Assembly (NCBI GenBank): GCA_022562295.1
Contig: JADFPO010000026.1
Coordinates: 1-38,328 of the forward strand
Origin: Gemmatimonadota bacterium
GTDB taxonomy: Bacteria > Gemmatimonadota > Gemmatimonadetes > Gemmatimonadales > GWC2-71-9
Length of the DNA: 38,328 nucleotides
Reading direction: 5' to 3'
In this document: positions 1 to 38,328 of the stretch, one piece after another
How the letters are laid out: each line of letters opens with the position of its first letter
How positions within the stretch are numbered: the stretch's first letter is position 1
Translations under genes and position numbers: made by a program
The notes under the pieces: model-generated
Told to the model about the DNA's origin: nothing
What the model saw: only the letters and a program-made list of their open reading frames with translations
The model's database searches: none

Positions 1-886
1 CCGTGACCGCGCGACCGCACAGATGCACCCGGTCGCCATCCACCCGCGCCTCGACCACGCCACCGCGCGCCGAAATCTGCCGACCCACCAGCTTCGTCTT
101 TCCCAAACGCCCGGCCCAATACGGTGCCAGGGCGCAATGGGCCGAACCGGTTACCGGATCCTCATCGATTCCCCACCACGGCGCGAAGTAGCGCGACACA
201 AAATCGTACTGCGGGTCGTCCGCCCGGGCGGTGACGATCACGCCACCCGGCACGCTCCGTAGCGCGGCGAAATCGGGTCGCACGGCACGAACCGCGGCCT
301 CGCCTTCCAGTTCCACAACGAAGTCGGCGTTTTCCGGCGCCTGCTCCAGGGTGCGTCCAACGGAGATAGGCGACACGTCGAGCGCGATCCGCACCGCACG
401 CGGAATTTGCCTCGTCTCGACCACCGGACGGCTCGGTAGGTTCAGTTCGATCGAGCCATCCACCCTACGAGCGATGAGGGGTCCGGACCGGGTGCGAAAA
501 CGCACCTCGCTCCGTTCTGCAACCTGTCCGGTCTCCCACAAAACGTGTGCAGCCGCCAGCGTCGCATGTCCACAGAGAGAAACCTCCCCGGTCGGTGTGA
601 ACCAACGCAGATCGAACCCGCCGAACGTCGGGACGACGAACGCCGTCTCGGACACATTCATCTCAGCCGCCACCTGCTGCATCCACTCCTTGCGGCGCGG
701 CCGGCTCGGCAAGCAGACGGCGGCTGGGTTGCCCTCGAAGGGTCGCCGCGCAAACGCGTCCACGTGAAATAAGGGTGCCGTGAGCAAACGCGTCGCGCCG
801 CGGATGACACGCCGTTGTGGCCGGGTGATTACGCGGGACCACGCCGGCTCCAGGATGCACGGAGTGGTGTTCATGGAGTACTGCAT
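1..886 (-). CDS. PhzF-family isomerase/epimerase, 3' end outside window
   Basis: Cytosolic PhzF-like isomerase of the diaminopimelate-epimerase fold; substrate unknown. Visible family signatures are PLFHVDAFARRPFEGNPAAV near the start, NVSETAFV with the catalytic Glu, FTPTGEVSLCGHATLAAAHVL in pieces, and the late GIDEDPVTGSAHCALAPYW. The frame is open to base 1 (295 codons), so only a short C-terminus is missing. I chose the ATG at 886 because AGGAGAGG lies 6 nt upstream and it overlaps the end of the decarboxylase gene by 16 nt, which indicates translational coupling. This start adds about 33 residues before the normal PhzF N-terminus; a TTG at 787 would give the usual length but has no good ribosome site. 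It is the third gene of the EamA-decarboxylase-PhzF operon. Confidence 0.9.
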   Translation of the reverse strand, partial: MQYSMNTTPCILEPAWSRVITRPQRRVIRGATRLLTAPLFHVDAFARRPFEGNPAAVCLPSRPRRKEWMQQVAAEMNVSETAFVVPTFGGFDLRWFTPTGEVSLCGHATLAAAHVLWETGQVAERSEVRFRTRSGPLIARRVDGSIELNLPSRPVVETRQIPRAVRIALDVSPISVGRTLEQAPENADFVVELEGEAAVRAVRPDFAALRSVPGGVIVTARADDPQYDFVSRYFAPWWGIDEDPVTGSAHCALAPYWAGRLGKTKLVGRQISARGGVVEARVDGDRVHLCGRAVT

Positions 887-2364
887 ACGGCACCTCTCCT
901 TTCTAATATCAATGCGTGGCCGAGGCGGACCACCTCGCTAACCAACACGTCAAAGTCCTCGGCGCGGGTGCGGTGGTTTGTGTTCGCCACGCGTAGTGCG
1001 AACCTGCCGTTGATAACCGTGTGCGAGGGAGTGGCGACGCCGCTTTCCTGCAGCCGCACGAGGAGCCGTTCGTTCAGCTCGTCCAACGACTCGACCTCAG
1101 CGCCAACCGGTGCGAATCGGAAACACACGACGTTCAGCGCCATCGGAGCCAGCAGCTCGAGATGGGGTGATTCGTCTATCAGCCGCGCCAGATACCGGGC
1201 GTGCTCGACGTTCTGTGCGATGAGGGCGCGGTACTTGCCTGCTCCGTGCTCCTTCAAGCTCATCCATACCTTGAGCGCGCTGAAGCGTCGCGACAGTTGA
1301 ATGCCGAAGTCACTGAACCAGTTAGGCGTAGCGGACGGTCCGCCCGGTAGCTGGGTCAGGTAGTCGGCCTTCACGGCAAAGGTGTTGCGATGGTGCTCCG
1401 CGTCGCGAACGAGCACGCACCCGACGTCGATCGGCATGTACATCCACTTGTGTGGATCGAACGCCAACGAGTCGGCCCGCTCCATTCCCGCTGTCATGCC
1501 TCGCAGCTCGGGCGACAGCGCCGCCAACGCGCCGAAGGCACCGTCCACATGAAACCAAAGGCGTTCGCGAGCCGCCAAGTTGGCCAGCGCCGTGAGATCG
1601 TCGACCGCACCGGTGTTGACCGTTCCCAGGTTGCCCACGACACAGAAAGGATGGAAACCGGCCGCCCTGTCCGACGCGAGCGCCTCGTTGAGCGCGACGA
1701 GATCGATCTGAAAGCGCTCATCAACCGGAATCACACGCAGGGCATCCGCGCCAAGGCCGAGCAAGCGAACGGCCTTGGTGACCGACAAATGGGTCTGTGA
1801 CGACGCGTACAGCACCATCCGCCGCGGCGCCGCGGCGAGTCCTACCTGCTGCACGTCCACCTCGGCTTTGACATTTAGTGCAATCGCTAGGCCAACGAGA
1901 TTCGCCATCGATCCCCCACTCAACAGGAGCCCGCTCGCATCCGAGGGAAACCCGAGAAGATCTTTGAACCACGTTATCACCTGCGCTTCCACCAGCGACG
2001 CGGCGTTGTCCCCGCCGTGCGCGTTCGTGTTCATCACCGAAGCCACGAAATCTGCGAGGGCTCCGAAGGGCGTGCCCTGGCCGTTCACCCACCCCCAGGC
2101 ACGCGGGTGCAGATTGCCGTGCGGGTACGGCAGGACGTTTTCCACGAAGTCGTCGTATGCACTCTCCGCCCCTTCCGGGGCCTCCGGCACCGGGCTGCCG
2201 AAACGCGCGCGTACGCGATCTGGAATCGGCTGCCACACCGGCCGGTCGCGAAGGGTTTCCAGGTACTCCATCATGTCATCCACCATGCGGTGGCCCAGTG
2301 CACGCATCGCTTGCCAGTCGGCGGGGTCGAGAGTCTTCTCCGTGCCGTGGGATGGCGTGTTCAT
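871..2364 (-). CDS. Group II PLP-dependent decarboxylase (aromatic-L-amino-acid/glutamate decarboxylase family)
   Basis: A 497-aa protein of the group II decarboxylase family, which removes the carboxylate of an amino acid using pyridoxal phosphate. Visible signatures are HVDGAFGA, with the Asp that contacts the pyridine nitrogen, and FDPHKWMYMP, with the Schiff-base lysine. The N-terminal region with HPRAWGWVNGQGTP and the NTNAHGGDNAAS segment matches the bacterial aromatic-amino-acid decarboxylase branch. Length is normal for the family. The ATG overlaps the upstream transporter stop (ATGA) and the end overlaps the PhzF gene, so the three genes are coupled. The substrate cannot be told from sequence; an aromatic amino acid is the likeliest guess. 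Confidence 0.92.
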   Translation of the reverse strand: MNTPSHGTEKTLDPADWQAMRALGHRMVDDMMEYLETLRDRPVWQPIPDRVRARFGSPVPEAPEGAESAYDDFVENVLPYPHGNLHPRAWGWVNGQGTPFGALADFVASVMNTNAHGGDNAASLVEAQVITWFKDLLGFPSDASGLLLSGGSMANLVGLAIALNVKAEVDVQQVGLAAAPRRMVLYASSQTHLSVTKAVRLLGLGADALRVIPVDERFQIDLVALNEALASDRAAGFHPFCVVGNLGTVNTGAVDDLTALANLAARERLWFHVDGAFGALAALSPELRGMTAGMERADSLAFDPHKWMYMPIDVGCVLVRDAEHHRNTFAVKADYLTQLPGGPSATPNWFSDFGIQLSRRFSALKVWMSLKEHGAGKYRALIAQNVEHARYLARLIDESPHLELLAPMALNVVCFRFAPVGAEVESLDELNERLLVRLQESGVATPSHTVINGRFALRVANTNHRTRAEDFDVLVSEVVRLGHALILERRGAVCSTP

Positions 2365-3368
2365 CTCAACTCCTTCGCGATCGCATCGGGTAACCCAGAC
2401 TGCGCGGTGCAGACCGTGGGCAGCTCACGAATTCCCACGCGCCAACGGGCGAACGCCCGCGCACGTGTCCGGTGGGGCGTCGCCTCCGGTCGCAGAATCA
2501 TCCACAGCCCGGACGCGACGGTGGCCGCCCCCGCCAACACTCTCCAACTCAATGACTCGCCGAGCACCATCCATCCCAGGAGGATCGCGATAGGCGGATG
2601 GGTGAGCATCACCGACAGCGTCTTGGTGACCGGCATGTGTTTGAGCAGCCAGTAGAACAGACTGAACGCGAAGGCCGATCCGACCAACGCCAGATACGCC
2701 AATGAGGCGGCGGCGGATAACGTCCACTGCAAGCGGCCTCCTTCGATCGTGGCGCCGAGACCAAGCAGCACGATGCTCGTCACGGCCATCTGCAGCGCTG
2801 CGAGCACCAGCGGATCCAGACCGGCGCCCTTGGCTTTCACGGCAACTTGAGAACCGGCCAGCGCCGCGGCTCCGACGAGAAACGCTACCACCCCGAGGAC
2901 CGCCCGCGGGTTGGTGGTGGCGAGCTGATCGGCGAAGATGAACGCAACCCCCAGGATCCCCACCACAACACCGACCAGTTTGCGCACCGTGATCGGCTCG
3001 CTCGGCAGCGCGGCGTGGGCGAACAGCATCGTAAAGAGCGGCACCGTCGAGAACATCACGGCGGCGAGTCCCGACGGCACGAACTGCATGCCCCAGAACT
3101 GCGCCGCATAACTCACGGCAAAACCGAACACCGCGGTCGAGACGATGAGCCGCCAGTCGGCGGGATCGCGCGGCAGCCGCGTGCCCCGAATCGCCAGGAC
3201 CGTCAGCAGGACCACCGACGCGATGAGGAAACGGAGCCCGGCAAACGTGAAGGGGGGGAGCGTTTCGAGCCCAATCCGCACGGCCAACCACGTGCTTCCC
3301 CATATGAGCGCCAGAGCGAGCCACGCTATCCGCGGCAAAGAAATCCTTGAGCGTCCGATTGTATGCAT
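2361..3368 (-). CDS. EamA-family drug/metabolite transporter
   Basis: A 335-aa inner-membrane permease with about ten hydrophobic helices in two repeated halves. The first half starts with AWLALALIWGSTWLAVRIGL, typical of EamA (DMT superfamily) proteins that export amino acids or small metabolites. The C-terminal 35 or so residues after the last helix are basic and cytosolic. It is the first gene of a coupled operon with a PLP decarboxylase and a PhzF-like enzyme, so it may export their substrate or product. The ATG at 3368 lies 77 bp from a divergent MocR-type regulator gene, the usual arrangement for a MocR target. No strong -10/-35 was seen for this strand. Confidence 0.9.
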   Translation of the reverse strand: MHTIGRSRISLPRIAWLALALIWGSTWLAVRIGLETLPPFTFAGLRFLIASVVLLTVLAIRGTRLPRDPADWRLIVSTAVFGFAVSYAAQFWGMQFVPSGLAAVMFSTVPLFTMLFAHAALPSEPITVRKLVGVVVGILGVAFIFADQLATTNPRAVLGVVAFLVGAAALAGSQVAVKAKGAGLDPLVLAALQMAVTSIVLLGLGATIEGGRLQWTLSAAASLAYLALVGSAFAFSLFYWLLKHMPVTKTLSVMLTHPPIAILLGWMVLGESLSWRVLAGAATVASGLWMILRPEATPHRTRARAFARWRVGIRELPTVCTAQSGLPDAIAKELR

Positions 3369-3409
3369 ACATTTCTCTTTGTAGTACCGGTGCTATGGCA
3401 ACCAAATCA

Positions 3410-3438
3410 TTGCATTGTCACAGGTCAAGCGATACTAT
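3410..3438 (+). promoter_or_regulatory. Promoter of the MocR-like gene, apparently leaderless
   Basis: TTGCAT (3410-3415) and TACTAT (3433-3438) are separated by exactly 17 bp. The ATG of the regulator begins 8 nt after the -10, so transcription should start at or next to the start codon, giving a leaderless or nearly leaderless mRNA. This is a hexamer match by eye and has no experimental support. Confidence 0.55.
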
Positions 3439-3445
3439 TGTACGT

Positions 3446-4515
3446 ATGACAATTTGGATACCGGATCTTTCCCGGGCTGACGGGCCGATCTACCTAGCCC
3501 TGGCGGAGGCGATCGCTCGAGAAATCGACACAGGCGGCCTGGCGCCCGGCTCCAGGCTTCCCACGCACCGCGAGCTGGCTGATGGGCTCGACGTGGCGCT
3601 GACGACCGTCACACGCGGGTACGCGGAGGCAGAACGCCGCGGATTGGTGAGTGGTGAGGTGGGGCGCGGGACCTTCGTGAGGCGGGGGCGGAGTTCCACG
3701 CGGCGCGAACGGTCGACCGCGGATTCGTCGATCATCGACTTCACGGTCAACGCCTTGCTGCCGTACGCGCACGCCCCGGAGCTCGCGGCCAGCATGGGCC
3801 GGGTGATTTCGGACAGCGACCCGTGGATGATGCTCGACTATCAGCCGCAACGCGGCAGCGAGCGACAGCGCACCGCGGGAGCGTTGTGGATGGAGCGGGC
3901 CGGAGTGGCGGCGTCTCCCGATCGTGTGCTGGTGACGTCGGGGGCGCAGCACGCCATGGCCGTCACGTTTGCGACGCTCGCCAACCCGGGCGACACGGTA
4001 TTGACCGAAGAACTCACTTACAGCGGGATGAAGTCCCTCGGCCATCACCTGCACCTCCGCCTCAAGGGCGTGGCGATGGACCAGGACGGCCTCAGGCCCG
4101 ACGCCTTCGCACGACGTTTCTCGCGTCACCGCCGATGGGCGAAGTCGTCGCCGAGTGGATCTTCGACGGGACCGCCAACCGGATCATGGAGTGGAAGCGC
4201 CAAGAGGTTGCCGCGCGGCAAGAGATTGCCCAATCGACGCTGGGGCGGTTCGGCTTCACGTCGCACCCCATGGCGCAGCACTTGTGGCTGGAGCTGCCCG
4301 AGCCGTGGTGCACCGACGACTTCGTGTCGCAGGCGAAGATGCGCGGCGTGTTGGTCTCGCCGGCGGAAATCTTCGTGGCGGGCCGCGCGGCCGCACCCTA
4401 CGCCGTGCGCATCACGCTCGGCTCGGTCCCGGATCGCGACACGCTCGCACGCGGGCTCACGACGTTGGCGGAAATCTTGGACGCGCCGCCGCAACCCTGC
4501 AAGACCGTGATATGA
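3446..4515 (+). pseudogene. MocR-type GntR regulator with internal deletion and frameshift
   Basis: The first reading frame (3446 to about 4115) encodes a GntR winged helix (GSRLPTHRELADGLDVALTT within residues 30-60) followed by the start of a fold-type I aminotransferase domain (VLVTSGAQHAMAVTFATLAN, then DGLRPDAFARR). At about 4110-4125 the similarity jumps to the +1 frame, where TFLASPPMGEVVAEWI and a normal C-terminus ending AEILDAPPQPCKTVI follow. MocR proteins are about 460 residues; here the two parts sum to about 355. The missing block of about 100 residues includes the PLP-binding lysine. The DNA-binding part is intact, so a truncated product could still bind DNA. It is divergent from the EamA-decarboxylase operon, its likely target. 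An assembly error is the alternative. Confidence 0.8.
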
Positions 4516-4533
4516 CGAATTTGACGGCCGGGG

Positions 4534-4662
4534 AAGTGTGGCCGTGTGCATACGGCGGGCGTAACCCACGCCGTGAAGAACACCGGCGGGAAAGACCTGA
4601 CACTGTCATCGTTCTCAAACGACGACAGCGCCGATGTGACGAAGAGAATGCGGTTGGAATGA
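4534..4662 (+). pseudogene. Possible cupin-type C-terminal gene remnant
   Basis: A short open stretch reads KCGRVHTAGVTHAVKNTGG, then KDLTLSSFSND and ends DVTKRMRLE before TGA. The H-x-V-K-N-T-G-x-x-D-L pattern recalls the second half of small cupin or sugar-epimerase-like proteins. There is an in-frame stop just before it, no convincing start and no ribosome site, so it is probably a decayed fragment. The rest of 4516-4752 shows nothing I can support. Confidence 0.25.
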
Positions 4663-4752
4663 GAGAGCACGGGCTGCGCTCAGCGAACCGTCACCTACCC
4701 GAACGGGAAGTGTCCGCCCTCAAGCACCGCCTCTACCAATTCGCGCAGATGT

Positions 4753-5628
4753 TCAAGCGGCTATCCATATGGTGAGCAGGAACGCCGCGACCACGACATA
4801 GCTGGCGCGGTCCAGCGCGGCGAACGCTATGGGATCTTCACGGAGCACGCCGCGGCCCGCGAACAGCCACATGCGCAGCATCCAATAGACGAAGAGTGCC
4901 AGCCCGAGCCACAGGAAACCGGGGGTGTCGTACAAAGCGCTCGCTTCCTCGCCCATGATGTACAGACTGTACACCAACGCACTCGCGATGACCGAGGCGC
5001 CACCCATCGCGGTCAAGACTGGAAGATCATCACCGTTGTAGCCACGGCCCGCCATGACATCGAGATGGCGCGCAGCCACGTCCTGCGTCTCGGCGACGCG
5101 CTTGGCCAATGCCAGCGAGCCGAACGCGAAGATCGTGAACGCGAGAAACCAACGGGTCAGGTGAACGTCGACGAGAACCGCTCCCGCAACGACCCTGGTC
5201 GCGTACAACGCCGTCAGCACGATCACGTCGACGGCGGCCCAGCGTTTGAGTCCTACGGAGTACGCCGTTGCGCCCAGGCCGTAGACGGCCAACACGCCGG
5301 CGAACCGCGGCGATAGGATCATGGCGAGTGCCAAACTCAGGGTGGCGATCACCGCGGCGGCCACGAGTGCCGCACGCGCGGACATCTGTCCCGCCGCAAA
5401 GGGCCTGTTGCGTTTGGTGACGTGCCACCGGTCGTCGTCCACATCCCGGACGTCGTTGAACAGGTAGGATGCCCCCGCTACGCCGGAGAATACCGCCAGA
5501 CCCATCAGCAGGCGACCCGCGAGAGCGACATCGAATACGAGGTGCGCCGCGATCGCCGGCGCAAAGACGAGCGTATTCTTGGCCCACTGGCGGGGACGGA
5601 CGCCGCGCAGCAGTGCGTCAAAGGACAT
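4753..5628 (-). CDS. UbiA-family prenyltransferase, decaprenyl-phosphate phosphoribosyltransferase-like
   Basis: A 291-aa multi-spanning membrane protein of the UbiA superfamily. It opens with RPRQWAKNTLVFAPAI, the motif of the branch containing mycobacterial Rv3806c, which moves phosphoribose onto polyprenyl phosphate. The first Asp-rich motif NDVRDVDDDRWHVTKRNRP is at residues 58-76, and YSVGLKRWAAVDV marks the second conserved loop. About eight or nine hydrophobic helices follow. In other bacteria this branch serves cell-envelope sugar donors; the exact acceptor here is unknown. The ATG at 5628 has a GGGAAAA stretch upstream. It stands alone, divergent from the secreted protein gene at 5889. 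Confidence 0.85.
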   Translation of the reverse strand: MSFDALLRGVRPRQWAKNTLVFAPAIAAHLVFDVALAGRLLMGLAVFSGVAGASYLFNDVRDVDDDRWHVTKRNRPFAAGQMSARAALVAAAVIATLSLALAMILSPRFAGVLAVYGLGATAYSVGLKRWAAVDVIVLTALYATRVVAGAVLVDVHLTRWFLAFTIFAFGSLALAKRVAETQDVAARHLDVMAGRGYNGDDLPVLTAMGGASVIASALVYSLYIMGEEASALYDTPGFLWLGLALFVYWMLRMWLFAGRGVLREDPIAFAALDRASYVVVAAFLLTIWIAA

Positions 5629-5742
5629 GGTTTTCCCGGGTGGAAGTCCCGCTGGCAGCGGAAGGCTTCATGCAGGATAATAGGCGGTACGCCCTCCGAC
5701 CACAGCGGGACCTGCGCTTGGGCGTGGCCGAGTCGTGTCTGC

Positions 5743-5770
5743 TTGCGGGTACCTCCCACACCCGTATTTT
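5743..5770 (+). promoter_or_regulatory. Weak promoter candidate for the PPC-like protein gene
   Basis: TTGCGG (5743-5748) and TATTTT (5765-5770) are 16 bp apart, about 120 bp upstream of the ATG at 5889. A 6-bp inverted repeat (CACACC 5757-5762, GGTGTG 5775-5780) brackets the -10. The remaining intergenic sequence is unremarkable apart from a run of C at 5821-5829. Confidence 0.3.
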
Positions 5771-5888
5771 TAGCGGTGTGTCGCCGTGGGGCCGTGGATC
5801 GGATGCCGGCGGATCGATTGCCCCCCCCCGCCCGCGGTGGGGCGGTTGCGCCATGTGTTCGGAATCGCCAAAGCCTAAGGAGAACGCA

Positions 5889-6680
5889 ATGCCCGTGTTT
5901 TCGGTATTTCGACGGATCGGTTTGACGGCGTGTGGCGCGTTGGGGTTGGCCATCGTCTCTGCGGGGGCGCTCAGCGCACAGGCCCTGCCGGTCGGCTCCA
6001 CCACCCTGGGAACGACGAGCACCGGCGCCGTGGCGTCGTACGAGTTCAATGCACCCTCGGCGGGCGTACTCACGGTAGCGGTTCGGGCAACGGGCGAAAC
6101 CGATCTCGTGCTCCTGGTAACCGACGCCGACGGCCAAGCGCTTCCCGATGGCCGGTCGGATCAGGATATCGGCGGCGACAGCGGCGCAGAGCAGGTGGCG
6201 ATCACGCTTCCGCGGGCGGGAAAATACTCGGTTCTGGTGCGTCCGTTCAGCTCGGGTCTGGGCGAGTTCCGGATCGGCGCGTCGTGGCTGGCGTTTCCGG
6301 AGTTGGAGCAGCCGGCCGACCCGGACGGTTCACCCAGCACGGCGAGGCCGATGACGGTGGGCGAAGGCATCAACGACACGATCGACCCATCGATGGGCGA
6401 TTATTGGGACTGGTTCTCGATCCAGATCACCCAGAGCGGGCAGCTGACGGTGGCGACGCGCGCCGAGGAGGGCGACCTGGTGTTGGAGTCATTCAACGAG
6501 GGCGAGTTCGCCGAGCCGTCCGAGCATTCGGATCAGGATCTGCAAGAAGTGAGCGGCAACGAGGCCATCGTGCTCTTCGTGACGGCCGGGCAGACGTTGT
6601 ACTTCAAAGTGTCGGCGTTCTCATCGACCGGCGGCGTGGCCATCGCATACCGGTTGACGGCCGGGTTGATCCCGGATTAA
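5889..6680 (+). CDS. Secreted protein with two PPC-like beta-sandwich repeats
   Basis: A 263-aa exported protein of unknown role. The signal peptide has a basic start (FRRIG), a hydrophobic core (LGLAIVSAGAL) and a likely cleavage after SAQA. Two similar halves follow: VASYEFNAPSAGVLTVAVRA... and DYWDWFSIQITQSGQLTVAT..., both with the Gly/Asp pattern and SDQD near the turn that are typical of bacterial pre-peptidase C-terminal (PPC) domains. These are usually found on secreted peptidases; no catalytic domain is present here. AAGGAG is placed well before the ATG, which decides this start over longer upstream reading. It stands between two minus-strand genes and has no obvious partner. Confidence 0.75.
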   Translation: MPVFSVFRRIGLTACGALGLAIVSAGALSAQALPVGSTTLGTTSTGAVASYEFNAPSAGVLTVAVRATGETDLVLLVTDADGQALPDGRSDQDIGGDSGAEQVAITLPRAGKYSVLVRPFSSGLGEFRIGASWLAFPELEQPADPDGSPSTARPMTVGEGINDTIDPSMGDYWDWFSIQITQSGQLTVATRAEEGDLVLESFNEGEFAEPSEHSDQDLQEVSGNEAIVLFVTAGQTLYFKVSAFSSTGGVAIAYRLTAGLIPD

Positions 6681-6687
6681 ACCCGGC
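6660..6687. terminator. Hairpin between convergent genes, possible bidirectional terminator
   Basis: GCCGGGTT (6660-6667) and AACCCGGC (6680-6687) form a perfect 8-bp stem with a 12-nt loop, overlapping the stop codon of the secreted protein gene and lying 22 bp from the end of the convergent Yip1-like gene. There is no U-tract on either side, so intrinsic termination is uncertain. Confidence 0.35.
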
Positions 6688-6709
6688 ATAGCCTCTTGCG
6701 GGCCACCGC

Positions 6710-7384
6710 TCATCCCTGGAGGTGCTGCAAGTACAGGGCGAGCGACACTCGTAAACCCGTGACCAGCCCCCACGCGCCACTGGTCACGGCCACGGCACCA
6801 GCGACTCTGATGCGCTGGGTGCTCACGAGTCCCACCACCATCAATGCCGCCCAAGCCAAATGAAAGATGCTGACCTGGCTCAGCAGGACATAGCTCCACG
6901 AGTCGCTCGCGGAATGTGCAAGCGCGATTGCCGCAAGGGACCCTGGTGAGGCGCTGAGCACCGACACATCAACAACATCCTGCCGCGCAATCCACACTAG
7001 CCGATTGAGCGACCCCGCAAGCGTTGCGACAAAAGCGATCGCAACCACACGAAACAGTTGTCGGAACGGGATGTCCACCATGCCAAGCAGACAAAACATC
7101 TGCACCACCAGCGTGATGAGCGCTACACGAGTCCACACTAACACTGGAATGGCCAGATAACTCCAACTTCTCACAGTGGCAAACGACTCAATTTGTCGAT
7201 CCACACTACTGTCGCCGAGCCGCTCCCTGAGTAAATCGCGATAGAACTCGGATGTCATGACGAACTCGTTGTTGATCCACGCAAGAGCAGCGCTCACGAG
7301 CACCAGCAGGACAAACACGTTCCACGTGCGAAGTGACACAGACACGGGCGAGCTTTCTGCGGAATCCGGCGTGGGAGATGACAC
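6710..7384 (-). CDS. Yip1-like integral membrane protein, last gene of the bacteriocin-type operon
   Basis: A 224-aa protein with about five or six hydrophobic helices (VFVLLVLVSAALAWI, WSYLAIPVLVWTRVALI, LFRVVAIAFVATLAGSL, VSIFHLAWAALMVVGLV and a C-terminal one). The arrangement recalls bacterial Yip1-domain proteins, though no diagnostic motif was found. I chose the GTG at 7384: AGGAAAG sits just upstream and the codon falls 17 nt after the exporter stop. The open frame runs further upstream, but only within the exporter gene. As the last gene of the peptide-export operon, encoding a small membrane protein of no known catalytic role, it is a candidate immunity protein; that is inference from position. 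Confidence 0.7.
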   Translation of the reverse strand: MSSPTPDSAESSPVSVSLRTWNVFVLLVLVSAALAWINNEFVMTSEFYRDLLRERLGDSSVDRQIESFATVRSWSYLAIPVLVWTRVALITLVVQMFCLLGMVDIPFRQLFRVVAIAFVATLAGSLNRLVWIARQDVVDVSVLSASPGSLAAIALAHSASDSWSYVLLSQVSIFHLAWAALMVVGLVSTQRIRVAGAVAVTSGAWGLVTGLRVSLALYLQHLQG

Positions 7385-7400
7385 GCTGCTTTCCTGGAGA

Positions 7401-9578
7401 TCACGCTGAGCGCGCAAGGGTGTGCCGAAAGTCGAGCAGCCTAGAGAACTCCGTTTGGCGCCCAAGTAGATCGCGCGGATTTCCTTCTTCCGCGATGCAG
7501 CCGCGACCGAGGACGTACACATAATCGGCACGGAGCAGAGTACCCAGCTGATGTGATACAAGGAGCACGGCATGTTGCTTCGAGTATCCGCTCAGCGTTG
7601 AAAAGATCCCTGATGCGGTTTCCCCATCGACGGTACTCAGGCCTTCGTCAATGAGCAGCACGCTCGGCGATCCAATCAGAGCCCGCATCAGCCCCACGAC
7701 CTGGCGCTCCCCCGACGAAAGCTTCCGACCCTGCTCACCCACGACTGTCATCAATCCAGCCGGGAAACGATTCAAGAGAGACCCTAGGCCTAAGACCTCG
7801 ATTCGTCGTTGCAACTCCGGCCCGTCAATTGGACGACCGAACACCACGTTATCGGCGATCGTGCCGTTAATGATCGCCGCACCTTCCGGGAGCACGGTCA
7901 CGTGCCTCCGGTACTCCTCGAGGTCAATAGACGGCGCGGGAACACTATCGATCAGCAGCTCGCCACCGGCCAGATCGTACTTGCGTTCCAGGATCTTGAT
8001 CAGTGTCGTCTTTCCGACGCCGCTCGCTCCACACAGCGCGGTAACGCGCCCGCGTCGAACGTGCAGATTGAGGTTCTCAAAGAGCGGATCACCTTTGGCC
8101 CATTTGAAGCGGCCGCCCCGGATCGCCAATTCTTGCCGCATTACGAAACGCTCGTTCCCCCCACCCACTTCTGGTCGCACGAGCAGCACATCCATCAGGC
8201 GTCTGGTCGCAACCTTAGCCTCCTGAAGCGACACATGGCTGTCGACAATCCGGATCGCTGCGGGCAGCATCGCCCCAAACAGGACATATGCCGCCATCAT
8301 CTGGCCGAGTGTTAGAGTGTCGTGGATGACCATGACCCCACCGGTGGTCAGCATGGCGACGACGAGCACGCTGGCTGCCATCTCGGTAAGGAGCACAATC
8401 CACGCATACGTCACACCAAATTTGGCGCCCTGCTCCTGGTATCTCTGGTACAACGTTCCGGTCAGCGTCGCAAAGAACTTGGTGGAGTTAAAACTTCTGA
8501 TCGCTTCGATTGTGGAAATGCTTTCGATGTAAGACGATTCCACGTTCGCAAAACTACGCATCACGTCGTTCTGCTCAGCTTGAACCCGCTGGGTGACCAA
8601 CCCAAGCAGTATCACGAAAATGGGAATGGCACCAACCGCCATCCATCCCAGGACTGGTGTAAGAGTGAATAGCAGGATCACCGATCCGACCACTACGAGG
8701 CCATCGATCGTCGTGCCTCCCAACGCGCGCAACACTGCACCCTGAATCTTCCCAATATCGGTGAGGCGCGCTGTGAGGTCGCCCGTTCGGTGTGATTCAA
8801 AAAACCGTGTCGGAAGTCTGAATAGATGACTGATGGCGTCCGTCGCGACCCGCGTACTGACGCGCTTATTCAGCTCCACCAAGAATCGCTGCCGGAAGTA
8901 CCCCGACGCGGCTCGAACGCCTTGAAGGGCGAGGAGACAAACGCCGGCCGCGATGAGCACCGGCACCGTCCTGCTGGGTATGAAGCGGTCGATTAACTGC
9001 TGCATGAATAGCGCTGTGAGAAGTCCCAGCGCGGTATGGATGAGGCCCAAAAAAATCGACTGTGATAGCCAGGCCTCCTCCCGCCGGAAATAGGAGAGAA
9101 TCCACGGGACCCAGTGGGGAGGCGTGGATCGAACGATGTTATCGGTAGGACTCAGCAACAGCACCGAACGAGTCTTCCAAAGGCTCAGAAAGTCTTCGCG
9201 ACTCAGCGTGTGCACGCCACGGGCGGGGTCGCCGACTAAGACGGAGTCACCGGCAATCCGGTACACGATGAGGTAGTGGGTCACACCGGACTCGAGCACC
9301 ACGTGAGCGATGCACGGCAAGGCGGTGGCCTTCAAGTCCTCAAACTGCCCTCGTGCCCCACTCGCCCTGAACCCGAGTGACTCGGCCGCATGGAGAAGCG
9401 CCAGCATCGTGGTGCCGTTGACATCCGTTTGGGCAAGTTCCCGAACTGCTACCAAGCCGGCGTCACCACCCCAGAACTTCAGGACGCTCAACAACGCTGC
9501 CGGGCCACAGTCGGTTTCATCGTACTGGCGAACGATTGGGAATCGCGGCCTGAACAGCTTGCGGATTTGCGCGGTCAA
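7401..9578 (-). CDS. C39 peptidase-containing ABC exporter (bacteriocin maturation and secretion)
   Basis: A 725-aa peptidase-containing ATP-binding cassette transporter. Counted from the TTG at 9578, the N-terminal C39 cysteine protease has RQYDETDCGPAAL (Cys24), THYLIVYRI (His101) and VGDPARG (Asp117), the complete catalytic triad. A six-helix membrane domain (about 170-450) and an ABC ATPase follow, with GASGVGKTTL (Walker A), LSSGERQ (signature) and VLLIDEGLS (Walker B). Such proteins cut double-glycine leaders and export the mature peptide. The TTG start overlaps the ATPase stop by 4 nt (TTGA) and has GGGG upstream; it gives the normal family length, whereas upstream extension lies wholly inside the preceding gene. 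Two candidate substrates are encoded in the same operon. Confidence 0.95.
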   Translation of the reverse strand: MTAQIRKLFRPRFPIVRQYDETDCGPAALLSVLKFWGGDAGLVAVRELAQTDVNGTTMLALLHAAESLGFRASGARGQFEDLKATALPCIAHVVLESGVTHYLIVYRIAGDSVLVGDPARGVHTLSREDFLSLWKTRSVLLLSPTDNIVRSTPPHWVPWILSYFRREEAWLSQSIFLGLIHTALGLLTALFMQQLIDRFIPSRTVPVLIAAGVCLLALQGVRAASGYFRQRFLVELNKRVSTRVATDAISHLFRLPTRFFESHRTGDLTARLTDIGKIQGAVLRALGGTTIDGLVVVGSVILLFTLTPVLGWMAVGAIPIFVILLGLVTQRVQAEQNDVMRSFANVESSYIESISTIEAIRSFNSTKFFATLTGTLYQRYQEQGAKFGVTYAWIVLLTEMAASVLVVAMLTTGGVMVIHDTLTLGQMMAAYVLFGAMLPAAIRIVDSHVSLQEAKVATRRLMDVLLVRPEVGGGNERFVMRQELAIRGGRFKWAKGDPLFENLNLHVRRGRVTALCGASGVGKTTLIKILERKYDLAGGELLIDSVPAPSIDLEEYRRHVTVLPEGAAIINGTIADNVVFGRPIDGPELQRRIEVLGLGSLLNRFPAGLMTVVGEQGRKLSSGERQVVGLMRALIGSPSVLLIDEGLSTVDGETASGIFSTLSGYSKQHAVLLVSHQLGTLLRADYVYVLGRGCIAEEGNPRDLLGRQTEFSRLLDFRHTLARSA

Positions 9579-10381
9579 AGGTGTCCCCGCCGTAGTCGCA
9601 GAGAATCGGATGCACCGGGCGGGCGATGCTCGGATCGGACGGCTCCGCTGCCGGTGATGCGGAGAAACACATCTTCGAGACTCTCGCCCTGGCCGCGGCC
9701 GTTTCGGCGGCACAGGTCTACCAAGGTGCCTTCAGCCACCAACCGACCGCGATGAATGATGCCGATGCGATCCGCGAGTCGTTCGGCAATCTCCATCACA
9801 TGCGTGGTGAAAAAGACAAGCTTGCCACTGTTGCGCGCTTCGATCATAAAGTCCTTCGCCAAGCGAGCACTCGCGGCGTCGAGTGCGCCCGTGGGCTCAT
9901 CCAACAGCAGGATGTCAGGCTCGTGCAGCAAGGCCGCGAGGAGCGCGATTTTCTTGCGCATGCCCAACGAATAGCACTTGACGAGCACATCGGCATCGTC
10001 CCCAAGCTCGAACCGATCGAGTTGCACGTCGATCCAGCGCAACCGGCTCACATCCAAGTCATACAGTTCAGCCATGAACAATAGGAATTCCCGCCCGGTT
10101 AGGTGCTCGTAGAGTGCCGGTTGCTCCGCCAAGTACCCAATCGTGCGCCGCACGCGGTGAATCTCTGACGATGTGACGCTGACGCCGTTGATGCGTATGT
10201 CCCCCGAGGTCACCATCTTCTGACCCATGACGGTCTGGATCGTGGTCGTCTTACCAGCACCGTTGGGGCCGAGAAAGCAGAACAATTCGCCAGCCCCGAC
10301 CTCGAGGGTAAGATCATCGAGAGCCTTGGAGTCACCGTACTGCTTGGTGACGTGCGCGATTTCGATACGCGGGCGGCTCAC
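9575..10381 (-). CDS. ABC transporter ATP-binding subunit
   Basis: A 268-aa ATPase. It has IEIAHVTKQYGDSKALDDL at the start, GPNGAGKTTT (Walker A), CYSLGMRKKIALLAALLH (a divergent signature with GM rather than SGGQ) and ILLLDEPTGALDAAS (Walker B with D-loop). This is the type that pairs with a separate large permease, as in drug or bacteriocin self-resistance exporters. The GTG at 10381 follows GAGGAG by 8 nt and lies just after the permease stop at 10384, so it replaces a longer in-frame ATG inside the permease gene. It should act with the permease encoded immediately upstream. It could be a secondary exporter for the peptides or an immunity transporter. Confidence 0.92.
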   Translation of the reverse strand: MSRPRIEIAHVTKQYGDSKALDDLTLEVGAGELFCFLGPNGAGKTTTIQTVMGQKMVTSGDIRINGVSVTSSEIHRVRRTIGYLAEQPALYEHLTGREFLLFMAELYDLDVSRLRWIDVQLDRFELGDDADVLVKCYSLGMRKKIALLAALLHEPDILLLDEPTGALDAASARLAKDFMIEARNSGKLVFFTTHVMEIAERLADRIGIIHRGRLVAEGTLVDLCRRNGRGQGESLEDVFLRITGSGAVRSEHRPPGASDSLRLRRGHL

Positions 10382-10383
10382 TG

Positions 10384-11958
10384 TCAGAGCTCCTCTTGGC
10401 GCAATCGCTGGGTTGCCCACCACGCCACCACGGAGCATGTAAGGCTGAGTCCCACGGCCATGAAGCTCAGCAACCAGGCATGGGTGACCGCGTCGAGCTG
10501 ATCTCGAGCAAGTTGCAGGTACGATGTCGCAGCGGTTACCGCGACGAGCCCGGCGAAACCCACGTAGAGATACTTGGCGGTGGCGGACGCTCCGGGCAGA
10601 AAAGCCGCGCGCCGCTGAAGATCTGGCAGCAAGAAGCCCAGTGTCGACGCAGCGATCGTCAGCACCGCGCCACCGATGACCCCAAGCGTCAAGAAAGGGA
10701 TCAGACCGAGACCTGGGAATCCAGTGATTTGCGCCGCGACGTAGATAAGTCCCGCGTGGAGAGCACTATGCACGACCACGTACACGCCGTTGGCAATCCC
10801 CTTGCGAACGAACAACTCCCCCGACGTAACAACGGGCCGCAACAGCGCCAGCTGCGCCCCCTCCTCACCTAAGCTGCTGAGACCGCGCAGCATGGCGAGC
10901 GCTGCAACGGATGAGAACAGAACCGCGACGAGCAGGGCGTTGTCGTGCACCGGTTCAAGAAACCCGCGGGCACGAGCCACGGCGGCAAGGACAACAGCAC
11001 CGACTTCAGCCGAAGCTACAAACCACTGTTCGCTCAAGTATCTTAGCGGCTCCCTCGCGTATGGAGCCACGACATCCTTGCGAACGAATGGCATCACTTG
11101 TCGCCAATAGGGAATTCCCCGCCACGACCCATCGAAGAGGGGGCGATAACGTCGTTTGACACCCGCTTGCGGTTCCAGCAACTCCGGGCCGACGGCCCGA
11201 GTCCAACCCCAGGTGCGCCGCAGGACAACGCCAACGATCATGATCATGACGGCGAGCCAACCTAGCAACTCCAACCAATTCCCTTCATCGGCACTCAGTG
11301 CGGCGCCAAGCGGGATCATGAAGAAATAGGAAGCACGAGCACCGGCCTCGCCGATCGTCGAGAGCCACTCGGGAGCGTTTGTGGCAACCGCCTTCAACGC
11401 GGCATGCGATACGGCGAACAGCATCACGAACAGAGTGCCGCCAACGCGGAACATCAGCTCAGCCCGCGTACGCATACCGGGCGACCGCACGAGGGCGCGA
11501 CAAACCGCTCCCGTCAAAACGCCGATCACCACGAGAAACGCAAGTGATGTCGGCAGATAGATCGACCATCCAAGCCATGGGTTGGTCAAACGGTTCGTGA
11601 ACGCATGTCCGAAGAAGATGTAGTGGAACGTGAGCAGATACAGAGCCCCCGACAACACGGTTGACACCAGCAATCGGTAGAGCGCGAGAGCCGGCATCGC
11701 TGTGGGGTGCGCCGCAAGCGGATCGTCTCCGCTCTTGATTATGAACACCTTCGCCAGCAGCGGTGGAATGAGGGTCATCAGGCTGGCAACCATCCCCAGG
11801 TGCGCTACCAACAGCAGCCCGGTCAGCTGGCTGGAGTTGACCGACACGGCCTGGAAGTGGTCTTCGGTGACTAGATTGAGAAGTGAGGGCAACCCAACGA
11901 TCAGCAACGCGACCCACAATTTACCCACCACCGTATCGCGCACGTTGGCGTATGCCAT
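10384..11958 (-). CDS. ABC transporter permease subunit (12-helix type)
   Basis: A 524-aa membrane protein with about twelve hydrophobic helices and a large polar loop around residues 270-320 (the RTWGWTRAVGPELLEPQAG region). It is the membrane partner of the ATPase encoded directly downstream. I start it at the ATG at 11958, which has only a weak ribosome site. The residues just upstream in frame (LWVITKWKCRLGIR) look like the usual amphipathic start of such permeases, but no ATG, GTG or TTG lies close before them; the nearest in-frame starts are the ATG at 12168 and GTG at 12192. The true start is therefore open. It belongs to the peptide operon by strand and spacing. Confidence 0.85.
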   Translation of the reverse strand: MAYANVRDTVVGKLWVALLIVGLPSLLNLVTEDHFQAVSVNSSQLTGLLLVAHLGMVASLMTLIPPLLAKVFIIKSGDDPLAAHPTAMPALALYRLLVSTVLSGALYLLTFHYIFFGHAFTNRLTNPWLGWSIYLPTSLAFLVVIGVLTGAVCRALVRSPGMRTRAELMFRVGGTLFVMLFAVSHAALKAVATNAPEWLSTIGEAGARASYFFMIPLGAALSADEGNWLELLGWLAVMIMIVGVVLRRTWGWTRAVGPELLEPQAGVKRRYRPLFDGSWRGIPYWRQVMPFVRKDVVAPYAREPLRYLSEQWFVASAEVGAVVLAAVARARGFLEPVHDNALLVAVLFSSVAALAMLRGLSSLGEEGAQLALLRPVVTSGELFVRKGIANGVYVVVHSALHAGLIYVAAQITGFPGLGLIPFLTLGVIGGAVLTIAASTLGFLLPDLQRRAAFLPGASATAKYLYVGFAGLVAVTAATSYLQLARDQLDAVTHAWLLSFMAVGLSLTCSVVAWWATQRLRQEEL

Positions 11959-12223
11959 GCGGATACCCAGCCTGCATTTCCACTTTGTAATTACCCAAAG
12001 AGTTCGCGTGTCATGAAGCCAGACACTGTTGGCCTTGGTTCGTTCGTTAAGCGTGAAGGAGTGTACCGTACAGGTTGACGCCTCGTGCGCGCCGCAGCCG
12101 ACCGCGCCGGACGCAGGGGCCCCTCGGCCATCCAGGGGACGGTGCGAGGAACCCCGCGCGAACGTCATCAGCCAACGGGTGCTCACGCCCACTGCAACCC
12201 GCGGCAGAGGCGACCTCTTACCT
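11959..12223 (-). other. Gap between the peptide genes and the ABC permease
   Basis: This 265-bp stretch separates the second small peptide gene from the permease. It holds no third double-glycine-leader peptide in any minus frame. A 46-codon ATG frame at about 12130-11993 lacks a leader pattern. A small palindrome TGTACcGTACA lies at 12062-12072. No U-tract terminator or good promoter is visible, so transcription probably reads through. Confidence 0.5.
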
Positions 12224-12397
12224 CTACGCCAAGCACGCGGCCCAGCCCGAAGCTAAGCTGAACAACGCGAATTTCGATACCGGCTCCGGGCTCAATAAGA
12301 CCGCCAAGGTGGCCGCGCCCGTGAGGCCACACAGAACCCCTCCCCAGAACCCTTCACCTTCGAGCCGCTCCATTTGCTGTATTGTCAATGCCTGCAT
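12224..12397 (-). CDS. Small double-glycine-type leader peptide, partner 2 (putative bacteriocin precursor)
   Basis: A 57-aa peptide with a very strong ribosome site (AAAGGAGAACC before ATG 12397). The leader MQALTIQQMERLEGE keeps the C39-leader pattern: Leu4, Met9 and Leu12 at -12, -7 and -4, and Gly14 at -2. Position -1 is Glu15 where Gly is expected. The core starts GFWGGVLCG, with overlapping GxxxG motifs (Gly16, Gly20, Gly24), then a hydrophobic stretch broken by SPEPVSK, and ends FSLASGWAACLA. Cys23 and Cys55 are its only cysteines. The leader and core start match the neighbouring peptide (12493-12660), pointing to a two-peptide system. It lies 95 bp after that gene in the same operon as a C39 exporter. 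No database match was available; bacteriocin identity is inference. Confidence 0.85.
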   Translation of the reverse strand: MQALTIQQMERLEGEGFWGGVLCGLTGAATLAVLLSPEPVSKFALFSLASGWAACLA

Positions 12398-12492
12398 TGG
12401 TTCTCCTTTATGAATGTGAAGTGGACGCTCGGCGCTCGATACACTCAGTGCTCGACCCCACCGAAGTGGCGTTCACTCTATGGATCAAACGG

Positions 12493-12660
12493 TTAGGCGT
12501 AATGCTCGATGAGGCACACACCGATCGCCTTGCTTATCAGGTATCCTGCCAACAGAGGGCCGGAAAAAATGCCGGCGCCGATCGTGGCGCCTATGGCGAC
12601 GCCACACCAGAAACCACCACCGGTTAATACGTCCATCTGTTCCACGTTTAGCGTATGCAT
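12493..12660 (-). CDS. Small double-glycine leader peptide, partner 1 (putative bacteriocin precursor)
   Basis: A 55-aa peptide. AGGACAG precedes the ATG at 12660, which lies 9 nt after the stop of the thioredoxin-like gene. The leader MHTLNVEQMDVLTGG fits the C39 consensus: Leu4 at -12, Met9 at -7, Leu12 at -4 and Gly-Gly at -2/-1. The core begins GFWCGVAIGATIGAGIFSG, a chain of GxxxG motifs (Gly16, 20, 24, 28, and 30/34), the helix-packing pattern known from class IIb two-peptide bacteriocins. It continues PLLAGYLISKAIG and ends VCLIEHYA. Cys19 and Cys49 could form a disulfide. It is hydrophobic with little charge. The peptide encoded at 12224-12397 shares the leader and the GFWxGVxxG start. 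Confidence 0.88.
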   Translation of the reverse strand: MHTLNVEQMDVLTGGGFWCGVAIGATIGAGIFSGPLLAGYLISKAIGVCLIEHYA

Positions 12661-12669
12661 GATTCTGTC

Positions 12670-13311
12670 CTATCTACCGGGTTGAAGTTGTTGCGGTCTG
12701 ATGTCGATGGGTGGCCGACTCGCCGGCGAAAGCACGAGGGGAGGGATCGTGCACGGCCCCGATTCAGCAGGGGCTGATGCACACGCCGAACCCGACGCAC
12801 GTGCTCCTCCGTCGAGCAACACCTCGTGCTTCGTTTCCCCCCTCCAGCTCTGCAGCAGACGGCCGTTTCGATCGTACAGGAACAGCGCGGGCGTAACCGA
12901 CACTCCGAAGTACCGGTCCCGCTTGGCAGGCTGGATCACGCCCCATGTGACCTGATCCGACCCGCGCAAACGCGGCCAGCGGCTCATCCACTGTGCATTG
13001 AGCGCGTGTTCCGTTGTGAAGAGATACAGTCTGGTGTTCTGGAGGCGATCCACGTGAGCTTCGAGTTCGTCGAACTCATTCGCACAATGCCCACATGTGC
13101 TGTTGAACAGGATGACGAGTGTGCGTCCGTGTCTGTTGAGCCGGAACGTTGCTGAACCCTCTACTCCCTGGAAAGCGAACGACGCCGGCAGTGACTGCGG
13201 AACACGTGAGGCACCAGGCATCGTGCCCACCCATCCGGCACTCATCAAAACGCCGGTGAATACGGTGGCCGCGATGACCCGCTTTTTTCGGGAACGCCCT
13301 GGCACGCTCAT
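12670..13311 (-). CDS. Membrane-anchored thioredoxin-like (redoxin) protein
   Basis: A 213-aa protein with an N-terminal membrane anchor (RKKRVIAATVFTGVLMSAGW) and a thioredoxin fold outside the membrane. LVILFNSTCGHCANEFDELE carries the redox CxxC (CGHC), and VSVTPALFLYDRNGRLL has the cis-proline loop. After the fold, a tail of about 45 residues rich in Ala, Ser and Pro with two more cysteines (GSACASAPAESGPC) is unlike TlpA or ResA proteins. The ATG at 13311 is preferred to an upstream GTG at 13380 because it places the basic-hydrophobic anchor normally; its ribosome site is weak. It is the first gene of the peptide operon, so it may form or isomerise disulfides in the two-cysteine peptides. 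Confidence 0.85.
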   Translation of the reverse strand: MSVPGRSRKKRVIAATVFTGVLMSAGWVGTMPGASRVPQSLPASFAFQGVEGSATFRLNRHGRTLVILFNSTCGHCANEFDELEAHVDRLQNTRLYLFTTEHALNAQWMSRWPRLRGSDQVTWGVIQPAKRDRYFGVSVTPALFLYDRNGRLLQSWRGETKHEVLLDGGARASGSACASAPAESGPCTIPPLVLSPASRPPIDIRPQQLQPGR

Positions 13312-13397
13312 TGGTCTGGTCCGATTACCCAGTTCGGTGTCATTCGCCTTAGGGTGAAGACGGCATGGAGCCAACGACACCCAGCGACGCGAGCCAA

Positions 13398-13429
13398 CCT
13401 ACCGAGGCGGCGTCAACGGGACTTCAACG
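13398..13429 (-). promoter_or_regulatory. Putative SARP-type direct repeat and promoter of the peptide operon
   Basis: On the minus strand CGTTGAA (13429-13423), 4 bp, then CGTTGAC (13418-13412) form heptamer repeats with an 11-bp period. Eight bp after the second repeat comes a weak -10, GGTAGG (13403-13398). The same heptamer, period and 8-bp spacing occur before the SARP gene (17201-17232). Poor -10 and -35 elements are typical of activator-dependent promoters. The leader to the ATG at 13311 would be about 80 nt. Confidence 0.6.
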
Positions 13430-13507
13430 CCTCGAAACTGGGTACCAAACGACCTGAGGTCGCGGCCGCGATTCTCACGGTACGATCGTCGCGCGCCTTG
13501 CGACTGA

Positions 13508-13542
13508 TTAAAAAGAGCCGGACCTCAAACGAGATCCGGCTC
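13508..13542 (-). terminator. Rho-independent terminator of the ACT-domain gene
   Basis: On the minus strand GAGCCGGA pairs with TCCGGCTC (8 bp), with an inner CTC/GAG stem closing a GTTT loop, followed directly by TTTTTAATC. It lies about 70 bp after the ACT gene stop and separates that gene from the peptide operon. Confidence 0.92.
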
Positions 13543-13613
13543 ACAGGGCCGGCCGCGAAGATACTCGTATCCTCGCGTGTGATGTGCTGGAATCGCTCAG
13601 TTCTGCCCGGCGG

Positions 13614-14030
13614 TTACGTGGCTCTCAGCACCCGCGCCGCCCGATTGTAATCCTTGGGCTTCACCCACAGAATCATCCCGTATCTCCCCTTGCCCGCCAT
13701 CACGGCGTCCGCCGCCGTGATGTTGATGCGGCTGCCGGCGAGCCGGTCGATGTGCCGGTGCACAGCCCCCACCACGTCAGAACCCGTGATGACAAACCCC
13801 TTCTTGACCTTGCTCAACCGCCACCCGTTCTCCCTGGCCACCCGGCGCAGCGCCGTCATGTCCTCCGGGATCAGATCGAGTTGGGACTTGCCCCCCTTGG
13901 CGGGAAACCCGGAAAACGCCAGGAGATTCACACCCTCTGCCCTCAGGGTGGACAATACGCTCGCTCCCTGTCCCGCCCGGCTGGCAACCTTCACGTAGCA
14001 GTAATTCACCTTCCTGACACGATCCGCCAT
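13614..14030 (-). CDS. ACT-domain (amino-acid-binding) protein
   Basis: A 138-aa soluble protein with two consecutive ACT-like halves. The first reads VNYCYVKVASRAGQGASVLS with LRAEGVNLLAFSGFPA, the second carries KKGFVITGSDVVGAVHRHID then LAGSRINITAADAV. ACT folds bind amino acids and regulate enzymes; this stand-alone form has no assigned partner. The ATG at 14030 has a near-perfect AGAAGGAGG upstream, so a longer in-frame start at 14072 is rejected. It ends at a strong terminator and appears monocistronic. Its closeness to the peptide operon is probably incidental. Confidence 0.8.
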   Translation of the reverse strand: MADRVRKVNYCYVKVASRAGQGASVLSTLRAEGVNLLAFSGFPAKGGKSQLDLIPEDMTALRRVARENGWRLSKVKKGFVITGSDVVGAVHRHIDRLAGSRINITAADAVMAGKGRYGMILWVKPKDYNRAARVLRAT

Positions 14031-14207
14031 TTTCGGCCTCCTTCTAAGGTCTGTTCTTGTTTGCACTCTCACACCAGCACGCCTGTTGCCTTAAAAACGC
14101 GCGACCATCAAGGCAGGTTGGCGCATTGTGTTCGACATCACGGCATCGCCGTGCGCACCGGCCCATAGTCGAGCGGGCACTGTCTCCGGCAAACGACGCG
14201 GCCGCGG

Positions 14208-14891
14208 CTAGGGGCGCCGGTAGGTCGCGGCACTGAGGTCCACCATCTCGGCGCCACCGACCACCGTGGTCACCGGGGCAGTCTCCAGGTTCGTGATCTT
14301 GCCGATATCGCGGGCGATGCGCAGGGCCGAGTCGCGGATGGTCTCCACGGACGTCTGTTGCTCCTCGGAAAAGCTCTGTCGCTCACTCATCATATACTCG
14401 CTCTCCGCGACGATGGCCGTGAGAGCGTTATTGACCTCGTGTTTCACCGTAAGGGCCAGTTGACCGAGCGCCGCCATCCGCTCGCTGTTGAGCGCGCGCT
14501 GGTAGTGGGTGTGGAGTTGCTCTGAGAGCCATCCGACGCTGATCGTAAGGACGCCGTACGACAGATAGATCGGCGCCGTGATCCGCCAGTCGTCCGGCGT
14601 GAAGTTGACGGCGACGACGAGCTGCACCACGATGAAGAGTGCGGTCCCCATGAGCAGGGCCGCAAAGGCCCCCCGGAGTCCGTAGTGAAGCGCCAAGAGG
14701 AAACCGGGCGCGAGGGTCACGAGCCAGATCAATTCGTCTGTAAGTGTGGGGTCCTCGGGGAACACCACCTGCACCACGACCGGCATGAGGTACGCCGAGC
14801 TGGCATATATCCAGAAGCGTGGAGATAGCGGCGGACGATGCAGCATCGGTTCGGGCTCGAGGAACTCCATTAGCCGCTTGCGGAACTCCAT
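14208..14891 (-). CDS. Membrane protein with histidine-kinase dimerisation domain but no ATPase domain
   Basis: A 227-aa protein. Residues 25-125 form about four transmembrane helices (FWIYASSAYLMPVVVQVVF, IWLVTLAPGFLLALHYGL, ALLMGTALFIVVQLVVAV, IYLSYGVLTISVGWL). A HisKA-like segment follows: ERMAALGQLALTVKHEVNNA with the phospho-acceptor His151 and a second helix to about residue 200. The protein ends 27 residues later with no N, G1 or G2 box, so it cannot bind ATP as a kinase. The downstream DNA shows no ATPase domain in another frame, so it looks complete rather than frameshifted. It is divergent from a full hybrid kinase 139 bp away, and could act as a phosphotransfer or dimerisation partner. 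MEFRKRLMEF holds a small internal duplication. Confidence 0.75.
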   Translation of the reverse strand: MEFRKRLMEFLEPEPMLHRPPLSPRFWIYASSAYLMPVVVQVVFPEDPTLTDELIWLVTLAPGFLLALHYGLRGAFAALLMGTALFIVVQLVVAVNFTPDDWRITAPIYLSYGVLTISVGWLSEQLHTHYQRALNSERMAALGQLALTVKHEVNNALTAIVAESEYMMSERQSFSEEQQTSVETIRDSALRIARDIGKITNLETAPVTTVVGGAEMVDLSAATYRRP

Positions 14892-15030
14892 AAGTCGCCT
14901 CTCTATTCAGCGGGCAGTACTCGACAACTTGGAAGATGGACGCGACGGGGCCAGGATGATAGACCGATGGCGGTGGGACGGCCCGAGCCGCCCAACGGAC
15001 GGCAATACAGTGCCACTGGGATTCGACTGA

Positions 15031-17082
15031 ATGCACGACGATCTGAAACCGAGACAAGAATTGGAGGCGGAGGTCGCCGAGCTGCGCCGGCGCTTGGCGG
15101 AGCTGGACGGCCCTGCGAGCCACCCGCTCGACGCCGTCGAGACGCTGGCCACGTTCGACAACGACACGGACGCCATGCAGGCCAGCGGCGCCTGGTTCCG
15201 CGAGATGTTCGAGCACGGCCAAGGATTGATGTGCACCCACTCGCTCGACGGCATCTTGATCGCGATCAACCCTGCCGCCGCGAGGTCGCTGGGGTACGAT
15301 CCTTCGGAGCTGATAGGCCGGCCCATGGCGGAGTTCTTGAACCCGCGGGCGCGGCATCTGTTTCCCAGCTACCTTCAGCGCGTCAAGACTCACGGTACGG
15401 ACAGCGGCATTCTCAATGTCATCACCAAGCAGGGCGAGAGCCGCGTGTGGGTGTACCGCAACGCCGTCGTGGCCGAACCGGGCCAAGAGCCCTACGTCAT
15501 CGGCCACTCGCAAGACATCACCGACCTGCGGGAGGCCGCCAATGCCGAGCGCAAGGCCGCGGCCGACTATCGCGCCTTGGTCGAACACGCCGGTTACGGT
15601 ATCTACCGCGCCAGCGTCGACGGGCGGTTTCTCATGGTCAACCCAGCCCTTCGCAGGATGCTCGGCTATGGGTTCGAGGAGGAATTGCTCCAACTCAATG
15701 TAGCAAAGGACGTGTTCGTCGATCCCAGCGACCGCGATCGCCTGATCAACCTCTCGGAGACCACCGACCGCATCGACGAATCGGAAACGACGTGGAAAAA
15801 AAAGGACGGCGACCATATCGTCGTGCGGTTGAGCGGCCGCGCGGTACGCGACGCGACGGGCCGCCTCGAGTGCTTCGAGATGTTCGTGAAGGACGTGAGC
15901 GAACAGCGCATGCTCGAAGAGCAACTCCGCCAAGCGCAGAAGATGGAGTTGGTGGGACAGCTCACGGGGGGGATGGCGCACGACTTCAACAACCTGCTCA
16001 CGGTGATTCTGGCCAACGCCAACCTCATCGAGGCCTCGCTCCCAGAAGACGAGCACGACATGAGGGAAGACCTCGGCGAGTTGGAGGGGGCGGCGCGACG
16101 CGGTACCGCAATGATCAAACGCCTGCTGAGCTTCAGCCGTCGCGTCCACATCTCACAACAGCCTATCGACATCGGCCAGATCGCGGGCGACCTGATGAGC
16201 ACGCTGGGACGCTTGCTTCCGGAAACCATGGAGATCCAGCTGGAGTGTGACGACGATCTGCCCAAGGTGCTGGCCGATCCGGGAGCCGTCGAGCAGATCA
16301 TCATCAACCTGGCAACCAACGCCCGCGACGCGATGCAGACCGGTGGCAAGCTGCACATCCGTATCCAGCGCTCAACGTTGGACGAGTCACATCGAGCCAA
16401 GCGAGGGTGGGGCGACCCGGGCGAGTACGTCCACCTCTGCGCCACCGATGCCGGCGTCGGCATGGATGAGAACGTGAAGAAGAGGATTTTCGAACCATTC
16501 TTCACGACCAAGCAAGCGGGCCAGGGAACCGGCCTCGGCATGCCGATGATCTACGGCTTGATGAAGCAGCACGGCGGTTTCGTGGACGTCGAGAGCGAAC
16601 TGGGCAAAGGCACGAGCGTGCACATCTACTTCCCCGCCACCAAGCAACGGGCCGACACGGCGGCGCCGGCCGACGAGATCGCCAGGTTGAAGGGCGGATC
16701 GGAAACGATCTTGCTCGTGGAAGACGAGGAGCCGATTCGCCGAGCGGCCAAGCGAGTGCTCGAGCGGTTTGGATACACCGTGTTGCTGGCGGCGAACGGG
16801 GAGGAGGGCTTACAAACGTTCAGAGACCGCCGAAAAGACGTCAACCTGGTGATTTCAGACGTGATGATGCCACGGATGAACGGTCAGGAGTTGCTGAGCG
16901 CCGTTCGCGGCGACGAGCCCGCTATCTGCTTCCTCTTCATGAGCGGGTACGCGGCCAGCGACCTCCAGGGCTCGCTCTCGATGGACGCAAGCGTGCCCTA
17001 CCTGCCCAAGCCATGGACCCCGGGCCAGCTCCTCCACCAGGTTCGTGTGATCCTGGACGGTCCCCTGAGCAAAGCGGATTAG
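15031..17082 (+). CDS. PAS-PAS hybrid histidine kinase with C-terminal receiver
   Basis: A 683-aa soluble sensor kinase. A short coiled coil (residues 5-25) precedes two PAS domains, about 50-170 (DGILIAINPAAARSLGYDP) and 185-295 (DGRFLMVNPALRRMLGYG). HisKA holds GGMAHDFNNLL with His317. The ATPase has NLATNARDAM, DAGVGMDENV, FEPFFTTK and GTGLGMPMIYGL. The receiver ILLVEDEEPIRR ... LVISDVMMPRMNG (Asp610) ... YLPKPW ends the protein. The HDFNN H-box class commonly carries a fused receiver, which here may receive the phosphate or pass it on. No transmembrane helix is present, so it probably senses a cytosolic signal. It is divergent from the ATPase-less kinase-like gene and upstream of the SARP regulator gene, separated from it by a 180-bp gap with its own promoter. 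Confidence 0.93.
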   Translation: MHDDLKPRQELEAEVAELRRRLAELDGPASHPLDAVETLATFDNDTDAMQASGAWFREMFEHGQGLMCTHSLDGILIAINPAAARSLGYDPSELIGRPMAEFLNPRARHLFPSYLQRVKTHGTDSGILNVITKQGESRVWVYRNAVVAEPGQEPYVIGHSQDITDLREAANAERKAAADYRALVEHAGYGIYRASVDGRFLMVNPALRRMLGYGFEEELLQLNVAKDVFVDPSDRDRLINLSETTDRIDESETTWKKKDGDHIVVRLSGRAVRDATGRLECFEMFVKDVSEQRMLEEQLRQAQKMELVGQLTGGMAHDFNNLLTVILANANLIEASLPEDEHDMREDLGELEGAARRGTAMIKRLLSFSRRVHISQQPIDIGQIAGDLMSTLGRLLPETMEIQLECDDDLPKVLADPGAVEQIIINLATNARDAMQTGGKLHIRIQRSTLDESHRAKRGWGDPGEYVHLCATDAGVGMDENVKKRIFEPFFTTKQAGQGTGLGMPMIYGLMKQHGGFVDVESELGKGTSVHIYFPATKQRADTAAPADEIARLKGGSETILLVEDEEPIRRAAKRVLERFGYTVLLAANGEEGLQTFRDRRKDVNLVISDVMMPRMNGQELLSAVRGDEPAICFLFMSGYAASDLQGSLSMDASVPYLPKPWTPGQLLHQVRVILDGPLSKAD

Positions 17083-17200
17083 CACACGGAGCCTCCCCGG
17101 GAACGCCCCTCCACACGCTAGTGGCTCCCGCTGTTGAAGCGAGCTGTTTCGATAGCGATCTAGAACCCTCTTTCTTGCCCTAAGACCTTGCTACACAATG

Positions 17201-17232
17201 TGTTGACATTCTGTTGAACATAGGGCCATAGT
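17201..17232 (+). promoter_or_regulatory. Promoter of the SARP gene with 11-bp-period direct repeat
   Basis: TGTTGAC (17201-17207), 4 bp, TGTTGAA (17212-17218) form direct repeats one helical turn apart. The second ends 8 bp before a -10, CATAGT (17227-17232). TTGACA (17203-17208) lies inside the first repeat, with 18-bp spacing to the -10. This matches the published architecture of SARP sites, so autoregulation is likely. The ATG follows at 17263 with only a weak ribosome site. Confidence 0.65.
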
Positions 17233-17262
17233 GTGAGTGTCCAACCACGCTGAGATTCCCGT

Positions 17263-20200
17263 ATGCCGCCACGGTTCCACCTGCGAGTATTCGGTCCTCC
17301 GTTGCTCCTCGGCCCCACCGGAAAGCCTCTGAGACTCCGCACGAAGAAGCAGCTCTGTCTCTTGGTGTACCTAGTGCTCAATCGGGATTCGCCCGGTGTG
17401 TTGCGTAGCCGTCTGGTCGACCTCCTCTGGCCTGACGTGCCCGAACAACGAGGCCACCACTCGCTCTCCCAGGGGCTGACCGCAATCAGGAACCTGCTGG
17501 GCCCCGATGCAGTCCAGTCGGGAGGTGGCAGGTTGTCGATCCGCTCTCCGATTCAGACTGATCTCGACATCATCTCCCAGCCGGATGGCCAAGTCGGTGA
17601 TGTAACACAACCCCTCGAAGACCTCGAGGACGGTGCGGGAATCGACTTCGCGCACTGGGTAGACGCTTCCCGACAGCACTTGCTGAGCGCTGCGCGATCC
17701 GAGCTTCTTCGAGCGTTTCACGAGGCCCGCGGTTTGGGCCAAACGGAACTCGTGCACCGTCTGGCGACGCAGCTGTTTCACGTGGACCCGGTAAACGACA
17801 CGGCGGTTCAAACCCTGGCAGAACGCGCACTGTTGGCTGGAGACACCGGCAGCGCGATTGCACTACTCCGTGATTTTCTCGCCCGAGCGAGACACGGAGC
17901 GGACGGGGTGGACCACGAGCGTGTCCGCAAGCTTCTCGAGCGCATAGAATCGGGCGCCCATCCTCGAACGGACTCGCGTCCGGCCGCACGGAGAGGGCAG
18001 GCATGCGAGCCCTTCGTCGGTCGCGCCGAGGAGGTACGCAAACTCGAAGCGATGTGGCAGCAAGCGAGAGAAGGCAGCCTACAAACCTGTCTCGTAACCG
18101 GTGTGGCCGGTATTGGCAAGACATCCCTGCTCAGGCGGTTTGCCACGTCGATTGCCACACGCGGCAACCTGGCCCTCGTGGTGAGGTGTGAACAGATCGG
18201 CACGACGGTACCGTTTGCGGTCTTGGCAGATCTCATCGACGAGCTTGGCAAGGATCCGTCGTTAGGGGCGACCGATCCTCATTGGTTGGCCGAAGCGAGC
18301 CGGATCGCACCGGCTTTGAAGGCCAAGTACCCCGGTCTGCCGGCCCCCGACAGTGCCAGCGGTGAGGCGATTCGACTACGTGTGGCGGAAGCTTTCTTTC
18401 GGATGTTGGAAACCGTGGCCGATGGTGCGCCACTCTTCATCGCCATCGACGACCTTCAGCATCTCGATCATGCCAGCCGCGACGTACTGCATGTGTTAAT
18501 GCGGCGGTTGCACGACAGCCCGGCGATGATCGTCATGGCCGCGCAAAGGGAAAGCTTCGCGTCGTCGACCTCGCTGGACTGGCGGTCACCCGAACTCTGG
18601 GAGTGGCAGGCCACGGTCGAGATCCCGTCGTTGGATGCGGGTGAGGCTCACCTGCTGGCCAAGCAACTGACCGAGGACTTGGTGAACCTCGACCGCTACG
18701 GCGAGATCTTGACCAGCGTGACGCAACTCGCCGACGGCAATCCGTATTTTCTCGAGTCGCTCATTTCAGACTGGCGCGCCCACGGCGACGCTTCCCTCGC
18801 GGTGACCGCCAGCGAGGGAGACATGACCGGCTCCAAATGGCGCCCGACCGACGCCTTGCGGCTCACTTTTTCCCGTCAATACCAAGGCCTCGGCCCCACC
18901 GGCAGGCAGGTGCTCGAGTTGTTGGCGGTCTCCGGTCGCGGGATGGTCGCTTCGGAACTCGGTGCCACTCTCGGCATAGCAACGGCGGAGACCAGCCGCG
19001 TGCTGTGGGACATCATACAACGTGGGGTGCTGCGCTTGGAAGGCGACGCGGTCTCGTTCAAAAATGAATTCCACCGCGCGTTCGTGTACTATGCCATGTC
19101 CGACGAGTCGCGGCGCTATCACCATGCCCGCCTGGCCCGCGCCCTGATGACCCCTTCCAGCGACGCCCAGCCCCACCGCGCCCTGGAGGCGTCCCATCAT
19201 TTCGTACAGGCGGGAATGTCACGAGAAGCGATGAGCAGCGCGCTCGCCGGCGCTGAAGCCGCGGTGGCCCACGGCGCGCCGCAGGAAGCAGAGCGGGCGC
19301 TCCGCAAGACATCCGATCTCGTTACCTCACCGCCCAACAAGGCCGCTTTGTTGTTGGGAGAAGCGCTGAATCAACAGGGCCTCTATTCAGAGGCTTTGGA
19401 ATCCCTGGCGACGCTCACCGCTGCGACATGCACCCAACCCGAACGCAGCAGCCTCGCCGCGCTCCGCGCCGAGGCCATGGTGCGTGGCCGAATCGGTGAT
19501 GAAAGCGAGATCCAAAAAGCCGTCCAGCGTGGCTTGCACGAGGCGCGCCGCGCCGGCGACAGCACCCAAGTGTTGAAGATCTTGCAGACGGCCGCCGAAC
19601 ACGCTGTCGACCAGGGTAACGAGTCCGGTCTAACGGAAGCCGAACACGAGGCCCGGTCAATCACAACCCTCGCACGCGAAAGCGGGACGCGCGCTTACGG
19701 TGACATGACCGCTGGATTTTGTTTGCTTGCGCGCGGGCGGTTCGCTGATGGCTATGCACACCTGACCTCAAGCACGGCAGTCTTGGAAGAGATAGGTCAC
19801 GCAAGCCTTGTACGGGCGCTCAACGGGCGAGCGATCTGCGCGTTTGCAATCGGGAAGTTCGACATCGCCATTGAAACATACGACCGTGCACTCTTTTTTG
19901 CGGAGCGCACCGGCGATTACCCGGCAGCTTGCAATATTGCGGGCAATGCGGCCACGCTATTCACTGACCTCGGCGCCCTAGAGGAAGCCGAGAAACAGCG
20001 CGAGAGGGCACTTGAGTTTGAAAGGCTAGCACCCGATAACCGCTACTCTCCCAAGACATTTAACAACGCAGCATCACTCTCCATAGTTCAAGGGGAGTTT
20101 GCCGACGCGGCTCGCTGGTTAGAGAAAGCGGAGACGGCCTTGCGCCGGGTACAGCTTGTGCAGTCACAGGCCGTAATCCTACTCACCCGCGCCGACTATC

Positions 20201-20592
20201 ATCTCGCCACGGGGTCAGAGGAAGAGGCGCTTCAGGTGATTGCCGAAGCCGAAGCCACCTTGCCGCGGCCATCGAGTCGCCCAACCGATGCTTACTATAC
20301 CGGCCCATTAAGGCTGCCAGAATACAGAGCGTGGCGAATTCGCAATGAGCGAGCTGAAAACTTATCACTTCACGAAGACAATTTCTCCATTCCCATCTCA
20401 ATGCTCGTCGAAATGACGGCATTTCGGGAGTGGCTGGCCGAGCAGGACAGTCAGGTTCCGGTCCGGCGGCCAAACGCCGAAGACCTCGTGACAGCCACTG
20501 GCCTCCAAGGAGTGAAACGATTGCTACACGTGGTGGGCATGTATCCGTCTGGAAAATGCGCCGCGAAGTCTGGGGAACGAACCTGCGCCTAA
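17263..20592 (+). CDS. SARP-family (BTAD) transcriptional activator with AAA ATPase and TPR domains
   Basis: A 1109-aa regulator of the AfsR/large-SARP type. Residues 1-100 form an OmpR-like winged helix (FHLRVFGPPLLLGPTGKPL, then LLWPDVPEQRGHHSLSQGL). About 110-220 is the bacterial transcriptional activation domain. A signalling ATPase follows with GVAGIGKTSLL (Walker A, about 280) and LFIAIDDLQHLD (Walker B, about 391). From about 640 on, TPR-like helical repeats fill the C-terminus (AEKQRERALEFERL, FADAARWLEKAETALRR). SARPs activate secondary-metabolite and peptide operons from heptamer direct repeats. Such repeats occur before this gene and before the peptide operon at 13311. Its stop overlaps the convergent HD-GYP stop. 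Confidence 0.92.
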   Translation: MPPRFHLRVFGPPLLLGPTGKPLRLRTKKQLCLLVYLVLNRDSPGVLRSRLVDLLWPDVPEQRGHHSLSQGLTAIRNLLGPDAVQSGGGRLSIRSPIQTDLDIISQPDGQVGDVTQPLEDLEDGAGIDFAHWVDASRQHLLSAARSELLRAFHEARGLGQTELVHRLATQLFHVDPVNDTAVQTLAERALLAGDTGSAIALLRDFLARARHGADGVDHERVRKLLERIESGAHPRTDSRPAARRGQACEPFVGRAEEVRKLEAMWQQAREGSLQTCLVTGVAGIGKTSLLRRFATSIATRGNLALVVRCEQIGTTVPFAVLADLIDELGKDPSLGATDPHWLAEASRIAPALKAKYPGLPAPDSASGEAIRLRVAEAFFRMLETVADGAPLFIAIDDLQHLDHASRDVLHVLMRRLHDSPAMIVMAAQRESFASSTSLDWRSPELWEWQATVEIPSLDAGEAHLLAKQLTEDLVNLDRYGEILTSVTQLADGNPYFLESLISDWRAHGDASLAVTASEGDMTGSKWRPTDALRLTFSRQYQGLGPTGRQVLELLAVSGRGMVASELGATLGIATAETSRVLWDIIQRGVLRLEGDAVSFKNEFHRAFVYYAMSDESRRYHHARLARALMTPSSDAQPHRALEASHHFVQAGMSREAMSSALAGAEAAVAHGAPQEAERALRKTSDLVTSPPNKAALLLGEALNQQGLYSEALESLATLTAATCTQPERSSLAALRAEAMVRGRIGDESEIQKAVQRGLHEARRAGDSTQVLKILQTAAEHAVDQGNESGLTEAEHEARSITTLARESGTRAYGDMTAGFCLLARGRFADGYAHLTSSTAVLEEIGHASLVRALNGRAICAFAIGKFDIAIETYDRALFFAERTGDYPAACNIAGNAATLFTDLGALEEAEKQRERALEFERLAPDNRYSPKTFNNAASLSIVQGEFADAARWLEKAETALRRVQLVQSQAVILLTRADYHLATGSEEEALQVIAEAEATLPRPSSRPTDAYYTGPLRLPEYRAWRIRNERAENLSLHEDNFSIPISMLVEMTAFREWLAEQDSQVPVRRPNAEDLVTATGLQGVKRLLHVVGMYPSGKCAAKSGERTCA

Positions 20593-22007
20593 GTCGCCGA
20601 AGTAGGCTTCTCTACAGGGGTTTTGATCGAATGGCGAATCCAGCGGCGCCGTCCCGCGCGAGCCAGTTCCTCATTCGGCACCGGCTGAGCCGGCCGATCT
20701 GGTCGATCGCTCACCGGAACCATCTTCGGCTCGTCGCGGGCATCCAGCTGTTCCGACACCACCGCCAGCATCCGCGCGTTGCTGCAGAACAGCTCGACCA
20801 AGGCGGGATCGAACTGCCGGCCCGCCTTGGCTTTCAGTTCTGCCACGGCAGTCTCGCGGGAAAGACCTTTTCGATAGGGGCGCGTGCTCGTCATCGCGTC
20901 GAACGTGTCCACCACCGAGATGATGCGCGCCGCCAGTGGTATCTCCTCCCCCTTGAGGCGGTCGGGGTAGCCCTTGCCGCCGAAGCCCTCGTGGTGGTGC
21001 CGCACCGCCTGCTGCACCTCGCCGCGCAGGCTCGAGACCGTGCCGACCAGTTCGGCGCCCCGCACCGGATGCGACTGCATGAGTCGCATCTCTCTCGCGT
21101 CGAGCTTGGACTCCTTGCGAAGGATGGGCGCAAACTCCTGATACATCTTGCCAAGATCGTGCAGCAGCGCGGCGCTCGCGACGGTGTCGATGGCCTTCCA
21201 CGACAGTCCGAGCTCCTCGGCCATCGTGCGCGCCAAACGCGACACCCGCACCGAGTGACCCGAGGTGTACGGGTCTCTGGCCTCGATCGACTTCACCATC
21301 AGCTCCAGCAGATCCCGGTTGACCTGCTCGAACTGTAGAGACATCGCATACACGTGGCGAACCAGCACCACTGGTATCACCACCATCAAGGCGCCCCAGA
21401 GGTCGAGCTGTATGTAAAGCAGGGCGAGGAGCAGCGCTAACGAAGTCGCTGCCAAGTCGTACACTTGGTGTAACGTCATCCTTCCCCACGCCTCGCGCAC
21501 TCTAGTCTTGGTGCTCAGAGCGATTGCAACGGCTGTAGTGATGTGATTTAGGGGAAAGTAGACAACTACCGCAGCGGCGAATGCAAAAATCGCCGGGCGA
21601 AATTCTGCAAGTGAAGGAGTTCCACCGAGCATCACGTACACATGACCGCTCATTCCGACCGCGATGACTTCCTTCGCCGAGTTGTAGGCAACTTTCAACG
21701 CCGGCTTGCGACGGAACAGCGACGCAGAGATGAAGAAAGTAATTCCACCCATCGCCATCGCCCAGGCAGGGCCGAGCAATAGGATGGCCGCTAGGAAGGG
21801 AATGAAGGCGACCGAACTTGTGGCGGTCCCGATGCTCAACTGATGGGAACCGGCTTCGGATAACACCGCAATAAGGAGCAATGTCGCCGCAGCACCAACG
21901 ATGTCGGTCGACGCAACCCAGTGTGCCTGTACCAACATCACAATGGCCACGAAACAAACAGCGACCACATACACGACGATGCTCGGAAGTCTCCGCTTCA
22001 TCTGCAT
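20589..22007 (-). CDS. Membrane-bound HD-GYP domain protein (probable c-di-GMP phosphodiesterase)
   Basis: A 472-aa protein. Residues 8-220 hold about six hydrophobic segments resembling a 5TM/MASE-type sensor. Residues 230-400 are an HD-GYP domain: ARDPYTSGHSVRVSRLA, the HD pair in ALLHDLGKM, HHHEGFGGKGYPDRLKGEE with the diagnostic HHE and GYP, and VVDTFDAMTSTRPYR. All metal ligands seen in active enzymes appear present. These proteins hydrolyse c-di-GMP. The C-terminal 70 residues are low-complexity and acidic-basic mixed. The ATG at 22007 is preceded by GGTGAC. The gene faces the SARP gene and shares overlapping stops. A GGDEF protein lies upstream on the same strand, so both may tune the same signal. 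Confidence 0.93.
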   Translation of the reverse strand: MQMKRRLPSIVVYVVAVCFVAIVMLVQAHWVASTDIVGAAATLLLIAVLSEAGSHQLSIGTATSSVAFIPFLAAILLLGPAWAMAMGGITFFISASLFRRKPALKVAYNSAKEVIAVGMSGHVYVMLGGTPSLAEFRPAIFAFAAAVVVYFPLNHITTAVAIALSTKTRVREAWGRMTLHQVYDLAATSLALLLALLYIQLDLWGALMVVIPVVLVRHVYAMSLQFEQVNRDLLELMVKSIEARDPYTSGHSVRVSRLARTMAEELGLSWKAIDTVASAALLHDLGKMYQEFAPILRKESKLDAREMRLMQSHPVRGAELVGTVSSLRGEVQQAVRHHHEGFGGKGYPDRLKGEEIPLAARIISVVDTFDAMTSTRPYRKGLSRETAVAELKAKAGRQFDPALVELFCSNARMLAVVSEQLDARDEPKMVPVSDRPDRPAQPVPNEELARAGRRRWIRHSIKTPVEKPTSAT

Positions 22008-22336
22008 GTCACCGGAGGATAAGACCCCGACGCGAACTTACCAGGTCGTTGAGCCGTTGAAACTTATGAGCCTAGTCAAAAAACTCAGCAGTACGGACAA
22101 CCAGCCGAAGCCCATTGCGTCACCCCCTCTCCTGCCTCTTGGCGTTGAGAAGTGGCGTGCCTCGCTATGGCACACCCGACGCTTCGCTCTAATGCTGGAT
22201 CCGCTTCGCTACGCTCGCGGCATCGTTCGCCTCGGGGTCCTTTTTCCTCCTTCTCTCCAACTACTGGATTATGGTGTCGGCAAGGTGTGGTGCGTTCTTC
22301 GCGCCACCCATCGCCGCGCGTACTCTTTCTGTTGCC
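22008..22336 (-). other. 329-bp intergenic region with a possible 12-codon leader ORF
   Basis: The region carries no gene of normal size. On the minus strand a very good ribosome site, AGGAGAGGGGG, stands 7 nt before an ATG at 22115, but the frame (MGFGWLSVLLSF) stops after 12 residues at 22077. It may be a leader peptide or chance. The sequence 22165-22240 is rich in repeated GCGAAGCG-like words, as in dispersed intergenic repeats. No terminator with a U-tract is visible. Confidence 0.35.
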
Positions 22337-23095
22337 CTACGTCGGACCGATCCGGCGGTTGCTGGCATCCAACACCGCGAGCACCGCCGCCTGTTCCGCG
22401 CTCCCGCGGATCACGCAACTCCCCACGTTCAGCCGCGTCTCACGCTTTTCCAACACGTGGAGTCCCACCAAAACCACGCTCGCGTCAAATGCCTCGAGCA
22501 GGTTCGCACCCGCCAAGTCGACCGTGCCATCCTGCATCAGGCGGTCCAGTATCCCAACGGCCGCCCTCGCCGCCGCCAGCACGCGCATTTTCGGAGCGTC
22601 CCCCGCATCTTCCACCGCCGTCAACTCTTTGCCGCCGTGCTCGAGCGTCACCGTGACCGCCACGCGGTCTGTGCCCTTGGTAGGTGTGACCTCCACCCCC
22701 CGGAACACCACCGAGCGCTTCCGGGCAGTCTCCAATGCCACGCGCTCCTCCATCGCCTCGATGGGCAAGACCTCCGCGGTTTGCGCCACGCTGATCTTCC
22801 GGTGGTCAACCTTCACACCCAACTGAGCGAGCAGCGCGCTCTCCACATTGCGTACCACCTGCTTCGCGGTGGGCTCGGCTTCGGCCAGCACGTGTATCTC
22901 CGATATCTCACCGTCGTGCGACGCCACCACTCGGGCCGACAACACGCCCTTGAGGCTGGAGATGAGCAACTCCGCCCTCCGGACGTCCCACGGGTCACCG
23001 TCAGACGGCGGCGTGGGATCGGACCGTTGGGCTCGCCCCTGCCCCTGCCCCTGCCCCTGCCCCAGCGATCCGATAGCATCCTTTTCGGGCTTCAA
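22337..23095 (-). CDS. Conserved-looking hypothetical protein with Gly-Gln repeat near N-terminus
   Basis: A 252-aa soluble protein with no family I recognise. It starts at a TTG at 23095, decided by GGGAGGA 7 nt upstream; no in-frame ATG is better. Residues 13-20 are a (GQ)n repeat encoded by tandem CAGGGG. Then comes a globular part: WDVRRAELLISSLKGVLSAR ... GEISEIHVLAEAEPTAKQVV ... VDHRKISVAQTAEV, which looks like a small alpha/beta sensor or scaffold domain. A second part is hydrophobic-alternating (VAVTVTLEHGGKELTAVE ... AAARAAVGILDRLM). It follows the Fe-S/GGDEF gene by 25 bp and probably shares its transcript, so a role in the same signalling is possible but unproven. Confidence 0.7.
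   Translation of the reverse strand: MKPEKDAIGSLGQGQGQGQGRAQRSDPTPPSDGDPWDVRRAELLISSLKGVLSARVVASHDGEISEIHVLAEAEPTAKQVVRNVESALLAQLGVKVDHRKISVAQTAEVLPIEAMEERVALETARKRSVVFRGVEVTPTKGTDRVAVTVTLEHGGKELTAVEDAGDAPKMRVLAAARAAVGILDRLMQDGTVDLAGANLLEAFDASVVLVGLHVLEKRETRLNVGSCVIRGSAEQAAVLAVLDASNRRIGPT
23036..23064. repeat. Tandem hexanucleotide repeat with G-quadruplex pattern in coding strand
   Basis: On the coding (minus) strand five runs of four G are separated by CA (GGGGCA units). It lies near the 5' end of the hypothetical gene and encodes Gly-Gln repeats. Six-base units keep frame when copies change. Confidence 0.85.
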
Positions 23096-23120
23096 TAATC
23101 CATCCTCCCTACCACGCCGC

Positions 23121-24809
23121 TCACGCGGCGATCACGACGCGGTTCCCGCCGGCACCTTTCGCCCGGTACTGTGCCTGATCCGCGGCATCCAAAACATCAT
23201 CGCTGCCAGCGTCGCCACCGAAGTGCGCCACACCGACCGAGACGGTCACCATTCCCACTGGGTATCCGGCGTCGCTCCCCGCCGTTTCCACCAATTGTCT
23301 TATCTCTTCACCCACCTTGGCTGCTCCCTTGGCGTCGGTTGCGATAAGCAGGAGGACGAACTCGTCACCACCAAAACGCGCCGCCATGTCCGTGGTCCGT
23401 ACCGTCTTCGCCAACACTCCCGCGACCATCTGCAACACATCGTTCCCGGCCTGATGCCCGTATCGGTCGTTAACCGCCTTGAACTGATCCATGTCCGCGA
23501 ACAACACCGCAAACGACTCTCCGCTACGACGGGTGCGAGCAACTTCCTGACGCAGCCGGTCGCGCAGCACCCGGTAGGTCGCCAAACCGGTCAGCTCGTC
23601 CACCGCGGCCTCCTGCTGCGCCTGCGTGGCGCGCCGCTCCTGGTATGGCGGACATTGCCGGAGCGTGGCCCGGCCTATGACGTGAGCCGCAGCAAACTTC
23701 CGGCACGTCGCGAAACCGCATCCCCCGCAATCCCAGTGACTTCCGTCGGCCGCCGTTCCGATCTGCCGGATTACGGCCTCGATCTCGTCATCGGTCACCA
23801 CGCGGTGGCCATTGCTCATGGGCTCGAACGACGCCGTCACATCGACTTCGTATGCCGGGTCGACCACCGGCACCGGGCTCCGCGGAGGTTCGTAGCCCTG
23901 CTGAATGCGGATCCGGCGGAACCGCTCTTCGTGCGGCCCCATAAGCGGGTGGTCCAAACAGCCCTCGCATGGCAGCAGGTCCACGAAACCCAGCTCCGCA
24001 CCGTCCAACGCCATGGCGTCCGCTATCGCGTCCAGTTGAGCGAGCCCCCGCATCTTGCGGAAACGGGTACTCGCCTGCGGCTCCTGCTGCAAAACCGGAA
24101 GCGCCAGGCCGCCCGCCGTACTCTCGTAGCGCCGTCGAAGTCCGCTACCATCCCGCGCCTCATCGGATTCCGACTCGATGTCGACGCCTCGCCTCTTCAA
24201 CAGTTCGGCAAGCTCGTCCAGCGTGATCGCGGCATCCACCGCCTCGCCTCCCTCCGTGAGACACACGCCGCCGTACACGATCTTGGTGGCGGCACCGTGC
24301 TTTGCCCGCACGTAGGCCGCCTCGGCCTGTACCGGCGTCTGTACCGGTGCGAGATACTTCACCAGACCGGGGTAGTGACGCTGGACGGCATCGACCACCA
24401 CCGGACAGGTCGACCGGATCATCGTGCCGCCGTCGCTACTCTCCCACAGGCGACGGTACTCGGCCGCCACAAGCTCGTCCCCCAGAATGCCACGGTACAC
24501 CAGGTCGAATCCGGCACTGAGACAGCTGTTTATCAACCGCTCCGGGGGGTGCGGGTGGAAATGCACCTCCGCCTCGACCCCCAGGATCAGAATCGCCTCC
24601 CCGCCGGCCGCCAGTTCGGTGGCCAAAGCCAGGTCGCCCAGGAGTTCGACGGCGTCGTGCGGGCATGCGGGAACGCATCTGCCACACTTCAGACACGCTT
24701 CCTGAACGATCTGGACCGTCGTCCCCTCCACCCCAATAGCCTCCACCGGACAAGCCCGAAGGCAAGCCGAACAGGCCACGCACTTATTGGCATCGATCTG
24801 GAATAGCAC
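23121..24809 (-). CDS. Ferredoxin / [FeFe]-hydrogenase-like / Fe-S / GGDEF fusion protein
   Basis: A 562-aa signalling fusion. Residues 10-20 and 39-49 are two 4Fe-4S motifs (CVACSACLRACP, CLKCGRCVPACP). Residues 60-310 resemble the large-subunit C-terminal domain of [FeFe] hydrogenases, with candidate H-cluster loops at IRSTCPVVVDA, VYGGVCLTEGGE and LLPCEGCLDHPLM. A further Cys-rich Fe-S module CGGCGFATCRKFA plus a later Cys spans about 360-390. The GGDEF domain ends the protein, with GGDEF at 480-484 and an RxxD inhibitory site (RTTD) just before it, so it should make c-di-GMP. The L2 and L3 loops differ from catalytic hydrogenases, suggesting a sensor. The start is GTG 24809, next to the first Fe-S motif; its ribosome site is weak. 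It is followed by the hypothetical gene, and the HD-GYP gene lies further along the strand. Confidence 0.85.
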   Translation of the reverse strand: MLFQIDANKCVACSACLRACPVEAIGVEGTTVQIVQEACLKCGRCVPACPHDAVELLGDLALATELAAGGEAILILGVEAEVHFHPHPPERLINSCLSAGFDLVYRGILGDELVAAEYRRLWESSDGGTMIRSTCPVVVDAVQRHYPGLVKYLAPVQTPVQAEAAYVRAKHGAATKIVYGGVCLTEGGEAVDAAITLDELAELLKRRGVDIESESDEARDGSGLRRRYESTAGGLALPVLQQEPQASTRFRKMRGLAQLDAIADAMALDGAELGFVDLLPCEGCLDHPLMGPHEERFRRIRIQQGYEPPRSPVPVVDPAYEVDVTASFEPMSNGHRVVTDDEIEAVIRQIGTAADGSHWDCGGCGFATCRKFAAAHVIGRATLRQCPPYQERRATQAQQEAAVDELTGLATYRVLRDRLRQEVARTRRSGESFAVLFADMDQFKAVNDRYGHQAGNDVLQMVAGVLAKTVRTTDMAARFGGDEFVLLLIATDAKGAAKVGEEIRQLVETAGSDAGYPVGMVTVSVGVAHFGGDAGSDDVLDAADQAQYRAKGAGGNRVVIAA

Positions 24810-24868
24810 GCCGCGGCTGCCTTACTTGTTCCGGGAGCCAATCAACTCCCGCCTTCAAAGGGCCCGGT

Positions 24869-24898
24869 ATCATGACACCCACCGCCCCAGGGTGTCAA
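24869..24898 (-). promoter_or_regulatory. Promoter overlapped by a perfect inverted repeat (operator candidate) of the Fe-S/GGDEF gene
   Basis: On the minus strand TTGACA (24898-24893) and CATGAT (24874-24869) are 18 bp apart. A perfect 8-bp inverted repeat, TGACACCC (24873-24880) and GGGTGTCA (24890-24897), covers the interval from -35 to -10. A dimeric repressor bound there would block RNA polymerase. The GTG start lies about 55 bp downstream. A smaller GGGAG/CTCCC hairpin occurs in the leader. Confidence 0.55.
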
Positions 24899-25110
24899 TG
24901 GCGATGCCGTTTCAACTCACTGGAGCACCGTGACTTAGGGTCCCGCGGTGCGCCCGGCGAACACGTCCAGAACGACTCATGGTGCGGTGAGCTGCGACAA
25001 CCAGACATCTCACCCCACAACTACAAAGGTGCCATCACTTCGTCGTTAGTTACGCCCGGTACCGATTTCGTCGGTGAAAGCTGAATATTTGACTTCGCGG
25101 AACACGCCAA

Positions 25111-25269
25111 ATGAGAAGACGGGAAACGTACAGAAGAAGACGGCACCGCACGATGATCCTGGCAACCGTCGCAGCGATGATCGTTCAAACGGCGATTTCT
25201 CGATCGCGGGAATTCGCGGCAGACGCTACCGGTGCGGATCGCCGCGGCGTCACAAACCGTATTCTTTGA
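25111..25269 (+). pseudogene. Remnant of an htpX-type M48 metallopeptidase gene
   Basis: A 52-codon frame contains MILATVAAMIVQTAISRSRE followed by FAADATGADRRG (25153-25240). This strongly resembles HtpX, where a membrane helix leads into (Q)xAISRSREyaAD, the segment holding the third zinc-ligand Glu. The HExxH helix and everything else upstream are absent, and the similarity stops before the TGA at 25267. It is therefore a decayed fragment, its 3' end overlapping the convergent sigma-54 regulator gene. The acidic-basic frame just upstream (EDGKRTEEDGTAR in another frame) may be the linker before a frameshift. The rest of 24900-25110 shows nothing I can support. Confidence 0.55.
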
Positions 25270-26767
25270 TTTTTCGGTACAGGGTTCGCTCTCCGAGCCC
25301 CAGGGCAGCAGCGGCCTTGCGCCTGTTTCCGCCACTGTCCTTGAGCGCGCCCTCGATAGCCGCTCTCTCGACGTCCGCCATGGTCATCCCGGACCGGTAC
25401 AACACGGACCCCACCTCGTCCGAAGCCGAGTCTTGATACTCGGTGAGGTCGATGGCGCCGGGAAACTCCGCACCGCCCACCTCGATGGCCTCGACGCCGC
25501 CGGCCGGTAGTTCGTCGAAGCGCCGCCGGAGATCCTGCACCTGGAGCTTGAGATCCACGAGCGTTCTGAAAATGAACTCGAGTTCCTTGCCTTGCACCTG
25601 ACGGGTATCGCCTGGAAGGCGCATCGGCAACAGGCGCGTTCCTTCCTCCCGCACATCAGCCGGGATGTCGGACGCACGGATTTCCTGACCTGGCGCGAGC
25701 ACAACCATCGACTCAATCAGATTGCGTAGTTGTCTCACGTTGCCAGGCCAGTGGGCGTTGACCAACAACTGCATCGCTTCGGCCGTGATACCACGAAACG
25801 ATCTGTTATGCTCCTCGCTGAACTGCTTGATGAACTGCCGCACCAGAATGGAGACGTCGCTCTTGCGCTCCCTCAACGGGGGCAGGTAAATGGACAGGAC
25901 GTTGAGGCGGAAGAAGAAGTCTTCGCGGAACGCACCCTCAGCTACGGCATCTTTCAGAACGCGGTTGGTCGCCGCAACTACGCGCGCGTCTGCGTGAATC
26001 GCCTCGGTGCCGCCGACACGAAAGAACGTGCTGCCTTCCAAGACGCGCAACAACTTGACCTGTGTAGCCGGCAACATCTCCCCGACTTCGTCGAGAAAGA
26101 TGGTGCCGCCACTGGCCAGCTCGAATCGACCCAGCCGGCGCTCGGCCGCGCCGGTGAACGCGCCCTTCTCGTGCCCGAACAGCTCGGACTCGAGCAACGT
26201 CTCGGCAAGCGCCGAGCAGCTGACGGCAATAAACGGCTGATCCCTTCGCGGCGAGAGATCGTGGATCGCCCGCGCGGCAAGTTCCTTTCCCGTGCCCGAC
26301 TCGCCCTGAATCAACACCGTGGAGGAAACGGGCGCGATCTGCTCGATCTTGACGAGCAACTCCTGCACCGCCGGGCTTTCTCCGAGGATACCGGTGCGGC
26401 GCTGGAGCCGGCGGCGCTCGGCGAGCCGCTGAGCGGATGACGCCACCTCGCGCGCGTCCACCGGCTTGACCAGCCATCCAGTCAGACCCAGCTGCGCAGC
26501 GATGCCGGGCGGGTCCGGCTCTGTTTCTTCGAGCAAACCGAGCGTCGAGATGGACCGGTGGCGGGCCATCGTGACCGCATCGCGAGCCTGACGTTCGTGC
26601 AACGACCCCGTGAGGATCAAGACTTCCGGTTCGGAGCGCGAAACCGCCGCAGCCAAGTCGTCCATCGCCGACACGATGGCGGTCTTGGCACCTTCGGACT
26701 CGAGCACGGCGTTGGTGCGCACCGTCACTTCGAGGTCGTCCATGGTGAGAAGGATGGAATCAGCCAT
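25250..26767 (-). CDS. Sigma-54-dependent transcriptional activator with degenerate receiver domain
   Basis: A 505-aa NtrC-type activator. The N-terminal receiver-like domain (1-115) keeps the acidic start (TMDDLE) and the Lys (LVKPVD, 101), but the phosphorylation site reads EVLILTGSLHE, with Thr53 where Asp is normal, so control by phosphorylation is unlikely. The central AAA+ domain has GESGTGKE (155-162), ELFGHEKGAFTGA with the sigma-54 contact loop (202-207), GGTIFLDEVGEM (Walker B) and HWPGNVRQLRN. A linker of about 110 residues with QVQDLRRRFDEL leads to a Fis-type HTH (RKAAAALGLGERTLYRKIKE). Its ATG overlaps the mogA stop by one base, so the two are co-translated. The target genes are unknown. 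Confidence 0.93.
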   Translation of the reverse strand: MADSILLTMDDLEVTVRTNAVLESEGAKTAIVSAMDDLAAAVSRSEPEVLILTGSLHERQARDAVTMARHRSISTLGLLEETEPDPPGIAAQLGLTGWLVKPVDAREVASSAQRLAERRRLQRRTGILGESPAVQELLVKIEQIAPVSSTVLIQGESGTGKELAARAIHDLSPRRDQPFIAVSCSALAETLLESELFGHEKGAFTGAAERRLGRFELASGGTIFLDEVGEMLPATQVKLLRVLEGSTFFRVGGTEAIHADARVVAATNRVLKDAVAEGAFREDFFFRLNVLSIYLPPLRERKSDVSILVRQFIKQFSEEHNRSFRGITAEAMQLLVNAHWPGNVRQLRNLIESMVVLAPGQEIRASDIPADVREEGTRLLPMRLPGDTRQVQGKELEFIFRTLVDLKLQVQDLRRRFDELPAGGVEAIEVGGAEFPGAIDLTEYQDSASDEVGSVLYRSGMTMADVERAAIEGALKDSGGNRRKAAAALGLGERTLYRKIKEYGL

Positions 26768-27252
26768 CAGTGGTCGGTCGGCCGGCCGGTGAGTAACTGA
26801 ACGGCGTGCTCCACCAAGGGGCCAAGCACGGCGAGCCCGTCCGTTACGCCTCCGGGACTCCCTGGCAGGTTCACGATCAGGACCTTGCCGCGGCTTCCAG
26901 CGACTCCACGACCCAACGCGGCCCGGGGAAACGTGGCGCAGGCTGCGGCGCGGATTGCCTCGGAGATTCCGGGAGCCGTTCGGTCGAGGACAGCCGCAGT
27001 CGCCTCGGGCGTGACGTCGCGCGGGCCCAGCCCGGTTCCACCGGTGGTCACGATAACGTCGGCCGTTGCATCATCCGCCCAGCGACAGAGTTGGCTGGCA
27101 ATACGATCGGCCTCGTCGGGGACGACGGCCCGAGCCGCCACGTCGAAACCCAGGTTCTCGGCCCAGGCCTCAATCAAGTCTCCGGAAGCGTCGGTACGCT
27201 CGCCAGCAGCGCCTCGGTCGGAAACCGTGAGCACCGCAAGTCGGACCGCCAT
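26767..27252 (-). CDS. mogA: Molybdopterin adenylyltransferase MogA/MoaB-like
   Basis: A 161-aa MoCF-fold enzyme that adenylates molybdopterin before molybdenum insertion, in the cytosol. VLTVSDRGAAGERTDASGD at the start, VIVTTGGTGLGPRDVTPEAT in the middle and VLIVNLPGSPGGVTDGL near the end are the family motifs. Its length is normal for MogA or MoaB; which of the two it is cannot be decided here. It sits 25 bp after gcvT and its stop overlaps the start of the sigma-54 activator. No other molybdenum-cofactor gene is in the window. Confidence 0.92.
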   Translation of the reverse strand: MAVRLAVLTVSDRGAAGERTDASGDLIEAWAENLGFDVAARAVVPDEADRIASQLCRWADDATADVIVTTGGTGLGPRDVTPEATAAVLDRTAPGISEAIRAAACATFPRAALGRGVAGSRGKVLIVNLPGSPGGVTDGLAVLGPLVEHAVQLLTGRPTDH

Positions 27253-27277
27253 GGCGCTAGCTCGTGATTCCGATCGT

Positions 27278-28381
27278 CTAGGCCTTTTTCACGCTCCCGT
27301 TTTTGTAGAAGGGCATCTTCACGACTTCGGCACCCACGCGCTTGCCGCGACAATCGATCTCGATCGCCGTACCTGGATCCACGGAGTGGTCGGGCAGATA
27401 CGTCGTTCCGATCGCCTCGCCCAAGGACGGCCCGAACCCGCCGCTACGAACCGTATCCACCCGCTGGTTTTTCAGGTAGACGTCGTACCCGTGGCGAGGT
27501 ATGGAGCCCTTCTCTGACATCTTGAAACCGACCAGTTTGCGCTTCACACCCTGGCGTTTGATGGTTTGCAGCTGTGCCTTGCCCGTGAAGGGTGCACCCT
27601 TGTCGAGCTTGACGATCCAACCCAGTCCGGCTTCATACGGATTGACGGTGTCGTCGATGTCGTGTCCATACAGTGGGTACCCGGCCTCCAACCGCAGCGA
27701 GTCCCTCGCACCCAAGCCGATGGGCTCACCCCGCCCATGCCCGATCAGCGTGCTTCCCATCACCTCCGCGTCGGCGGAACGGAAGTACAACTCGAATCCG
27801 TCTTCACCCGTGTAGCCGGTCCGGGAGACGAAGCAGTCGATCCCGCCGACCTTGCCTGACTCGAAATGGTAATAGCCCATCTTCGACAGCTTCAGATCGG
27901 TCAGGGATTGAACCAACTCCTCGCTCTTGGGGCCTTGCACGGCGAGCAGCGCCACATTGTCGCTGATGTTGCGCAGGCGTACGTTGATGCCGGCTTTCTT
28001 CGACACGATCATGGCCCAATCCTTGTCGATGTTGGCGGCGTTGACCACCAACATGATCTTGTCGGCGAACCGGTACACCAAGCAGTCGTCGGCAAACGTC
28101 CCGTCCTCGTTGAGCAACGCAGAGTATTGCGCCTGCCCGTCCTGCAACGCCGCCACGTCATTGCACGTCACGCGGTTGGCGAACGCATTGCGGTCCGGCC
28201 CGGTAATCTCGAATTCGCCCATATGCGACACGTCGAAGACTCCGACACCCGTGCGTACGACTTTGTGCTCCGCGTTGATCCCTTCCGAGTAATGCACCGG
28301 CATTTCAAAGCCGGCGAAATCAGTCATCTTGGCCTTCAGTGAGACATGAAGGTCGTAAAACGGCGTCCGCTTCCCGCTCAT
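27278..28381 (-). CDS. gcvT: Aminomethyltransferase (glycine cleavage T protein)
   Basis: A 367-aa T protein of the glycine cleavage system, which releases ammonia and passes the one-carbon unit to tetrahydrofolate. It starts SGKRTPFYDLHVSLKAKMTD with FAGFEMPVHYSEGI, followed by VGVFDVSHMGEFEI, the C-terminal substrate loop GYTGEDGFELYF, and GLGARDSLRLEAGYPLYGHD with the conserved Arg and Asp. Full length for the family. GGGAG before the ATG supports the start. It follows argF by 13 bp in the same direction. Other glycine cleavage genes (gcvH, gcvP) are not in the window. Confidence 0.96.
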   Translation of the reverse strand: MSGKRTPFYDLHVSLKAKMTDFAGFEMPVHYSEGINAEHKVVRTGVGVFDVSHMGEFEITGPDRNAFANRVTCNDVAALQDGQAQYSALLNEDGTFADDCLVYRFADKIMLVVNAANIDKDWAMIVSKKAGINVRLRNISDNVALLAVQGPKSEELVQSLTDLKLSKMGYYHFESGKVGGIDCFVSRTGYTGEDGFELYFRSADAEVMGSTLIGHGRGEPIGLGARDSLRLEAGYPLYGHDIDDTVNPYEAGLGWIVKLDKGAPFTGKAQLQTIKRQGVKRKLVGFKMSEKGSIPRHGYDVYLKNQRVDTVRSGGFGPSLGEAIGTTYLPDHSVDPGTAIEIDCRGKRVGAEVVKMPFYKNGSVKKA

Positions 28382-28394
28382 TGGTCTCTCCCTT

Positions 28395-29294
28395 TCACTG
28401 CAAGAGTCTTACCAGTAACGCTTTCTGGACATGGAGACGATTCTCCACCTGGTCGAAGACCCTCGAGTGAGGACCTTCCAAAACCTCATCCTCCACCTCT
28501 TCTCCCCGGTGAGCGGGAAGGCAGTGGAGAAAAATGGCATCGTCATGTGCCAGTCGCATCCGTGCTTCGTCGATCGTGTAGCCCCGAAACGCGAGCGCTC
28601 GCGCATCCGACTCGCTCTCCTGACCCATCGAAGTCCACACGTCGGTATTTACGACGTGAGCACCCCGAACCGCTTCATCCGGATCTTCCGTGATCGTGAT
28701 ACGCGTTTTGGCGCTCGCCGCCTTGAAGACCGCGCAGTCGGGCCGGTACCCATCGGGACACGCGAGCCGCAACTCGAATCCGAGAATCGCCGCGGCGTTT
28801 AGCCATGAGTTGGCCATATTGTTGCCGTCACCTACCCACGCTACGACCCGATCTTCCACGCTACCCAGTGCTTCATACATCGTGAACAAATCGGCGAGCA
28901 CCTGACACGGGTGAAGCAGGTCCGTGAGACCGTTGATGACCGGGACCGACGCGTGAGCAGCCAGTTCGACGACACTGCTGTGTTCGTACGTGCGGATCAT
29001 GATTCCGTCCACGTATCTCGACAAGACCCTCGCCGTGTCCTTGATCGGCTCACCGCGCCCGAGCTGGATGTCTGCCGTCGAGAGGAACAACGCGTGCCCG
29101 CCCAATTGGTACATCCCGACCTCGAACGACACGCGGGTCCTCGTGCTGCTCTTGGCAAAAATCATCGCCAGCGTACGGCCGGCGAGGAGATTGCTGCGCC
29201 TCTCGCCGGACTTCAACCCCGCCGCCGTGCCGAATAGCTCGAGGATCTCGTCCTTCGAGAGGTCCGTAAGGGCCAGGAAATCCTGTTTCGGCAT
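28395..29294 (-). CDS. argF: Ornithine carbamoyltransferase
   Basis: A 299-aa enzyme that joins carbamoyl phosphate and ornithine to citrulline in arginine synthesis. It has AKSSTRTRVSFE, the carbamoyl-phosphate loop (STRTR), DLLHPCQVLADLFT with the HPCQ motif, and FLHCLPAHRGEEVEDEVLEG with the ornithine-binding HCLP. The related N-acetylornithine enzyme has a different loop, so ornithine is the expected substrate. It carries its own promoter in the gap to hslU. The ATG at 29294 is the only sensible start, though no clear ribosome site precedes it. Confidence 0.96.
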   Translation of the reverse strand: MPKQDFLALTDLSKDEILELFGTAAGLKSGERRSNLLAGRTLAMIFAKSSTRTRVSFEVGMYQLGGHALFLSTADIQLGRGEPIKDTARVLSRYVDGIMIRTYEHSSVVELAAHASVPVINGLTDLLHPCQVLADLFTMYEALGSVEDRVVAWVGDGNNMANSWLNAAAILGFELRLACPDGYRPDCAVFKAASAKTRITITEDPDEAVRGAHVVNTDVWTSMGQESESDARALAFRGYTIDEARMRLAHDDAIFLHCLPAHRGEEVEDEVLEGPHSRVFDQVENRLHVQKALLVRLLQ

Positions 29295-29335
29295 ACTGGG
29301 CTGTGGCGGGAGTCAAATGACAGTCCGGAGCAGTG

Positions 29336-29364
29336 ATTCTAGCCCCGGGGCGAATGTGTGTAAA
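29336..29364 (-). promoter_or_regulatory. Promoter of argF
   Basis: On the minus strand TTTACA (29364-29359), 17 bp, TAGAAT (29341-29336): each hexamer matches five of six consensus bases. It lies just after the hslU stop, with transcription expected near 29329, about 35 nt before the argF ATG. No clear ARG box was seen. Confidence 0.7.
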
Positions 29365-29375
29365 GGAATATGACG

Positions 29376-30911
29376 TTACAGTATGTAGTTCCTGAGATCC
29401 TCGTCCTCGACGATCTTCATGAGGGTATCCCGAACGCGAGCCTCGTCGTAGACGATCCGTTTTTCTGGCAGGTCGGGGAGCCCGAACAATACTTCGTCAA
29501 GCAGGCTCGTCATGACCGTGTGGAGGCGCCGCGCCCCGATGTTTTCGAGCCGGTCGTTCACCAAGGTCGCAATCCTGGCGATCTCCTCGATCCCGTCGTC
29601 CGTGAACTCCAGCGTCGCCCCGTCTGAAGCGCACAGCGCCTGATACTGCTTCGTCAGGGCGTTTTCCGGCTCGGTCATTATTCGGACGAAGTCCGCCTGA
29701 GTCAGCGACTTGAGCTCCACGCGTATGGGAAAGCGGCCTTGGAGTTCCGGGATCAGATCCGACACCTTGGAGACATGGAAAGCCCCGGCCGCCAGAAACA
29801 GGATGTGGTCGCTGCGAACGTATCCATGCCTGGTCTGCACCGTACAGCCCTCGACGATCGGCAAGAGGTCCCTCTGAACCCCTTCCCGGGACACGTCGGG
29901 GCCCGCTTGACCACGTTCCCCGCACACCTTGTCCAACTCATCGATGAATATTATCCCGTGGTTTTCGACGCGATCGAGGGCCTCGTTGATCACATCCTCC
30001 ATGTCCACGAGCTTCTTGAGTTCCTCGTCCAGGAGGATGCGGCGGGCTTCGGCCACCCGCACCAACCGCTTCTTTTTCTTCTTCGGCAACATTTCCTGCA
30101 GTATTTCGCCAAGATTGATATCGGTCCCCTCCAATCCTTGGGGGGACTGCATCAGATCGAAAATCGGTAGGCCCTGTTGGGCGACCTCGACCTCGATCTC
30201 CCGCTCCTCCAGTTTGTTGTCACGGAGCAGCTTGCGAAGCTTCTCGCGGGTGCGGAGGTGCCGCTCGGCGTCTCCCGTTTCCCTGTCTGCTTCGGGCTCC
30301 GCCATCTTGGACTCGACCTCCCCTCTCGACGACACCACGAATAGGGGCCGGACTTCCGTGTCGGCCTTGCTCGGCGCCGAAACCTCTCCATCTCCCGAGG
30401 CCGGAGGAGGTGAAGGCAGAGGCGGAAGGAGCAAATCGAGCAGACGCTCCTCGACTCTTTCCTCGGCCGTGGCAAAGACTTCATCTTCCCGCTCGCCCCG
30501 TACCATGTTGATCGCGGCATCCACCAGGTCGCGAATCATCGACTCCACGTCCCGTCCCACATAGCCTACTTCGGTGAACTTCGAGGCCTCGACCTTGATG
30601 AATGGAGCACCGGAAAGCTTCGCAAGCCGGCGCGCGATTTCCGTCTTTCCGACGCCGGTGGGGCCGATCAGAATGATGTTGTTGGGCAGGATCTCGTCGC
30701 GGATCTCCTCCGGTGCCTGCGACCGACGCCAGCGGTTGCGAATGGCGATGGCCACTGCTTTTTTCGCATCGTCCTGCGCCACGATGTAACGGTCGAGTTC
30801 GGCCACGATCTGCCGTGGGGACAACTCCTCGAGCCAAGGTTGCTGCGGCTCGGACGACGCCTGGTCGGCGGGCTTTTCGAGTGCTTGGGACTGCTCGTTG
30901 GAATCGGTCAT
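29376..30911 (-). CDS. hslU: HslU ATPase/unfoldase subunit of the HslUV protease
   Basis: A 511-aa AAA+ ATPase that unfolds proteins for the HslV peptidase. It has SPRQIVAELDRYIVAQDDAK, NIILIGPTGVGKTEIARRLA (Walker A), KFTEVGYVGRDVESMIRDL with the pore loop GYVG, IIFIDELDKV (Walker B) and the family C-terminus EDLRNYIL that docks into HslV. The I domain (about 150-250) holds an unusually long Pro/Ser and charged insert. The ATG at 30911 is preferred to an upstream GTG at 30932 because the homologous part begins well after it. It is the last gene of the topA-trmFO-xerC-hslV-hslU run. Confidence 0.96.
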   Translation of the reverse strand: MTDSNEQSQALEKPADQASSEPQQPWLEELSPRQIVAELDRYIVAQDDAKKAVAIAIRNRWRRSQAPEEIRDEILPNNIILIGPTGVGKTEIARRLAKLSGAPFIKVEASKFTEVGYVGRDVESMIRDLVDAAINMVRGEREDEVFATAEERVEERLLDLLLPPLPSPPPASGDGEVSAPSKADTEVRPLFVVSSRGEVESKMAEPEADRETGDAERHLRTREKLRKLLRDNKLEEREIEVEVAQQGLPIFDLMQSPQGLEGTDINLGEILQEMLPKKKKKRLVRVAEARRILLDEELKKLVDMEDVINEALDRVENHGIIFIDELDKVCGERGQAGPDVSREGVQRDLLPIVEGCTVQTRHGYVRSDHILFLAAGAFHVSKVSDLIPELQGRFPIRVELKSLTQADFVRIMTEPENALTKQYQALCASDGATLEFTDDGIEEIARIATLVNDRLENIGARRLHTVMTSLLDEVLFGLPDLPEKRIVYDEARVRDTLMKIVEDEDLRNYIL

Positions 30912-30969
30912 CAGATCGTGACAGCTCCACACTGCCGCGGGAACATCGCTCCCCGTTCACGCCGCGGGA

Positions 30970-31509
30970 TCATAGATCGAGGATCGTGACGTTGCTATTG
31001 GTATAAACGCAGATCTCCCCTGCGATCTCCAGACTCCTCTCGACGATCTCCCGCGCCGAGAAGTCCGAATGCCGCAGGAGGGCTCTGGCCGCGGCGATGG
31101 CATAGTTGCCGCCGGCTCCGATGGCGAGCAGCCCGTCGTCGGTCTCGATGAGCTCGCCCCCTCCGCTCACCATGAAACTGTGCTCCTTGTCGGCGACCGC
31201 GAGGAGCGCCTCGAGCCGGCGCAACACTCGATCGCTGCGCCAATCCTTGGCCAACTCGACGGCGGCACGCGCGAGATTCCCCGGATAGCGTTTGAGCTTT
31301 TCCTCGAACCGCTCGAATAGGGTAAACGCGTCGGCGGCGGCCCCCGCGAATCCAGCGAGCACCCTTCCATCTCCTACCGATCGGACCTTGGTCGCCTGCC
31401 CCTTCACTATCGTGTCGCCGACCGTAACCTGCCCATCGCCGCCCATCGAAGTCTTTCCGTCGCGACGGACACAGAGAATGGTGGTGGCGCGGACTTTTTT
31501 GGGATTCAT
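30970..31509 (-). CDS. hslV: HslV peptidase subunit
   Basis: A 179-aa proteasome-like threonine protease. After a short prosequence the mature N-terminus is the Thr of [20 protein letters not shown], the nucleophile after processing. [36 protein letters not shown] and [16 protein letters not shown] are all conserved. It forms the double-hexamer core capped by HslU, encoded next. It begins 4 bp after the xerC stop, and no separate promoter was seen. Confidence 0.97.
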
Positions 31510-31513
31510 GCGG

Positions 31514-32512
31514 TTACGCCCTCGGATGCGCCTGGTTGTACACCTTCTTCAGGCGTTCGACGCTCGTGTGTGTGTACACCTGGGTCGTGCTGAGTGAGGC
31601 ATGACCCAGCAGTTCCTGAACTGCCCTCAGATCCGCGCCCGCATCGAGCAAATGGGTCGCGAAGCTGTGCCGCAGCGAATGGACCTTGAGTCCGCGCCCG
31701 GCCTCCAACCCCTTGAGAAATCTGCGAACCAGATATTGCACGCCGCGCGACGACAGGCGGGTGCCGCGTACAGACAAAAACACTGCCTGCTCGCCGCGAC
31801 CCCCATGCATGCGGCGCGACAAGCGCTCCTCCCGTAGTGGATAATACCGTCGTAGCGCCGCCAGCGCATAGCTCCCCACCGGAAGCAAACGCTCCTTGCG
31901 TCCCTTTCCACGCACTTTCACGACCTCTGACACGATGTCGATATCCGGAACGTTGAGCCCTGCCAGCTCCGACAACCGCATGCCCGTCGAATAGAAGAAC
32001 TCGAGGATCGTGAGGTCCCGTACGCCGCTGAAATCGTCGTTCGCCGCTAGAGTCTCCGCGAACTTGAAGAGATCCTCAATTTGCCTGCGGTCCAATACGG
32101 CGGGAAGCCGCTTTTCAAGCTTGGGCGATCGTACCGCCGCAGCGGGGTTCCCCACGACGTCGAACCGCTCGTTGAGAAACCGGTAATACGTACGTAACGC
32201 CGACACGGCGCGCGACACCGATCGCTTCGCGAGGCCACGGCGCCCGAGATGTCCCATAAAGCTCCTGACAGTGAGGCGGTCCACCGATTCCCACGTCCAG
32301 TCGGTTCCACCGAAATAGTCGTCGCAGAACGCCCGAAACGCGTCGAGGTCGCGCGCGTAGGCTGCAACCGTGTGGGGGGAATCGTTACGCTCGTCGGCAA
32401 GGAAGGCAAGGAAGCTCTCACACTCATGGCTGGGGCGGCGCGCCCGGCTCGTTGCCCCCGGCCCCGCCCGCGCCCCCGCCCCCGCCCCCGCCTCCGACGC
32501 GGGCCGCTTCAC
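31514..32512 (-). CDS. xerC: Tyrosine recombinase XerC
   Basis: A 332-aa site-specific recombinase that resolves chromosome dimers at dif. The N-terminal core-binding domain is at about 30-120 ([18 protein letters not shown]). The catalytic set is visible: Arg in [14 protein letters not shown], Lys in [53 protein letters not shown] with the Tyr. Gene order after trmFO and before hslV supports XerC rather than a phage integrase. It starts at GTG 32512, overlapping the trmFO stop (GTGA). The first 20 residues are a low-complexity Ala-Gly-Pro run not typical of XerC, encoded by a G-rich repeat. Confidence 0.95.
32454..32500. repeat. G-rich repeat tract in the start of xerC
   Basis: On the coding (minus) strand, runs of three to five G separated by one to a few C form a G-quadruplex pattern (GGGGGC units) at codons 4-20 of xerC. 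It encodes the Ala-Gly-Arg-rich head of the protein and has no other feature. Confidence 0.8.
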
Positions 32513-33818
32513 GTTGGCACGCCGCTCAGGTTCTCCAAAAACAAGGCCATCGCCTCGAGTGCACGGGACGCTATAGCCTCGCGCTTCACCCGCTTGTCCC
32601 GCACGGGCTGCACCAGCGGCGGCACGAGGCCGAAGTTGGCATTCATCGGCTGGAATCGCTTCGGATCCGCTCCGCTCACGTACCGGAGAAGACTACCCAG
32701 CATCGTTTCCTCCGGCGGCAGCACCGGCTCTTCACCAACCAGCATGCGAGCGAGGTTGATACCACACATCAGGCCGCTCGCGATCGACTCGGTATAACCC
32801 TCGACCCCGACGAGTTGCCCCGCAAACAATAGCAGCGGGTCGTCGAGCGCAGCCGAGTGTGCGGACAGCACCGCCGGACTGTTCAGATACGTGTTGCGAT
32901 GGATGCTTCCCCACCGCAGGACCTCCGCCTTCGCAAGGCCGGGAATGAGCTGCAACAGTTCTCGTTGGGCGCCAGTGCGCATACGGGTTTGAAACCCCAC
33001 CAGGTTCCACATCCGGCCGGCGCGGTCCTCTGAGCGCAGTTGAACCACAGCGAACGGCTCCGTGCCGGTACGCGGATCGGGCAACCCCACCGGCTTCATC
33101 GGGCCGAAGCGAAGCGTGTCCGCTCCGCGGCTGGCCATTTCCTCGACCGGAAGACAGCCCTCGAAGTAGGGGACCGCATCGAAATCGTGGCCGTGGTACT
33201 GTTCGGCGTTCTTCAGGGCCTCCACGAACCCGTAATAGCTCTCTCTGTCGAAGGGTGCGTTGAGATAATCGTCTCCCTCACCCTTGCCGTACCGGGACGC
33301 CCGGTACATGACGTCGTGGTCGAGCGAGTCGTAGGACACGATCGGGGCGATGGCATCGAAGAATGCGAGGTTGTCGACACCGAGCCGCTGTCGGATGGTT
33401 TCGGCCAGTCGATCGGATGTGAGCGGGCCGGTGGCGACGATTCCTGGAGAGGGCAGGTCGGTAACCTCTTGCCGCACGACTTCGATCCGAGGATGCGCGC
33501 TGACGCGGTTGGTAACTCCTTCGCTGAACAGCGCCCGATCCACGGCGAGCGCCGTGCCGGCGGGCACACGTGTCTCGGTAGCCACCTCCATCAACAAACT
33601 GCCCATCAACCGCAGCTCGGCTTTCAGCAACCCATGGGCGTTCGCCGTATCGAGTGATTTGAAGGAGTTGGTGCAGACGAGTTCAGCGAGACCGTCCGTC
33701 TGGTGGGCGGGCGTCGTGCCTGAAGGGCGTAGCTCGTGCAGCCGGACGGTAACACCGCGCTCTGCGAGAGCCCAGGCGGCCTCGCACCCGGCGAGCCCGC
33801 CACCGACGACTGTCGCGT

Positions 33819-33822
<4 letters not shown>
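32509..33822 (-). CDS. trmFO: Folate-dependent tRNA uracil-54 C5-methyltransferase
   Basis: A 437-aa flavoprotein that methylates U54 in the T loop of tRNA using methylenetetrahydrofolate and FAD. The Rossmann motif VVGGGLAGCEAAWALAERGV opens the protein. LAELVCTNSFKSLDTANAHG and FGPMKPVGLPDPRTG are typical of TrmFO and separate it from GidA/MnmG. LLFAGQLVGVEGYTESIASG lies near the C-terminus. Full length. It overlaps topA and xerC by 4 nt at either end, the common topA-trmFO-xerC order. Confidence 0.97.
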
Positions 33823-36080
<2,258 letters not shown>

Positions 36081-36322
36081 TTAGTCCCTATGCTCCATAC
36101 TCCAACCCGTGCCGCCTAAACCCCACCCCCGATATCGGACGGGGTGTTCAACCTCATCTCAACCAAGCACTCCGCATTCCGATGCGATCGCAACAACCAA
36201 AGGCCTTACGGCCCAGGTCGGAAGACATCCCCGCCCAGGCCGCTCTTGTAAGCCATTGTATATCAACAACTTACACACATCACATTTGGCTCAGCCCTCC
36301 GCCGCCAGGAGGCGCATTATTA
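36081..36322 (-). promoter_or_regulatory. topA upstream region with weak promoter and a hairpin
   Basis: This 242-bp gap separates aroK from topA. On the minus strand TACAAT (36260-36255) is a good -10, but no convincing -35 precedes it. In the leader, CACCCC (36124-36129) and GGGGTG (36141-36146) form a hairpin around the palindrome CCGATATCGG; it lacks a U-tract. A CCTCC/GGAGG stem lies just after aroK (about 36298-36314), also without a U-tract. topA may also be read from aroK. Confidence 0.4.
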
Positions 36323-36880
36323 TCACCCAAGTCGATTTCGCGCAAGCTCGGCCACTTTCCTGGCCACATCGGCTGCGGTGACATCGTCAGTCCGCATCAC
36401 CAGCTCACAACCCGCGTAGAAGCGCCGCCGCCGCTCGTAGAGTTCCCGCATTCGAGTCTCACGATCCGCAGTGGGCGGACTCGAATCCAGCAACGGCCTA
36501 GACCCCACCCCTCCCGCCTCTCCTCCCCCCGGCCCCCCGGTGCGGGCCGCCGCTACCTCGGGTGCCGTTTCCAGATAGACGGTTAGCGCTCGTCCTTCCA
36601 CGGAATCGAGGCTGTGGGGCTCCGCGGCCCAGCCACCTCCGGGGGCGATCACGGTGCCGTGCTCTCGTCGCATCAACTCGGCAACTGACTGGCGCTCCAA
36701 GCGTCGAAACGCGGCCTCTCCACGATCGGCGAAGATCTCTCCAACGGAAGAGCCGGTGCTTTCCTCTATAAGGTCGTCCACATCCACGAAGGCCATGTCG
36801 AGGGTCTCAGCCACGAGACGTCCCACGGTCGTCTTGCCGGCGCCGGGCAGCCCGACGAGGATGAGGTGGCGAGCCGTCAC
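36323..36880 (-). CDS. aroK: Shikimate kinase
   Basis: A 185-aa P-loop kinase that phosphorylates shikimate at the 3-OH. ILVGLPGAGKTTVGRLVAE is the Walker A, followed by FVDVDDLIEESTGSSVGEIF with the substrate Asp, FRRLERQSVAEL and the Gly-rich VIAPGGGWAAEP. The region around residues 122-145, PGGGEAGGVGSRPLLDSSPP, is longer than usual for the lid loop and low in complexity. It starts at GTG 36880, overlapping the aroC stop (GTGA). Paired with aroC it forms part of the chorismate pathway. Confidence 0.95.
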   Translation of the reverse strand: MTARHLILVGLPGAGKTTVGRLVAETLDMAFVDVDDLIEESTGSSVGEIFADRGEAAFRRLERQSVAELMRREHGTVIAPGGGWAAEPHSLDSVEGRALTVYLETAPEVAAARTGGPGGGEAGGVGSRPLLDSSPPTADRETRMRELYERRRRFYAGCELVMRTDDVTAADVARKVAELARNRLG

Positions 36881-38100
36881 CGACCCCCCCCCCCCCCTCC
36901 GCCGTCGGTCGGCTCCCCACTCCGGCGCCGGTTGATGCGAGTCACGTACGACTCGTAGGCTTGCCGCAGATCGCCGAGCGTGTCACCCCCGAACTTCTCC
37001 AGCATCGCATCCGCGAGCACGATCGACACCATGGCCTCGGCTATGACGCCTAACGCCGGCACCGCCGTTACGTCGGAGCGTTCGGATTGGGCCTTGGCCG
37101 GCTCCCCGGTGTCGATATTGACGGTGTCCAGCGGGCGCATGAGCGTCGATATCGGCTTCTTCGCTACGCGAAGCACCAGCGGTTGCCCGGTGGTGATGCC
37201 CCCTTCCAAGCCGCCTGCGCGATTGGTCGCCCGCTGGATGCCACCGGCCGTCGGCGGGCCACCCCACGCGATCTCATCATGTGCCTGCGAGCCCGGCAGC
37301 CGAGCGCCGTCGAAGCCGAGTCCGATTTCAACCCCCTTTGCCGCCGGAATCGACATCAGGGCGCCGGCCAGTCGGCCGTCCAGTTTGCGATCCCACGACA
37401 CGTGGGACCCCAACCCGACAACCACACCCCGGGCCACGATTTCGACGATGCCACCCAGCGTATCACCCGCTTTCTTGGCGGCGTCGATTTCCCGCACCAT
37501 GGCCTCGGTGGCTTTGGCATCCAAACATCTCGTGGGCGATTGGTCCGCCGCTGCGTTGAGCGGAACCGGCAAGGGATCGGGCAGGTCCGCTTTGACCGGA
37601 CCCAACTCGACGACGTGGCTGCCTATCTCCACATCGAAGTGGCCGAGCAGCGTGCGGCACACGGCGCCACACGCCACCCGAGCCGCCGTTTCGCGGGCAC
37701 TGGCGCGTTCCAGGATGTCGCGCGCGTCGGTGCGGTCGTACTTCAACACGCCCACCATGTCCGCGTGTCCGGGGCGTGGACGCGTGAGCCGGCGGCGCCG
37801 CGGCGCGTCAGGGTCGGCATCCGGTTCCGGCGCCATGACATCGCTCCAGTTGTCCCAATCCCGATTGGCGATCACCAGCGCGATCGGCGAGCCCAACGTC
37901 TCGCCGGCGCGCACGCCGCTCAAGAATTCGACCGCGTCCGCCTCGATCTTCATGCGGGCGCCGCGGCCGTAGCCCTGCATCCGGCGGCGGAGGTCTCGGT
38001 TCACATCATCCGCGACGAGGGGAAGGCCGGCCGGAATCCCCTCGAGGATTGCAACGAGTCCTTTGCCATGAGATTCACCGGCCGTCGTAAATCGAATCAT
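36877..38100 (-). CDS. aroC: Chorismate synthase
   Basis: A 407-aa FMN-dependent enzyme that turns EPSP into chorismate. Family motifs are MIRFTTAGESHGKGLVAILE at the start, RRMQGYGRGARMKIEADAVE, RPRPGHADMVGVLKYDRTDARD as pieces, ASARETAARVACGAVCR, and TNRAGGLEGGITTGQPLVLR near the end. The C-terminus ends in a glycine run encoded by a 14-nt poly-G tract not typical of AroC. GGTGG precedes the ATG at 38100. A five-codon ATG frame with its own GGAAGG site lies just upstream, its stop overlapping the aroC ATG. The gene opens the aroC-aroK pair. Confidence 0.97.
   Translation of the reverse strand: MIRFTTAGESHGKGLVAILEGIPAGLPLVADDVNRDLRRRMQGYGRGARMKIEADAVEFLSGVRAGETLGSPIALVIANRDWDNWSDVMAPEPDADPDAPRRRRLTRPRPGHADMVGVLKYDRTDARDILERASARETAARVACGAVCRTLLGHFDVEIGSHVVELGPVKADLPDPLPVPLNAAADQSPTRCLDAKATEAMVREIDAAKKAGDTLGGIVEIVARGVVVGLGSHVSWDRKLDGRLAGALMSIPAAKGVEIGLGFDGARLPGSQAHDEIAWGGPPTAGGIQRATNRAGGLEGGITTGQPLVLRVAKKPISTLMRPLDTVNIDTGEPAKAQSERSDVTAVPALGVIAEAMVSIVLADAMLEKFGGDTLGDLRQAYESYVTRINRRRSGEPTDGGGGGGGR
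36884..36897. repeat. Poly-C tract (14 nt) at the 3' end of aroC
   Basis: Fourteen consecutive C on the plus strand (G on the coding strand) encode the glycine run before the aroC C-terminus, four bases before the coupled aroC stop/aroK start. Such homopolymers are prone to slippage in replication and to sequencing error. Confidence 0.85.
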
Positions 38101-38200
38101 TCAGCGTCCACCATGTAATCCTTCCCAACGAGCTAGTAGCTGTCCAGCTGATAGCTGAGACAGTGTCAAAACTCCATATCTGATGCAGCCCGGCCCGGGT

Positions 38201-38312
38201 CGTTTACCACGAGTGAACTCGCGGCTCGGCGAAACTGACTGTCGCCGAGGCGACGCCTCCTTCGTCGGTTCACCGACAGACGGCCGAGCGGCGGCTTGAG
38301 CCGTCGTAAACG
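38201..38312. other. Compact multi-hairpin element upstream of aroC
   Basis: Outer arms CGTTTAC (38201-38207) and GTAAACG (38306-38312) pair, and inside them CGGCTC (38222-38227) with GAGCCG (38298-38303). Within lie CGAG-TGAA-CTCG (38210-38221), GGCG/CGCC (38228-38246), GAGGC-GAC-GCCTC (38247-38259), GTCGG-TTCA-CCGAC (38264-38277) and GCCG/CGGC (38283-38295). No coding frame is convincing. It could be a structured RNA or a mobile palindromic repeat. The stretch 38101-38200 to aroC shows no clear promoter. Confidence 0.4.
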
Positions 38313-38328
38313 AACCGAGCGCTGCAAC

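Follow-up and report, generated by a model that had tools for sequence, protein, structure and literature searches.

We analysed a stretch of 38,328 nucleotides from a Gemmatimonadota bacterium (contig JADFPO010000026.1), referred to here as the window. Positions 13311 down to 6710 hold a locus whose genes all lie on the minus strand, in agreement with the single-strand gene order of the initial annotation. The features, in the order in which they would be read, are as follows.

13515 to 13542, minus strand: terminator-like hairpin of 12 pairs followed by TTTTT (consensus scan)
12670 to 13311, minus strand: TlpA-like thioredoxin with CGHC, membrane-anchored; probable start ATG 13311
12493 to 12660, minus strand: peptide A precursor, with predicted leader MHTLNVEQMDVLTGG and predicted core GFWCGVAIGATIGAGIFSGPLLAGYLISKAIGVCLIEHYA
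12224 to 12397, minus strand: peptide B precursor, with predicted leader MQALTIQQMERLEGE and predicted core GFWGGVLCGLTGAATLAVLLSPEPVSKFALFSLASGWAACLA
10384 to 11958, minus strand: polytopic permease of a second ABC transporter, about 524 aa; candidate immunity transporter
9575 to 10381, minus strand: ABC ATPase (DrrA-type), partner of the permease; start GTG 10381 behind AGGAG
7401 to 9578, minus strand: C39 peptidase / ABC exporter (PCAT type); catalytic Gln, Cys, His and Asp conserved
6710 to 7384, minus strand: helical membrane protein of an unrecognised family; candidate immunity protein

The terminator-like hairpin marks the upstream boundary, closing the preceding gene ahead of the locus. 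A consensus scan found no sigma70-type promoter within the locus, and searches of the window for Rfam families and tRNAs returned nothing. Three starts are likely to need revision, to TTG 9578 for the exporter, GTG 10381 for the ATPase and about GTG 7384 for the last gene; the start of the permease is uncertain, and comparison with relatives suggests that it lies further upstream. Base composition gives no clear sign of recent foreign origin: the locus in the window is GC-poor (0.596, compared with 0.62-0.65), but the loci of other genomes match their own flanks.

Both small open reading frames are present exactly as first annotated, with ATG starts and ribosome-binding-like sequences ahead of them: AGGA at 7 nt for peptide A and AAAGGAG at 5 nt for peptide B. 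Among the 819 start codons in the window that open frames of 35-90 amino acids, the leader pattern follows only two, those of peptides A and B, and in 20 mononucleotide shuffles it occurs in 0 of 18,384 frames. Since the pattern was drawn up after the family had been seen, the independent test of the small genes is conservation. Between the window and genome G001, pS and pN are 0.68 and 0.24 for A, and 0.65 and 0.20 for B; between G263 and G267 they are 0.63 and 0.25 for A, and 0.65 and 0.10 for B. Changes in both peptides are mostly silent, which points to purifying selection, and comparison with relatives confirms A and B as real, conserved genes. It is exceedingly improbable that they are chance frames adjoining an unrelated ABC transporter. 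The frames are short, and the window's own peptides have no significant family match; but their sequence, position and codon pattern are conserved in relatives and their leader is unique within the window, and on these grounds we rule out a chance origin.

By the initial annotation, loss of the small frames in relatives that keep the exporter would refute its proposal, and the comparison did not do so. Such peptides occur at eight of eight close exporter loci, the window included, with peptides of the same kind at each related exporter locus found (G072, G263, G267, G331, G346, G398 and G406). The homologous peptides adjoin the exporter and carry the same leader; A-type and B-type peptides form distinct families, usually paired. 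A more distant full set is found in G097, a closed genome matching cultured Gemmatimonas aurantiaca T-27; if it is that strain, the T-27 locus lies at about 4339430-4345700. The locus is compact and is found again in three of the phylum's families, but it is accessory and very patchily distributed, its sites differ between G000 and G001, and it is apparently mobile. In G301 the locus has been deleted, and we rejected the notion that an intact orphan immunity gene survives there: some 61 N-terminal residues are missing, and the gene looks like a remnant of the deletion. A plasmid search with peptide B returned no match, and a scan of public genomes with the exporter returned only distant C39 exporters from other phyla.

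The precursors are 55-57 amino acids long, and their leaders share the conserved positions L-12, E/Q-8, M-7, L-4 and G-2. The earlier description of two matching double-glycine leaders holds in part: the leader of A ends in Gly-Gly, whereas that of B ends in Gly-Glu, as B leaders do at four loci, and the canonical Gly-Gly is found in A only. The cores, of roughly 40 residues, are rich in Gly and Ala and in small-xxx-small motifs. As annotated, they share a GFWxGVxxG start (GFWCGVAIG in A, GFWGGVLCG in B) and contain GxxxG motifs, four in A and two in B, along with two cysteines each. Across all 21 cores of the family the GxxxG count ranges from 1 to 4 and the number of core cysteines is always even (21/21), with a span of 30 in ten cores and 32 in five. 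The even count and the commonest spacing of 30 residues suggest that the cores may be disulfide-stapled helical hairpins; an AlphaFold model of peptide B gives a helix-turn-helix core, at a pLDDT of 61 that is too weak to serve as evidence. Net charge is 0 for both cores of the window, and runs from -3 to +4 over the family. Between G263 and G267 the core sequence is kept better than the leader; constraint from a partner or from the structure would explain this no less readily than an arms race.

The exporter proved to be as annotated, with a C39 domain joined to ABC membrane and ATPase domains and with the catalytic Gln, Cys, His and Asp present; these residues are invariant across 12 exporters. 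Among solved structures its best relatives are PCAT1 and ComA, with which it shares domain order and identical catalytic residues. PCAT1, the closest, is a single-membrane exporter. The match to NCBIfam TIGR01193 scores 355.7 bits, under the cut-off of 523.85, and, unlike the PCAT/ComA exporters, the present one serves a diderm with no linked adaptor. No locus contig of the exporter clade has a match to the HlyD-family adaptor (PF13437), and neither an adaptor nor an outer-membrane protein is linked to the locus. By contrast, HlyD does adjoin other C39 exporters in the phylum, and G398 has both kinds; the host genome itself contains five HlyD_3 matches. The linked genes therefore leave release from a diderm cell without explanation.

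The thioredoxin-like gene ahead of the peptides is indeed TlpA-like with a CxxC motif, which is invariant in six members, and its N-terminus is hydrophobic. Profile matches to thioredoxin-family structures (3hcz, 4e-6; TlpA 1jfu, 0.005) indicate that the product is a TlpA-like membrane-anchored thiol-disulfide protein. A CxxC thioredoxin gene is linked to the locus in G000, G001, G072, G331 and G097. The permease has no Pfam match. Searches of Pfam, of PDB sequences and of PDB folds lend no support to the label 'Yip1-like' for the last gene: eight members of the family have no Pfam match, there is no PDB profile match, and a Foldseek search with the AlphaFold2 model gave no match with E below 0.001. 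By position only, the ABC pair and the small membrane protein are candidate immunity proteins.

The locus shares with class IIb bacteriocins two different adjacent precursors, a double-glycine-type leader, a C39 exporter and GxxxG motifs. Mature class IIb peptides are cationic, however, and the two cores of the window, with a net charge of 0, are not. Curated class IIb models give only sub-threshold matches, and these in some relatives (Bacteriocin_IIc at 5e-4 being the best, TIGR03949 and NF038035 at 0.027). Given the neutral cores and the matches below cut-off, 'class IIb bacteriocin' is an analogy and not an established membership. The proposal of a two-peptide bacteriocin-type operon thus survives as regards its two peptides with double-glycine-type leaders, its C39 exporter and its thiol-redox protein; its 'Yip1-like' label does not.

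Among described systems, thermophilin 13 (ThmA/ThmB) belongs to class IIb and relies on thiol-disulfide oxidoreductases and a C39 exporter (PMC10059821), and its cluster, like ours, has two adjacent small double-glycine-type precursors, GxxxG motifs and an oxidoreductase gene. Hosts of this kind of bacteriocin are monoderms; a pheromone and a two-component system regulate it, and a CAAX protease is its candidate immunity protein (PMC10059821). The present locus differs in its neutral cores, fixed cysteine span of about 30 residues, ABC ATPase/permease pair and unrecognised membrane protein. The Cdz system of Caulobacter crescentus (CdzC/CdzD, CdzAB, CdzI) is a diderm two-protein bacteriocin with a dedicated type I exporter and a membrane immunity protein (PMC5380434). 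By description, it resembles our locus in its two small hydrophobic proteins rich in small residues and its type I exporter; but CdzC/D are 86 and 84 amino acids long with RTX-like signals (PMC5380434), as against precursors of 55-57 amino acids here, which bear a C39 leader and cysteine pairs, in a locus that adds a redox gene and a further ABC pair and lacks a linked adaptor. Microcin V-type microcins are similar in leader and in their C39 exporter, although Pfam MccV matches peptide A weakly (E 0.11; 0.012 at best in relatives), far below cut-off, and here there are two peptides rather than one and no HlyD adaptor beside the exporter.

We consider it probable, with moderate confidence, that the locus encodes a two-peptide, bacteriocin-like secreted system predicted to act in antagonism, with an ABC pair and a membrane protein for immunity. 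We infer the following course of cleavage, export, disulfide formation, joint action, target and immunity. A and B would be synthesised as inactive precursors, whose helical leader would be recognised and cut off by the exporter's C39 domain; the exporter would carry the cores of about 40 residues out of the cytoplasm. Once a core has passed the inner membrane, its two cysteines, some 30 residues apart, would be joined, with help, in this branch, from the TlpA-like CxxC protein; the products would be two disulfide-stapled hydrophobic helical hairpins in which small-xxx-small packing motifs abound. The two peptides may then act jointly in the membrane of susceptible neighbour cells, probably related ones, while the ABC ATPase/permease pair, the small membrane protein or both would protect the producer. 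This reading draws support from what is directly observed, that is, from conserved genes under purifying selection, the leader, the C39 residues, the pairing of the peptides, the even number and spacing of their cysteines, the linkage of the genes (the CxxC gene among them) and the patchy accessory distribution; it has precedents in thermophilin 13 and in Cdz, the latter from a diderm. The neutral cores, a core kept better than its leader and the lack of a linked adaptor count against it.

The same observations must be weighed against other functions for the peptides. They might be non-toxic structural or adhesive proteins of a biofilm matrix or surface assembly, exported by the C39 transporter, and neutral Gly/Ala-rich cores with small-xxx-small motifs could assemble in such a manner. 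Synechococcus elongatus sets a precedent in EbfG1-4 and PteB, where several small GG-motif proteins are processed by a C39 peptidase-transporter and function in biofilms (PMC4997328), but those precursors are of 9-10 kDa and no immunity-like ABC pair is described (PMC4997328). We find this unlikely, since the private ABC ATPase/permease pair and the locus-specific membrane protein resemble immunity, and a very patchy distribution with apparent mobility is less expected of a matrix component. Alternatively, an adaptor-less exporter might release the cores into the periplasm, to act on or in the producer's own membranes through contact-dependent display, envelope stress or programmed lysis. Consistent with this are the absence of HlyD from the clade's locus contigs, unlike the phylum's other C39 exporters, the single-membrane nature of PCAT1, and the retention of Cdz proteins at the surface of their producer (PMC5380434). 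Yet the adaptor and the outer-membrane protein may be encoded elsewhere, and the pairing of the peptides and the ABC pair suit secreted antagonists equally; we hold such action on the producer to be improbable.

Pheromones, among them those that ComA exports, likewise use double-glycine leaders and C39 exporters, but a role in signalling seems very unlikely: two constrained hydrophobic cores of about 40 residues with disulfide-type cysteines differ from short pheromones, and no regulator is evident in the gene lists of related loci. We also considered and rejected two-component signalling via the neighbouring sensor kinase. The kinase gene belongs to the backbone and persists in G001 without the locus, and the signalling interpretation is weakened accordingly. 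A further suggestion, which we regard as doubtful, is that the locus represents a distinct diderm class, in which an adaptor-less C39 exporter would mature stapled helical hairpins, with a fixed cysteine span of about 30 residues, into the periplasm, and a dedicated TlpA-like protein would oxidise them. Handled by an ABC pair of their own and by a membrane protein of a new family, the hairpins would act within the producer's envelope or from it, and not as freely diffusing bacteriocins.

Gemmatimonadota can account for 2-10% of a bacterial community, and only about six of their species had been characterised (PMC11271474). In the literature searched we found no description of a peptide-based antagonism system in the phylum, and the only clusters in the antiSMASH table published for T-27 are of the terpenoid, lanthipeptide and NRPS types, with no such peptide cluster. 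The initial view that such systems are little described in this lineage is supported, and this kind of locus is apparently unreported. Its exporter, together with the presence of both kinds in G398, poses the question of how a diderm uses a C39 exporter without an HlyD neighbour. Because the same kind of cluster is found in a cultured relative, the system can be tested, and peptide-based competition in Gemmatimonadota becomes directly testable.

The window is a complete contig (C170, 38,328 bp) from a genome of 3.79 Mb (210 contigs, 94.6% complete), and the genes of the locus follow one another on its minus strand as listed here.

13542-13515, minus: strong terminator-like hairpin preceding the genes of the locus
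13311-12670, minus: membrane-anchored thioredoxin-like gene (CGHC), the first behind the hairpin
12660-12493, minus: peptide A, starting 9 bp past the stop of the thioredoxin-like gene
12397-12224, minus: peptide B, next after peptide A
11958-10384, minus: permease of ~524 aa, start uncertain
from GTG at 10381, minus: ABC ATPase, starting immediately behind the permease stop
TTG at 9578 to 7401, minus: C39 exporter, its start overlapping the ATPase stop
~GTG at 7384 to 6710, minus: helical membrane protein, the last gene

The close spacing of these genes, whose largest break is a ~265-bp gap found only behind peptide B, suggests that they may form one transcription unit; no sigma70-type promoter was recognised in the locus.

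Peptides A and B are real genes, because their leader pattern is rare, their profile finds loci beside related exporters, and the changes between their homologs are mostly silent. The leader pattern, which was drawn up only after the family had been seen, occurs at exactly two of the 819 starts that open frames of 35-90 codons in the window, those of A and B, and at 0 of 18,384 in mononucleotide shuffles. A profile of six peptides, run on 395 genomes of the phylum, matches loci adjoining exporters related to the window's. Between the window and its congener G001, pS and pN are 0.68 and 0.24 for peptide A, and 0.65 and 0.20 for peptide B; between G263 and G267 they are 0.63 and 0.25, and 0.65 and 0.10, and in this second comparison the core of B is more conserved than its leader (pN 0.04 versus 0.28).

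Exporters 38-49% identical to the window's are found in G072, a genome of the same family, and in a second family, where six of the 121 genomes have one (G263, G267, G331, G346, G398 and G406). The initial annotation had proposed a two-peptide bacteriocin-type operon, whose small frames should persist in relatives that keep the exporter, and so they do: two or three leader peptides lie near each of the eight exporters, that of the window among them (in G267, peptides and exporter are split over two contigs). At most loci an A-type peptide (CGVxxGATIG...C) is paired with a B-type (GFWxGxxCG...SPDPxSK...C), and the G331 pair is a separate type of its own. The G001 locus reads thioredoxin, degenerate A copy, A, B, permease, and then the contig ends. 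Degenerate A copies, their C-terminal part out of frame, lie at 534-689 of stretch L031 and 8690-8802 of L075. Since such a copy precedes the intact one in G001 and also, as far as the contig extends, on contig G000:C14 of the window's own genome, a sequencing error is an unlikely explanation.

A more distant complete set, in rearranged order, is carried by G097, a single contig of 4,636,964 bp from the same order as the window's genome: thioredoxin (profile E 8e-23), two GG peptides, C39 exporter, membrane protein (2e-29), ATPase and permease. A related locus in L099 (G170:C1:3154000-3170000, 5792-10400) has a weak membrane-protein homologue, a CxxC thioredoxin-like protein, and an ABC ATPase and permease; a C39 domain is matched separately at 10003-10377. 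Its three adjoining precursors seem to have a Sec-type signal, followed by a propeptide with VVGG or QGG at its end and by CxxC...CxxxC cores, and are possibly the same kind of peptide using a different export route. Near further C39 exporters of the Gemmatimonadota, several of them next to an HlyD gene, lie different double-glycine peptides, which lack the conserved cysteine pair (L024 613-997; L025 1252-1695; L077 3407-3586; L078 2733-2903).

The number of core cysteines is even in 21 of 21 listed precursors, two in each and four in those of G331. The first and last cysteine span exactly 30 residues in 10 of the 21, and 32 in five B peptides. The CxxC protein, both of whose cysteines are invariant in six members, matches by profile solved thioredoxin-family proteins, TlpA among them. 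Given these counts and spans, and the CxxC protein at the locus, the simplest inference is that an intramolecular disulfide would close a helical hairpin in each core. The four cysteines of each G331 peptide (L071 6693-6845 and 6940-7092, minus) are spaced 11, 8, 11, a symmetry to be expected of a putative doubly stapled hairpin. An AlphaFold model of peptide B gives a helix-turn-helix core, at low confidence. The thioredoxin gene is linked to the locus in G000, G001, G072, G331 and G097, and none was seen beside the loci of G263, G267, G346, G398 and G406; because it is linked at only some loci, the protein is presumably helpful and not obligatory, or else general oxidases stand in for it.

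All 12 aligned exporters keep the catalytic Gln, Cys, His and Asp; among solved structures PCAT1 is the best relative, followed by ComA. Diderm transporters of this type have been described as forming a complex together with an accessory protein and a protein of the outer membrane (PMC6363468). An HlyD-family (PF13437) match directly adjoins other C39 exporters of the phylum (G398:C93, G332:C53, G364:C145), and none was found on the clade's contigs that carry the locus; G398 carries both kinds of exporter, with and without adjacent HlyD. An HlyD adaptor encoded elsewhere in the genome could serve the exporter. Leaders usually end Gly-Gly, Gly-Ala or Gly-Ser, and that of peptide B ends Gly-Glu at four loci, in G000, G072, G263 and G267 (window 12353-12397; L021 1250-1294; L068 3265-3309; L069 3574-3618). 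The predicted cleavage behind Gly-Glu is supported by the register in which the hydrophobic residues of the leader stand, and the ending suggests either that the C39 peptidase may tolerate glutamate at P1 or that the cut site is shifted.

The locus is patchily distributed. Its membrane-protein family is matched in 12 of 395 genomes, and the strong full-length matches all fall within these loci. In G301 (L097, G301:C105, 4100-4911) the flanks of the G406 locus are kept around no more than a shortened remnant of its last gene, a near-empty site that we read as a deleted locus; in G001, other genes occupy the site corresponding to the window's locus. The window's genome also holds a second copy of the start of the locus (L075, G000:C14, 7994-8802), which breaks off within repeated peptide genes where the contig ends. 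Over 810 bp this copy shares 96.5% identity with the G001 locus (L032, G001:C232, 3994-4802), whereas the backbones of the two genomes are about 70-77% identical, and a backbone gene adjoining the window's locus only about 77%; either the locus has recently passed from one species to another or the contig was binned wrongly. Within its contig, the window's locus has the lowest GC of any 6.6-kb stretch; loci elsewhere match the GC of their flanks.

A bacteriocin-like antagonism system is the best-fitting prediction, and on balance a probable one, because of this patchy, deletable and probably mobile distribution and because of the genes that the locus brings together, namely paired leader peptides, a C39 exporter, a private ABC pair, a small membrane protein and a redox helper. 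Counting against it, the cores are uncharged and well conserved. We consider it unlikely that the peptides have a biofilm-type role, and just as doubtful that they are retained in the envelope. Signalling is harder still to credit, since no regulator was seen travelling with the locus and the kinase gene next to it belongs to the backbone.

We found no description of such a locus in the phylum within the limited collection of papers searched. The published antiSMASH table for Gemmatimonas aurantiaca T-27, the cultured strain that G097 matches in size, holds only terpenoid, lanthipeptide and NRPS clusters (PMC11271474), and the locus thus appears to be unreported there. Its predicted way of working resembles that of class IIb or Cdz-type systems. 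The peptides depart from class IIb in charge, and curated models of that class match them only below threshold. We therefore keep the locus out of class IIb, and prefer to describe it as a new variant among the two-peptide systems with double-glycine leaders.
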